Of a stretch of 64,000 nucleotides of DNA, positions 1 through 64,000 are shown one piece after another. The notes under the pieces were generated by a model. It made no database searches and was not told the DNA's origin. It was given only the letters and a program-made list of their open reading frames with translations. The translations under genes and the position numbers were made by a program. Positions within the stretch are counted from its first letter, which is position 1. The number at the start of each line of letters is the position of its first letter. The DNA comes from an uncultured Pelagibacteraceae bacterium (GTDB lineage: Bacteria > Pseudomonadota > Alphaproteobacteria > Pelagibacterales > Pelagibacteraceae): positions 1-64,000 of the forward strand of contig CACDTF010000003.1 in the NCBI GenBank assembly GCA_902555665.1. The letters are read 5' to 3'.

Positions 1-795
1 ATAGAAGAAAACTTGCAAGTAATAGTAGCTGCAAAAAGAGTTGATGTAATTGATGGGTACGCGGAATCACTAAAAATTGATAAATTTGATCTTACGATTG
101 ATTGGGGTTTCTTGTACTTTTTAACACGTCCTTTGTTCACTGCTTTAGAATATTTCTTTAAAATATTTGGTAATTATGGATTAGCAATTATTGCTGTTAC
201 TGTCTGTATTCGTGTAGCATTTTTTCCACTTGCTAACTTTTCATTTAGAAGCATGGCTAAAATGAAAGCTCTTCAGCCTGAGATGGCAAGACTTAAGGAA
301 TTACACAAAGATGACAAGATGAAATTGCAACAAGCAATGATGGCTCTTTACAAGAAAGAAAAAGTAAATCCCATGTCTGGATGTTTGCCAATTCTGATTC
401 AAATACCTGTATTTTTTGCTTTGTATAAAGTTTTATTTGTAACGATAGAAATGCGTCACATGCCTTTCTATGGTTGGATCCAAGATTTAAGTGCTAAGGA
501 TCCTACTTCTATATTTAATTTATTTGGATTGTTTCCATATGATGTACCTTCTTTCCTTGTAATTGGAGCATGGCCAGTTGCTATGGGGGTATCTATGTGG
601 GTACAACAGAAGTTAAATCCAGCTCCAACAGATCCAATGCAAGCAAAAATATTTATGTTCTTTCCTTTATTTTTAACAGTAATTCTTGCACCATTCCCAA
701 GTGGGTTAGTAATTTATTGGACAGTTAATAACATTTTAACAATGGCTCAGCAGGTTGTAATAATGAAACGTACAACAGTTAAAACTGTAACCTAA
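1..795 (+). CDS. yidC: Membrane protein insertase YidC, C-terminal part (5' end outside window)
   Basis: Frame is open from base 1; contains YidC/Oxa1 core '[26 protein letters not shown]...[23 protein letters not shown]'. Confidence 0.95.
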
Positions 796-812
796 TAATT
801 GAAAAATAATAA

Positions 813-1661
813 ATGGACCTTGAAAAGATATTACCTAAAGATGGGCCACCAATTAATGAAGTAATTAAATATATTGAAAAATACAAAAATGATATAATTG
901 TAATTAAATACGGTGGAAACGTTTTAATTGATAGAAACGTATTTAATAATTTTATAACTGATCTTAGTGTTTTGAATAAATTGGGCCTTGCAACTGTGGT
1001 AGTTCATGGTGGTGGACCTAGAATTAAAAGAGAGCTAGAAAAATCAAATATTCAATCAAAATTTATAAGAGGACTAAGAGTAACTGATAAACATATAATT
1101 GATATTGTTGAAACTGTTTTGATTAATTTTAATGATGACATTGTTAATTCTTTAAAAGACAAAGGAACAGAAGCAATCTCTATTCATACAAAAAATAATA
1201 ATATTATAAAAACTATACCAGAAGCAGAAGAGCTAGGATTTGTAGGAATACCAAATGAGATTAATAATGAACAAATATTAAATATAATTAATCAAAATAA
1301 AATTCCAATAATTTCACCTTTAGGATTAGGTAAAAAAAATCAAATATATAATATTAATGGAGATACTGCCGCAATGGCTATAGCAAAATCTTTAAAATCA
1401 AGAAGACTTTTATTGATGACGAATGTGGATGGTGTTTTAGATAAAAATAAGAAATTAATAGAGGAAATTTCTTCATCTGAGGTTCTTGAAATGATTAAAG
1501 ATGAAACTATTACAGAGGGTATGATACCTAAAATAAATGCGTGCTTAGATGCTGTAAATAATGGTGTAACAGCAGTTGGTATAATCAATGGTACAAAGCC
1601 ACATTCGTGTTTATGGGAAATATTCTCTGACAAGGGCTCTGGGACCCTAATAAGACAATGA
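813..1661 (+). CDS. argB: Acetylglutamate kinase
   Basis: Amino acid kinase motifs 'VIKYGGNVL', 'VVVHGGGPRI', 'NINGDTAAMAIAKSL', 'TEGMIPKI'. Confidence 0.93.
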   Translation: MDLEKILPKDGPPINEVIKYIEKYKNDIIVIKYGGNVLIDRNVFNNFITDLSVLNKLGLATVVVHGGGPRIKRELEKSNIQSKFIRGLRVTDKHIIDIVETVLINFNDDIVNSLKDKGTEAISIHTKNNNIIKTIPEAEELGFVGIPNEINNEQILNIINQNKIPIISPLGLGKKNQIYNINGDTAAMAIAKSLKSRRLLLMTNVDGVLDKNKKLIEEISSSEVLEMIKDETITEGMIPKINACLDAVNNGVTAVGIINGTKPHSCLWEIFSDKGSGTLIRQ

Positions 1662-2329
1662 AAGAATTAAAGAATATCAAAAACATATTATTTGATTGTG
1701 ATGGGGTACTCTATAGTGATCTTGAAGGAGTATTTGGTCAAGTAAGTAAAAAAATGACTCAATATATTTCGAATAAATTAAATGTAGATTTAAAAAAGGC
1801 AAAAGAATTACAAACAAATTATTTTCATAAATATAACACTAGTCTTAATGGTTTAATGATACATCACGATATACCTCCAAAAGAATTTTTAGACTATGTG
1901 CATGATATTAATTTAGATTTTTTAGAAAAAGATACTGCTTTAAGGAATGAGCTTGAAAATATTAATCTAAACAAATTTGTGTTTACAAATGGTAGTAAAG
2001 AACATGTTAAAAATATAACTACTCACTTAGGAATTGATGATCAATTTGATGATGTATTTGATATTGTTGATGCGGAGTACAGTCCAAAGCCTGGGGCAAA
2101 AGCATTTGATCTGATGGTCAAAAAATTTCAAATCGATCCAACTGAGACACTTTACATCGAAGATATTGCAAAAAACTTATCAATTGGAAAAGAAAGAGGA
2201 GCAAAAACAGTTTGGTTAATCAATGATGAATACTGGGGGAAAAAAGAGTCTGATAAAGAATATATTGATTACAAAATAGAAAATCTTTCTTTATTTTTAA
2301 AAGAAATAAGGTTATTAAAAAACTCATAA
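1658..2329 (+). CDS. HAD-superfamily hydrolase, pyrimidine 5'-nucleotidase-like
   Basis: HAD motif 'LFDCDGVLY', 'FTNGSKEH', 'KPGAKAFDLMV...YIEDIAKNL'; overlaps argB stop by 4 nt. Confidence 0.85.
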   Translation: MKELKNIKNILFDCDGVLYSDLEGVFGQVSKKMTQYISNKLNVDLKKAKELQTNYFHKYNTSLNGLMIHHDIPPKEFLDYVHDINLDFLEKDTALRNELENINLNKFVFTNGSKEHVKNITTHLGIDDQFDDVFDIVDAEYSPKPGAKAFDLMVKKFQIDPTETLYIEDIAKNLSIGKERGAKTVWLINDEYWGKKESDKEYIDYKIENLSLFLKEIRLLKNS

Positions 2330-2333
2330 AATT

Positions 2334-3161
2334 ATGAGTATTGAAAAAACTATAAATGAAGCTTGGGAAAATAAAGACCAAGTAAACCAAAATTCAGATA
2401 AATCTTTAAAGGATGCTGTTAATCAAATTATTAATGATTTAGACAGTGGAAAAGCAAGAGTAGCTGAAAAGATCAATGGTGAATGGGTTACTCATCAGCA
2501 TCTAAAAAAAGCTATCATGTTAAGCTTTAGGATGTATCCAATGGAAAATTTAAATGGTCCATACAGTAGCTGGTATGACAAAGCTCATTTACTTAAAGGA
2601 AAAACAGCTGGATGGACAAAAGAAGATCATGAAAAAGCTGGTTTTAGAATGGTGCCTAATTCACCTGTAAGAAAAGGATCATTTGTAGGAAAGAATGCGG
2701 TTTTGATGCCATGTTATGTAAATATTGGAGCGTATATTGATGAAGGAACAATGATGGATACATTTAGTCGTGCAGGAAGTTGTTGTCAGATTGGAAAAAA
2801 TTGTCATATCTCAGCTGGTACTGGAGTTGGAGGTGTATTAGAACCTGCTCAAGCATTACCAACAATTATTGAAGATAATGTTTTCTTAGGAGCAATGTCC
2901 GAAGTAGTAGAAGGCGTAATAGTTGGAGAAGGCTCTGTTCTAAGTATGGGAATGTATATTGGACAATCAACAAAAATTGTTAATAGAAAAACTGGTGAAA
3001 TAACTTACGGAAAAATTCCACCTTATTCAGTGGTAGTTCCAGGATCCTTGCCGGATAAGAACAATCCACAAGCACCATCTTTATATTGTGCGGTAATAAT
3101 TAAACAAGTTGACGAAAAAACAAGATCAAAAACATCAGTTAATGATCTTTTAAGAGAATAA
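2334..3161 (+). CDS. dapD: 2,3,4,5-tetrahydropyridine-2,6-dicarboxylate N-succinyltransferase
   Basis: Left-handed beta-helix acyltransferase, 'GAYIDEGTMMDTFSRAGSCCQIGKNCHISAGTGVGGVLEP'. Confidence 0.95.
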   Translation: MSIEKTINEAWENKDQVNQNSDKSLKDAVNQIINDLDSGKARVAEKINGEWVTHQHLKKAIMLSFRMYPMENLNGPYSSWYDKAHLLKGKTAGWTKEDHEKAGFRMVPNSPVRKGSFVGKNAVLMPCYVNIGAYIDEGTMMDTFSRAGSCCQIGKNCHISAGTGVGGVLEPAQALPTIIEDNVFLGAMSEVVEGVIVGEGSVLSMGMYIGQSTKIVNRKTGEITYGKIPPYSVVVPGSLPDKNNPQAPSLYCAVIIKQVDEKTRSKTSVNDLLRE

Positions 3162-3163
3162 AA

Positions 3164-4321
3164 ATGCAAAAAATTAATGAACTTCAATTAGCTAAAGAGC
3201 TAATTAGTTTTCCATCTGTTACAAAAACTGATGCCGGTGTTATTAAATTTTTGGAAAAAAAATTAAAAAAAATTGGCTTTAAAACTAAAATTCTCGAGTT
3301 TAAAGATAAAAATAGTTATCCTGTAAAAAATCTTTACGCAAGACTTGGTACTTTAAGTCCAAATTTTTGTTATGCAGGTCATTTGGATGTAGTGCCACCT
3401 GGTAATTTGAATGATTGGATTGTTAATCCATTTAAACCTGCTGTTAAGAAAGGATACTTAATTGGCAGAGGCGCAAATGATATGAAAAGCTCAATAGCTG
3501 CATTTGTTACTGCGGTAAGTAATTTTGCTAAAATAAATAAAAAATTTGATGGGTCTATCAGCCTTTTAATTACTGGGGACGAAGAAGGAATTGCAATTAA
3601 TGGAACAAAAAAAGTTGTTGAGTATTTGAGAAAAAGAAAAGAAAAAATAGATTTTTGCTTAGTAGGAGAACCTACGAATCCAAATAAATTAGGAGAAATG
3701 ATTAAAATTGGTCGTAGAGGTAGTATGACTGGAAAATTGACTGTCATTGGTATTCAAGGTCATGTGGCTTACCCTAACAGAGCTAACAATCCATCAACAG
3801 CTTTAGTCCAAATACTAAAAGAGTTAAAAGTAATTAAATTTGATAAAGGAACAAAAGATTTTCAACCTACAAATTTAGAAATAACAAAAATTAACATTGA
3901 TAATTTAGCTGATAATGTAATTCCAGGATTGGCTAGTGCTTCCTTTAATATAAGATTTAACAACAAACATACATCTGTCAAATTAAAGAGTAAGATTAAC
4001 AAAATAATTAAAAAAATTTGTAATAAAAATAAATCAAAATTTAAAATTGAATATAGTGTTTCTGGTGAGGCCTTTTTAACTAAACCCAACAAAACTACAT
4101 TTATGATTCAAAATACAATTAAAAAAATTACTAAAATTAAACCGAAATTATCTACGACTGGTGGTACTTCGGATGCTAGATTCATAAGAAAAATAGCTCC
4201 ATGTTTAGAATTTGGATTAGTGGGAAAAACTATGCATAAGGTAGGGGAATGTGTGTCCTTATCTGATTTAAAAAGATTAACTTTAATTTATAGCAAAATC
4301 TTAGATAACTATTTTAAGTGA
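3164..4321 (+). CDS. dapE: Succinyl-diaminopimelate desuccinylase
   Basis: M20 peptidase motifs 'YAGHLDVVPPG', 'GRGANDMKSSIAAF', 'GDEEG', 'TGGTSDARFI'; directly follows dapD. Confidence 0.93.
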   Translation: MQKINELQLAKELISFPSVTKTDAGVIKFLEKKLKKIGFKTKILEFKDKNSYPVKNLYARLGTLSPNFCYAGHLDVVPPGNLNDWIVNPFKPAVKKGYLIGRGANDMKSSIAAFVTAVSNFAKINKKFDGSISLLITGDEEGIAINGTKKVVEYLRKRKEKIDFCLVGEPTNPNKLGEMIKIGRRGSMTGKLTVIGIQGHVAYPNRANNPSTALVQILKELKVIKFDKGTKDFQPTNLEITKINIDNLADNVIPGLASASFNIRFNNKHTSVKLKSKINKIIKKICNKNKSKFKIEYSVSGEAFLTKPNKTTFMIQNTIKKITKIKPKLSTTGGTSDARFIRKIAPCLEFGLVGKTMHKVGECVSLSDLKRLTLIYSKILDNYFK

Positions 4322-5247
4322 AAACTGGTTTAATTACATCAGACACATCTCAAAATCATGATACAGGTTCTGGGCATCCAGAACAAATAGCAAGAGTATC
4401 AGTCATAGTAGAAAATTTTAAAAAACTTAATTATAAAAATCTTATATGGAAGAAACCATCAAAAGTTTCAGATGATATTCTATTAACCACACATGAAACA
4501 AATTACTTAAATTTAGTAAAAAGTTCTTTCCCAAAAAAAGGTTTTTCTTCACTTGATGGTGACACAATCATTTCACCTGGAAGCAAAGACGCAACTTTTG
4601 ATGCAGTTGGATCAATAATTTCTGCAATTGATGGTGTGGAAAAAAAAGAATTTAGAAATGCATTCTGTAGTGTTCGACCTCCTGGACATCATAGTTCACA
4701 AAATAAGGCTGCTGGTTTTTGCATTTTAAATTCAGTGAGTATTGGTGCAAATTATTTGTTGAAAAAATATAAATATAAGAGAGTTGCAATAATAGATTTT
4801 GATGTACATCACGGTAATGGAACACAGGATATTTTTTATGAAAATGAAAATGTTCTTTTTATATCAACTCATCAATATCCCTATTACCCAGGGACTGGTT
4901 CAGAACAAGAAAGAGGTAAATTTAACAATATCTTTAACATACCTTTACCAGCTGGCATAAGTTCAGAAGAATATTTAAACGTATTTGACCGTGTATTAAA
5001 AAAATTGGAAGAGTTTAGACCAGAGTTTGTATTGATTAGCGCTGGTTTTGACGCCCATGAAGATGACCCTCTCGCTCAATTTAATTTAAAAACAGAGGAT
5101 TATTTTACTATTACTAAAAGAGTATTAGAGACTTCTAAAAAGTTTTGTAATGGAAAAGTTGTTTCAATTTTAGAGGGCGGTTATGACCTAAATGCACTTC
5201 GAGACAGCACTAAAAGACACGTTGATGCTCTTTTAGAATTTAATTGA
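4318..5247 (+). CDS. Histone deacetylase / acetoin utilization (AcuC/AphA-like) family protein; GTG start
   Basis: 'RPPGHHSSQNKAAGFCILNSV', 'IIDFDVHHGNGTQDIF', 'LISAGFDAHEDDPLA', 'ILEGGYDL'; start overlaps dapE stop. Confidence 0.92.
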   Translation: MKTGLITSDTSQNHDTGSGHPEQIARVSVIVENFKKLNYKNLIWKKPSKVSDDILLTTHETNYLNLVKSSFPKKGFSSLDGDTIISPGSKDATFDAVGSIISAIDGVEKKEFRNAFCSVRPPGHHSSQNKAAGFCILNSVSIGANYLLKKYKYKRVAIIDFDVHHGNGTQDIFYENENVLFISTHQYPYYPGTGSEQERGKFNNIFNIPLPAGISSEEYLNVFDRVLKKLEEFRPEFVLISAGFDAHEDDPLAQFNLKTEDYFTITKRVLETSKKFCNGKVVSILEGGYDLNALRDSTKRHVDALLEFN

Positions 5248-5280
5248 TAATTCTTAAGAAAACTCTAAATAAAAAATTTC

Positions 5281-5772
5281 ATGAAGTTATATAAAATAAA
5301 AAAATCAGGCATTGATAATAAAGGGAGAGGACTTTATGCAACTCGCGACATTAAAGAAGGAACAAAAATAATTGACTATGTTGGAAAACTTATAACAAAA
5401 AAACAAACACAAGACTCTGATAAGTACGATAATAGTAAACCGATATATTTATTTACAATAAATAAAAGATACGACCTAGATGGAGATTTTTCATGGAATA
5501 CCGCGGGTTTAATTAATCATTCTTGTGATAATAATTGTGATTACGATGGAAAGGGATTGAAAGTTTGGGTCAAAGCAATCAAAGATATTAAAAAAGGTGA
5601 GGAGTTTACCTGTGATTATGGATTTGGTTATGATGAAAACTACAAACAATTTCCTTGTAAATGTAAATCAAAAAACTGTTGTGGGTATATTGTGAGAGCT
5701 GAGTCTAGATGGCGAATAAATAAAAAGTTTGCTATGAGCAATAAAAATAAATTAATAAAGAACTTTAAATAA
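5281..5772 (+). CDS. SET-domain protein, putative protein lysine methyltransferase
   Basis: 'GRGLYATRDIKEGTKIIDYVGK', 'GLINHSCDNNC', 'GEEFTCDYGFGY' and post-SET-like 'PCKCKSKNCCGYI'. Confidence 0.88.
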   Translation: MKLYKIKKSGIDNKGRGLYATRDIKEGTKIIDYVGKLITKKQTQDSDKYDNSKPIYLFTINKRYDLDGDFSWNTAGLINHSCDNNCDYDGKGLKVWVKAIKDIKKGEEFTCDYGFGYDENYKQFPCKCKSKNCCGYIVRAESRWRINKKFAMSNKNKLIKNFK

Positions 5773-6492
5773 AAATAAACCACTTGGTGGTGCTGGAGGA
5801 GCACACAGTGTTCTTCTTTTTGACTTAAATCTCTTTTCAAAAGTTTTCAAATCCCATTTAGTTTCTCCCAAGTATTTTAAACAACCAACCATAGATCTAA
5901 CCTGATGTTGTAAAAATGATTGAGAACTAAATTGAAATTCAATTTTATTTTTTGATGATTTGATTTTAATTGATTTAATAGTTTTAATTGGACTTTTAGC
6001 ATGACAACTTGAAGATCTAAAAGTTGAATAATCATTAGTTCCTAATAACTTTTTTGCACCCTTTTTCATTAAGTCTAAATTTAAAGGCCTACGAACATGC
6101 CATGCTCTATTTTTTTCAATTATTGGTTGGCTTATTTGGTTAAAAATAAAATATTTATAAATTCTTTGTTTTGCTGAAAATCTAGCATGAAAATTATTGT
6201 TTCTTTTTTTTATATTTTTAATTGCAATGTCTTTTAAATTTAAAAAATGATTTATGGATTTTAAAAATTTAATTTTATCAGTTATTTTATTTTTGCAATC
6301 AAAGTGTGCGGATTGCTCAAACGCATGAACCCCTGCATCTGTTCTTCCTTGACCATGTAAAATAATTTTTTCTTTTAATAATTTTGATAATTTTTCTTGA
6401 ATTAATCCTTGAATTGTTGGGCCCTTTTTTTGAATTTGCCATCCTCTAAAATTTGTCCCTACATACTCAATAAGTATTTGGTATCTATTCAT
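5752..6492 (-). CDS. truA: tRNA pseudouridine(38-40) synthase
   Basis: 'YVGTNFRGWQIQ', 'GRTDAGVHAFEQSAHFD', 'FLQHQVRSMVGCL'; convergent overlap with SET ORF. Confidence 0.94.
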   Translation of the reverse strand: MNRYQILIEYVGTNFRGWQIQKKGPTIQGLIQEKLSKLLKEKIILHGQGRTDAGVHAFEQSAHFDCKNKITDKIKFLKSINHFLNLKDIAIKNIKKRNNNFHARFSAKQRIYKYFIFNQISQPIIEKNRAWHVRRPLNLDLMKKGAKKLLGTNDYSTFRSSSCHAKSPIKTIKSIKIKSSKNKIEFQFSSQSFLQHQVRSMVGCLKYLGETKWDLKTFEKRFKSKRRTLCAPPAPPSGLFLFKVLY

Positions 6493-7415
6493 TATAAAAA
6501 TGAACCCTTTTTAATTTGTGTTCCTAAAACAAATTCTCCAATACTTTGAGGTTTTTTTCCTTGTCTTTGTATTTCTTTAACTTTTATTGATTTTTTATGT
6601 CCACATGAAATTTCTAAATGGTCAGATAAAACCTCACCTGGTTTTCCTTGTGCTTGTCCAATTTCTGCTTTTAATATTTTATATCTCTCACCGTTAAACA
6701 TGAAATAAGCTCCTGGAACCGGATAAAGTCCATTTATTTTACCAATTATAATTTTAGCATCTTCTTTCCAATTAATCTGCCCTTCTAATTTTTGAATTTT
6801 TGATGCGTATGTAGCTGAGGAGTGATCTTGTTCTATAAAGTTTGCTTTATCCTCATATATATCATCGATATTATCTAAAATTTTCTCTGCAGCCAAACTT
6901 GATAGCTTTTCATTAATATCTTCAGCATTTAAATTATTTTCTATTTTAATTTTATAAACATTACATACAGGTCCTGTGTCTAATTCCTCCCCTATTTTCA
7001 TAATACTAATTCCTGTCTCTTTATCTAAATTCATAATTGATCTTTGAATAGGAGCAGCGCCTCTCCATTTTGGAAGAATAGATGCATGTATATTAATAAA
7101 TCCTTTTTTAGTTAAATTTAAATATGACTTTGGTATAATTTGACCATAAGCAACAACTATTGCCAAATCTGCCTCTAAAGATTTAAAATATTCTAATTCA
7201 TCTAAATTTTCTTTTAATGAATTTGGTGTTCTAAATTCTATATTTAAAGTCTCTGAAATTAATTGAATTGGTGACTTGTTAATTTTTTGACCTCTTTTAG
7301 ATTTTTGAGGTGGTTGAGTGTAAACACAAGAAATAGGATATCCATTTTGATAAAGTGATTTTAAAATTGGAACAGCGAACATGGGAGTACCCATAAAAAC
7401 TATTTTTTTTTGCAT
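6492..7415 (-). CDS. fmt: Methionyl-tRNA formyltransferase
   Basis: 'IVFMGTPMFAVPIL', 'NIHASILPKWRGAAPIQRSI'. Confidence 0.96.
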   Translation of the reverse strand: MQKKIVFMGTPMFAVPILKSLYQNGYPISCVYTQPPQKSKRGQKINKSPIQLISETLNIEFRTPNSLKENLDELEYFKSLEADLAIVVAYGQIIPKSYLNLTKKGFINIHASILPKWRGAAPIQRSIMNLDKETGISIMKIGEELDTGPVCNVYKIKIENNLNAEDINEKLSSLAAEKILDNIDDIYEDKANFIEQDHSSATYASKIQKLEGQINWKEDAKIIIGKINGLYPVPGAYFMFNGERYKILKAEIGQAQGKPGEVLSDHLEISCGHKKSIKVKEIQRQGKKPQSIGEFVLGTQIKKGSFL

Positions 7416-7417
7416 GT

Positions 7418-7936
7418 TTAAAGAACTGCTGCTGTAGATTTTTTCTTAGATAACTTTTTAATTATCATTGACCTTTTTAATTTTGAAAGATAATCAATAA
7501 ATAGTATCCCCTCTAAATGGTCCATTTCATGCTGAATACATGTTGCGAGAAGACCATCAGCCTTTAGCAATTTCTTTTCTCCATCGTAATCAAGATATTC
7601 TACTTCACACTTACTAGGTCTATCAATTTCTGCAAACTGATTTGGCACGGAAAGACATCCTTCCTCATAAGTTGCTTTTTCTGGATCTTTATTTTTGATA
7701 ACCGGATTTACGAAATATCTTGGCTCCTTTTTACTCTCATCTTTACTTATATCCATAACAATAATTCTCTTTGGTACACCAATTTGTATCGCAGCAAGAC
7801 CAATTCCGTTTGCGTCATACATTGTCTCTAGCATATCATCCATCAATTTTTGCTCTTCTTTACCAACACTATTGACTGGTTTAGAAATTTGTCTAAGTAA
7901 TTTATTAGGTTCTGTTATTATAGTTCTGATAGCCAT
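7418..7936 (-). CDS. def: Peptide deformylase
   Basis: 'GIGLAAIQIGVPKRIIV', 'EEGCLSVP', 'QHEMDHLEGILFID'. Confidence 0.97.
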   Translation of the reverse strand: MAIRTIITEPNKLLRQISKPVNSVGKEEQKLMDDMLETMYDANGIGLAAIQIGVPKRIIVMDISKDESKKEPRYFVNPVIKNKDPEKATYEEGCLSVPNQFAEIDRPSKCEVEYLDYDGEKKLLKADGLLATCIQHEMDHLEGILFIDYLSKLKRSMIIKKLSKKKSTAAVL

Positions 7937-7957
7937 AACTTGATTTTATTATAATTT

Positions 7958-9721
7958 TTATACTTTTAAAGGAAGAACTTTTAGTAATAGTTTGTTTCTA
8001 ATTAAATCAACATTTAATTGATTTAAAGTATTGATAATAAAATAAACTGTATCTTCATCAATATTTTCAATTTTGTCAGGTCCAATTACCTCAATTATTC
8101 TCAACAATGCGGCACCCATCTCATTATTATCTAACATTGTTTGAATATCGGCAGGCATTTCTGATTGCTTCACCTCATAAAGACTGTCATATTTTTTTGA
8201 AATTTCAACTCCATCAGATTTAAGCGCCTCTAGAAAAATTATATCTTTTTTTGATAAAAAATATTTTTTATCTTTTTTAATTTTCTTTAAAAATTTATCT
8301 AGGTCTTCTTCAATTTTAGATTTTGCATAGTCCCCATTGAAATAATTTATAAGTTTTGATTGATGTAAAATTTTACTATTATATTTAATCTTTTTATCTG
8401 CTGTCTCTTTCTTGTTTAGATTACTATTATAAAATGTTGTAAAATTTGAGGGCACATCCTCAATATTAATTTCACCTAAAAATTTTTTTAATTCCAAATC
8501 AAAGGCATCACCAATATCATCAGATATAAATAGATCCTTTAATATCTTAATAAATTCTAACTTAATTTTTGGTTCTTCTGTTAAAAGAGTTCTTTGATAT
8601 AAAAGAGCGCGTCCCTCAATTGAAGATAGAGATTTATATGCCTCTTTTGCATTTAAAAATTGATTAATATTGAATTGGAATTTTTTATAAAATTCGAATA
8701 ACTCCTCCTCAGAATAATTTTTATCATTAACAGCTTTTTCTATTGTAGAAATTTTTTCTACATCAGTAATTTCTATATCCTGGATTTTAAAAAGTAAATT
8801 AGCAGCTGAAAGATATTTCCAAATTATTTTAGGTGTATCTTCACTTGGTTCATAAGAAAACTCAGGGTTAGTTCTATGGGCTAAATGAAAATCTAAAATT
8901 GAATTTATTGATATTACTTTATCTGCCTCATCTAAATATCCAAATAAATAATTTATTTTGTTTTCGTAATAACTATCCTCAAAACCTAACTCTTTTTTTA
9001 AATCTAAGATTAGTTGTGCTTCTTCATTTTTTCCATAATTGATTAAACAATATAAATTAAATTTTGATAGATATTCATCCTGAATGGGTTCAGAATTTTT
9101 AGAAAAAAACTCACATGATTTTTTTACGTTTGATTCTGATAAATAAGTATCTACCAAATATCTTGTTAAATTTGGATGCAAATTTATTATTTGATTTTTA
9201 ATTAAATATTCTTCTATTAATTCTAAGTTTGCATCTTTTATTAACCAATCAGATTTAAAGCTCATAAATTCTTTCTCAGTAATATTTTGAGTTGGAGAAT
9301 AAGCATTGGTTAATAAAGATATGTGCATTATATCAGATGCATCCTCTGATAAATTAAACTTATTAATATTCTGAAATAAATTTTTTAATTTAGTTCCATC
9401 AGAATTTAACCACATATCCATACTTAAACCGTATTCACTAGGATCATATAGCCCAACAATTTTAATTTCTTTTGATGAAAATTCTTTATCAAGTTTAATA
9501 GTATCTGTTTGTTTATTTGTTTGTAGTTCGTAAACACTATTCTGAGTAGTGCCGCTAGAATTTTCACTTGAAATATTTGTTTCTGAAATAACTTGATTAT
9601 CTTTTTTTTCTATATTCCAAATATCAATCGGTTTCTCCTCTGCAAACGCAGGTATAAAAAAAATAAGACAAACTAATTTAATTGAAAGAATTTTCTTATT
9701 TAACAATTTTAAAATTTTCAT
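7958..9721 (-). CDS. Uncharacterized exported protein with signal peptide, predicted helical periplasmic protein (start assigned to internal ATG)
   Basis: ORF runs to 9766, but MKILKLLNKKILSIKLVCLIFFIPAFAEE gives a signal peptide with AFA cleavage and reduces the overlap with the upstream small ORF. Confidence 0.7.
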   Translation of the reverse strand: MKILKLLNKKILSIKLVCLIFFIPAFAEEKPIDIWNIEKKDNQVISETNISSENSSGTTQNSVYELQTNKQTDTIKLDKEFSSKEIKIVGLYDPSEYGLSMDMWLNSDGTKLKNLFQNINKFNLSEDASDIMHISLLTNAYSPTQNITEKEFMSFKSDWLIKDANLELIEEYLIKNQIINLHPNLTRYLVDTYLSESNVKKSCEFFSKNSEPIQDEYLSKFNLYCLINYGKNEEAQLILDLKKELGFEDSYYENKINYLFGYLDEADKVISINSILDFHLAHRTNPEFSYEPSEDTPKIIWKYLSAANLLFKIQDIEITDVEKISTIEKAVNDKNYSEEELFEFYKKFQFNINQFLNAKEAYKSLSSIEGRALLYQRTLLTEEPKIKLEFIKILKDLFISDDIGDAFDLELKKFLGEINIEDVPSNFTTFYNSNLNKKETADKKIKYNSKILHQSKLINYFNGDYAKSKIEEDLDKFLKKIKKDKKYFLSKKDIIFLEALKSDGVEISKKYDSLYEVKQSEMPADIQTMLDNNEMGAALLRIIEVIGPDKIENIDEDTVYFIINTLNQLNVDLIRNKLLLKVLPLKV

Positions 9722-9878
9722 TTGGAATAATTTTTTCAATTTCTTTTTTAGGTGCAGGAAAATCAATTGTGCTTAGAAAAAAAATAATACCTAAAATAAC
9801 CCCTAATCCAATTATAGATTTAATCACAAGTCCTATGATACTTGCTTTGCCTGAACTTGTGTTTTTAATGAATTGCAT
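9696..9878 (-). CDS. Small single-TM membrane protein of unknown function (60 aa)
   Basis: 'SIIGLVIKSIIGLGVILGIIFFLSTIDF' TM helix; translationally overlaps downstream exported protein; divergent from aroK. Confidence 0.6.
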   Translation of the reverse strand: MQFIKNTSSGKASIIGLVIKSIIGLGVILGIIFFLSTIDFPAPKKEIEKIIPNENFKIVK

Positions 9879-9935
9879 ATACTTTTAGATAATTTCAAAT
9901 TAAGACATATTTATGTTTTTTCAATAAAGAAACTT

Positions 9936-10448
9936 ATGAAATCAAAAGAAAATCTAGTTTTTTTGGGGATGATGGGTTCTGGTAAGAGCTCTATTGGATC
10001 CTTAGTGGCTAAGAAATTAAAATTAAATTTTGTCGATATTGATAAAGAAATTGAAAAAAATTTAAACATTAAAATAAAAAAAATTTTTGAAGTTAAGGGT
10101 GAGAATTATTTTAGAAAAATTGAAGAACAAACAACTTTAAAAAAACTTAAATTAAGCTCTACTGTGATTTCACTTGGTGGGGGCGCTTTTACAAATAACA
10201 ATATTAGGAAAGAAATTTTAAAAAATCATTTATCTTTTTGGCTAAATTGGAATGATAAAACATTGTTAAATAGAATTAAAAATAGTAAAAAAAGACCTTT
10301 AGCGATTAATGCAACAGATAATGAGTTAATTGATTTAATTAAGAAACGATCTAACATTTATTCTAAAGCTTTATATGAGATAAAGTGTGATAATCTTACT
10401 AAAATTGAAATAGTAAAAAAAATTGTAGAAATTTATGAAACAAACTAG
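9936..10448 (+). CDS. aroK: Shikimate kinase (start at internal ATG of the listed ORF)
   Basis: 'LVFLGMMGSGKSSIGSLVAKKL', 'FVDIDKEIEK', 'VISLGGGAF', 'KKRPLAI'. Confidence 0.93.
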   Translation: MKSKENLVFLGMMGSGKSSIGSLVAKKLKLNFVDIDKEIEKNLNIKIKKIFEVKGENYFRKIEEQTTLKKLKLSSTVISLGGGAFTNNNIRKEILKNHLSFWLNWNDKTLLNRIKNSKKRPLAINATDNELIDLIKKRSNIYSKALYEIKCDNLTKIEIVKKIVEIYETN

Positions 10449-11541
10449 ATTAAATATAGTAACTAAAACCGAAAAATATCCAATAATTATTGGATCAAAT
10501 TTGACCTCAAGTGTATCAAAAATTTTTAAATCAAATTCAATTGATTTTGATAAATGTTTAATTGTTGTTGATAAAAATGTTCCAAAAAAATTTGTCTCAA
10601 ATATTAAAAAGTCTTTAAAAAATAAAAGTATTTTTGTGTTATTTTTCAATGCTAGTGAAAAAAATAAAAATATTAATAGCGTTAATAAAATTCTAGAAGT
10701 TTTATTAAATAAAAACTTTTCAAGAAATGATGTTTTAATTTCTTTAGGAGGAGGAATTACAGGCGATGTAAGTGGTTTTGCGGCCAGTCTTTTCAAAAGA
10801 GGCCTAAAGTTTGTAAATATTCCAACAACTCTTTTAGCTCAAGTTGATTCATCAATAGGTGGAAAAACTGGAGTTAATTCTAAGTATGGTAAAAATTTAA
10901 TAGGAAGTTTTTATCAACCATCATTGGTTCTCTCAGATATTCAATTTCTTAAATCTTTATCAAAAAGACAGATAATTTGTGGATATGGAGAAATATTGAA
11001 GCATTCATTAATTGAAAATAAAAAATTTTTTATTTTCTTAAATAAAAATCTTAAAAAGATTTTAAGTCTTTCATCTCCATTTATTGAAAAAGCTATCTAT
11101 GAAAGTTGCAAAATTAAAAAAAAGATAGTCGAAAAAGATGAAAAAGAAACAGCATTAAGAAAAGTATTAAATTTTGGTCATACATTTGGCCATGCTTATG
11201 AGGCAGGCTTAGGGTACAGTCATAAACTGAATCATGGTGAAGCTGTGATACTTGGAATGAAGACAGCACTTAATTTTAGTTTAAGGGAAAATATGCTCAG
11301 TAAATATGAATATAATTTAATTATAAATCATATTGATAATTCTGGTCTACCTTCTTCAGTAAAAAAACATTTTTCTATAAAAGATTTAAATAAGATTTTA
11401 TCTTTTATGATTAAAGATAAAAAAAATAATTCTAAAAAAATCAATTTAGTTTTATTAAAAAACATTGGTAAGCCAATTTTCAACAAACAATTCTCGAAAA
11501 AAAAAGTAAATTTATTTTTAAGAAAATTTTTAATTAATTAA
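10435..11541 (+). CDS. aroB: 3-dehydroquinate synthase
   Basis: 'LISLGGGITGDVSGFAASLFKRGLKFVNIPTTLLAQVDSSIGGKTGVN', 'LNFGHTFGHAYE', 'LNHGEAVILGM'. Confidence 0.96.
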   Translation: MKQTRLNIVTKTEKYPIIIGSNLTSSVSKIFKSNSIDFDKCLIVVDKNVPKKFVSNIKKSLKNKSIFVLFFNASEKNKNINSVNKILEVLLNKNFSRNDVLISLGGGITGDVSGFAASLFKRGLKFVNIPTTLLAQVDSSIGGKTGVNSKYGKNLIGSFYQPSLVLSDIQFLKSLSKRQIICGYGEILKHSLIENKKFFIFLNKNLKKILSLSSPFIEKAIYESCKIKKKIVEKDEKETALRKVLNFGHTFGHAYEAGLGYSHKLNHGEAVILGMKTALNFSLRENMLSKYEYNLIINHIDNSGLPSSVKKHFSIKDLNKILSFMIKDKKNNSKKINLVLLKNIGKPIFNKQFSKKKVNLFLRKFLIN

Positions 11542-11790
11542 AATTTGGATTGAGTGTATAAATTCTTTTAATTCTTGATCTAAAATCTTGTAAATTTTTT
11601 TATTACTTTCAATTTTACTCATTTTTTTTAGTTCTTCAGAAACAATAATTAGTTTTAAATGATATTTTCCCTCTTGATTTCCTTTGTGATTTTTATGAAG
11701 AAAAGATTTGTCTTCAATATTTATACTTTCAATATTAATTTGATTAAATAATTTATTTTTTACAATTGTAATTAACTCATTTATATCCAT
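11530..11790 (-). CDS. BolA-like protein
   Basis: 86 aa; 'INIEDKSFLHKNHKG...EGKYHLKLIIVSEELKKMSKIESNKKIYKIL' resembles BolA. Confidence 0.82.
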   Translation of the reverse strand: MDINELITIVKNKLFNQINIESINIEDKSFLHKNHKGNQEGKYHLKLIIVSEELKKMSKIESNKKIYKILDQELKEFIHSIQILIN

Positions 11791-11807
11791 ATATGTTATT
11801 ATATATC

Positions 11808-12341
11808 ATGAAAAATATTTGTGACTGGAATAATTGTAATGAAATAGGTGAATATAAAGCACCAGTTGAAAAAGATAATAGCAGAAAATTTAGAATGCTT
11901 TGCCTTGAGCATGTAAAAGAATTCAATAAAAATTGGAACTATTTTTCAGGAATGAATGATGACCAAGTAATAGATTTTTTAAAATCTGATATGACTTGGC
12001 ATAAACCGACACAAAGCTTTAGCTCTTCAGATAATTTTTTCAAAGTGTTATGGAATACAACTTTGAGAGATGAGTTCGATAAAGAAAAAATAAATGGAGA
12101 TTATGATCATATGCGTCAATTTAAATTCGATCATAAAGATATAAAAGCTTTTGGAATATTGGGGGTTTCTGTGGGTTTAAAGTGGAAGAAAATACAGGAT
12201 AAATTCAAATTACTTGTGAAAAAATTTCACCCTGATATGAATTCTGGAAATAAAAAATACGAGGAAAAACTTAAACTTATAACATTAGCTTATACACAAT
12301 TAAAAAATACCTATAGAGAAAAAATTGACACCAAATCTTAA
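11808..12341 (+). CDS. DnaJ (J)-domain protein
   Basis: C-terminal J domain '[32 protein letters not shown]'; start at internal ATG 11808. Confidence 0.85.
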
Positions 12342-13299
12342 CACAGAACCAGATATTAAAGTTTCACTAAAACAAACTTTTGGAATTGATTCAGAAATGG
12401 AAGTTGACGCATTTTCAAAAAAAAATGAATACGTTCCTGAAATTGATAAAAACTATAAGTTCGATAGAGATACTACTTTAGCCATTATTTCAGGATTTGC
12501 GTTTAATAAGAGAGTTTTAGTTCAAGGGTATCATGGCACTGGAAAATCTACTCACATTGAGCAAATTGCTGCAAGATTAAATTGGCCTTGTATCCGTGTG
12601 AATTTAGATAGCCATGTAAGTAGAATTGATTTGATAGGAAAAGATGCGATCGTTCTTAAAGATGGTAAACAAGTAACTCAATTTAACGAGGGAATTTTAC
12701 CCTGGTCTATACAAAATCCAGTTGCACTTGTTTTTGATGAATATGATGCTGGTAGACCTGATGTAATGTTTGTAATTCAAAGAGTTTTAGAAGCTGAGGG
12801 AAATTTTACATTACTAGATAAAAACAAAGTAATTAAACAAAATAAATTTTTTAGATTATTTGCTACTTCAAACACTGTTGGACTTGGTGACACGACAGGT
12901 CTTTATCATGGGACGCAACAAATTAACCAAGGTCAGATGGATAGGTGGAATATCGTTACAACGTTAAACTATCTTAGCTTAGATAAAGAAATGGACATTG
13001 TTTTGTCTAAAAATAAAAACTTAAATAACCCAAAGGGTAAAGAGAAGGTCGCTAACATGATAAAAGTAGCATCTTTAACGCGTAAAGGATTTATTGCAGG
13101 AGATATTTCGACAGTGATGAGCCCAAGAACGGTGTTACATTGGGCAGAAAATGCAGAGATATTTAAAGACACTGGTTACGCTTTTAGAGTAACTTTTCTT
13201 AATAAATGTGATGATATTGAAAAAAATACTATCGCAGAATATTATCAAAGATGTTTTGGTGAAGAGTTGCCAGAATCTTTGATTAATATTCAAATCTAA
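12325..13299 (+). CDS. CobS-like AAA+ ATPase (TTG start)
   Basis: '[48 protein letters not shown]', '[22 protein letters not shown]'; overlaps the DnaJ-domain gene. Confidence 0.92.
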
Positions 13300-13580
13300 T
13301 GAGCACTAAAGAAAATAATTTAAAAGAAAAATTTAAGATTGCTTTAACTTCTACAGCAAAAGTAATTGCTGATGATTTTGATTTAAAAAAAAAAAATTCT
13401 GAAGAAAAAAAAATAAAAGAATTTAATTTTCTAGAAATTGATAATTTAACTAGTCCAGCTGACTTTATAAGATTACGTGCAGAAACAGATTCGTCTGCTT
13501 TAAAAAAAAATTTTGTAATGAAAAAATTTATAAAAAAAACCTTCCCTCAAATACTTCTTCTAGATCTCTATATAATATAG
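13299..13580 (+). CDS. CobT-like protein, N-terminal portion (frame-disrupted, see finding)
   Basis: '[16 protein letters not shown]...[22 protein letters not shown]' matches CobT N-terminus; frame lost after A8 run at 13532-13539. Confidence 0.75.
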
Positions 13581-13615
13581 CTGAAAAAATACGTTATGAG
13601 ACCCTGGGAGGAAAA

Positions 13616-15097
13616 ATGCTGAAAGGAATTAAGAAAAATTTTCATGAAAATTATAATCAATTAATAAACCGTAAGAGAAAAGATCAACTAAAAACTAAAG
13701 AGGATGTATCTGTTTCAGAAGCATTCGAGCTATACATGCTTAAAAACTTTCATAAAATTAATCTAAATCCTCTAACCACAAAAATGCTTAATTTTTGGGA
13801 AAAAGACTTTGAAGACGCTATAGACAGACATAAAGAATTTTTGCTTAAAAATCTAGAAGATCAAAATATTTATAGTTCTAAGTTTACAGAAATATTGGAA
13901 GAAATGGATATTTTTCAAAGTGAAGATGAGGATGAAAGAAAAGAAGAAAATCAAGATCAAGGACAAGATAACCCGTCAAATGAAGATGAAAATAACGAGA
14001 AAGAGGATAATAAAGACGAAAAAGATGAAAATGTATCTGAAGCTTCATTAGATGCTGATTTTAGTGTTGATGAATTTAATTTTGATGAACAGTTATCAGA
14101 CACAGATTCAGATGAACAAAGTTCAGAGCAAGTAGCTCAAAAAAAAATAGATAATATAAATTTAGATTATAAAATATTTACAACTCAATTTGATGAAGTT
14201 GTAAAAGCTGAAAATCTAGAAAATGCTGATGAGGCAACAAAACTAAGAAGAAATTTAGATCAACAATTAATTGGCTTTCAAGATATTATAACAAAACTTG
14301 CAAATAAACTTCAAAGACAATTACTTGCAAAACAAAATAGAGCATGGGAATTTGATTTAGAGGAGGGATTATTAGACAGTTCAAAACTTCCAAGAATTAT
14401 TATGGATCCATATAATTCTTTGTCATTCAAAAAAGAAAAAGATTTAGATTTTAAAGATACAGTAGTGACTCTGCTCATTGATAATTCTGGATCCATGAGA
14501 GGAAGACCAATCACTATTGCAGCTATTTGTGCAGATATTTTATCCAGAACACTAGAAAGGTGCTCTGTTAAAGTTGAAATTTTAGGTTTCACAACTAAAA
14601 ATTGGAAAGGTGGACAGAGTAGAGAATTATGGACCAAAAACTCTAAACCCAAATTACCAGGAAGATTGAACGACCTAAGACATATAATTTACAAAGGAGC
14701 AGATACCCATTGGAGACAGGCAAAAAATAATTTAGGGCTAATGCTTAAAGAAGGATTGCTTAAAGAGAACATTGATGGAGAAGCTATATCGTGGGCCTAT
14801 AATAGAATTAAAAAGAGAAAAGAGGAAAGAAAAATATTAATGGTTATTTCTGATGGAGCCCCTGTCGATGACTCAACTCTTTCTGTAAATTCGGGTGATT
14901 TTTTGGAAAAACATTTAAAAAAGATTGTGAAATTTATTGAAAATAAATCAGATATTGAAGTTTTGGCAATAGGGATTGGTCACGATGTTTCAAGATATTA
15001 CAATAAAGCTATCAAAATTACTGACGTGAATGAATTAGGAGATGTTATGATATCTCAATTAAGCTCATTATTTGAAACAAAGAAAAAATACCATTAA
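13616..15097 (+). CDS. CobT-like VWA-domain protein, main portion
   Basis: '[52 protein letters not shown]' VWA/MIDAS region; acidic linker; reading frame open upstream ([28 protein letters not shown]) and completes the N-terminal ORF. Confidence 0.88.
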
Positions 15098-16374
15098 ATA
15101 TTAAATAATTCTTTATTCTTCCATCTAATAATTACTTCAGCACCACTACGTGTTTTTGAATTTCTACAATTGACTGATGCAAAATTTTTTTCTAATAAAG
15201 TTTTTCCAATAAACAACCCTAGTCCTAAACCCTCTTTAGACTTATCTTTTGAATAATTTGATTTTAAATATGGTTCTCCAATTTTCGATATAATATCTCG
15301 TGGATAACCATTACCATCGTCTTCTACTGTAAGCTCTGTAAATTCACTATCACTTTTTAAATTAATAAAAATAGAATTTTTAGCAAATTTATTCGCATTC
15401 CCTATAAAGTTTCTCAATCCATAAACTATTTCAATAGATTTACTTATTTTTTTTGGATTTGAATCTTGATCAAAATTGAAGACGAACTCCTTTTTACTTA
15501 TTTCCTTAAATGAGGAGATAATTTCATACAAATAATCTCGAATATTAATATCTTTATCAATAAATTCATCTTCCTCCACAGGATTTAAAGTTAATCTCTT
15601 TAAAATTTCATTACATCGCTCGACTTGGCTATTCAATAACTCTATATCTTTCTCTAAATCTTTTTGCCCCTTAAATTGTTTCATTAAATCATGTGCAATT
15701 ATTGTTATTGTGGAAAGTGGTGTTCCTAAAGAATGTGCGGCTGCAGCAGCTTGACCACCCAAAGATAAAAGCTCATGTTCTTTAGCCATTACCTCTTCCA
15801 TTTTTCCTAATGCCTCTTTTCTTAATCTAGATTGTGTGCCAAATGTCATTGCAAAATAATTTAAAAAGACCAAGGCAATAATTAAGGATGTTGGTATAGA
15901 ATAGTAAAAATAATGATTGTTATGAAAATCACTGTTTAAATTAATTGGCAAATCTTCATAATTAAAAGTGAGAAAAATAATTATAATTATTGTTAAAGCT
16001 ACTAATAATGTATTGGTTTTTAGGCTCAAATTTGATGAAGAAAAAACACTTGGTATTAATATAAAAATTATAAATGGATTAGTTATTCCCCCTGACAAAT
16101 AAAGAAGGATGCCTAATTGCAAAATATCAATAAATAAGAAGATAAAAGCAGATCTATCTGATAATTGTGTTTTTTTATAAATAAAAGTTAAATATAAATT
16201 ACTTAATATTCCTAAAAATATAACTAAATTTGAGGTAATAAAATCAAAACTAGGATTTAGAAATAAATATACAAAATTTACTGCAATTAATTGTCCAATA
16301 ATTCCGATCCATCTAAGAGTTATATAAGTTGATTTTTTAAAAGAATGATATTTTGAAGTTTCAAAGAACTTCAT
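15094..16374 (-). CDS. regB: RegB/PrrB/ActS-type membrane sensor histidine kinase
   Basis: '[21 protein letters not shown]' (GGxxNPF), H-box '[25 protein letters not shown]', redox Cys region '[14 protein letters not shown]', ATPase '[16 protein letters not shown]'. Confidence 0.88.
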
Positions 16375-16376
16375 TT

Positions 16377-18494
<2,118 letters not shown>

Positions 18495-18555
18495 TTATCT
18501 TAACAAAAAAAACTAAAAATGCTTAAATAACCCTTAAAATATAAGGCTTATTTGG

Positions 18556-18645
18556 TGGCGGAGAGAATGGGATTCGAACCCATGAAAGAATTGCTCCTTT
18601 ACACGCTTTCCAAGCGTGCGCCTTAAACCACTCGGCCATCTCTCC
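18556..18645 (-). tRNA. tRNA-Ser (anticodon GGA), CCA encoded
   Basis: Reverse strand GGAGAGATGGCCGAGTGGTTTAAGGCGCACGCTTGGAAAGCGTG...GGTTCGAATCCCATTCTCTCCGCCA: 7-bp acceptor stem, anticodon loop TTGGAAA, variable arm, T-loop TTCGAAT. Confidence 0.95.
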
Positions 18646-18753
18646 AAATTAAAATGTTTTTAAAGCATTTTTTTTATATAACTCTCAAATTAAGTTAATT
18701 TAAATGAAAATACATCTTTTAAAAAATATTAATTTCTTTGAAATTCAATTGAT

Positions 18754-19782
18754 ATGAATAAAAAAAGTATAGTAGTAACTGGAGGTTTAGGTTTTATTGG
18801 GAGCAACTTAATAGAAGTGTTAATTAGTCAAAATTATAATGTTATTAATGTTGATAAAGAATCTTACTCTTCAAACTATTATAATGTTAAAGATATCAAA
18901 AATAATAGTAAATATAATTATTATAAATGCGATATTTTCGATAAAAAAAAAATTGAATATATATTTAATAAACATCAGCCTATTGGAATATTTAATTTAG
19001 CAGCTGAAACTCATGTAGATAGATCAATAGATAATCCAAATAACTTTGTAAAAAGTAACATAGTTAGCTTTTTTAACTTTCTAGAAACATTTAAAAAATA
19101 CTGTAAAAAAAATCCTAGGACTAAATTAATTCATATTTCAACTGATGAGGTATATGGTGATATTGCTAGAGGTAGATCAGATGAAAATTATGCTTATTTA
19201 CCTAATTCACCTTATGCAGCAAGTAAGGCAGCGTCAGATCATTTGTTAAGATCATATATTCAAACATATAAAATACCAGCAATTATAACTAATTGTTCAA
19301 ATAACTACGGTCCTAAACAACATCCAGAGAAACTCATACCTAAAGTAATATTTAATATTATTAATAATAAGAATATTCCACTATACGGAAAAGGAAAAAA
19401 TATAAGAGAGTGGATTTATGTTAAGGACCATTGTGCAGCCTTAATTAAAATTTTTAAATCTGGAAAACTAGGTGAATCTTATAATATCGGATCAAATAAT
19501 AATTTATCAAATTATCAATTAGTAAAGCATTTAATAAAAGTAGCAGAAAAAAAAATTAAAATTGGCAATAATGTTAAAATAATATATGTAAAAGACAGAC
19601 CTGGTCATGACTTTAGATATGCACTAAATTCAAAGAAACTAAAAAAAAATCTTAATTGGAATATTAAAATTTACTTATCAGATGGGTTAGATAAAACTTT
19701 TTCATGGTATTTGAATAATCTTTCTTACTTTAAAACTTTAGATCAAAAAGATATAAATATGAGATTTGGATTAAAACTATGA
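18754..19782 (+). CDS. rfbB: dTDP-glucose 4,6-dehydratase
   Basis: 'VVTGGLGFIGSNLIE', 'AAETHVDRSIDNP', 'HISTDEVYGD', 'YAASKAASDHLLRSYIQTYKIPAIITNCSNNYGPKQHPEKLIP'. Confidence 0.93.
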   Translation: MNKKSIVVTGGLGFIGSNLIEVLISQNYNVINVDKESYSSNYYNVKDIKNNSKYNYYKCDIFDKKKIEYIFNKHQPIGIFNLAAETHVDRSIDNPNNFVKSNIVSFFNFLETFKKYCKKNPRTKLIHISTDEVYGDIARGRSDENYAYLPNSPYAASKAASDHLLRSYIQTYKIPAIITNCSNNYGPKQHPEKLIPKVIFNIINNKNIPLYGKGKNIREWIYVKDHCAALIKIFKSGKLGESYNIGSNNNLSNYQLVKHLIKVAEKKIKIGNNVKIIYVKDRPGHDFRYALNSKKLKKNLNWNIKIYLSDGLDKTFSWYLNNLSYFKTLDQKDINMRFGLKL

Positions 19783-20654
19783 TAAAAAAAGGAATTATAC
19801 TTGCTGGTGGTGAAGGATCAAGAGTTGGGCCAAGCACTAAAGCAATTTCGAAACATTTAATTCCTCTAGGTGATAAGCCAATAATATTTTATTCGTTATC
19901 TATTTTAATGTTACTAAATATTAAAAATATTTTATTAATTGTAAAAAAACAAGATCAAGCTAGTTTTAAAAAATTATTAGGAAATGGTAAAAATTTTGGG
20001 ATTAAAATTAAATATATAATCCAAAAAAAACCAAAAGGTCTTCCAGATGCTTTCATTCTTGGAAAAAAGTTTATTAAAAATGATAATGTTGCCCTGATTC
20101 TAGGCGATAATTTTTTTCATGGCCAAGGATTAATTGAGTTTTTAAATAATGCTCTCAAAAACTTTAATTTTGGAGCATCTGTATTTTCATACAACGTAAA
20201 AAATCCAAGTGCCTATGGAGTCATAGAGCAGAATATCAAAGGTATTAAATTCGTTGAAAAACCAATTAAAACAAAATCTAAAAAAGCTATAACTGGCTTA
20301 TATTTTTTTGATAATAATGTATCTAAATTAAGCTCAAAACTAAGAAAATCAAAAAGAGGTGAATTAGAAATTATCGATTTACTAAAATTGTATCTTAAAG
20401 ATAAGAAAATTAAAATTAAAGATCTAGGTCGTGGTAGTACTTGGTTAGACACGGGTACGAGTAAAGATATTTTGAAAGCAGGAAATTATATTGAAATTAT
20501 AGAGGAAAGACAAAATCAAAAAATTGCGTGTTTAGAGGAAATTGCTTTTAAAAAAAAATGGATAAGTAGAAAATTAGTAAAATCTAGAATTAAATACTAT
20601 GGTAAAAGTGAATATTCTAATTATTTAGAAGAAATTTTAAATGATGATAAATAA
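19779..20654 (+). CDS. rfbA: Glucose-1-phosphate thymidylyltransferase (RmlA-type)
   Basis: 'GIILAGGEGSRVGPSTKAISKHLIPLGDKPIIFYSLSILM', 'LILGDNFFHGQGL', 'FVEKP', 'GLYFFDNNV'. Confidence 0.9.
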   Translation: MIKKGIILAGGEGSRVGPSTKAISKHLIPLGDKPIIFYSLSILMLLNIKNILLIVKKQDQASFKKLLGNGKNFGIKIKYIIQKKPKGLPDAFILGKKFIKNDNVALILGDNFFHGQGLIEFLNNALKNFNFGASVFSYNVKNPSAYGVIEQNIKGIKFVEKPIKTKSKKAITGLYFFDNNVSKLSSKLRKSKRGELEIIDLLKLYLKDKKIKIKDLGRGSTWLDTGTSKDILKAGNYIEIIEERQNQKIACLEEIAFKKKWISRKLVKSRIKYYGKSEYSNYLEEILNDDK

Positions 20655-20720
20655 ATATTTTATAAATTTAAAATTTAAATTTTAATACAATTAAAGGATT
20701 ACTTTTAAAATAGTTATAAA

Positions 20721-21524
20721 ATGAAAATATTTGATTGTGTCACTTTTTTTGAGGAAAATCGTCAAATTAATTTACGTTTTAATATTCTAAATAATTATGT
20801 TGATCATTTCATTGTTTGTGAAGGAAAATATGATCATCAGGGAAAAAAGAAAAAAATTAATTTTAATAAAAATAAATATCCAAAATTTAAAAAAAAAATT
20901 TCTCATATCATAGTAGATAAATTTCCAAATAATTTAAATCCATGGGAAAGACAAGCTTATCAAAGAGAAGCAATATTAAATAACATAAGTCAAGCAGATG
21001 ATGATGATTTAATATTATTTTCCGATCCAGATGAAATTCCAAATTTATCAAAATTAAAAAAAATAAATTTTAAAAAAAAATATATAATTTTTTTACAGGA
21101 TCTTTTTTATTATAAATTAAATATAAAAGAAGTAGGTTTTGGAAATAATTGGGAAGGTACTAGAGGGTGTTTAAAAAAAAATTTAAAATCAATCGACTAT
21201 ATGAGACATAAAGTTGTAAAAAAAAACTTAAAATATGGCTTTTGGAGAATTGATAAAGAACAAAATTTGCAAATAATAAAAAATGGTGGATGGCATTTTT
21301 CATATCTTTTAACACCAACTGAAATACAAAGAAAAATTAAGACTTTCGCACATACTGAATTGAATAAAAATAATTTTACAAGCTTAAGCAATATTAAGAA
21401 TTGTATCAAAAATTTTAAAGATTTATTTGATCGTGAATCAAAATTTGAAAAAGTAAAAATTGATCAGAAGTATCCAAGTTACATATTAAAAAATCGTAAA
21501 AAATTCTCTAATTGGATAGTTTAA
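20721..21524 (+). CDS. Glycosyltransferase family 17-like protein
   Basis: 'IFDCVTFFEENRQINLRFNILNNYVDHFIVCEGKYDHQGKKK', 'PWERQAYQREAILNNISQADDDDLILFSDPDEIP', 'NGGWHFSYLLTPTEIQRKIKTFAHTE'. Confidence 0.8.
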   Translation: MKIFDCVTFFEENRQINLRFNILNNYVDHFIVCEGKYDHQGKKKKINFNKNKYPKFKKKISHIIVDKFPNNLNPWERQAYQREAILNNISQADDDDLILFSDPDEIPNLSKLKKINFKKKYIIFLQDLFYYKLNIKEVGFGNNWEGTRGCLKKNLKSIDYMRHKVVKKNLKYGFWRIDKEQNLQIIKNGGWHFSYLLTPTEIQRKIKTFAHTELNKNNFTSLSNIKNCIKNFKDLFDRESKFEKVKIDQKYPSYILKNRKKFSNWIV

Positions 21525-21527
21525 TTA

Positions 21528-21555
21528 TTAACTTAAATTCAATATTATAAGTTAA
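21528..21555. terminator. Possible weak bidirectional terminator (inverted repeat between convergent genes)
   Basis: TTAACTTA-n12-TAAGTTAA perfect 8-bp arms at the junction of the GT17 and Gfo/Idh genes; arms are almost entirely A/T. Confidence 0.3.
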
Positions 21556-22574
21556 ACTTTCCAATAATCTAAAATTTGCATATTAAATAAAGATTGATTT
21601 ATATCTAAAATTTGATTGTTGGATGGTTTTTGATTTAGTATTAACTCACTTAATGCTTCTATTTGGTATGAATATATATTCTTATTTAAATTAAAATCAA
21701 AAATAAACTTTTTTTCTCCTTTATTTAAAATTATTTTAGCTTCATTAGCTGTCCAAGTATCTTGGATTATAATTACTCCGCTAGACCCAATTATTTCTGT
21801 TGTTTTTCCAAGATCCTTACTAAAAGAGGCACATATTTCGGAGTAAAAACCATTATTAAAATTTATGTTAAGATTACTATCTATTTCTACACCTGTAGAT
21901 CCAAAAATATTTTTTTTATTTGAAAAAGTTACATCTTCAATATTTAAAGGACTTTTTAAAGATGCTATTTTGGTGCTAAAAGATACAGGATAGCAGCCCA
22001 AATCAAGAATCGCTCCACCTCCCATTTCTTTATTAAATATTCTATTTTTTTTATTAATTTTTTTTTTTTTAATAAAACCAAACCAATTTTTTTTAGTCAA
22101 AATATTTATTCCAAAACAAGATTTCATGGAAATTAACTCACCAATTTCACCCTGATTTATTAAATCAATAACTTTATTAATTTGTGGATGGTATAAATAC
22201 ATAAAGGCTTCAAAAAAATAACATTTTTTCTCAAAATATTTTTTTACCTCGAGTATTTCTTTAGAGTTCATTGTTGCTGGTTTTTCAACTAACACATTTT
22301 TATTGTGAATTAGACAGTTTATTATCCATTCTTTGTGTAAAAATGTTGGTAATGCGATATAAACTAAATCAATATTTTTTTCTTTTATGAGACTTTCGTA
22401 ATCATTAAAACAATAATTTTTTTCTAAATTAAAATTTACTTTAAAAGTATCAATTTTGTTTAGATCTTTACTTGCTATTCCTAGTAGTTCTGCATTATTC
22501 AAACCAATGAAACCATCAGCAAATTGCTTGGCAATAGAACCAAGACCGATTATACCCCAATTTACTTTTTGCAT
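21552..22574 (-). CDS. Gfo/Idh/MocA family oxidoreductase
   Basis: 'WGIIGLGSIAKQFADGF', 'VYIALPTFLHKEWIINCLIHNKNVLVEKPATMN', 'GGGAILDLGCYPVSF'. Confidence 0.88.
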   Translation of the reverse strand: MQKVNWGIIGLGSIAKQFADGFIGLNNAELLGIASKDLNKIDTFKVNFNLEKNYCFNDYESLIKEKNIDLVYIALPTFLHKEWIINCLIHNKNVLVEKPATMNSKEILEVKKYFEKKCYFFEAFMYLYHPQINKVIDLINQGEIGELISMKSCFGINILTKKNWFGFIKKKKINKKNRIFNKEMGGGAILDLGCYPVSFSTKIASLKSPLNIEDVTFSNKKNIFGSTGVEIDSNLNINFNNGFYSEICASFSKDLGKTTEIIGSSGVIIIQDTWTANEAKIILNKGEKKFIFDFNLNKNIYSYQIEALSELILNQKPSNNQILDINQSLFNMQILDYWKV

Positions 22575-22577
22575 ATG

Positions 22578-24383
22578 CTACTCTTTTTGTATTTTTAATA
22601 CTCCAATAAATGCTTCTTGAGGAATTTCAACTCTTCCAAATTGTTTTGATCTTGCTTTTCCTTTTTTCTGTTTTTCTAAAAGTTTTCTTTTTCTATCAGT
22701 TGCTCCACCACCATGAATTTTAGTTAGAACATCCTTTTTAAACCCCTTAATTGTTTCTCTAGCAATAATTTTACCTCCTATTGCAGCTTGAACTGGAATC
22801 ATAAAGTTATGTCGGGGTATTAAATCTTTTAATTTTTCACAAACCTCTCTCCCTGTTTTTTGAGCAAAATCTTTGTGTATCATCATTGCAAGGGCATCAA
22901 CTGGTTCACCATTTACTAATATTCCAAGCTTCACTAAATCTCCCTCTCTATGTTCAATTATTTCATAATCAAAACTAGCATAACCGCTGGTCATTGATTT
23001 TAGTCTATCATTAAAATCAAAAACAACTTCATTCAATGGTAACTCATAATTTACAACAGCTCTATTTCCTGAGTAACTTAAATTAGTTTGAATTCCTCTT
23101 TTGTCCTGACACATTTTAATTATTGAACCTAAATATTGATCAGGAGTAATGATTGTTGCTTTTATCCATGGCTCTTCGATGTATTTTATTAAAGTTGGAT
23201 CAGGTAAGCTTGAAGGATTTTGAAGATCAATTATGTTACCATTATTTAGGTGAACTTTATAAACTACACCAGGTGTAGTGGTTAATAAATTAACATCAAA
23301 TTCTCTTTCTAGTCTTTCTGTCACTATTTCCAAATGAAGTAATCCTAAAAATCCACATCTAAAACCCAAACCTAAAGCAGATGATGACTCTGGCTCAAAA
23401 GAAAAACTTGCATCATTCAATTGTAATTTAGCTAAACCATCTTTAAGTTTTTGAAACTCAGAACTATCTACTGGAAATAACCCACAGAAAACTACTGGTT
23501 TACTTGGTTTAAATCCTGGCAAAGCATCTTTTAAAGGTTTTAAAGCATCACAAATCGTATCTCCAACTTTTGTTTCAGACAAAACTTTAATACCTGTTGT
23601 AATAAACCCAATTTCACCTGTTTTTAGTTCATTTATGTCTACTGGCTTTGGCGTAAAAACCCCAACTTTTTCAACAATATACTCCTGATTAGTAGACATC
23701 ATTTTTATTTTCATCTGTTTTGAAAGTTTGCCATCTATTACTCTTACTAGGATAACTACACCTAAATAAGTGTCATACCAACTATCAACTAATAAACATT
23801 TTAGATCAGCAGAACTTTCTCCTTTTGGAGCTGGTAATGTGGTAATAATTTTCTCTAAAATATCTTCTATTCCTTCTCCAGTTTTACCTGAACATGGAAT
23901 TGCATTTGCAGTATCAATTCCTATAACTTCCTCAATTTGTTTTTTTGTTCTGTCTAAATCTGATGCAGGTAAATCGACCTTATTTAAAACTGGTACTATC
24001 TCATGATTAGTTTCTAAAGCTTGGTAAACATTTGCTAAGGTTTGAGCTTCTACCCCTTGTGTACTATCTACGATCAAAATTGAACCTTCACATGCATATA
24101 AAGATCTACTTACTTCATAACTGAAATCTACATGACCTGGGGTATCAATAATATTTAAAATATAATTTTTTCCATTTTTAGCTTTATAATTTAATTTTAC
24201 AGTTTGAGCTTTTATTGTAATTCCTCTTTCACGCTCAATATCCATAGAGTCTAAAACTTGGGCTTTCATTTCTCTTTCGGTTAATCCACCACAACTATGA
24301 ATAATTCTATCGGCTATAGTAGATTTTCCATGATCAATATGTGCAATTATTGCAAAATTTCTTATATTATTAATTGAACTCAT
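22578..24383 (-). CDS. lepA: Elongation factor 4 / LepA GTPase
   Basis: '[20 protein letters not shown]', '[15 protein letters not shown]', '[17 protein letters not shown]', C-terminal '[39 protein letters not shown]'. Confidence 0.97.
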
Positions 24384-24391
24384 TAATTATT

Positions 24392-26800
24392 TTAGGAACG
24401 AATTTTGGCACCAGTTTTATTTTCAACTGTTTCTATTATCAAATTATTAGTTTTTTCTAAATCATTATCAGTTAATGTTTTTTCAAATGATTGAATAGTA
24501 ACGCTTATAGCGACTGATTTTTGATTTTTAGGAATATTGTCTCCTTCATAAACGTCAAATACTTTAATGTTTGAAATTAAATTTTTATCAATATTTGATA
24601 TGACGCTTACTAAATCTTGCACACTTACTTTTTTATCAACAATAAATGCAAAATCTCTCTCAGATTTTTGAAAGTCAGATATTGAATATTTTGTTTTTTG
24701 ATCTTTTAAAGGTTTTTTTGGCAATTTTAAATTATCTAGAAATATTTCAAACCCTACTAAAGACACTGTTTTAATATCTAGCGTTTTGATAATGTTTGGA
24801 TGAATTTCACCAAAATAAGCAGCCACCTTATCTTTTCCCTTATTTAAAAATATTCTGCCTGATTTTCCTGGATGATAATAATTGGGACTTTCATCATCTA
24901 TGTAGAATTTTGTTGCGTCATAACCGGCTTCAACTAAAGTTTGTATAACATCTCTTTTAATATCAAAAACATCTATATTTCTCTCTTTTTCAATCCATGA
25001 AAGTCTAGATTTTTTTCCAGCTGACAAACCACAAACAACTGTATTCTGTTCTCCAGGTTGTGAACCATAAAATATTGGCCCTATTTCAAATATTGATAAA
25101 TCTTTAATTCCTCTATCCAAGTTTTTGCTCATGTACATTACTAAATTTGAAAAAATAGAATTTCTTAATACTCCCAATTCAGAACTAATTGGATTTACAA
25201 TTTTTATTTCTTTATTTGCCTCTTTAAAGTGATCATTATATTTAGAGTCTGTAAAAGACCAAGTAATTGCTTCCAAATACCCTTTAGATGCTACTGCCCT
25301 TTGAAGAAAATGAAATAACTTTTGAGTTGGATTTAAAGTATTTTTTGATCTTTGTTTAATAGGATTTTCTATTTTTATTTTTTCATAGCCACTAATTCTT
25401 ACAAGTTCCTCAACTATATCGATTTCTTGAATAATATCTGGTCTCCAAGATGGAACTGATAATTTAAAGAATTTTTTTTCTTTTTTTAATTTAAAACCAA
25501 GTTTTTCTAAAATGATTATCATTTCTTTATTTGAAATTTTAAAACCAGTAATTTTTTCAAATGTTTTTGGTTCAAATTTTATTACTTTGTTTTTATAAGA
25601 TTTATTTTTTTGAATATCTATTTTACTAATTTCACCGCCACAAATTTCCTTAATTAAAAAAGCAGCTTTGTTTAATCCATCTTCAATAGATAACTGATCA
25701 ATACCTCTTTCAAATCTAAATTTAGCATCTGTATCAATATTCAATTTTTTAGCAGTTTTTCTAATTGATCTTGGATCAAAATAGGCTGACTCTAATAAAA
25801 CATTTCTAGTATCTAACTCTGTACCTGATCTTGTTCCTCCAATAATTCCACCTAGACCTAAGACACCTTTATAATCACTTATTACACACATTCCATCGTC
25901 TAGCTTATAATTTTTATTATCTAGAGCAGTAAATTCTTCTCCTGATTTTGAATTTCTAACAATTATTCCTTTATCAATTTTGTCAGCATCGTATGCGTGC
26001 AAAGGGCGATTAATATCAAACATGACATAATTTGTAATATCTACAATTGCAGATATTGGTTTTTGGCCTATAGATATTAATTTATCTTTCAGCCATTGAG
26101 GACTTTCTGTATTTTTGACGTTAGTTATCAAGCAGCTGCCAAAAGACAAACAGCCTTGATTTTTTTCTTTTGTTATTTTTACTTTTAAGGTCTGTTTTTT
26201 ATTAGATTTAATTTTTTTATCTTTTTCTGGTTTTAAGTTTCCAAAACCTGCGGCTGATAGATCTCTCGCTATCCCCCGAACACCAAGACAGTCTGGTCTA
26301 TTAGGTGTAATTGATAAATCGATAAGATTAGAACTTGATTTAGAAAAATAACTTTTTCCAATATTTTTTGCATATTTTGAAGATGATAATTCAGTAATTC
26401 CATCACTTTCATCTGATAAATTCAATTCAGATTCAGAACAAAGCATTCCATAAGATGTAACATCTCTAATTTTAGCAACAACAAGTTTAGTTTTGTTTTT
26501 TGGGATTATTGCACCTGGTGGAGCATACACAGTAAGAAGACCTTCTCTTGCATTTGCAGCCCCACAAACAACTTTTTTGATTTCTTTATTACCAACATCA
26601 ACATCGCAAACTTTAAGCCTATCTGCGTTTGGGTGTTTTTCTATTTTTATAATTTTTGCTACTTTAAATAAATCTAATCCTTCAGATAAATTTTCTATAC
26701 TCTCGACCTCAAGACCTATGTCTGTTAGTTTCTCAAGAAGTTTATCTTCTTTAGCACTTATTTTTAAATGATCTTTTAACCAATCATATGTGATCTTCAT
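24392..26800 (-). CDS. pheT: Phenylalanyl-tRNA synthetase beta subunit
   Basis: '[12 protein letters not shown]', '[15 protein letters not shown]', '[20 protein letters not shown]', C-terminal anticodon-binding-like domain. Confidence 0.97.
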
Positions 26801-27864
26801 CTGCTTAAACCTCTGTAATTTGAAGGGACATCAAGCGGATCAAAACCAAAATGATTTAGCCATCTGTAATCACAATCAAAAAAAGCTCTTAAATCATTAA
26901 TGCCGTATTTAAGCATTGCTAATCGATCTATACCTATGCCAAAAGCATATCCTTGATACTTAGAAGGATCTACTTTTACATTTCTTAAAACATTAGGATG
27001 CACCATACCACAGCCTAAAATTTCAAGCCATTTATCTCCTTCTCCAATAATTATTTTGCCATCTTTTATTTCATAACCAATATCGACTTCTGCAGATGGT
27101 TCTGTGAATGGAAAATGACTAGGTCTAAATCTCATTTTAATTTTTTCGACTTCAAAAAATTCTTTAATAAAATAATTCAAACATCCTTTCAAATGCCCCA
27201 TATTAATATTTGAGTCAATATGTAAACCTTCTACTTGATGAAACATTGGTGAGTGTGTTTGATCACTATCAGATCTATAAGTTCTCCCAGGAGCAATGAT
27301 CTTAAATGGCGGTTTGTCTTTTAGCATAGTTCTAATTTGAACCGGAGAAGTATGAGTTCGTAATAAAACCTCTTTGCTTTCGTCTAAGTAAAAAGTATCA
27401 TGCATATCCCTTGCTGGATGATTGTCAGGCGTGTTTAAAGCAGTAAAGTTATTATATTCATTTTCAACATCAGGGCCTTCCTCAACACTAAATCCTATTT
27501 CAGAGAAAATAGATGAAATTTCATCAATAGTTTGTGATACTGGATGAACTTTTCCTCTAACGAATGGTCTTTCAGGTAAAGTTATATCAACCTTTTCCTT
27601 TTCTAATTTCTCGTTTATTTTTTTTCCTTCTAACTCACTAATTTTAGAAGTTATCAAATTCTGAAGTTCGTCTTTAGCTTGATTTAAATCTGATGCAAAT
27701 TTTTTTCTATCAGTTTCTGGAATAGATCCTATTGTTTTAAATTTTGATGAAATTAAACCATTTTTACCAAATAGTTCAGTTTTGATTTCATTTATTTGAT
27801 CAATGCTTAAATCATTTTCAAGCTTTGATATAAACTGATCTCTAATATTTTTTATCTCTGACAT
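26797..27864 (-). CDS. pheS: Phenylalanyl-tRNA synthetase alpha subunit
   Basis: '[12 protein letters not shown]', '[14 protein letters not shown]', '[10 protein letters not shown]', '[18 protein letters not shown]'. Confidence 0.97.
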
Positions 27865-27907
27865 ATTAGTAGATTATTTCCTTAAGAAATAAAAACAATA
27901 GCGAAGA

Positions 27908-28264
27908 TTAATTTAAAGCTGATTGAGCTTTTTGAACAATTGTTTTGAATGCTTCTGGGCTATCGTAAGCAATTTCAGCAAGAATTTTTCTATCTATTGC
28001 AATACCACATTTATTTAATCCATTGATAAATTTTGAATAAGTTAAGCCTTCAGCTCTAACTCCAGCGTTGATTCTCTGTATCCACAATGATTTAAAATCT
28101 CTTTTTTTATTTCTTCTGTCTCTGTAAGCATATTGCATGGATTTTTCCATAGCTTGCTTAGCAACTCTAATGGTGTTTTTTCTTCTACCCCATTGACCCT
28201 TTACAGCTTTTAAAACTTTTTTATGTTTAGCTTTACTGGTTACACCTCTTTTAACTCTTGCCAT
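27908..28264 (-). CDS. rplT: 50S ribosomal protein L20
   Basis: '[68 protein letters not shown]'. Confidence 0.98.
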
Positions 28265-28266
28265 TA

Positions 28267-28473
28267 TTAACCTCTTAAACTGTAAGGCATGTATGACTTA
28301 ACAATTTTTCCATCTTGTTTAGACAATGTTGTAGTACCTCTCAGTTTTCTTATTTGTGAATTCGTTCTTTTGATCATGCCATGTCTTTTACCTGCTTGAG
28401 CAGAAATAACTTTACCCTTAGCGGATATTTTAAATCTTTTTTTTGCTGAGCTTTTTGTTTTTAGTTTTGGCAT
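28267..28473 (-). CDS. rpmI: 50S ribosomal protein L35
   Basis: '[33 protein letters not shown]'. Confidence 0.97.
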
Positions 28474-28526
28474 AATTCTGCGGACTTATACAAAGAAAGA
28501 TATAATTTTACAACCTCTATTAAGGC

Positions 28527-29072
28527 TTATAAAGGCTGAATTACCATAATCATTTGCTTCCCATCAAACTTGGGATGCAATTCTACCTTACCTATATCCT
28601 TCATATCTTCTTTAATTTTACCCATTAGTTCATTTCCTAGATAGGAATGTTGAAGTTCTCTACCTTTAAATCTTATAGTAAACTTAACCTTATCTCCTTT
28701 AGCTATAAATTTTTTAGCATTTTTAACTTTAAACTCATAATCATGAGTTTCCGTAACAGGTCTCATTTTAATTTCTTTTAAAGAAACAATTTTTTGTTTT
28801 TTCTTTGCAAGATTTGCTTTTTTCTGTGCATCATACTTATATTTACCCATATCCATTATTTTACATACGGGAGGATTTGCATTAGGTGCTATTTCAATTA
28901 AATCTAAACCTTGACTTTTTGCCATGGAAATAGCTTCATTAGTATTCATCACTCCAAGATTTTCTCCATCACTTGCTATAACTTGTACATCAGGAGAAGA
29001 AATTCTATTATTATATCTTGGACCTCTGTCCTTAGTTCTTCTTTGAAAATAATTTTGTTTAAAATCTGCCAC
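28527..29072 (-). CDS. infC: Translation initiation factor IF-3 (GTG start)
   Basis: 'LDLIEIAPNANPPVCKIMDMGKYKYDAQKKA', 'KVKFTIRFKGRELQH'; abuts thrS stop. Confidence 0.97.
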   Translation of the reverse strand: MADFKQNYFQRRTKDRGPRYNNRISSPDVQVIASDGENLGVMNTNEAISMAKSQGLDLIEIAPNANPPVCKIMDMGKYKYDAQKKANLAKKKQKIVSLKEIKMRPVTETHDYEFKVKNAKKFIAKGDKVKFTIRFKGRELQHSYLGNELMGKIKEDMKDIGKVELHPKFDGKQMIMVIQPL

Positions 29073-30989
29073 TTAGTTTGAAGATGCTTTGTTTAAAGCA
29101 GAGAATGTTTTTAAGAATTGATCTATACCCATATTTTCTTGTTTATTAGTGTCTAATCTTCTAATCGTTACTGAATTGGAGTCAACTTCTTTTTTACCAC
29201 AAATTAATAAAAGCGGTATTTTTGCTAAAGAATGATCTCTAATTTTATAATTTAAATTATGATTTTTTAAATCTACTGCAGAACTTATACCTGAATTTTT
29301 AATTTTATTTGATACCTCAATCGCATAGTCGTTAAATTCTTCTGAAATAGGTATTACCATAGTCTGTAAAGGAGATATCCAAAATGGAAACTTGCCTGCA
29401 TAGTTTTCAATTAAAATTCCAATAAATCTCTCTAGAGAACCAAATAAAGCTCTATGCAACATAACAGGAACTTTTTTAGTTCCATCTTTATCAACATAAG
29501 AAGCATCTAATCTTCCAGGTAAATTTAAATCTACTTGCAAAGTTCCACATTGCCAATCTCTGCCAATAGCATCTCGTAAAACAAATTCAATTTTAGGACC
29601 ATAAAATGCTCCCTCACCTTTATTAATAGTATATTCTAATTTAGAAGCTTTTACAGCTTCAAGCAAAGAAGCTTCTGCTTTATCCCATACTAAATCATCA
29701 CCAACTCTTACTTCTGGCCTATCTGCATATTTTAGAATTACATTTTCAAAACCAAGGTCCTTATAAATATCTAATATTAAATTTGTAACAATTAAACATT
29801 CACTAGTAATTTGATCTTCAGTACAAAAAATATGGGCATCATCTTGAGTAAAAGCTCTTACTCTTAATAACCCATGTAAAGCGCCTGATGGTTCATAACG
29901 ATGAACTTTCCCAAATTCAGCAAAACGCAAAGGAAGATCTCTGTAACTTTTTAGGCCTTGATTAAATACCTGAATATGACCAGGGCAATTCATCGGTTTA
30001 ATTGCAAAAACTTTCTCATCTGGTGTTTCAGATGTGTACATGTTTTCTCCATATTTTTCCCAATGCCCAGATTTTTCCCATAATTGTCTATCCAGCACCT
30101 CTGGAGTATTTACCTCTTTATAACCAGCAGCATCTTGTCTGCTTCTCATGTAGTTTATGAGCTTTTGAAATAAACCCCATCCTCTTTCATGCCAAAATAC
30201 TGAGCCAGGACTTTCTTCTCTAAAATGAAATAAATCCATTTCTCTACCTAATTTTCTATGGTCTCTTTTTTCTGCTTCTTCTATTCTTTGCAAATATTCA
30301 TCTAGATCTTTTTGAGTTGCCCAACTCGTACCATATATTCGTTGCAACATTTCATTATTAGAGTCTCCTCTCCAATATGCTCCTGACACTTTTGTAAGTT
30401 TAAAATATTTTCCTATTTTTCCTGTGGAGGAAAGATGTGGACCTCTACATAAATCATGCCATTCTCCATGAAAATAAATTGATACATCTTCATTTTCAGG
30501 TATCGCTTCAATAAGCTCAGCTTTATAAATTTCTCCTTTTTTTTTAAAATGGCTAATTGCTTTATTTCTATCCCAAACTTCTCTTTTTGTTATTTCATTC
30601 CTATCAACAATCTCTTTCATTTTATTTTCAATTTTAACTAGATCATCCTCTGTGAATGGTTCTTTTCTAGCAAAGTCGTAATAAAATCCATTTTCAATAA
30701 CGGGTCCAATTGTAACTTGTGTTCCAGGAAATAATTCTTGAACAGCCATAGCTAAAATATGAGCTGTGTCATGCCTTATAGTTTCCAAGCCCTCAGGATT
30801 TTTTGAGGTAAAAATTTTTACAGAACAATCATTTTCAATTAGAAAATCTAGATCTTTAAGCTCACCATCAACACTTATAACCATGGCTTGTTTAGCTAAT
30901 GATTTACTAATTTTTTCAGCTACTTCTAGTCCAGTAACTTTGTTAGGAAAATCAATATTGTTTCCGTCAGGTAATGTTATTATCGGCAT
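29073..30989 (-). CDS. thrS: Threonyl-tRNA synthetase
   Basis: TGS and HxxxH editing regions, 'IKPMNCPGHIQVF', 'RVRAFTQDDAHIFCTEDQI', 'VPVMLHRALFGSLERFIGILIE'. Confidence 0.98.
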   Translation of the reverse strand: MPIITLPDGNNIDFPNKVTGLEVAEKISKSLAKQAMVISVDGELKDLDFLIENDCSVKIFTSKNPEGLETIRHDTAHILAMAVQELFPGTQVTIGPVIENGFYYDFARKEPFTEDDLVKIENKMKEIVDRNEITKREVWDRNKAISHFKKKGEIYKAELIEAIPENEDVSIYFHGEWHDLCRGPHLSSTGKIGKYFKLTKVSGAYWRGDSNNEMLQRIYGTSWATQKDLDEYLQRIEEAEKRDHRKLGREMDLFHFREESPGSVFWHERGWGLFQKLINYMRSRQDAAGYKEVNTPEVLDRQLWEKSGHWEKYGENMYTSETPDEKVFAIKPMNCPGHIQVFNQGLKSYRDLPLRFAEFGKVHRYEPSGALHGLLRVRAFTQDDAHIFCTEDQITSECLIVTNLILDIYKDLGFENVILKYADRPEVRVGDDLVWDKAEASLLEAVKASKLEYTINKGEGAFYGPKIEFVLRDAIGRDWQCGTLQVDLNLPGRLDASYVDKDGTKKVPVMLHRALFGSLERFIGILIENYAGKFPFWISPLQTMVIPISEEFNDYAIEVSNKIKNSGISSAVDLKNHNLNYKIRDHSLAKIPLLLICGKKEVDSNSVTIRRLDTNKQENMGIDQFLKTFSALNKASSN

Positions 30990-32144
30990 TTAATTTAATA
31001 ATCTCTTATACTCTGAATAAGTAGAAAAGCACATTTTTTCAACATTAAATTTTTGAACTATATTTTTTCTTCCCTCATTACCAATTGATTTTAATAGAGT
31101 TTCATCCATGTTAAGAGTTTTTAATATTTTATTACTTAATGATTTAGCATTTCCTGCCTCATATAAAAAACCAGTTTTTTCATCAATTATTGTTTCATTA
31201 GAACCTCCAATGTTACTTGCTATGATTGGTTTTTCCATCGATTGTGCCTCAACAGCAACTCTACCAAAGGCCTCTGGTTCTGTTGAGGCTGAAACAATAA
31301 TATCAGAAACTTTATAAGCTAATGCCATATCGTTACAATGATCTATGAACCTTATTTGTTTAGACAACCTGTATTGCTCCGAAAGTCTTATTAATTTTTT
31401 CTTATACAAATCTCTACCTTGATCACTACCTAGAATGACAGCATAAAATGCTTCATAACCCATTTCTATATTCACTAAATTAATTGCCTCTATAAAAACT
31501 TCCTGTCCTTTCCAGGAAGTTAACCTACCAGGTAAAAGTATAATTTTTTTATCTTTTTCAATTTCCCATTTTTTTAATAATTTTTTTTCATCAATTTCAA
31601 TTTTGGTTGTTGGGTCAAAGTAGTCAACGTTTATTCCTCTAAAAATAACCATTAATTTTTTTTTTTCATTTATATATTTTGAGTAATTTTTTTTAATATG
31701 AGAAAAAATAAAATTAGATCCTGCAATTATTAAATCTGCTCTAGTCATTACTGAATTATATATTTTTTTTATATTGCTCTTAAAATTGTAAGTTCCGTGA
31801 AATGTAGTTACAAATTTTCGTCCTGTGATTTTTGTTGCTAACAAACATGACCAAGCAGGTGCTCTACTTCTCGCGTGTACCAGAGAAATATTATAAACTA
31901 AAATAATTCCAGTTAAGATAAAAGCATTAATTAAAATTATTAAAGGATTTTTACTCTGTACCGGAAGTCTAAATATCTTAACTTTTTTTCTATCTACAAA
32001 TTTAAGTAATTCACCACCACTTGTTACAATAAAAGATTTACAATTATTTTCTGGTAAATAATGCGCTATATCATAACAGCCTGTTTCAGCTCCTCCATAT
32101 CCTAATTTTGGAATTACTTGTAAAACTTTTAAATCAGATGACAT
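30990..32144 (-). CDS. Glycosyltransferase family 4 / group 1
   Basis: 'LGYGGAETGCYDIAHYLPE', 'TTFHGTYNF', 'LLPGRLTSWKGQEVFIEAI', 'STEPEAFGRVAVEAQSMEKPIIASNIGGSNETI'. Confidence 0.9.
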   Translation of the reverse strand: MSSDLKVLQVIPKLGYGGAETGCYDIAHYLPENNCKSFIVTSGGELLKFVDRKKVKIFRLPVQSKNPLIILINAFILTGIILVYNISLVHARSRAPAWSCLLATKITGRKFVTTFHGTYNFKSNIKKIYNSVMTRADLIIAGSNFIFSHIKKNYSKYINEKKKLMVIFRGINVDYFDPTTKIEIDEKKLLKKWEIEKDKKIILLPGRLTSWKGQEVFIEAINLVNIEMGYEAFYAVILGSDQGRDLYKKKLIRLSEQYRLSKQIRFIDHCNDMALAYKVSDIIVSASTEPEAFGRVAVEAQSMEKPIIASNIGGSNETIIDEKTGFLYEAGNAKSLSNKILKTLNMDETLLKSIGNEGRKNIVQKFNVEKMCFSTYSEYKRLLN

Positions 32145-32186
32145 TTGATATGATTATATATTAATAGACAAAACTTATAAACGATT

Positions 32187-32930
32187 ATGGCAAATTTCAG
32201 ATTTCATCAAATATCGAATACAAAGAAAATTAGACATATTTCCAAAATTTTTAAGAATAGTTCTTTTATAGTTTTTTTGCACGGCTTTATGTCAGATCTT
32301 GAAGGAAAAAAACCAAATGCTTTTTTGAAATTTGCTAAAAAAAATAAAATAAGTTTTTTAGCACTAGAATACTCAGGTCATGGAAAATCTTCTGGAAAAT
32401 TTATAAATGGAAATATTTCAAAATGGAGTAAAGAGACATCAATTTTAATAAAAAAATACGTTAAAAAAAAAGAATTTGTGCTAATTGGTTCAAGTATGGG
32501 TGCATGGATTTCTCTCAATCAATTCAAAATTTTCAAAAAACAGATTAAAGGATTTTTAGGAATAGGGGCTGCTCCCGAATTTTTAGAAAATTTGATGTGG
32601 AAAAAATTTACCAAAAAAATGAAGCAGGAAACAATACGTAATGGTATTTATCAATTAAAACATGCAAATTATGAATATCCAATTACTCTACAACTAATAA
32701 AAGATGGAAGAAAAAACAAAGTCTTAAACAATAAAATTAATTTAAATATTAAAGTAACAATGGTACATGGTGAAAGAGATGAGGCAGTTCCTGTATCATA
32801 TTCAAGAAAAGTTTTGAAATTATTTCCAAATGCTAAGAAAAAATTAAATATTATAAAAAAAGGTGATCACAGTTTATCAAATAAAAAATGGTTAAATATA
32901 ATTTTAAAAGAGCTTAAATTATTAATTTAG
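32187..32930 (+). CDS. Alpha/beta hydrolase
   Basis: 'IVFLHGFMSDLEG', 'LALEYSGHGKSSG', nucleophile elbow 'LIGSSMGAWIS', 'MVHGERDEAVPVSYS', 'KKGDHSLS'. Confidence 0.85.
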   Translation: MANFRFHQISNTKKIRHISKIFKNSSFIVFLHGFMSDLEGKKPNAFLKFAKKNKISFLALEYSGHGKSSGKFINGNISKWSKETSILIKKYVKKKEFVLIGSSMGAWISLNQFKIFKKQIKGFLGIGAAPEFLENLMWKKFTKKMKQETIRNGIYQLKHANYEYPITLQLIKDGRKNKVLNNKINLNIKVTMVHGERDEAVPVSYSRKVLKLFPNAKKKLNIIKKGDHSLSNKKWLNIILKELKLLI

Positions 32931-35900
32931 CTTACTTTTTTTATATCTTTTTTTAAAGTAATTGGATTTTTTAATTTATCCAACATTTCTTTAGGACACA
33001 CCTGAACAAAATTATTTACTTCATCTTCAAAGTTTTCAATTATTTTTTTCGATAATTGAGACTCAGTTTCTTTAAAATGCTCACTGACTAAATTTTTTAA
33101 ATATTCTTTCCAATAATCTGTCTCTATATTTTGCCAAACTACTGACTCTGGATTTACTTTCTTTTCAAATTGTTGAGATTTATCATATATAAAGGCCATT
33201 CCACCTGTCATACCAGCTGCAAAATTATCACCAACATCTCCTAAAATTGCTACAGTTCCACCAGTCATATATTCACATCCATTAGAGTCGCATCCTTCAA
33301 TTACTGTAATTGCACCAGAATTTCTAACTGAAAATCTTTCACCAGCTTGGCCAGCAGCAAAAAGTTTTCCCGAAGTAGCTCCGTAAAGAACAGTATTTCC
33401 TAAAATTGTATTCTCATTTGAAACTAAGTTGCTCTCTTCAGGTAATTTTATTGAAATAGTGGCTCCTGACAAACCTTTACCAACATAATCATTTGCATCT
33501 CCCTTTAATACAAGTTTTAAACCTTTAGAAGAAAATGCACCAAATGATTGACCCGCTGATCCTTTAAAATTTAAAACTAAAAAGTTTTCATCAATTTTTT
33601 CATAACCGTATTTTTTATACAAATGATGAGAAATTCTTGTGCCTACTGCCCTGTTAGTATTTTTTATTTGGTATTCTTTCTCAATTTTTTCAGAATTATC
33701 TAAAGCTTTTTCGATTTCTGGCCAAATTTGTTGGTCAAGAGTATCTGGTACACTATTTATTTCTTGACCCTCACAATACCTTGGATTATTTCCAGTATCA
33801 GCTTGAACAAATAAAGGATTTAAATCTAAATCGTCTAAATTTGGAGAACCCTTACTTACTTGTTTTAACAAGTCTGTCCTACCAATCACTTCATTTAATG
33901 ATTTAAAACCTAAATTTGCTAATATTTCTCTTACTTCACTAGCTATAAATGTGAACAAATTAACTACTTTTTCTGGAGTCCCAGTAAATTTTTCTCTTAG
34001 CTTTTCATCTTGAGTACAAACGCCTACAGGACATGTATTTGAATGACACTGCCTTACCATTATACATCCCATTGCAACTAATGCTGTAGTAGCAACACCA
34101 TATTCTTCAGCACCCATCATTGCAGCTATAACCACATCTCTTCCAGTTTTAATTCCTCCGTCTGTTCTTAATGTAACTTTATGTCTAAGATTATTTAAAG
34201 TTAATACTTGGTTTGCTTCAGTCAAACCCATTTCCCATGGTATTCCAACATACTTAACACTTGTTTGAGGTGTTGCTCCTGTTCCACCATTGTGTCCAGA
34301 AATCAATATTATATCTGCTTTTGCTTTGGCTACACCAGCTGCAATTGTTCCTACTCCTGAGGAAGCAACAAGCTTAACTCCAATTCTTGCTTTAGGATTT
34401 ATCTGTTTCAAATCATAAATTAGTTGTGCAAGATCTTCGATTGAATAAATATCATGATGCGGTGGTGGTGATATTAAAGTTACTCCAGGAGTTGAATGTC
34501 TAAGTTTAGCAATCTCCTCTGTAACTTTAAATCCTGGTAACTGGCCTCCCTCACCAGGCTTAGCGCCTTGTGCAATTTTAATTTCTATCTCATTACAATT
34601 ATTAAGATAATTAACTGTAACTCCAAATCTTGCAGAAGCTATTTGTTTAACTCTTGAGTTTGCGCTGTCACCATTATCTAAAACTTTAAATCTACTTGCG
34701 TCTTCACCGCCCTCTCCACTACATGAGGCACCTTTGATCCTATTCATACCAGTTGCCAAAGTTTCATGTGCCTCTTTAGATAAGGCTCCATGAGACATAC
34801 TCCCACTACCAAATCTTTTTAAAATATTTTCTATTGGCTCAACCTCAGAAATATCTATTGGCCCACTTAATTTTTTATCCCTGAAATCAATTAAGTCTCT
34901 AAGGTTAATAGGTGGTAAACTGTATATTCCATCCGCATATCTTTTATAGGCATCATAAGAATTAGATCCTACTGCACTTTGAAGTAAATGAATTAATTTT
35001 CCTTGATATTGATGAGTTTCACCATTTTTACGATATCTATATATACCGCCTATCGGCAATATGGTTTCAGAACTTTCAAATGCCTCTTTATGGATTTCTC
35101 TAATTTTTTTCTCTATACCTGTAAGTCCAATACCTGAAATTTTAGAGACAACTCCTGGAAAATAATCTGCAACAATTGTTCTACTTAAACCTACGGTTTC
35201 AAAGTTACATCCACCTCTATAAGAACTTAGAACTGAAATACCCATCTTAGACATGATCTTTAATAAACCTGCGTTTACTGATTTTATGTATCTCTCTACA
35301 CATTCATCAAAGCTAAATTGACCAAATAATTTCTTTTCATGACGCTGAAATAAACTGTCAAATGCTAAATATGGATTTACAGTGGTTGCTCCAACTCCTA
35401 TTAAGGTTGCAAAAGAGTGAGTATCTAAAGCCTCTCCAGATTGAACATTTATTGATACATATCCTCTTAGTTTTTTTTCAATAAGAAATGAATTAATTGA
35501 TCCAACTGCTAAAAGCATTGGTATTGGAAGTTTTAAGTTAGAAAGCTCTTTATCACTTAAGATCAATTGAGTAACTCCCTGTCTTACTGCAATTTCAGCT
35601 TCTTTTTGAATTTTTTTAATTGAATCAAATAAAGTTTCTTCCTCAGAAAAAGTACAATCAATTATAGATGAATTATTGCCAAAAAAATTTATAAATTTTT
35701 CAAATTGAGAATTTGATAATATTGGGCTATTTAAAACATAAATATTTTGCTTTGTTAAATTATCAAAATTTAAAATATTTCCAAGATTTCCAAATCTTGT
35801 TTTCAAACTCATAACCTTGTTTTCTCTTAAAGAGTCTATTGGTGGGTTTGTGACTTGGCTAAAATTCTGTCTAAAAAAATGGTATAACGGCCTATACCTA

Positions 35901-37432
35901 TCTGACAAAACAGCCAATGGTGTATCGTCCCCCATAGATCCAGTTGCTTCTTTAGCATCTTCCGCCATAGGATGCAGTATAAGCTCAAGGTCTTCTAAAC
36001 TTATTCCAAAAGTATATTGCCTTCTTCTTAAATCATCTCCTGAAAAAGAATTTTTTTCATCTGAAATACTCAACTTATCATCTAGGTCGATAATTTGTGA
36101 ATTAAAATGTTTATATTCTTTAGCTAAATAATCTTTTATTTGCTTGTTTGTAAATACTTTACCTTTTTCTATTCTAACTCCAATTATTTCACCAGGACCC
36201 AATCTTCCCTTTGACAAAATTCTTTTTTCATTTAATTCAATCATTCCTGTTTCAGAACCTGCAAATAATAATTTGTCTTTTGTAATTGCGTATCTTAAAG
36301 GTCTTAATCCATTTCTATCATTTGCAGCTATAACCCACTCATTATCAGTTCCAGCAATAGCTGCCGGTCCATCCCATGGCTCCATAGTACTGTTTAAAAA
36401 ATTAAATAATTGTTGGTGATCTTTTGGTAGAGTTTTATTTTTTTTAGACCATGCGTCTGGAACCAACATAAGCTTCGCCAAGGGCGCAGGCTGACCAGAT
36501 ATATTTAATAACTCAAAAACATTGTCTAAAGCAGCAGAGTCTGATGCTCCCTGTTGTATAACAGGTTTTAAGTTTTCAACATCGTCAAAAAGGGGACTGT
36601 TCATCTCTTGCTCATGAACTTTCATCCAATTTTTATTTCCTCTATAAGTATTAATTTCTCCATTATGCGCTATAGCTCTAAAGGGTTGAGCTAAATTCCA
36701 GCTAGGCGCTGTGTTTGTTGAAAATCTTTGATGAAAAATAGCAAACCTTGAAACAAATCTCTCATCTTTTAAATCAAGGTAGAAATCTGAGATAGCTTCA
36801 GCTAAAAACATTCCCTTGTAAATGATAGACTTAGAACTCAATGAACAAATATAAAAATTGTTTAAAGATTTTTTAAAAGCTTCGTTTTCTATCTTTCTTC
36901 TAGTTTCATAAATTTTTCTTTCTAAATCTTTATTTGTTAATTCTGGATTATAAGGTTTAAACAATACTTGGATAATTTCAGGCATTGTTTGGAATGCCTT
37001 TTCTCCTAAAACTTTTGGATTAACTGGAACTTGTCTCCAACCGTAAATACTAAAATCATTTTTTGTTAATTCACTTTCAACGATAGTTTTGCAACTTTCT
37101 TGTGCTGCATAATCATTACGAGGCAGAAATATCATGCCCACACATATTTCAGAATTATTATGTGTGTGTCCTGTCACTTCTATCTTTTCAATGAAGAAAT
37201 CTTTTGGTATTTCAACATGAATTCCAGCTCCATCACCAGTTTTCCCATCGGCATCTACAGCGCCTCTGTGCCAAACAGCTTTTAACGCTTCAATACCATA
37301 TTCTACAACTTTACGAGATTTTTTACCTTCGGTTGATGCAATTATACCAACACCACAAGCATCATGCTCCATGTCTTCTAAATAAACATTATTTTCTTTT
37401 AAAAGGTGAAGGTTCTTTTTATAATTTTCCAT
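32927..37432 (-). CDS. gltB: Glutamate synthase (NADPH) large subunit
   Basis: 'DACGVGIIAS', 'RFSTNTAPSWNLAQPFRAIAHNGEINT', 'GGEDASRF', 'CHSNTCPVGVCTQD', GXGXG C-terminal repeats. Confidence 0.98.
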   Translation of the reverse strand: MENYKKNLHLLKENNVYLEDMEHDACGVGIIASTEGKKSRKVVEYGIEALKAVWHRGAVDADGKTGDGAGIHVEIPKDFFIEKIEVTGHTHNNSEICVGMIFLPRNDYAAQESCKTIVESELTKNDFSIYGWRQVPVNPKVLGEKAFQTMPEIIQVLFKPYNPELTNKDLERKIYETRRKIENEAFKKSLNNFYICSLSSKSIIYKGMFLAEAISDFYLDLKDERFVSRFAIFHQRFSTNTAPSWNLAQPFRAIAHNGEINTYRGNKNWMKVHEQEMNSPLFDDVENLKPVIQQGASDSAALDNVFELLNISGQPAPLAKLMLVPDAWSKKNKTLPKDHQQLFNFLNSTMEPWDGPAAIAGTDNEWVIAANDRNGLRPLRYAITKDKLLFAGSETGMIELNEKRILSKGRLGPGEIIGVRIEKGKVFTNKQIKDYLAKEYKHFNSQIIDLDDKLSISDEKNSFSGDDLRRRQYTFGISLEDLELILHPMAEDAKEATGSMGDDTPLAVLSDRYRPLYHFFRQNFSQVTNPPIDSLRENKVMSLKTRFGNLGNILNFDNLTKQNIYVLNSPILSNSQFEKFINFFGNNSSIIDCTFSEEETLFDSIKKIQKEAEIAVRQGVTQLILSDKELSNLKLPIPMLLAVGSINSFLIEKKLRGYVSINVQSGEALDTHSFATLIGVGATTVNPYLAFDSLFQRHEKKLFGQFSFDECVERYIKSVNAGLLKIMSKMGISVLSSYRGGCNFETVGLSRTIVADYFPGVVSKISGIGLTGIEKKIREIHKEAFESSETILPIGGIYRYRKNGETHQYQGKLIHLLQSAVGSNSYDAYKRYADGIYSLPPINLRDLIDFRDKKLSGPIDISEVEPIENILKRFGSGSMSHGALSKEAHETLATGMNRIKGASCSGEGGEDASRFKVLDNGDSANSRVKQIASARFGVTVNYLNNCNEIEIKIAQGAKPGEGGQLPGFKVTEEIAKLRHSTPGVTLISPPPHHDIYSIEDLAQLIYDLKQINPKARIGVKLVASSGVGTIAAGVAKAKADIILISGHNGGTGATPQTSVKYVGIPWEMGLTEANQVLTLNNLRHKVTLRTDGGIKTGRDVVIAAMMGAEEYGVATTALVAMGCIMVRQCHSNTCPVGVCTQDEKLREKFTGTPEKVVNLFTFIASEVREILANLGFKSLNEVIGRTDLLKQVSKGSPNLDDLDLNPLFVQADTGNNPRYCEGQEINSVPDTLDQQIWPEIEKALDNSEKIEKEYQIKNTNRAVGTRISHHLYKKYGYEKIDENFLVLNFKGSAGQSFGAFSSKGLKLVLKGDANDYVGKGLSGATISIKLPEESNLVSNENTILGNTVLYGATSGKLFAAGQAGERFSVRNSGAITVIEGCDSNGCEYMTGGTVAILGDVGDNFAAGMTGGMAFIYDKSQQFEKKVNPESVVWQNIETDYWKEYLKNLVSEHFKETESQLSKKIIENFEDEVNNFVQVCPKEMLDKLKNPITLKKDIKKVS

Positions 37433-38871
37433 TAAGCTACTCTTTTTTCCACTTTAGATTTACTCTCCAGATAAGTTTTAATTGAAGCTGCTGCATCTCT
37501 TCCATCTTTTATCGCCCAAACAACTAATGAAGCTCCTCTAACTATATCACCAGCAGCAAATACCCCTTTTATATTTGTTTCCATAGTATCAAAATCTGTT
37601 TTAATAGTTCCCCACTTTGTTACTTGTAATTCACTACTATCAAATAAATTTGGTAAATCCTCAGGATCAAAACCTAATGCTTTGATAACCATATCTGCTT
37701 TTGTTTCGTAACTTGAGCCTTCTTGAACTTGTGGCTTTCTTCTTCCTGTCTCGTCTGGATCACCTAATTTAATTTGATCTACAATTATTTTTTCTACTTT
37801 ATTTGTACCTTTAAATTCTTTAGGACTTGATAACCAAACAAACTCAACACCTTCCTCTTCTGCATTTGCAACTTCTCTAGCAGATCCTGGCATATTTTCT
37901 TTATCTCTTCTATATAAACATTTAACAGATTTTGCCTTCTGTCTTATAGAAGTTCTTACACAATCCATTGCAGTATCACCTCCACCGATTACAATAACAT
38001 CTTTACCTTCTGCGTTTAAAATTCCTTTATCAAACAACTCGACATTATCTCCTAGACCTTTTTTATTAGATGCTGTTAAAAAATCCATTGCAGGAAAAAT
38101 ATTATCAAGATCATTTCCAGGTAAGTTTACTTCTCTTGCTTTATAAACTCCTGTAGCAATTAAAATTGCATCGTGTTTTTTTCTCAATTGGTCTAGACTT
38201 GCATCCTTACCAACTTCAAAATTTTGAACAAATTCAATTCCTCCATCCTTTAAGAGTTTTGTTCTTCGCTCTACAACTTCTTTTTCTAATTTAAAATTTG
38301 GAATTCCATAAATTAATAATCCTCCTGCTCTATCATATCTATCGTAGACAGTAATTTTATATCCATTTTTTCTTAATTGTTCTGCAGCAGCTAAACCAGC
38401 AGGACCTGCTCCTATAATTCCTACGCTTTGATTTTTTTCATTCGTTACCTTAATTGGTTTTACCCAGCCCTCAGCCCAAGCATTATCTGTAAGATATTTT
38501 TCTACTGATCCAATAGTTACTGTTCCATGACCAGACTGTTCAATTACACAATTTCCCTCACATAATCTATCTTGGGGGCAAATTCGGCCACAAACTTCAG
38601 GCATATTGTTTGTGCTTTGGGATAATTCATACGCCTCTTTTAATCTTCCCTCTGCTGTCAGTTTGAGCCAATCTGGAATGTTATTACTTAAAGGACAATG
38701 AACTTGGCAAAAAGGTACTCCACATTGTGAACACCTACTCGACTGTTCTTTGGCTTTTTCGTTGATATACTCGTCATAAATTTCGTTAAAATCTTTCTTT
38801 CTCGTATCAACTTCTCTTTTAGGTGGAGTTTGTTGACCTATTTTAACAAATTTGAGCATTTTATCTGGCAT
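37432..38871 (-). CDS. gltD: Glutamate synthase (NADPH) small subunit
   Basis: 'QSSRCSQCGVPFCQVHCPLSNNIPDWL', 'VGIIGAGPAGLAAAEQLRKNGYKITVYDRYDRAGGLLIYGIPNFKL'; directly upstream of gltB. Confidence 0.97.
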   Translation of the reverse strand: MPDKMLKFVKIGQQTPPKREVDTRKKDFNEIYDEYINEKAKEQSSRCSQCGVPFCQVHCPLSNNIPDWLKLTAEGRLKEAYELSQSTNNMPEVCGRICPQDRLCEGNCVIEQSGHGTVTIGSVEKYLTDNAWAEGWVKPIKVTNEKNQSVGIIGAGPAGLAAAEQLRKNGYKITVYDRYDRAGGLLIYGIPNFKLEKEVVERRTKLLKDGGIEFVQNFEVGKDASLDQLRKKHDAILIATGVYKAREVNLPGNDLDNIFPAMDFLTASNKKGLGDNVELFDKGILNAEGKDVIVIGGGDTAMDCVRTSIRQKAKSVKCLYRRDKENMPGSAREVANAEEEGVEFVWLSSPKEFKGTNKVEKIIVDQIKLGDPDETGRRKPQVQEGSSYETKADMVIKALGFDPEDLPNLFDSSELQVTKWGTIKTDFDTMETNIKGVFAAGDIVRGASLVVWAIKDGRDAAASIKTYLESKSKVEKRVA

Positions 38872-39054
38872 AATATTATTTAAGTTTCGGCAAAATATAC
38901 CTTGATTTATGTATATAAAGAATAAAATAGGTCATATATATTGACCTTAATTTTTAAATTATTACCGCCAATAAACAAGTTTTTAATTATTGCATAGCTA
39001 TTATGCTTAAATCGAATTGTTTTAAATAAATACTTTATAAGTTACGAAGAAATA

Positions 39055-39819
39055 ATGTTTCAAAATATTATAGAAGTTTTAATTCTCTCTGCAATTCAAG
39101 GAATATCTGAATTTCTTCCTATTAGTTCTTCTGCTCATTTAATTTTGGTTTCTACATTATATGAATTTAAGTCTAGTTCTCTTTTAATTGATATAAGCCT
39201 TCATTTAGGATCTCTAATGGCAATAATTTATTTTTTTAAAGAAGATCTATTTGATGCTAGAAAAAATAAAAGACTTTTAAGTTTAATTTTACTTGGATCT
39301 ATTCCATTAATATTTGTTGGCTATATACTTTATAATACAGGTTTAATTTATCAGTTAAGAAACATAGAATTTATAGCATGGACTACATTAATATTTGCAA
39401 TTATTTTATACATCTCAGACAAAAATCGATTTGATAAAAAAATTTCTTCCAATTTAAATTTTCAGTCGATAATATTTATAGGTATTTTCCAAATCATCTC
39501 TCTTATACCTGGAGTGAGTAGGGCAGGAATTACTATAACAGCTGCCAGAATTTTAAAATTTAATAGAGTAGATTCAAGTAAGATATCTTTTTTACTTTCA
39601 ATCCCAGCTTTGGCCGGAGCTAGTGTCTTAAGCTTTAAAGATATTTTTGAACAATCAATTGAATTTAACTACTTAATTGTTATTGCAATTATATCTTCTT
39701 TTATTTTTTCTTTCTTGACAGTAAAATTCTTTTTAATTTATATTAATAGATTTTCAATGAACGCTTTTGTAATTTATAGAATTATAATTGCTTTAATTTT
39801 ATTTAATTTAATTTATTAA
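39055..39819 (+). CDS. uppP: Undecaprenyl-diphosphatase (BacA/UppP)
   Basis: 'AIQGISEFLPISSSAHLIL', 'LIPGVSRAGITITAARILKFNRVDSSKISFLLSIPALAGA'. Confidence 0.95.
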   Translation: MFQNIIEVLILSAIQGISEFLPISSSAHLILVSTLYEFKSSSLLIDISLHLGSLMAIIYFFKEDLFDARKNKRLLSLILLGSIPLIFVGYILYNTGLIYQLRNIEFIAWTTLIFAIILYISDKNRFDKKISSNLNFQSIIFIGIFQIISLIPGVSRAGITITAARILKFNRVDSSKISFLLSIPALAGASVLSFKDIFEQSIEFNYLIVIAIISSFIFSFLTVKFFLIYINRFSMNAFVIYRIIIALILFNLIY

Positions 39820-40708
39820 ATATATTTTTTTTAACTAAAGGAAGCAGTTGAGATAAAAGAACTCCACATAGAATAAAAAAACATCCAAGCAGATTGTTGA
39901 TATCTAGAATTTGATTCAAAATAAACCAAGCAGCTATCGTAGCAAATACTCCTTCAAGTGAAAATATAATAGCTGCTGGTGCGGGTGTTATATTTCTTTG
40001 TGCATAAATTTGTAGAACAAATGCAAATCCACCGGATAATATTCCAGCATACAAAATTGAATAAATTTCTTTTAAAATATTATTTAAAATAAATTCTTCA
40101 TAAATAATTCCAATTATAAATGAAAAAATAGCCACAATTAAAGTCTGCGCAGCTCCTAAAGTAAGTGGAAGATTGTATTTAGTTATAATGATCCCAGTAA
40201 AAATAATATGAGTGCTCCAAAATAAGGCTCCAAGAACAACTAAAGTATCTCCTAATCTTATGGTTGCATCATGAAAATTTGTTAATAAATATCCTCCAAT
40301 TAAACATAGAACTACAGAAGGCCATACACTCCAATGTATTGATTTTTTACCAAACAAAAAAATTATAATCGGTACCATTGGTACATAAAAAATTGTAAAA
40401 AAGGCAGCATTTGCAACATCTGTATAAAGCAAAGCAACTTGTTGGAGTGCTGAGCCTAAGAATAAAGAAATTCCAATTAATAATGAATAAATTATGAAAG
40501 TTTTTTTATCTAATTTAAACTCTGATTTAAAATTTTTTAATTCAAATAAAATCATAAGTGGAATTATGGCTAGAAAACCAACAAAAAACCTCACAGCATT
40601 AAATGTAAAAGGGCCAATATTATCCATGCCTGTGTCTTGGGCAATAAAAGTTGTTCCCCAAATAAAAGTGCACAATAAGGCACTAAATAATGATATGGAT
40701 TTACTCAT
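39803..40708 (-). CDS. EamA/DMT-superfamily transporter
   Basis: About 10 hydrophobic segments, 'FIWGTTFIAQDTGMDNIGPFTFNAVRFFVGFLAIIPL', C-terminal 'PAAIIFSLEGVFATIAAWFILNQ'. Confidence 0.88.
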   Translation of the reverse strand: MSKSISLFSALLCTFIWGTTFIAQDTGMDNIGPFTFNAVRFFVGFLAIIPLMILFELKNFKSEFKLDKKTFIIYSLLIGISLFLGSALQQVALLYTDVANAAFFTIFYVPMVPIIIFLFGKKSIHWSVWPSVVLCLIGGYLLTNFHDATIRLGDTLVVLGALFWSTHIIFTGIIITKYNLPLTLGAAQTLIVAIFSFIIGIIYEEFILNNILKEIYSILYAGILSGGFAFVLQIYAQRNITPAPAAIIFSLEGVFATIAAWFILNQILDINNLLGCFFILCGVLLSQLLPLVKKNIFNKLN

Positions 40709-40714
40709 TTTTTA

Positions 40715-41977
40715 TTAGACAGCTAGTTTATAAGCAAAATTTTTGCCTAAGTTTTCTTTTAGATCATTATTAAACCTAGCTGCTTCTGCACCATCAATAA
40801 TTCTGTGATCATAAGATAAAGAAATTGGCAGCATAGTCCTAGTTTGAAACTTTCCATTCATAAAAATTTGTTTTTTTTCTGATCTTCCTACTCCTAATAT
40901 AGCAACTTCAGGATAATTAATTATAGGCGTAAAAAATGAACCTCCTATGCCACCTAAACTCGTAATCGTCATAGAGCCGCCAAACAATTCTTTTTTATCA
41001 ATTTTTAAATTTCTACAAAGTTCGCTTACCTCTTTTAATTCTTTACTTATCAGAGAAATTTTTTTGTTATTTGCATTTCTTATTTTTGGAACCATTAATC
41101 CATTTGGCGTGTCAACTGCTATCCCAATATGGTAATATTTTTTAAAAGTCATTTTTCCGGTCTCAATTTCGTCGATAGAAGAATTAAAACTAGGAAATTT
41201 CTTAAGAGATGCAACTAAAGCCTTTATTATGAATGCTAAAGGTGTAATTTTAATTTTTTCTCCAGTATACATATCTGTTAATGAACTTCTAAAACTTTCC
41301 ATCTCCGTTATGTCGGCTTCATCGTGATTTGTAACATGAGGAATTGTTGTCCATGAATTTGTAAGATATTTTGATGATAATTTTTTAACCCTTGGTATAT
41401 CTTTAATTTCTATTTCACCAAAATCAGAATGTTTAAATTCATTTTGAATTTTATCTGGTTTACTATCTTTTACTACAACGTTGTTTTTTGAATTAGATGA
41501 AACAAATTTTTTAATATCATCTTCAATAATTCTACCATCTTTTTGACTTCCCACTACTTGATTAATATCTACACCAAGTTCTCTAGCAAATTTTCTAGCT
41601 TTTGGACTTGCAGATGAAATGTCTGAAATATTATTTTTAGAAAATGTTTTTTCTTGGATTTCAGGTTTTATTACCTCAATATTTTTTGACTCTTTTTCAA
41701 TTTTTGGTTTTTCTTTAACCTCTTCCTTTTTAACTTCTGAATCACTATCTAAAGTTAAAATTAAGTCGCCCTCAGAAACTTTATCTCCTACTTTTATTTT
41801 TAAATTTTTAATTTTACCTTCTAAATTTGATGGTATTTCTACGCTAGATTTATCACTTTCAATTGTTATTAGGGCATCATTTTTTTTAATTGATTGACCT
41901 TTGGTAACTAATACCTCAATAACCTCAACATCTTTAAAATCTCCGATATTAGGTACTTTAATCTCAGTTTCTGACAT
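40715..41977 (-). CDS. aceF: Pyruvate dehydrogenase E2, dihydrolipoamide acetyltransferase
   Basis: N-terminal lipoyl domain with 'ESDKSSVEIPS', PSBD 'SSASPKARKFARELGVDINQVVGSQKDGRIIEDDI', catalytic 'LSYDHRIIDGAEAARF'. Confidence 0.94.
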   Translation of the reverse strand: MSETEIKVPNIGDFKDVEVIEVLVTKGQSIKKNDALITIESDKSSVEIPSNLEGKIKNLKIKVGDKVSEGDLILTLDSDSEVKKEEVKEKPKIEKESKNIEVIKPEIQEKTFSKNNISDISSASPKARKFARELGVDINQVVGSQKDGRIIEDDIKKFVSSNSKNNVVVKDSKPDKIQNEFKHSDFGEIEIKDIPRVKKLSSKYLTNSWTTIPHVTNHDEADITEMESFRSSLTDMYTGEKIKITPLAFIIKALVASLKKFPSFNSSIDEIETGKMTFKKYYHIGIAVDTPNGLMVPKIRNANNKKISLISKELKEVSELCRNLKIDKKELFGGSMTITSLGGIGGSFFTPIINYPEVAILGVGRSEKKQIFMNGKFQTRTMLPISLSYDHRIIDGAEAARFNNDLKENLGKNFAYKLAV

Positions 41978-44900
41978 TATAATTTTGTTGGCATTGGTTT
42001 GTTAGTATCAATATTATACTTCTTCATCGCATCTTTTGCATGTTTGGAAGTAATAAGCTGTTCTTTTGCTAAAATACTTAAACCATAAGCAACCAAATGT
42101 TCTTTATCTACCTCAAAAAATTTTCTTAAATTTTTTCTTGTATCGCTTCTTCCAAAACCATCTGCTCCTAATGAATAAAAGCTTTTATTAGTATAAGGTC
42201 TGATTTGATCTGAATTCATTCTCATGTAATCAGATGCAGCCATAATTGGGCCCTCTGTTTGGCCCAGGCATTGCTCAACATAAGATTTTTTAGGTTCTTT
42301 ATCAGGATTCAAAAGATTAAATCTTTCTACCTCCATTCCATCTTTTCTTAATTCATTAAAACTTGTTACACTCCATATCTCACTGTCAATTTGATAATCA
42401 TTTTGTAAAATCTCTGCAGCAGACATCATTTCTCTTAAGATTGTTCCTGATCCTAAAAGTTGGATTTTAGTTTTTTTGTATTTGTTAAATTCTTTTATTT
42501 TATACATGCCCTTTAAAATGCCTTTCTCACAATTTTTATCCTTTGGCATTTCTGGGTGTGAGTAATTTTCATTCATTGTTGTAATATAATAAAAAACATT
42601 CTCGTTTTTCTCATGCATTCTTCTTAGACCTTCTCGAAAAATTACCGCTAATTCATAATGAAATGTAGGATCATAAGTTACACAATTTGGAATGGTTGAT
42701 GCAATTAAATGACTATGCCCATCCTGGTGTTGTAAGCCTTCTCCAGCTAATGTTGTTCTTCCAGCTGTTGCACCTACCAAAAATCCTCTAGCCTGACTAT
42801 CTCCGGCTGCCCAAGCTAGATCTCCTATTCTTTGGAAACCGAACATTGAATAAAAAATATAAATTGGGATCATTTCGATATCATGATTAGTATATGCAGT
42901 GGCAGCAGCAATCCACGAAGACATAGCACCTGCTTCATTGATACCTTCCTCTAAAACTTGACCACTTTTGTCTTCTCTATAAGAACTTAATTGGGCTGCA
43001 TCCTCAGGTTCATATTTTTGTCCTTCATGAGCATAAATCCCTATTTTTTGAAAAAATCCTTCCATCCCAAACGTTCTTGCTTCGTCAGGAATAATAGGAA
43101 CCAGTCTGGGAGATATATTTTTATCCCTTAATAAATTTGTTAACATTCTTACTAAGGCCATAGTAGTAGACATTTCTTTTTCACCAGTTGATACTTTCAT
43201 GAAATCGAAAATATCTTTTGAGGGTGCTTTGATTGGTTTAGCGAAAGTCGAACGTTCAGGTAAATATCCACCTAATTTAATTCTTCTGTCTTTTATGTAT
43301 TTTATTTCTGGAGATTTTTCATCAGGCCTAAAGTATTCAATATTTCTCACTTGTTCATCTGTTAAGGGAACATCAAATCGATCTCTATAGTACATCAAGT
43401 CATCAACATCTAATTTTTTTGTTTGATGAGTAGTATTTACACTTTCTCCTGATTTTCCCATTCCATAACCTTTAATAGTTTTTGCAATTATCACTGTTGG
43501 GCTTCCTTGATGTTTAGTCGCTTTATCATATGCTGCAAAAACTTTGTGAGGATCGTGACCACCTCTATTAAGTCTCCAAATATCTGTATCTGACATGCTT
43601 GAAACTAATTCTAATGCTTCAGGAGATTTCCCAAAAAACTTTTCTCTTACATAAGCACCGTCTCTTGCTTTCATTGCTTGGTACTCACCATCTACTGTCT
43701 CGTTCATAATTTTTATTAAGTGACCAGTTTTATCATTAGCAAGCAACGAGTCCCAATATGACCCCCAAATAACTTTAATTACATTCCAGCCAGATCCTCT
43801 GAAACTTCCCTCAAGCTCTTGAATAATTTTTCCATTACCTCTAACGGGACCATCTAATCTTTGAAGATTACAATTTATTACAAATATTAAATTATCTAAA
43901 TTTTCTCTAGCAGCTAATCCAATAGCTCCCATTGACTCAGGCTCATCCATCTCCCCATCGCCTAAAAAGGCCCATACTTTTCTTCCTTCATCTTTAATCA
44001 AACCTCTATTGATTAAATATTTCATGTATCTAGCTTGATATATAGCAAGCATAGGACCTAACCCCATCGATACAGTGGGGAACTGCCAAAAATTTGGCAT
44101 TAGCCATGGATGTGGATATGAAGATAGACCCCCAGGTTTTACCTCCTGTCTGAAACTATCTAATTGTTTTTCATTTAATCTACCTTCTAAGAAAGCTCTT
44201 GCATACATTCCTGGAGCACTATGTCCTTGAAAATAAATTAAATCTCCACCAAATTTGTTATTTTTTGCTCTCCAAAAATGATTCATCCCAACATCATATA
44301 ATGTTGCAGCAGATGCAAATGTACCAATGTGTCCACCAAGCTCAGGATATTTTTTATTTGCTCGAACTACCATTGCCGCTGCATTCCATCTAATCAACGA
44401 TCTAATTCTTCTTTCAATATTTTGATCGCCACCAGACTTTACTTCAGCCTCAGGAGGTATTGTGTTAATATATGGTGTATTTTGAGTATAAGGAATATTT
44501 GCTCCTTCACGATAAGCTTTGTTAATTAGTTCTTTAATTAAAAAATGAGCTCTTTGATTTCCATCTTTCGAAATAACTGCAGATAAAGATTCCAGCCAAT
44601 CTTGAGTTTCAAGTGGATCAATATCAGCCCCGTTAACTACTTGAATTGTAGATTGTTTTTTTTCAATTATAGGTTCAGATATAATTTTTTGTTCCTCTTT
44701 TTTTTCAGCCATTGCTTCTTCAGCTTGTTTAATTATATTTTCTGTATCTTTTGGAAGATTACTTTCTGATGACGTTTTTGATGATGATGTAAGATTAAGC
44801 AATAAATCACCTTTAGAAACTTTATCACCAACTTTAACTGCTAAGCTATCTACTTTTCCAGCAATTGTAGAAGGAATTTCAACACTTGATTTGTCACTTT

Positions 44901-45015
44901 CAATTGTAACTATTGGATCATTTTCTTTAATTTGATCACCAGGTTTTACAAGTATCTCTATAACCTCAACATTTTCAAAGTCACCAATGTCAGGAACAAG
45001 TAATTTTTCGCTCAT
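41977..45015 (-). CDS. aceE: Pyruvate dehydrogenase E1 (homodimeric AceE type) with N-terminal lipoyl domain
   Basis: Residues ~1-75 form a lipoyl domain (ESDKSSVEIPS); then AceE core 'GHIGTFASAATLYDVGMNHFW', 'FLGDGEMDEPESMGAI', 'NCNLQRLDGPVRGNGKIIQELEG'. Confidence 0.95.
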   Translation of the reverse strand: MSEKLLVPDIGDFENVEVIEILVKPGDQIKENDPIVTIESDKSSVEIPSTIAGKVDSLAVKVGDKVSKGDLLLNLTSSSKTSSESNLPKDTENIIKQAEEAMAEKKEEQKIISEPIIEKKQSTIQVVNGADIDPLETQDWLESLSAVISKDGNQRAHFLIKELINKAYREGANIPYTQNTPYINTIPPEAEVKSGGDQNIERRIRSLIRWNAAAMVVRANKKYPELGGHIGTFASAATLYDVGMNHFWRAKNNKFGGDLIYFQGHSAPGMYARAFLEGRLNEKQLDSFRQEVKPGGLSSYPHPWLMPNFWQFPTVSMGLGPMLAIYQARYMKYLINRGLIKDEGRKVWAFLGDGEMDEPESMGAIGLAARENLDNLIFVINCNLQRLDGPVRGNGKIIQELEGSFRGSGWNVIKVIWGSYWDSLLANDKTGHLIKIMNETVDGEYQAMKARDGAYVREKFFGKSPEALELVSSMSDTDIWRLNRGGHDPHKVFAAYDKATKHQGSPTVIIAKTIKGYGMGKSGESVNTTHQTKKLDVDDLMYYRDRFDVPLTDEQVRNIEYFRPDEKSPEIKYIKDRRIKLGGYLPERSTFAKPIKAPSKDIFDFMKVSTGEKEMSTTMALVRMLTNLLRDKNISPRLVPIIPDEARTFGMEGFFQKIGIYAHEGQKYEPEDAAQLSSYREDKSGQVLEEGINEAGAMSSWIAAATAYTNHDIEMIPIYIFYSMFGFQRIGDLAWAAGDSQARGFLVGATAGRTTLAGEGLQHQDGHSHLIASTIPNCVTYDPTFHYELAVIFREGLRRMHEKNENVFYYITTMNENYSHPEMPKDKNCEKGILKGMYKIKEFNKYKKTKIQLLGSGTILREMMSAAEILQNDYQIDSEIWSVTSFNELRKDGMEVERFNLLNPDKEPKKSYVEQCLGQTEGPIMAASDYMRMNSDQIRPYTNKSFYSLGADGFGRSDTRKNLRKFFEVDKEHLVAYGLSILAKEQLITSKHAKDAMKKYNIDTNKPMPTKL

Positions 45016-45143
45016 TATTTAAAATGTTTTATATACCCAAAAAAAAATTATTGGATTTTATTTTATCACATTAATAAGGTTTTTTCGTTAATCTTATATT
45101 TTTATTATACAAAAAATAAAAAAATAAATGAATATTAAGCTTT

Positions 45144-46334
45144 TTAGCTTCTCTCAATACACATAGCTATTCCCATACCACCGCCAATGCAGAGTGCCGC
45201 ACAACCTTTTTTTTTATCTTGCTTAATCATTTCATGGACAAGTGTAACCAAAATTCTTGCCCCAGAAGCTCCAATTGGATGACCTAAGGCAATTGCTCCT
45301 CCATTAACATTAACTTTTTGTTCAGGAATTTTTAATTCTTCAATTACCGCAATACTTTGTGCTGCAAAGGCTTCATTAATTTCAAATAAGTCTACTTCAT
45401 CTATTTTCCAATTTGCTTTAGATAAAGCTTCTTGAATTGAGGGTATAGGTCCCAATCCCATTAATGAAGGCTCAACCCCACAAGTAGCCCAAGATACAAT
45501 TTTAACCAATGGCACTAATGATTTTTTTTCTGCTTGTTTTCTAGACATTAAAACCAAGGCCGCAGCACCATCATTTATACCTGAGGAATTTCCAGGTGTT
45601 ACAGTCCCATTTTCTTTGAATACTGTTTTTAATTTTTTTAAATCATCTATACTTAAATTTTCTCTAGGATGTTCATCTTTTTCAAAAATAAATTTTTTAT
45701 CACCATCTTCAATTTGTAATTTAATCAGCTCATCCTGAAATTTATTTTCACTATATGCTTTTTGTGTTTTTTTCTGAGAATTTAAAGAAAAATTATCTTG
45801 TTCATCTCTTGAAATTTTATATTTATCGGCAACATTCTCAGCTGTGACACCCATATGATAATCATTAAATGAATCTAGCAGACCATCTTTTATCATTGTA
45901 TCTATTAATTTATTTTCAAAAAATTTTTTATCTTCTCTATAATAAATTGCATGAGTTGCTCTAGACATATTTTCTTGACCACCTGCAATTACAATTTGGT
46001 TTTCTCCTAACTTAATTGATTGATATCCCGATACAACAGATCTTAATCCAGATCCACAAACTTGATTAACAATGTGAGCAGGTTTTGAAACTGGTACTCC
46101 GGCACCAATTGAAGCTTGCCTAGCGGGATTTTGACCAAGCCCAGAGGTTAAAACGTGCCCCATAATCACCTCATCGATCTCCTCCTCTATATCTAATTTT
46201 GATTTATAAATTACTTCTTTAATTACTATTGAACCTAATTTTGATGCGCTGAGATTTTTTAACGAACCTTTATATCTTCCAATTGGGGTTCTTAGTGCTG
46301 AAGTAATTACAACATCTTTAGAGTTTTTGCTCAT
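45144..46334 (-). CDS. Acetyl-CoA C-acetyltransferase (thiolase)
   Basis: 'QVCGSGLRSVVSGYQSI', 'GGQENMSRATHAI', 'NVNGGAIALGHPIGASGARILVTLVHEM', 'ALCIGGGMGIAM'. Confidence 0.94.
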   Translation of the reverse strand: MSKNSKDVVITSALRTPIGRYKGSLKNLSASKLGSIVIKEVIYKSKLDIEEEIDEVIMGHVLTSGLGQNPARQASIGAGVPVSKPAHIVNQVCGSGLRSVVSGYQSIKLGENQIVIAGGQENMSRATHAIYYREDKKFFENKLIDTMIKDGLLDSFNDYHMGVTAENVADKYKISRDEQDNFSLNSQKKTQKAYSENKFQDELIKLQIEDGDKKFIFEKDEHPRENLSIDDLKKLKTVFKENGTVTPGNSSGINDGAAALVLMSRKQAEKKSLVPLVKIVSWATCGVEPSLMGLGPIPSIQEALSKANWKIDEVDLFEINEAFAAQSIAVIEELKIPEQKVNVNGGAIALGHPIGASGARILVTLVHEMIKQDKKKGCAALCIGGGMGIAMCIERS

Positions 46335-46407
46335 AAAGTAATTAACATAATATTTTATAAGTTAAATTACATCAAAAACTTTGATATATGGAATATATTA
46401 TTTAAAT

Positions 46408-46484
46408 GGACCGCTGGCCAAATTGGATAAGGCGCTCGGCTACGAACCGGGAGACTCCAGATTCGAGTTCTGGGCGGTCCACCA
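46408..46484 (+). tRNA. tRNA-Arg (anticodon ACG), CCA encoded
   Basis: GGACCGC acceptor pairs GCGGTCC-A-CCA; anticodon loop CTACGAA; T-arm CCAGATTCGAGTTCTGG. Confidence 0.96.
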
Positions 46485-46492
46485 ATAAGGAA

Positions 46493-46597
46493 ATGGAAAT
46501 GTTTAATTGGCTTTTAAAAGCATCTTTACAAAAATCAGTAATTTATTTTTTTATAATTATTTTTATTATTTTATTAATTTTAACTTTTGTATTATAA
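46493..46597 (+). CDS. Possible 34-aa single-TM membrane peptide downstream of tRNA-Arg
   Basis: MEMFNWLLKASLQKSVIYFFIIIFIILLILTFVL; listed ORF 46406 runs through the tRNA and cannot be the true start. Confidence 0.4.
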   Translation: MEMFNWLLKASLQKSVIYFFIIIFIILLILTFVL

Positions 46598-46603
46598 AAA
46601 ATA

Positions 46604-47029
46604 ATGAGCAAAGAATTTGAGCAAATAAGTATTAAACCTGGATTTATGAAACACAATGGGGGTGTTTTATTTAGAACTATTTCAGAGACTGAATACGAAT
46701 TTAAATCTATAATTAGTGAAAACCATTTAAATGCTGCAGGAATAACTCACGGAGGCTATTTATCCGCATTAATAGATGCAGGAGCAGGAACAGCTGCACA
46801 TAGAGCTGCAGGAAATGCTCCATGTGTAACTGTCTCTTTAGATATAAAATTTATAGGCGCTTCAAAAGTTGGGGATGAAATTATTGGACATACAAAAATT
46901 TTAAAAAAAACGAATACACTTGTGTTTTTATTTTGCGAGCTAAAGTGTAATGATAAAATAATTACTTCTGCATCTGGAGTATGGAAAATTATTAAAATAA
47001 AGCCTTCCAATTTAGGACCTGGTGGGTAA
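46604..47029 (+). CDS. PaaI-family thioesterase (hotdog fold)
   Basis: 'HLNAAGITHGGYLSALIDAGAGTAAH...CVTVSLDIKFIGASKVGD'. Confidence 0.88.
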   Translation: MSKEFEQISIKPGFMKHNGGVLFRTISETEYEFKSIISENHLNAAGITHGGYLSALIDAGAGTAAHRAAGNAPCVTVSLDIKFIGASKVGDEIIGHTKILKKTNTLVFLFCELKCNDKIITSASGVWKIIKIKPSNLGPGG

Positions 47030-47031
47030 TT

Positions 47032-49353
47032 TTACTCTTTTCTTTTTAAGTTAAAGTAGCCAAATACCACTAATAATAATATTGCTATAGGATAAACAAC
47101 ATTTTTTGATGGTCTATCTGAATTTTCAATTTTAAATTCACTTATATAGTCTCCCATTTCAAAACCATTTCTTTTTGCTTGTCCATTCCATTTCAAATTA
47201 TCAACAACAAGTTTGTCATTTTGTTTCAATAATGTAATTCCATAGTCCTCTAAAGTAAATTTATCCTCAAAAGTATTTTTTGATATCACAAATAATTTGT
47301 ATCTTTCACCATATAAACTGGGCCTTGTTATTTTAATTTGAATTTCTTTTGTTGAGTCTAATTTTATTGAATTAATTTTAGTAATATCTTCATAATTATA
47401 TTTTGGATAAAATTTATTTAAAGCAAAATCAGGTGACAACAAAGAAATAGAGATAACTAAAAAAATAATTATTTCATACCATTTAAGTTTATTAAAAAAC
47501 CAGCCTTGAGTAGCTGCAGTAAAAACTAAAATCCCAATTAAAGAAGTAATAATTACAATCAACCCATGCCAAATGTTTTCAATGCCAATAAGTAAAAGTT
47601 CATGGTTAAATAAAAATACAATTGGTAAAATTCCTGTTCTTAAACTGTACCAAAAAGCTTGCACCCCTGTTCTTAAAGGATCTCCACCAGATATCCCTGC
47701 GGCTGCATAAGAGGCAAGTCCGACAGGTGGTGTTACATCAGCCATTAAACCAAAATAAAATACAAATAAATGAACTGCAATTAACGGAAAAATAAAGCCT
47801 GAGGCATTTCCAACATCTACTAAAACAGTCGCCATTAAAGAAGCAACAACAACATAATTTGCAGTTGTAGGTAAACCCATTCCTAAAAGTAAACATAGAA
47901 TGATTGTTAAAAACAATAAAATAGTAACATTATCCTTGGCTATGGACTCTATAACTATTATTAAATTAGTACTTAAACCTGTAGATCCAACTGCTCCAAC
48001 TATAATACCTGCAGTTGCGATTGCTATACCAACAGCAACCATATTTAAAGCACCTTTTTCAAAACCAACTATTGTTTGATTAAACCATTCTTTAAAAGCA
48101 TCTTTTTTAAAATCGTTTTTTATTAACAAATTTATTAAATTTACTAAAACCAAAGTAATTGTTGCATAAAAAATTGAATAAGAGGCGGTAAATCTTAAAT
48201 AAACCAAAGTATAAATTAAAACAAAAATTGGTATTAAAAAATGTATCCCAGATAAAAAAGTTTTTTTTAAATGAGGAACATCTGAATCATCCATTCCCTT
48301 AAGATTTAATTTTAAAGCTTCTAAATGTGAAATATAGAATAATGCTATATAAGAAATAATAGCTGGTAAGAAAGCATGTTTAACTATTTCAAAGTAAGTT
48401 ACGCCAATAAAACTTGCCATTACGAATGCTGCAGCCCCCATTACAGGTGGCATAATCTGACCATTTACTGATGAAGAAACCTCAATAGCACCGGCTTTTT
48501 CTTTTGAAAAACCAGTTTTTTTCATAATTGGAATTGTAAATGTTCCAGTCGTAACTGTATTTGCAATTGAAGATCCTGAAATTAATCCAGTCATACCTGA
48601 ACCTAATATTGCTGCCTTTGCAGGACCTCCTCGCATTTTTCCAACCATTGCAAAAGCAAGATCTAAAAAATATTTTCCACCACCAGCTGTTTCAAGCAAA
48701 GCACCAAATAAAACAAATAAGAAGATAAAATCTACCGATACCCCAATCGGAATTCCAAAAATTGCTTCTTGATCAAGCCACTGAAAGCCTACAAGTCTAT
48801 TTAAAGACAAACCACCATGGGATATTATTTCAGGTGCATACCTTCCAAAATATGAAAACAGTAAAAAACAACTAGCAATAATTACCAAAGGTAAACCAAT
48901 TGCTCTTCTGGTGGCCTCTAAAAGAATTAAAATTCCACATCCTCCTAAAATCAATTCTAAGGGAAAATTTAATGTTTCTGAAATCTTAAGATCTAAAAGA
49001 ACACCCCCTCTTTCAACCAGCTGATCGTAAAAAAAATAAATATAAAGACACGATATCGCTCCTATAAAACTGATCAAAACATCAAAAAACGAAATTTTCT
49101 TACTCTTTGAGATTGGGTAAATTAAAAAGGCTAAAGTTAAAGCAAAACCTAAATGAATTGCTCTTGCTGGCAATCCCTTAAACATTCCAAAATTTAGCAT
49201 AAATGGAAATGGTGAGGCGTACCAAAGTTGAAATAATGACCAAATAATTGCTATTGCTGAAACAATTTTCAAATGAAAACCAGTAATATTTCTAGTTGGT
49301 GATAAGTCTTCGCTTATTTTATTTTTAATTTTACTACTGATTGAGTCGCTCAT
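47032..49353 (-). CDS. TRAP transporter fused permease (TAXI type), with C-terminal extra domain
   Basis: 'GSGMTGLISGSSIANTVTTGTFTIPIMKKTGFSKEKAGAIEVSSSVNGQIMPPVMGAAAFVMASFIGV', 'LLGMGLPTTANYVVVASL'; non-TM C-terminal region resembling the DUF3394-type extension. Confidence 0.93.
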   Translation of the reverse strand: MSDSISSKIKNKISEDLSPTRNITGFHLKIVSAIAIIWSLFQLWYASPFPFMLNFGMFKGLPARAIHLGFALTLAFLIYPISKSKKISFFDVLISFIGAISCLYIYFFYDQLVERGGVLLDLKISETLNFPLELILGGCGILILLEATRRAIGLPLVIIASCFLLFSYFGRYAPEIISHGGLSLNRLVGFQWLDQEAIFGIPIGVSVDFIFLFVLFGALLETAGGGKYFLDLAFAMVGKMRGGPAKAAILGSGMTGLISGSSIANTVTTGTFTIPIMKKTGFSKEKAGAIEVSSSVNGQIMPPVMGAAAFVMASFIGVTYFEIVKHAFLPAIISYIALFYISHLEALKLNLKGMDDSDVPHLKKTFLSGIHFLIPIFVLIYTLVYLRFTASYSIFYATITLVLVNLINLLIKNDFKKDAFKEWFNQTIVGFEKGALNMVAVGIAIATAGIIVGAVGSTGLSTNLIIVIESIAKDNVTILLFLTIILCLLLGMGLPTTANYVVVASLMATVLVDVGNASGFIFPLIAVHLFVFYFGLMADVTPPVGLASYAAAGISGGDPLRTGVQAFWYSLRTGILPIVFLFNHELLLIGIENIWHGLIVIITSLIGILVFTAATQGWFFNKLKWYEIIIFLVISISLLSPDFALNKFYPKYNYEDITKINSIKLDSTKEIQIKITRPSLYGERYKLFVISKNTFEDKFTLEDYGITLLKQNDKLVVDNLKWNGQAKRNGFEMGDYISEFKIENSDRPSKNVVYPIAILLLVVFGYFNLKRKE

Positions 49354-49375
49354 TAAAATTATTCATACCATAAAA

Positions 49376-49416
49376 AAAAGGCCCGGTAAAAATTACCAGG
49401 CCTTTTTAATTAATAA
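49376..49416 (-). terminator. Rho-independent terminator/attenuator-like hairpin between TAXI binding-protein and permease genes
   Basis: Reverse strand AAAGGCCTGGTAA-TTTT-TTACCGGGCCTTT: 13-bp stem with one G-T wobble, followed by T-tract. Confidence 0.75.
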
Positions 49417-49424
49417 AAATTGGA

Positions 49425-50429
49425 TTACATTAACCCAGCTTCTTTATAGTATTTTATTGCCCCTGGATGTAATGGAGCAGATAAACCATCTTTAATCATG
49501 TTTTTCTTTTCCAAGAAACCAAATGCTGGATGTTGTTTTTTGAAATCATCAAAGTTTTCCATTACAGCTTTTGTAACTAAATAAACAAGCTCTTCAGAAA
49601 CATCTGCAGAAGTAACAACAGTAGCTTTTACACCAAAAGTTGTAGCATCTTTTTTCTGACCTGTATAAGTTCCTTTAGGTATTACTGCCTGAGCATAATA
49701 ATCTGCACCATCAATTAAACCTTGAACTTCAGAACCTGTTAAATTAATTGGAGATGCTTTAGCTGCACAAGTTGCTGCTTGTTCCATAGCACCATTTGGA
49801 AATCCAACTGAATAACCAAATGCATCTATTTTTCCGTCGCATAGCGCTTTGACTTGTTCAGAAGAAGTAAGTTCAGTTGTTGATTTAAAAAAACTATTAT
49901 CAACACCCATTGCTTTCATCAGTTCTTCCATAGTTCCTCTTTGACCTGAACCAGGATTACCGATGTTAACTACTTTTCCTTTTAATCCAGCAAAATCTTT
50001 AATTTTTGCTTTTTTTCTAGCCCAAATTTGAAAAGGCTCATTGTGAACTGAGAAAACTGCTCTCAAATTACTAAATTGTTTTCCTTCCCATTTACTAGAT
50101 CCATTAACAGCATGATACTGCCAGTCTGATTGCGCTACACCAAATTGAAATTCTCCAGCTGCTATCTGACCAATATTGTAGTTGGATCCACCAGTCGATG
50201 GAGCTGTACATCTATAAGCTTTAGCTGTACCTTTTTTTCTACCATGTTCAGCACTAATTGCTGATTTGTGAAGCATTTTACATATAGCGTTCCCTGTTTG
50301 GAAATATACTCCTGTAGGTCCGCCTGTCCCTATCGTAAAGAACTCAGCTGATTTAGCAACAGTTGTCAAAGACAATGATGCGAATAAAATCAGTAAAGCA
50401 CTTGATAGAGATGTGATTATTTTTTTCAT
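49425..50429 (-). CDS. TAXI-family TRAP transporter solute-binding protein
   Basis: Signal peptide, 'FFTIGTGGPTGVYFQTGNAICKML', 'FQFGVAQSDWQYHAVNG', 'NIGNPGSGQRGTMEELM'. Confidence 0.94.
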   Translation of the reverse strand: MKKIITSLSSALLILFASLSLTTVAKSAEFFTIGTGGPTGVYFQTGNAICKMLHKSAISAEHGRKKGTAKAYRCTAPSTGGSNYNIGQIAAGEFQFGVAQSDWQYHAVNGSSKWEGKQFSNLRAVFSVHNEPFQIWARKKAKIKDFAGLKGKVVNIGNPGSGQRGTMEELMKAMGVDNSFFKSTTELTSSEQVKALCDGKIDAFGYSVGFPNGAMEQAATCAAKASPINLTGSEVQGLIDGADYYAQAVIPKGTYTGQKKDATTFGVKATVVTSADVSEELVYLVTKAVMENFDDFKKQHPAFGFLEKKNMIKDGLSAPLHPGAIKYYKEAGLM

Positions 50430-50510
50430 TGTTTACCCCTCTATATTTATATGTCGTTATTTTTATAAGTTTATTCTAACAAAAAATAATCGTAGGTGTA
50501 CAGAGTGATT

Positions 50511-51737
50511 TTATAAGTTTTCTGACCAATTCTTTAGTTTATTAACACCTTCTACTACTTTTGGCGCAAACTTATTAATTAAATTTTCATCAATTTTTTT
50601 TGTTTCATCAATATTGTTCATAAACTCTTGTCCATCAAAATCTGTAAAACTTAACCTTGCTAACATTTTATCTGGATTAAACCCAAAATCAGAACCTGGT
50701 AATAAAGCAACACCAGTATTATTTAATATATCCTTACACATTTCTGATGAAGTTTTAAATTTGTTATTTAGAAATTCTGGCATTAAATAAAATCCTCCGT
50801 GAGGTTCATTAATCAATACCTTGTTTGATTTTAAATTTGAAAAAACATATTTACCAACTGCACTTAAAATATTTACTGATTTTGTAATATAATTTGAATG
50901 GTCATTTTCGTAAGCTATGATTGCTGCATATTGAATAGGTGCGCTCACAGCAGAAAAAGTTTCACTAGCTAATACATTGATCATATTTTTTATATTATTC
51001 AAATCATCTGGAATTATAAAATAACCAAGTCTCCATCCTCCTGCACCACACCATTTACTAAGTCCAGTACTAATAATAGTTTTTTCAGGACAATAACTTG
51101 AGATAGATTTAAAATTTTTCGAAAATGTTAATTCTGAATATATTTCATCTGATAAAATTATAAGGTTATACTTTTTGGCAATTTCTGAAATTTCTTCTAA
51201 TTTATTACAAACCTGTCCAGAAGGATTGTTTGGTGAATTTAAAAATAATAAATAATTTTTATCTTTATCTTTTGATATGATTTTCTCAATTTGTGCTCCA
51301 GTAGGAAACCAGTTGTTTTCTCTTTCTGTTTGAAGAATTTGAATTTTATTTCTTCCTAAAATAGCTTGTGGTGCATATGAAACCCAACTGGGTGTTGGCA
51401 ATATAATTTCACCATCAAAAATAACATGTAATAAAAACATTAATTCTTTAGATCCTGGTCCAATTATTACATTATTCGCTTTGTAGTTATAATTTTTCTT
51501 TTTAGATGAATATTTTGCTACAGCTTGCCTCAATTCCTCAAGACCCTGCATTGGTAAATATTTATTTTGATACGCATTATTTTTTAATTCTTCAACTACA
51601 TCTTCAGGTACTTTAAATGGAGATTGTCCAAAACCAAATTTGAAAACTTTCTTACCTTGATCTTCTAATTTTTTCGAAGTTTCATTAATTAAAAGAGTAG
51701 AAGATGGTTTTAGGTTTTTGACTAATTTTTTTAACAT
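50511..51737 (-). CDS. Aminotransferase class I/II (PLP-dependent)
   Basis: 'FGFGQSPFKVPEDVVEEL', 'LPMQGLEELRQAVAKYS', 'NSPNNPSGQV', 'ILSDEIYSELTF', 'STGLSKWCGAGGWRLGYFI'. Confidence 0.9.
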   Translation of the reverse strand: MLKKLVKNLKPSSTLLINETSKKLEDQGKKVFKFGFGQSPFKVPEDVVEELKNNAYQNKYLPMQGLEELRQAVAKYSSKKKNYNYKANNVIIGPGSKELMFLLHVIFDGEIILPTPSWVSYAPQAILGRNKIQILQTERENNWFPTGAQIEKIISKDKDKNYLLFLNSPNNPSGQVCNKLEEISEIAKKYNLIILSDEIYSELTFSKNFKSISSYCPEKTIISTGLSKWCGAGGWRLGYFIIPDDLNNIKNMINVLASETFSAVSAPIQYAAIIAYENDHSNYITKSVNILSAVGKYVFSNLKSNKVLINEPHGGFYLMPEFLNNKFKTSSEMCKDILNNTGVALLPGSDFGFNPDKMLARLSFTDFDGQEFMNNIDETKKIDENLINKFAPKVVEGVNKLKNWSENL

Positions 51738-51905
51738 TAACTTATTTTATTATTATAGGATTAAACTTATTTATGATAATCTCACTAAGTTTAAAAAGAA
51801 AATGAGAACTTTTTACCCTCCGATTCGGTCATGTTTTAGTCTATTTTTGTTCTTTAACAGTAACAATATCTGGTAGGTAAAATAAAAGAAACACAAAAGA
51901 TAGAA

Positions 51906-54386
51906 ATGACTAAAAATAACATTACAGCTGTTCTCGGTCCTACCAATACAGGCAAAACTCATCTTGCTATCGAAACCATGCTTTCTTTTGAGAGTGGCAT
52001 GATTGGATTCCCTCTTAGATTGCTTGCAAGAGAAGTATACGACAAAGTAATCAAGAAAATAAGTTTAGATAAAGTTGCACTTATAACTGGAGAAGAAAAA
52101 ATAATTCCATCTAACGCTAAATATTTTTTATGTACCGTTGAGTCTATGCCAATTGACAAAAATCTAGATTTTGTTGGCGTGGATGAGATTCAAATGTGCT
52201 CTGATCATGAAAGAGGTCATATTTTTACTGATAGACTTTTAAATATCAGGGGAGAGAAACTAACAATGCTAATGGGTTCAAGTACCATTAAAAATATTAT
52301 CTCAAAACTAGATGGAGATATTGAATTTATAAACAGAGAAAGACTATCTAAACTTACATACGCTGGACATAAGAAAATATCGAGAATTAACAGAAAGACA
52401 GCAATCATTGCATTTTCGGCTGAGGAGGTTTATGCCATTGCTGAGTTAATAAGAAGACAAAAGGGTGGTGCTGCTATTGTAATGGGATCGCTAAGTCCAA
52501 AAACAAGAAATGCTCAAGTTGAATTATATCAATCTGGTGATGTTGATTTCTTAGTTGCAACAGATGCAATTGGAATGGGAATAAATATGGATTTAGATTT
52601 TGTTTATTTTTCAAATATTAAGAAATTTGATGGAAAAAAATTAAGAAGATTAAATCTATCTGAAATAGGTCAAATAGCTGGTAGAGCTGGTCGATACCTT
52701 AACGATGGAAGTTTCGGAATTACTGGTGATTGTAAAAAAATATCTCCAGAAGAGGTAGAATTATTAGAAAATCATAAATTTGAAGAAATTAAAACTTTGT
52801 TTTGGAGAAATTCAAATCTTAATTTCAATAATCCGATTAGTTTAATTAAAAGTTTAGAAGAAAAGCCTCAGGTTGAATGGCTAAGAAAAATTCATGAATG
52901 CGAGGATGAAAAGGCACTTAAATATTTTTTAAAAGATCAAAAAATTTTAAATAGAGGATTTGATAAGAAAACTTTAATGCTCTTATGGGAATGTTGCCAA
53001 ATACCTGATTTTGTTAAAAAAACTTATGGAAATCATTTTGAGGTTATTGGAAATGTATTTAAATTTTTAACCAGCAAAAAAGGACTAATTTCTGAAGATT
53101 ATATGAGATTACAGCTAATGAAACTTGATAAATTAGATGGAAATGTAGATTCTTTGTCAAATAGAATTGCAAATGTCAGAACTTGGTCATATGTTTCGAA
53201 TAAAAATAATTGGGTAGAAAATCAAAGTTATTGGATAGAAAAAACTAAACACTTAGAAGATAGACTTTCAGACAGATTACATGAGGAACTCACTAAAACT
53301 TTTATCGACAAAAGAGCAAGTGTACTTGCTAGAGGTTTAAAACAAGATATGGAATTTAAAACTGAAATTTTACAAAACAATGACGTTAAAATTGACGATC
53401 AATTTATTGGAAAGATTAAAGGACTAAAATTAGAACTAGATCTAAAAAAAGGTGCTTTAGAAACTGATATTAAATCTTTAAAAAAAGCTGCCAGACAAAC
53501 TATTGGTCCAGAATTAGAAAAACGTGTGCAAAAAATAATTGATACAGGTTTAATTAATTTGAATGAAGATTTTAAAATTTACTGGAATGATTTTCCTATT
53601 GCCAAATTAACAACAGGTAGTGATTATTTGAATCCTAATTTTGATTTAATCGTTGATGATATTATTGAACAAGACACTAAACAAAAATTAAACGATTATA
53701 TTAACAAATGGGTGCAATCAAAAATAAACAACGTTCTTAAAAGTTTAATAGATTTAAAAAATATAAAAGAAAATAATTCATCTATTAAAGCACTGGCATA
53801 TCAACTCTATGAAAATAACGGGGTATTAAAACGAGACCAAGTTTCTGAATACTTAAAAAACCTTGAACAAAATGAAAGAAAAATTCTTAGAGACTTAGGA
53901 GTAAAGTTTGGAAGATATCATGTTTTCCTTTATCAATTAATTAAGCCAGAAGCTGTATCTTTGCGAACATTATTATGGAAAAATTTTTATCAAAAATATC
54001 ATAAATTAAAACCACCAACCTTTGGTTTAAATTTTTTAGATGATAAAGAAATAAAAAATAAAGATTTTATGCTTTTGTGTGGATTTGAAAGATTTGATAA
54101 TTTTTTTGTAAGAATTGATATTTTAGAAAGATTATTTGTATTAATAATAAATTCTAGTTCAAAAGAAAATTCTGAAATAAAATTAGTTCCAGAAATGTTA
54201 AATCTTTTAGGATGCAGTAAAGATAAATTCAAAAAATTACTTCAAAAAATGAATTATAAAATATTTGAAAAAGAAAATGAAACATTTTTTAAATATAGTC
54301 CTACTAAGAAATTTAAAAAAATTACTAGAAAGAAGATCTCAAATGAAAATCCATTTAAAATACTAAAGAATTTAAATTTAAATTAA
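51906..54386 (+). CDS. Suv3-like/helicase-related DExD/H helicase
   Basis: 'AVLGPTNTGKTHLAIETMLSFESGMIGFPLRLLAREVYDKV', 'VGVDEIQMCSDHERGHIFTDRLLNIRG', 'LVATDAIGMGINMDLDFVYFS', 'IGQIAGRAGRYLNDGSFG'. Confidence 0.92.
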   Translation: MTKNNITAVLGPTNTGKTHLAIETMLSFESGMIGFPLRLLAREVYDKVIKKISLDKVALITGEEKIIPSNAKYFLCTVESMPIDKNLDFVGVDEIQMCSDHERGHIFTDRLLNIRGEKLTMLMGSSTIKNIISKLDGDIEFINRERLSKLTYAGHKKISRINRKTAIIAFSAEEVYAIAELIRRQKGGAAIVMGSLSPKTRNAQVELYQSGDVDFLVATDAIGMGINMDLDFVYFSNIKKFDGKKLRRLNLSEIGQIAGRAGRYLNDGSFGITGDCKKISPEEVELLENHKFEEIKTLFWRNSNLNFNNPISLIKSLEEKPQVEWLRKIHECEDEKALKYFLKDQKILNRGFDKKTLMLLWECCQIPDFVKKTYGNHFEVIGNVFKFLTSKKGLISEDYMRLQLMKLDKLDGNVDSLSNRIANVRTWSYVSNKNNWVENQSYWIEKTKHLEDRLSDRLHEELTKTFIDKRASVLARGLKQDMEFKTEILQNNDVKIDDQFIGKIKGLKLELDLKKGALETDIKSLKKAARQTIGPELEKRVQKIIDTGLINLNEDFKIYWNDFPIAKLTTGSDYLNPNFDLIVDDIIEQDTKQKLNDYINKWVQSKINNVLKSLIDLKNIKENNSSIKALAYQLYENNGVLKRDQVSEYLKNLEQNERKILRDLGVKFGRYHVFLYQLIKPEAVSLRTLLWKNFYQKYHKLKPPTFGLNFLDDKEIKNKDFMLLCGFERFDNFFVRIDILERLFVLIINSSSKENSEIKLVPEMLNLLGCSKDKFKKLLQKMNYKIFEKENETFFKYSPTKKFKKITRKKISNENPFKILKNLNLN

Positions 54387-54387
54387 A

Positions 54388-54798
54388 ATGTTTTTTAAAA
54401 AAGAAGAAACAAAAAATAATAATTTTCTTACCAAAGTTTGTGCTTTATTAATTCATGCTGCTAAAATAGATGAGAATTATACTGATAAAGAGCAAGAAAT
54501 TATTAAAAAAACACTTAAAAAGCTTAGTGTAGAAGATGAAAATATTTCTAAAACAATTGAAGATGCAAAAATAATTGAGGAAAACTCAAATCAAATTTTA
54601 GATTTTACTAGAGAGGTAAAAAACTTACCTGAACAAGACAAAATTAAAATCGTAGAAGCTTTATGGTCTATCGTTTACTCAAATAATGATGCTGATATAT
54701 ACGAAACTAATTTAATGAGACGACTTGCAGGATTACTCTATATTGACAATAAAACAATGGGCGATATTAAAGAAAAAATAAAACAAAATTTAAAATGA
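54388..54798 (+). CDS. TerB-family protein
   Basis: '[30 protein letters not shown]...[29 protein letters not shown]'. Confidence 0.82.
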
Positions 54799-55121
54799 CA
54801 TATATCGTTAACGACAATTGTATTAAGTGCAAACTAACAGACTGTGTTGATGTCTGCCCAGTTGATTGCTTCTACGAAGGTAAAAATATGCTTGTAATTA
54901 AACCCGATGAGTGTATAGATTGTGGCGTTTGCGAGCCAGAATGTCCTGTCGATGCCATAAAAGCCGACACTGAACCTGGAAGTGAAAAATGGTTAGAGAT
55001 CAATAAAAAATATTCTGAAATCTGGCCCAACATAAGTGAAAAAAAAGATCCACCAGCGGATCACGAGAAATTTAAAAATGAGCAAAATAAGTACGAAAAA
55101 TATTTTAAAGAAAATCTTTAA
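54795..55121 (+). CDS. fdxA: Ferredoxin FdxA, 7Fe/8Fe type
   Basis: '[47 protein letters not shown]'. Confidence 0.95.
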
Positions 55122-55965
55122 AGGCAAAACAGATAAAAAAGTGAAAAAAAAAGTTTCTAAAAAGAAGGTTGTAAAAGCTAAGAAAGCTAAGAAAGCTAAG
55201 AAAATAATTTCAAAAAAAATAAAAAAAATTGTTAAAAAAATTTCACCTAAAATAACCAAAACAAAAAAAGCTGTTAAAATTACAGAAACAACAGCTGAAC
55301 CAAAAGTAGATAATTTAAGAATTTCAAAAACAAATGAAGTTAAGCCTGAAATAAAAAAAGTTAAAAAACAAGAAACCGAAAAAAGAGAATACAAAATTAA
55401 AGATCATGTTGTTTATCCAAAGCACGGAGTAGGGCAAATTACTGAATTTAAAAAGATCAACATTGGTGGGATTGATGTTGAAACATATGTTATTAAATTT
55501 GAAAAAGACAAAGCTAATGGAATGGTCCCAGTAAACAAGCAGTCTCACCTAAGGCCGTTAGCAACTATCAATCAAGTTAATAAGTGTATTTCAATATTAA
55601 AAAGTAAACCAAAAATTAAAAGATCAATGTGGAGTCGAAGAGCACAAGAATATGAAGCGAAAATATCTTCTGGAAAAATATACGAATTAGCTGAGGTTGT
55701 CAGAGATTTAAACAAGGGTGATGATCTTATGGTTGACCAGTCTTATAGTGAAAGACAATTATTTGAAAAAGCTTATGAAAGAATTCTGTCTGAATTTCAG
55801 ATTGTTTTGAATGTATCATTAGAAGATACTCAAAAAAAATTAGATAAAGCACTAAAAAGAAATTTAGGTGGGCAGCCTCAACCCGTAACAGCTGCAAAAG
55901 CTCCAACTAGTGAACTACCTGTAGACGAGCCAATTTCTGATAACGACGAACCGATTGACGAGTAA
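55078..55965 (+). CDS. carD: CarD-family transcriptional regulator with lysine-rich N-terminal tail
   Basis: '[57 protein letters not shown]' CarD/TRCF-RID domain; tail '[30 protein letters not shown]'. Listed ORF starts at 55036; ATG at 55078 gives less fdxA overlap. Confidence 0.88.
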
Positions 55966-56010
55966 AAAAAAACGCCTCTCACACAAAACTGTAATGAGAA
56001 GCGTTTTTTG
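55966..56010. terminator. Bidirectional rho-independent terminator between carD and the lysine-rich peptide gene
   Basis: AAAACGCcTCTCA-loop-TGAGAaGCGTTTTTT stem with A and T tracts on the two sides. Confidence 0.75.
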
Positions 56011-56027
56011 TAAAGAATACTAAGTTA

Positions 56028-56120
56028 CTATTTTCTTCTTCTTTTTTTTGCTTTTTTCTTAGCTTTTTTCTTAGCTTTTTTCTTAGTTTTCTTTGCCGCT
56101 TTTTTTCTTTTCTTAGGCAT
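56028..56120 (-). CDS. Lysine/alanine-rich histone-H1-like 30-aa peptide (not in supplied ORF track)
   Basis: Reverse strand ATG CCT AAG AAA AGA ... AAA TAG = MPKKRKKAAKKTKKKAKKKAKKKAKKRRRK; preceded by AAGGGAGCTAAAG (SD-like) and followed by a terminator. Confidence 0.65.
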   Translation of the reverse strand: MPKKRKKAAKKTKKKAKKKAKKKAKKRRRK

Positions 56121-56320
56121 CTTTAGCTCCCTTTTTTAGTTAAACGAATCATAATGATTCGTTGTTACCATATTTTTATTTTTTTCTATAAGTTATGTCA
56201 ATTATTTAATTAGAAGTTAAATTTTATAAAAATTATTTTTAACTTTTTATTTTTATAAAACTTTTTTTTATTAATTTAGTTAATGTTTATGCGGTTAATA
56301 AACAATTTTAATTAAATATT

Positions 56321-58051
56321 TTAATAAAGATCTTCTAACTGATTTTTATATTTTTCTGTAACTTTTTTTCTTTTTACTTTCATTGTTGGTGTCATTAAAC
56401 CATTTTCAATAGAAAAATTTTCATCTATTAATTGAATTTTTTTAATCTTTTCTAATAAAGTTAATTTTTTATTTATTTTTTCAATTACTTTATTTATTTT
56501 TTCTTTTTCATTCAAAAAATCTTTATTAGGAACAATTAAAGCAACTAAATAATTTTTTTTATCACCATAAACCATGCATTGATCTATCTCTGGTTCATTC
56601 GTAATCATATTTTCAATTTTAGCAGGTGAAATATTATCTCCACCAGCACTTACTATGATATCTTTTTTTCTATCAGTAATTTTTAAATAACCGTCATTTG
56701 GATCTATCTCTCCAATATCACCTGTATGTAACCATCCATTTATAATTACTTTTTCAGTTTCTTCTTTTTTGTTCCAATATCCTAGCATTACATTTTCACC
56801 TTTAACCAAAATTTCTCCATCTTCAGCAATTTTAACTTCATTTCCTTTAAATGGAGGGCCTACAGTTTCCACTTTGATTTTATGTATTGGATTGCAACTT
56901 ACTACTGGTGATGTTTCTGTTAAACCATAACCCTGGAGAGTAGGTAATCCTATGGCATTTAAAAATTCACCTATTTCTTTATCTAGAGCACCACCACCTG
57001 AAACAAAAGCTTTTAAATTTCCACCAAATTGTTTTTTTATTTTTTTTCTAACTAATATATCAACAATAAAATTCATTGATGTTTCAGAAAAGGTCATTTT
57101 TTGATTTAATAGTTTTTTTCTTCCCAGACGAAGAGTTGCTTCAATTAATTTTGCTTTAAAACCCTTTTGTTTTTTTAAATTCATGTTTATTTTGTTGTAA
57201 AGGTTTTGGTAAAACCTAGGGACAGCTGCCATAATTGTAGGTTTTGCTTCAGATATATTTTCTAAAAGTTTCTCAATTTTTTCAGCATAGAATACTCTAG
57301 CTCCTACTGCTATCTGTACAAATTGAAGACAGTGCTCATAAGAATGAGAAAGCGGAAGCCAAGTTAAAAATACTGGTCTTGAATTAAATAATGGTTTTGT
57401 AATTTCACACGATCCCTTAACATTATTTAAAATTCCACCATGACTTAAAATTACACCCTTGGGATTTCCTCCAGTCCCTGAAGTATAAATTATACATGCT
57501 GGAGACTTTCTATTTAATTTATTATTTTCGATTTTATCTTCTGCTAAGAAATTATTTTTTATAATAGAATTATAATCTAAATATCTTTCTTTGTTATTTA
57601 AATTTAAATTATTTATTACCTTATCTATTTGATCTAAAGTAATTACTTTTTTAATAAAATCTTTTTCATTAATTATATTATTTAATTTTTTTAGCATTTC
57701 ATTATTAGAAACAATAACTAAGCTAGGTTCACAATCTTCTATCAAATACTTATAATCATCTTCTATATAAGTTGTATATGCTGGAACTGTGATACCACCA
57801 GCTAACATTATAGCTAAATCAGAAACAAACCACTCAGGTCTATTCTCCGAAACTAAAAGACATCTATCGCCTTCTTTTATATTTTCTTTAATAACTTTTG
57901 ATAAATTTAAAATATTCTTTTCAGTTTGTTCCCATGTGTATGTTTTTTTGTTACTTGGGTTTAGCCATTCTAAAAAAATATCTTTTTTATTTTGTTTATT
58001 TGCCTGATTTACAAATAATTCGATCAAATTATTAAAATTATTTAAATTCAT
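56321..58051 (-). CDS. AMP-dependent (long-chain fatty acid) acyl-CoA synthetase
   Basis: 'CIIYTSGTGGNPKGVILSHGGIL', 'LQGYGLTETSPVVSCNP', 'WLHTGDIGEIDPNDGYLKITDRKKDIIVSAGGDNISP'. Confidence 0.93.
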   Translation of the reverse strand: MNLNNFNNLIELFVNQANKQNKKDIFLEWLNPSNKKTYTWEQTEKNILNLSKVIKENIKEGDRCLLVSENRPEWFVSDLAIMLAGGITVPAYTTYIEDDYKYLIEDCEPSLVIVSNNEMLKKLNNIINEKDFIKKVITLDQIDKVINNLNLNNKERYLDYNSIIKNNFLAEDKIENNKLNRKSPACIIYTSGTGGNPKGVILSHGGILNNVKGSCEITKPLFNSRPVFLTWLPLSHSYEHCLQFVQIAVGARVFYAEKIEKLLENISEAKPTIMAAVPRFYQNLYNKINMNLKKQKGFKAKLIEATLRLGRKKLLNQKMTFSETSMNFIVDILVRKKIKKQFGGNLKAFVSGGGALDKEIGEFLNAIGLPTLQGYGLTETSPVVSCNPIHKIKVETVGPPFKGNEVKIAEDGEILVKGENVMLGYWNKKEETEKVIINGWLHTGDIGEIDPNDGYLKITDRKKDIIVSAGGDNISPAKIENMITNEPEIDQCMVYGDKKNYLVALIVPNKDFLNEKEKINKVIEKINKKLTLLEKIKKIQLIDENFSIENGLMTPTMKVKRKKVTEKYKNQLEDLY

Positions 58052-58058
58052 AGTTACT

Positions 58059-58143
58059 TGGTGGGCGAAGAGAGAATCGAACTCTCACTTCTTACGAAAC
58101 ACGATTTTGAGTCGTGCGCGTCTACCAGTTCCGCCATTCGCCC
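58059..58143 (-). tRNA. tRNA-Leu (anticodon CAA), CCA encoded
   Basis: Reverse strand GGGCGAATGGCGGAACTGGTAGACGCGCACGACTCAAAATCGTG...GAGAGTTCGATTCTCTCTTCGCCCACCA; anticodon loop CTCAAAA. Confidence 0.95.
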
Positions 58144-58220
58144 TTGTGTTCAATTAAATTATATTTAAATATTATAAGAACTAAATTTATATTAAAACCA
58201 AAAAATGTTTCAAATACTTT
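58127..58220. repeat. 94-bp imperfect direct repeat, copy 1 (tRNA-Leu 5' end + spacer + dedA start remnant)
   Basis: agttccgccattcgcccttgtgttcaattaaattatatttaaatattataag...accaaaaaatgtttcaaatacttt; about 5 mismatches and no gaps against 60813-60906 by eye. Confidence 0.93.
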
Positions 58221-59103
58221 TGGAAAATAATTTACGATATTGATTTTTATAAATAATTTCTATTTTTTTTTCTAATTGAAGTATTTTTTTTTCATTTATT
58301 GAAGTCCCACTTAAAAAAATAGTTTTATTTCTTTTAAAAAAAGTTGGAACAAAAGGTTTAATAAAATTTAATTTTTTTTTAATAAAAACCATAGATTTAG
58401 AGTTTTTGTAAATTTTACCATCTTTGTAAATATTTGCGTTATCTTTAAAAGCCAATAATTTTTTTATTTTAGCTTCATTTATAGTTAGGGCTTTTGCTAA
58501 TTTCTTTGAAAATACGTCGGGTTTATCCGACATATCTTCATATCTTATAAAATTTAATTTAATATTTTTAAAATTGGATTTCAGATTATTATACAGTTTA
58601 TAAAACATTAAATTTTTTCTAATATTTTTATAAATTTCATCGTTTTTATACAATATATTATGTAAATGTTTTTCATAATTTGAAGTTCCATAAACTTTTT
58701 TTGATCTAATAAATTTTTTAAAAAAAAGTGATCTAATAAAAGATGTAGGCTCTCTGTAAACACATAAAATTTCAAATTTGTCTTTACCAAAAGTATCTTT
58801 AAGGTATTTAGAAAATTTCTTTAAAAAAATAAATAGACTTTTGTCTCTAAAATGAGTGAAATTTTCACTCGAATAAATATTCACTTTTTTTTTTTCAAAA
58901 AAATTTTTTTGAAAATAATCGCCCATAGAAACCTTGCGTATATCTTTGCACATTTTTAAATTTTCTAATTTAGATATATAAAGTTTTTTGTTACCGTATG
59001 ATTTAGCACCAATATAATTAATATTTTTGAAATAAGGAAACACCCTTTTTTGCAGCCATGTGGTCCCAGTTCTTGGGTAACCAATATGAATTATTATTCT
59101 CAT
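58210..59103 (-). CDS. Sulfotransferase-domain protein
   Basis: PAPS-binding P-loop-like 'IIHIGYPRTGTTWLQKRVFPYF', 'ILCVYREPTSFIRSLFF', 'LNFIRYEDMSDKPDVFSKKLAKAL'. Confidence 0.82.
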   Translation of the reverse strand: MRIIIHIGYPRTGTTWLQKRVFPYFKNINYIGAKSYGNKKLYISKLENLKMCKDIRKVSMGDYFQKNFFEKKKVNIYSSENFTHFRDKSLFIFLKKFSKYLKDTFGKDKFEILCVYREPTSFIRSLFFKKFIRSKKVYGTSNYEKHLHNILYKNDEIYKNIRKNLMFYKLYNNLKSNFKNIKLNFIRYEDMSDKPDVFSKKLAKALTINEAKIKKLLAFKDNANIYKDGKIYKNSKSMVFIKKKLNFIKPFVPTFFKRNKTIFLSGTSINEKKILQLEKKIEIIYKNQYRKLFSKSI

Positions 59104-60764
59104 AATTTTTTTTTGTTTAAATCTATTTCTTCCGATTTTGATGACAAAAAAGAATTATCATGACTAATTACAAAAATAAATCTATCTTGTGATAATCTTA
59201 TAATTAATTCTTCAATTTTATTTTTACTAACCGTATCTAGTGCACTTGTTGGTTCGTCAAATATTAATATTTTTCTCTCATTGTACAGCGCTCTTGATAT
59301 TGCAATTCTTTGTTTTTCACCTCCCGATATATTTAGTGCATTTTCAGTCACGGTATCGTTTAAATTAAATTTTTCAGATAAACCTGTTTGCTTAATCGAG
59401 TCTAACGCTCTTTCATGATTATAAAGATCTTCCTCTTCACCAAAAACTATATTGTCTTTTATTGTACCTGAATATAAATATATATTTTGTGGTACGATAC
59501 CTATGTTTAATTTCCACATATTTAAATTATCTTTAATATTAACTCCGTCTGCTTCTATTTCTCCTTGATCTGGTGCTAACAATCCACAAATTAAATTAAT
59601 TAAAGTACTTTTTCCTGATCCACTTTTGCCAGTAATTTTATAAATCTTACCTCTTAGAAATTTAAATGAATAATTATTAAAAATTTTTTCTTTATCATAA
59701 GAAAAACATATATTTTTAATTGCTATGCAATTATCAATTTTAATTTTGTTTTCACCTGTACTATCAGATCTTTTTTTTTTAAAAATTATCTTATTTGAAA
59801 AAATTAAATTATAACTTGTTTCTGCATATCGCATTGTATTAAGGGATATATTTATTCTGCTTATTAATGGTAAAAATCTAATTAGGACTACAAAAAAGAT
59901 AGCATTGTTATTTACAAAACTTATATGATTAACATTGTCAAAATTTAAAATTATAAAAATAATAAAAAAAATAATTAATAAAAACTCAGTAAAAATTCTT
60001 GGGGTTTTATTAAAAAAAGCACTTAATCCTTGATAGAGATGTTGATAATAATTATTTGATTTAAATTTCCTAAAAAAATAGGTTTCTCTAGCATATATGT
60101 TTATCTCTCTAAGTGCATATAATATGTTCTGTAAATCTATTAGTTTACTTTTATCGGCTTCTCTTCTTTTTTTTCCAATATTATATATATAGCTTTTAAA
60201 AAAATTGTAAAAGATAAGAACAACCGATAAAAATAAGAATATAATTAAAAAATTATTCAAATTATAAAAAGCTAAAAATAACATTAATGCTATAATTATA
60301 AGAATATCTCTCATCAAGTTAAATAAGGGGAAGAGAAAATTCCCAATAAACTCTTTTATTTCTGAAAAAATGACTTGAATCTTATCACTATTATCATGAT
60401 CTAATAAATTTTGATTATATAGGTAACCTTTGACAATATTATTAGATAATTGATTGCCAATCATATAGGTTCTTGTAGATTCATAATATGATGTAAATAA
60501 ATAAAAAATATTTTTTAACAAGTAAATAATCAGAAAAAGAAAAATCCATAAGAAAAAATTATTTTCAAATTTTAAACCATAACTACTAAAGATATTTAAA
60601 AATTTATGGTCATAACCAGAGAAGGAAGAGATAATTGGTATAATTAATGAAATATTTAACACCTCAAGTATTGCAGTAAGAATTTGAAAAAAAATAATTA
60701 TAATAATATTTTTTTTTTGTTGTTTGTTAAAAATGCTAATATAGTCAATATATTTTTTAATCAT
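59100..60764 (-). CDS. ABC transporter, fused permease/ATP-binding exporter (MsbA/PglK-like)
   Basis: N-terminal TM region; 'YKITGKSGSGKSTLINLICGLLAPDQGEI', signature 'LNISGGEKQRIAISRALYNERKILIFDEPTSALD'. Confidence 0.93.
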   Translation of the reverse strand: MIKKYIDYISIFNKQQKKNIIIIIFFQILTAILEVLNISLIIPIISSFSGYDHKFLNIFSSYGLKFENNFFLWIFLFLIIYLLKNIFYLFTSYYESTRTYMIGNQLSNNIVKGYLYNQNLLDHDNSDKIQVIFSEIKEFIGNFLFPLFNLMRDILIIIALMLFLAFYNLNNFLIIFLFLSVVLIFYNFFKSYIYNIGKKRREADKSKLIDLQNILYALREINIYARETYFFRKFKSNNYYQHLYQGLSAFFNKTPRIFTEFLLIIFFIIFIILNFDNVNHISFVNNNAIFFVVLIRFLPLISRINISLNTMRYAETSYNLIFSNKIIFKKKRSDSTGENKIKIDNCIAIKNICFSYDKEKIFNNYSFKFLRGKIYKITGKSGSGKSTLINLICGLLAPDQGEIEADGVNIKDNLNMWKLNIGIVPQNIYLYSGTIKDNIVFGEEEDLYNHERALDSIKQTGLSEKFNLNDTVTENALNISGGEKQRIAISRALYNERKILIFDEPTSALDTVSKNKIEELIIRLSQDRFIFVISHDNSFLSSKSEEIDLNKKKL

Positions 60765-60812
60765 TTTTTACTTTTTAAATTTAATTATCATTTTTTTAAT
60801 ATTATCAAAAGA

Positions 60813-60906
60813 AGTTCCACCATTCGCCCTAGTATTCAATTAAATTATATTTAAATAGTATAAGAACTAAATTTATATTAAAACCAAAAAATGTTTCAAA
60901 CACTTT
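60813..60906. repeat. 94-bp imperfect direct repeat, copy 2 (tRNA-Leu 5' remnant + spacer + intact dedA start)
   Basis: agttccaccattcgccctagtattcaattaaattatatttaaatagtataag...accaaaaaatgtttcaaacacttt. Confidence 0.93.
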
Positions 60907-61496
60907 ACAAAAAATGTTTAGAATTAGCTGCACACAAAAGTTCAAATTTTTATTTAGGGCTTGTATCTTTTATAGAAAGTTCTTTTTTTCCTATACCTCC
61001 AGATGCAATGATAATCCCAATGGTTATTGCTAAAAAAAAGGAATATTTGAAAATATTTTTAGTAGCATCAATATTTTCAGTTCTTGGGGGAATCTTTGGA
61101 TATTTAATAGGTTATTTATTTTTTGATTTAGCAATGTATCTAATCGAGTTTTATGGCTATCAAGATAAAGTTGAAAATTTAAAATTAAGTATGTCTCAAG
61201 GTAATGGGTTCCTTGCTTGGTTAAGTATTCTTTTTTTAGCTGGCTTTACTCCATTGCCCTATAAAGCTTTTACGATTTCAAGTGGTTTAATTGCTTTTAG
61301 TCTTCCTGTTTTTATAATTGTTAGCTTAATTTCAAGAAGCTTAAGATTTTTTATAATTGCCTATTTATCTTATAAATTTGGAGAATTATTCACAGAGTAC
61401 ATGGAAAAACATGGATCAAAATGGTTCACCATAATTGGAATTATTATAGTTATAATATTTATTATTATTTATTTATTTTTTAAGTTTAATGGTTGA
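60891..61496 (+). CDS. DedA/YqaA (SNARE-associated/VTT) family membrane protein
   Basis: 'FIESSFFPIPPDAMIIPMVIAKK', 'GGIFGYLIGYLFFDLAM', 'AGFTPLPYKAFTISSGL'. Confidence 0.9.
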   Translation: MFQTLYKKCLELAAHKSSNFYLGLVSFIESSFFPIPPDAMIIPMVIAKKKEYLKIFLVASIFSVLGGIFGYLIGYLFFDLAMYLIEFYGYQDKVENLKLSMSQGNGFLAWLSILFLAGFTPLPYKAFTISSGLIAFSLPVFIIVSLISRSLRFFIIAYLSYKFGELFTEYMEKHGSKWFTIIGIIIVIIFIIIYLFFKFNG

Positions 61497-61974
61497 GATA
61501 AACAAAACAATAACGTTAAAATTAATTTTTTTAATCAGCATTATTGCTTTATCTTCAGCATTTTTTATTGAATATGTTCTGGGTCATCAACCTTGTAACT
61601 TATGTATACTAGAAAGAATTCCATACCTCTTAGCATTAATAATTATTGTACTAAATTATAAATTTATAAATCTTGAAAAATATTTCATTCTTTCTCTTAT
61701 TTTAATTTTTTTTGCTGCTACTATTTTATCTCTATATCATTTAGGTATTGAGCAAGGTTTTATTCAAGAATCATTAGTTTGTGATTTAAAAAATGGCTCC
61801 AATTTACTCTCAAAAGAGGATATATTGAAACAATTGCAAGAAAAAAATGTAAGTTGCAAAGATGTTACATTTAAAATTTTAGGATTATCGCTTACAAGCT
61901 ACAATATTATAATATCAATATTAATAGTTTATTTTACAACAAAAAATTATTTAAGTTATGACAAAAATAAATAA
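61489..61974 (+). CDS. dsbB: Disulfide bond formation protein B
   Basis: 'EYVLGHQPCNLCILERIPYLLAL' CxxC and second Cys pair 'SLVCDLKN...NVSCKDVTFKILGLSL'. Confidence 0.9.
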   Translation: MVEINKTITLKLIFLISIIALSSAFFIEYVLGHQPCNLCILERIPYLLALIIIVLNYKFINLEKYFILSLILIFFAATILSLYHLGIEQGFIQESLVCDLKNGSNLLSKEDILKQLQEKNVSCKDVTFKILGLSLTSYNIIISILIVYFTTKNYLSYDKNK

Positions 61975-62491
61975 AAAGAAAATAGAAGAATTTATAAGAG
62001 TTGATCATGCTGGGGAGCGTGGTGCTGTTAAAATTTATGAAGGACAGTTGCTTGCTCTAAACACATTAATTAAAGATGAAGCTTTAAAAAAAACAATTGA
62101 AGAAATGAAAGTTCATGAAAAAGAACATTCTGATTTTTTTGAAGAAGAAATTAAAAAAAGAAATATAAAACCAACAAAATTTTTACCCTTATGGGATTTA
62201 TTAGGTGTAGGATTAGGTTTTGGTTCCACTTTACTTGGTAAGAAAGCGGCCATGCTTTGCACTGCTTCCGTTGAAGAAGTGATAGATGAGCATTATTTAA
62301 ACCAAATAAAACAACTTGATAATAGCGAACCAAAACTTAAAAAAAAAATAATTAAATTCAGAGAAGATGAGTTAAGTCATAAAGATATTGCCTATGAAAA
62401 GGGTGCTACAAAAGAAGGTCCATACTCTATACTAGATAAAATTATTAAAACTGGATCAAAAATTGCAATTAATATATCTGAGAAAATTTAA
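61958..62491 (+). CDS. coq7: Demethoxyubiquinone hydroxylase
   Basis: 'IRVDHAGERGAVKIYEGQLLAL', 'MKVHEKEHSDFFEEEI', 'VEEVIDEHYLNQ', 'REDELSHKDIA' di-iron ligands. Confidence 0.95.
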   Translation: MTKINKKKIEEFIRVDHAGERGAVKIYEGQLLALNTLIKDEALKKTIEEMKVHEKEHSDFFEEEIKKRNIKPTKFLPLWDLLGVGLGFGSTLLGKKAAMLCTASVEEVIDEHYLNQIKQLDNSEPKLKKKIIKFREDELSHKDIAYEKGATKEGPYSILDKIIKTGSKIAINISEKI

Positions 62492-63057
62492 GACTCTAGT
62501 TCTACATCCCAATATAAGTAATCCATCCAGCTTTTATGTAAAAAATTCGGTGGAAAATTTTTACCATTTTTATGTAGATCCTCTGTTGATGGTCGATAAG
62601 GGTGCTGATGTAACTTCATACCTGAATGTTTTAATAGTTTTCCACCCTTTTTCACGTTGCATGCAGAACAAGCTGTTACAACATTATCCCAATTAGTTTC
62701 GCCTCCTTTTGATCTAGGTAATAGATGATCAAAAGTTAATTCTTCATTGCTTCCACAATATTGACAGGAAAATTTATCTCTTAAAAACACATTAAATCTA
62801 GTAAAACTTGGCTTGCTTTGAGGAACAATATAATCCTTTAATGCGATAACACTTGGCAATTTCATATTAAATGATGGACTTCTTATAGTTCTATCGTAAT
62901 TACTAACAATAATAACTCGATCAAGAAAAACTGATTTAACAGTATCCTGCCATGACCATAAAGACAGAGGGTAGTAACTCAAAGGTCTATAGTCTGCATT
63001 GAGTACTAGCGCAGGACACTTTTCTAATGAAACATCTTGTTCAATAAAATTATTCAT
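62488..63057 (-). CDS. HNH endonuclease-domain protein
   Basis: 'FSCQYCGSNEELTFDHLLPRSKGGETNWDNVVTACSACNVKKGGK'. Confidence 0.92.
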   Translation of the reverse strand: MNNFIEQDVSLEKCPALVLNADYRPLSYYPLSLWSWQDTVKSVFLDRVIIVSNYDRTIRSPSFNMKLPSVIALKDYIVPQSKPSFTRFNVFLRDKFSCQYCGSNEELTFDHLLPRSKGGETNWDNVVTACSACNVKKGGKLLKHSGMKLHQHPYRPSTEDLHKNGKNFPPNFLHKSWMDYLYWDVELES

Positions 63058-63104
63058 TAGCTAATTTTAACTTAGTTAAACAATTTTATCAATAATAAGA
63101 GATG

Positions 63105-63755
63105 TTAAATTTTTTTTAAAATAAAATTTAAAGCTGTACTTGATGCTTCAATAGGAATATGATGATCACAATTTTTTATTAATAATGTATCAACTTTAAC
63201 ATTGTTTCTGATTAAAAAATCTTTTGCTTCTAGTAAATGTGTTGATGGGACAATTTGATCAGCTTCTCCATGTATAAGTAATGTTTCAGTATTATTTTTG
63301 ATTCTGTTTTTCAAATCTTTTTGATTTATTATCTTTCCAGAAAAACCAACTATACATGAAAATTTTTCTTCAAGTGTAAGACCAACATTTAAAGACATCA
63401 TACATCCCTGACTAAATCCAGACAAACAGATTTGATTGTTTAATAACTTGAACTCTTGTTTTATTTCATTAATAAATTTTTTTAAAACTTCTTCAGCCTT
63501 GATTGATTGCTCTAATATGTAATCAGTATCCTCTTTTGTTAAATCAAACCACTGATAACCAGAAGGATTTATAGCGCATGACTCATGAGCATTAGGACAA
63601 ACAAAGACTGTATTAGGCATATGTCTTTTCCAGTTTAAAGATAGCATACTTATATCCTTTCCATCACCTCCATAACCATGAAGCAAAATAACTGCATTTT
63701 TGATTTCAACACCATTTTCTGGTTTAATAATTATTGAATCTAGGCAAAATGTCAT
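63105..63755 (-). CDS. Carboxylesterase/phospholipase-like alpha/beta hydrolase
   Basis: 'AVILLHGYGGDGKDISML', 'ICLSGFSQGCMMSLNVGLTLEEKFSCIVGFSG', 'LLIHGEADQIVP', 'NCDHHIPIEA'. Confidence 0.92.
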   Translation of the reverse strand: MTFCLDSIIIKPENGVEIKNAVILLHGYGGDGKDISMLSLNWKRHMPNTVFVCPNAHESCAINPSGYQWFDLTKEDTDYILEQSIKAEEVLKKFINEIKQEFKLLNNQICLSGFSQGCMMSLNVGLTLEEKFSCIVGFSGKIINQKDLKNRIKNNTETLLIHGEADQIVPSTHLLEAKDFLIRNNVKVDTLLIKNCDHHIPIEASSTALNFILKKI

Positions 63756-63804
63756 AGTAGATAAATTATGTTTTTTATGTCAAAACACAATCTATAATAA
63801 AAAA

Positions 63805-64000
63805 ATGATTTCAGGAATATTAGTAAAAGTTTTATCAATTGCTCTTTTGATAGCTGTTGGAATAGTTTTAATCTTAGGTATAGGGACTCTTTTTAAGGGA
63901 GGAGAGACAAGTAAGAAATATTCAAATAAATTAATGCAGTTAAGAGTTATTTTACAGTTTATTGCTATTATTGCTTTAGTTGGCTTCGCTTATTTTTTCA
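63805..64000 (+). CDS. HIG1-domain/twin-transmembrane protein, 3' end outside window
   Basis: Open frame MISGILVKVLSIALLIAVGIVLILGIGTLFKGGETSKKYSNKLMQLRVILQFIAIIALVGFAYFF to window end. Confidence 0.75.
   Translation, partial: MISGILVKVLSIALLIAVGIVLILGIGTLFKGGETSKKYSNKLMQLRVILQFIAIIALVGFAYFF

Follow-up and report, generated by a model that had tools for sequence, protein, structure and literature searches.

In Chlamydia trachomatis, the small RNA (sRNA) IhtA controls the histone H1-like protein Hc1 by masking, with its loop 1, the initiation codon AUG of the encoding hctA mRNA (PMC4355289, PMC8343073). Lys/Ala-rich repeats and changes in length by repeat units characterize Hc1 and Hc2 of Chlamydia as well as AlgP of Pseudomonas (Hc2: PMC2848022). 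In the type I toxin-antitoxin pairs ShoB/OhsC and TisB/IstR, a short RNA encoded at another locus is complementary to the Shine-Dalgarno (SD) and start region of a small open reading frame (ORF). The RNA family that is central to the present analysis was described by Meyer et al. 2009 as the rhtB element, a bulged hairpin near rhtB that is perhaps a terminator or an inverted repeat, to which no function was assigned and for which they described no trans target (PMC2704228).

Here the rhtB RNA (Rfam RF01814) is proposed, with a probability of roughly three in four, to be a trans-acting sRNA that controls the translation of a conserved, H1-tail-like micropeptide, a reading in which transcription, translation, repression and peptide function are all predicted from sequence. 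As with IhtA and hctA, a trans-acting stem-loop sRNA would place its loop over the initiation codon for a small, highly basic protein, which condenses nucleic acid in Chlamydia and is predicted to do so here. Chlamydia, however, belongs to another phylum; IhtA has three hairpins and the rhtB RNA one; IhtA pairs with about 7 nt around the AUG and leaves the SD untouched, whereas the rhtB pairing extends over 13-18 nt including the SD; and the target here is a peptide of 20-41 aa. The chlamydial IhtA-HctA pair is best regarded as the closest system in logic and a convergent analogue, without a claim of homology. The micropeptide shares repeat composition and variation by repeat units with Hc1, Hc2 and AlgP, but it is far shorter and matches no Pfam or NCBIfam domain. 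The arrangement of its start region resembles that of ShoB/OhsC and TisB/IstR, but its gene is a single-copy core gene for a polycation and not for a hydrophobic membrane peptide.

A Lysine-Rich Micropeptide Gene Next to carD

The window, meaning the whole 64,000-nucleotide stretch of DNA that was analysed, belongs to contig 3 of a 1.07-Mb Pelagibacter (SAR11) genome whose named relatives are Pelagibacteraceae. A complete ORF on its minus strand (56028-56120, ATG to TAG) would encode the 30-aa micropeptide MPKKRKKAAKKTKKKAKKKAKKKAKKRRRK, in which 18 of the 30 residues are Lys and alanine recurs at four-residue spacing. The ORF lies tail-to-tail with carD (55036-55965, plus strand), which encodes a CarD/TRCF RID domain and a CarD C-terminal domain, and downstream of a gene for an AMP-dependent synthetase of the long-chain acyl-CoA ligase type (56321-58051, minus strand). 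GGGAG stands 7 nt 5' of the ATG, the start region reading AGGGAGCTAAAGATG (56118-56132, minus strand). A promoter is predicted at 56173-56201 on the same strand from the sequence and an alignment of relatives, with a -35 element TTGACA (56201-56196), a 17-nt spacer and a -10 element TAAAAA (56178-56173). The predicted transcription start is directly followed by a hairpin ACGAATCAnnnTGATTCGT at the 5' end of the mRNA, located at 56143-56163 (minus strand, AACGAATCAttaTGATTCGTT) and kept in relatives, which may shield the 5' end or act as an operator; in genus g5, the mRNA has a different hairpin at this end. Beyond the stop codon lies a strong hairpin (55968-56008), also kept in relatives; the 221-nt region folds with -44.7 kcal/mol (z = -4.2 versus shuffles). 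As it is placed between convergent genes, this hairpin can terminate both, and it is a predicted bidirectional terminator common to carD on the plus strand and the micropeptide gene on the minus strand.

The initial annotation, made from the window alone, had pointed to the complete minus-strand ORF, its SD-like GGGAG, its content of more than half Lys and the strong hairpin beyond its end, and all of these were found again. It had also reported three tandem 12-bp units at 56051-56086; the repeat exists, but its extent is slightly longer, with TRF placing 4.3 copies of a 12-bp unit at 56041-56090.

Protein and locus searches detected the ORF at the same carD-adjacent position in relatives, indicating that it is present beyond chance, and the complete genome of HTCC1062 also carries the gene, within record positions 410511-410600, as well as the rhtB RNA, at 1297616-1297698. 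The gene is single-copy and occupies one locus throughout the genus. The micropeptide loci that a pattern scan located in named genomes share a layout that consists of a TTGACA-17-TAAAAA-like promoter, the 5' hairpin, AGGGAGCTAAAG-ATG, the ORF and a terminator AAACGCTTCTC...GAGAGGCGTTTTTT, and inside the genus the AGGGAGCTAAAG-ATG segment is almost invariant. Frameshifts or stop codons in close relatives, which the initial annotation had named as evidence that would speak against the ORF, were looked for, and the 87 distinct coding sequences all retain the ATG, the reading frame and a stop codon shortly ahead of the terminator. These encode 50 peptides, of 20-41 aa and varying in length by whole codons, that start with MPK, MAK or MAT, cluster Arg/Lys at the C-terminal end and consist of 53% Lys, 21% Arg and 18% Ala. 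The comparison of synonymous with nonsynonymous change, which had likewise been suggested as a check, gave a synonymous fraction in frame 0 of 0.61 observed versus 0.30 expected among these 87 sequences, and no synonymous excess in the other frames; differences number 650 at third codon positions versus 306 and 97 at the others. The third-position bias and a synonymous excess confined to frame 0 indicate a coding gene, and on this comparative evidence the ORF is a genuine, conserved SAR11 small gene for a Lys/Arg/Ala-rich, H1-tail-like micropeptide.

A known protein family for the micropeptide was considered and rejected, as none is found in Pfam, NCBIfam or PDB. With Pfam and NCBIfam, no match was obtained at E up to 10 for this short, low-complexity query, properties that make the miss weak evidence. 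The resemblance to the tails of H1-like proteins that the initial annotation had proposed thus stands as far as the lysine-rich, H1-tail-like character is concerned, whereas membership of the Hc1, Hc2 or AlgP families finds no support. A phage origin was also rejected, as viral contigs contain no exact match of the start-region pattern. Judged by its composition, the micropeptide most likely binds nucleic acid electrostatically, with compaction of the nucleoid or of RNA as the predicted outcome.

The rhtB RNA and Its Gene

A scan of the genome collection with a 20-mer covering the SD and start codon returned two kinds of locus, the micropeptide gene and one in which the 20-mer lies inside an inverted repeat. 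At this second kind of locus a SAM-V-type riboswitch was suspected first; the Rfam scan identified it as RF01814, the rhtB RNA. The genome that contains the window (G000) has one copy, outside the window at C2:51578-51656 (plus strand), which scores 75 bits with the covariance model against a gathering score of 55 and has both the bulged hairpin and the conserved loop. Changes in the stem are compensatory and include C-G to U-A and U-A to C-G. Plain GATGGTCCCAAT...ATTGGGACCATC terminator-like hairpins that lack the antisense loop account for weak RF01814 matches in genus g4 (loci L314 and L315).

An extended -10 element, TGnTA, is found 15-17 nt before the rhtB hairpin in 73/73 distinct loci, compared to 4 in shuffled controls. 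A TATAAT-like hexamer comes next, and the element AATGCA is located 17-18 nt further upstream. Transcription from this promoter would set in at the hairpin and yield an RNA that contains the antisense loop, and by these signals the rhtB RNA is predicted to have a transcription unit of its own on the antisense strand. A run of U directly follows the hairpin in 28 of the 74 loci. A LysE/RhtB gene sits right behind the hairpin in 51/70 loci, starting 39-51 nt after the loop, and the other 19 lack this downstream gene, yet keep the hairpin, the promoter and the loop, indicating that the rhtB RNA is more than a leader of LysE. Since the hairpin directly precedes LysE in most genomes and poly-U is present at only a minority of the hairpins, an action in cis is also possible, and with it a second role for the hairpin at the LysE/RhtB gene. 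On C2 of G000 (L362:1079-1765), only a few bases separate the end of the rhtB hairpin from the AUG of a LysE/RhtB-type exporter gene, with scant room for an SD. A TIGR03643 gene lies upstream and divergent in most rhtB loci.

Complementarity of the rhtB Loop to the Micropeptide Start Region

The apical loop of the rhtB RNA comprises 13 nt, AUCUUUAGCUCCC in the Rfam orientation, and is the exact complement of GGGAGCUAAAGAU (56119-56131, minus strand), a segment made up of the micropeptide SD, the spacer and the AU of the start codon; according to the Rfam structure, the complement sits exactly in the apical loop. This segment is the predicted target of the antisense sRNA. The initial annotation had described the micropeptide as standing alone, a view that no longer applies, as its SD and start codon are mirrored in the loop of an RNA encoded elsewhere in the genome. 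The complementarity of the SD/start stretch to the loop also explains why RF01814 gives a weak score on the micropeptide leader as well. In genomes whose peptide starts with MPK, the pairing ends after the AUG, because the flank of the loop keeps AGCC, which its own stem requires.

An 18-base pattern, AGSCATCTTTAGCTCCCK, was scanned across 297 genomes of the family with one mismatch allowed. It matches all 101 genomes of the genus (by hand count, two matches in 84, one in 16 and three in 1), and the backwards pattern, as a control, gave 0 matches. Among the pairs listed, the micropeptide match ends in CCCT and the rhtB loop match in CCCG. Other targets of the loop in G000 were rejected, since the near matches start no gene: every near match with up to 2 mismatches, and those with 3 that were inspected, lie away from gene starts. 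The duplex between loop and start region has a predicted energy of -21.6 kcal/mol. The runner-up among 54 start regions in the window reaches -9.5 kcal/mol, and none of 500 shuffled loops goes below -14.5 kcal/mol. The complementarity found is that predicted for a trans-acting antisense sRNA at a ribosome-binding site.

A Matched Change in the Two Proposed Partners

The mRNA of 8 genomes carries GGGAGCUAAAAAUG. The rhtB RNA is detectable in 7 of these and has the loop CAUUUUUAGCUCCC in all 7, and in the 30 other genomes for which the two loci were compared, mRNA and loop both carry the standard base there. Two quick trees placed this change at 3-4 origins, whereas a better, albeit weakly supported, tree of 37 genomes built from CarD, TIGR03643 and glutaredoxin sequences is simplest with one origin, so several independent matched changes were rejected and only one is claimed. 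The matched C-to-U / G-to-A change is thus probably one coordinated event that has since been kept matched. There are 6 other changes inside the 13-nt duplex, 5 of which keep a G-U pair (CUCUC on the rhtB side in G368, G430 and G208; GCUGAAG in the mRNA of G280 and GUUAAAG in that of G409). The non-pairing change, in G222, falls at the duplex end. As judged from these alignments, the two sides have evolved in the coordinated manner of an sRNA and its target, with one origin most likely.

In genera g2, g5 and g6, no RF01814 match exceeds the cut-off, a result that in incomplete genomes does not prove that the RNA is lacking; the peptide gene persists there, and the spacers following the SD have drifted to GAUAAAG, GAAAAAA, GUUUAAG and GUUAAAG, in line with a relaxed constraint where the sRNA is missing. 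G131, G234 and G238, which are 92-97% complete and have the peptide gene, contain no detectable rhtB RNA.

Proposed Mechanism and Alternatives

In the proposed mechanism, the micropeptide gene would be transcribed from its own promoter into an mRNA of ~180 nt that begins with the 5'-end hairpin and ends at its own terminator, and the ~55-nt rhtB hairpin RNA would control its translation in trans. The loop would pair with the unstructured SD, spacer and start segment of this mRNA and block binding of the 30S subunit, so that less micropeptide would be made. Repression is the predicted direction because the duplex would cover both the SD and the start codon, and because the loop mirrors these elements of the gene, the micropeptide appears to be switched off by the rhtB RNA. 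As a polycation that likely binds nucleic acid, the micropeptide would compact the nucleoid or RNA, and the sRNA would tune the dose in which it is present. With somewhat less confidence, but still on balance, the two genes are taken to form a SAR11 riboregulatory circuit that has gone unrecognised so far, in which the rhtB sRNA would be devoted to a single target, the start region of a nucleic-acid-packing, H1-like micropeptide, and which would have arisen independently of IhtA-HctA while following the same logic.

A peptide of fewer than 60 aa whose SD and start codon face a short, separately encoded antisense RNA also recalls a type I toxin-antitoxin pair such as shoB/ohsC, in which the peptide would be harmful if overproduced and the rhtB RNA would be the antitoxin blocking its ribosome-binding site. 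Strongly cationic peptides can indeed be toxic, but the type I toxins described so far are for the most part hydrophobic, membrane-active peptides and none of the 50 micropeptides has a hydrophobic stretch; moreover, such modules are usually patchy in distribution, whereas this gene keeps one single-copy locus genus-wide and persists in genera without a detected rhtB RNA, so that a toxin is an unlikely role for the micropeptide. Still less likely is control in the opposite direction, whereby the micropeptide mRNA would pair with and open the rhtB leader hairpin and thereby turn on the LysE/RhtB exporter gene. The short distance from loop to LysE start in 51 of 70 loci and the poly-U tracts at 28 of 74 hairpins would suit such a leader, but the hairpin, promoter and loop are also kept where LysE is lacking, and a duplex positioned exactly on the SD and start codon of the micropeptide must affect the micropeptide gene first.

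The occurrence of the same 14-18 nt at both loci could also mean that a single protein, perhaps the peptide itself in an autoregulatory loop, binds there with no pairing between the RNAs. This is very unlikely, as the RNA made from the rhtB promoter is antisense to the mRNA site instead of repeating it, the boundaries of the loop coincide with the segment from the SD to the AU of the start codon, and G-U pairing survives 5 of 6 single changes, a constraint that a protein site has no need of. Least probable of all is that the ORF, which is very short and repetitive, is untranslated and its transcript serves only as the RNA partner of the rhtB RNA, given the synonymous bias, the whole-codon changes in length, the invariant start codon and SD, and the retention of coding even in genera in which no rhtB RNA was detected. 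Control of micropeptide translation by the rhtB RNA in trans is therefore the preferred reading.

SAR11 are the most abundant bacteria of the ocean, and their streamlined cells, poor in transcription factors, are believed to rely on post-transcriptional control; to our knowledge, sRNA-target pairs in this group are poorly known. The pair proposed here shows a matched change on both sides, it would equip RF01814, left without a function in 2009, with one that can be tested, and it draws attention to a conserved gene that is too short for standard ORF callers. If the proposal is true, the micropeptide would govern nucleic-acid packing in very small cells, and, in view of the parallel in Chlamydia, sRNAs that act on the start codon may be a recurring means of dosing polycationic, chromosome-packing peptides. 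The literature searched contained no paper that names RF01814 and none that links Pelagibacter to a lysine-rich peptide. For HTCC7211, a metatranscriptome in which starts are mapped is available.

Neighbouring Features of the Window

The N-terminal arm of CarD (55036-55400, plus strand), whose gene adjoins that of the lysine-rich peptide, is itself lysine-rich and contains a 10-residue protein repeat, with a 9-bp tandem unit at 55174-55203. The true start of carD is probably downstream of the listed GTG. Beyond the AMP-dependent synthetase gene, the short ORFs called on both strands at 58054-58168 correspond to a tRNA-Leu(CAA) gene.
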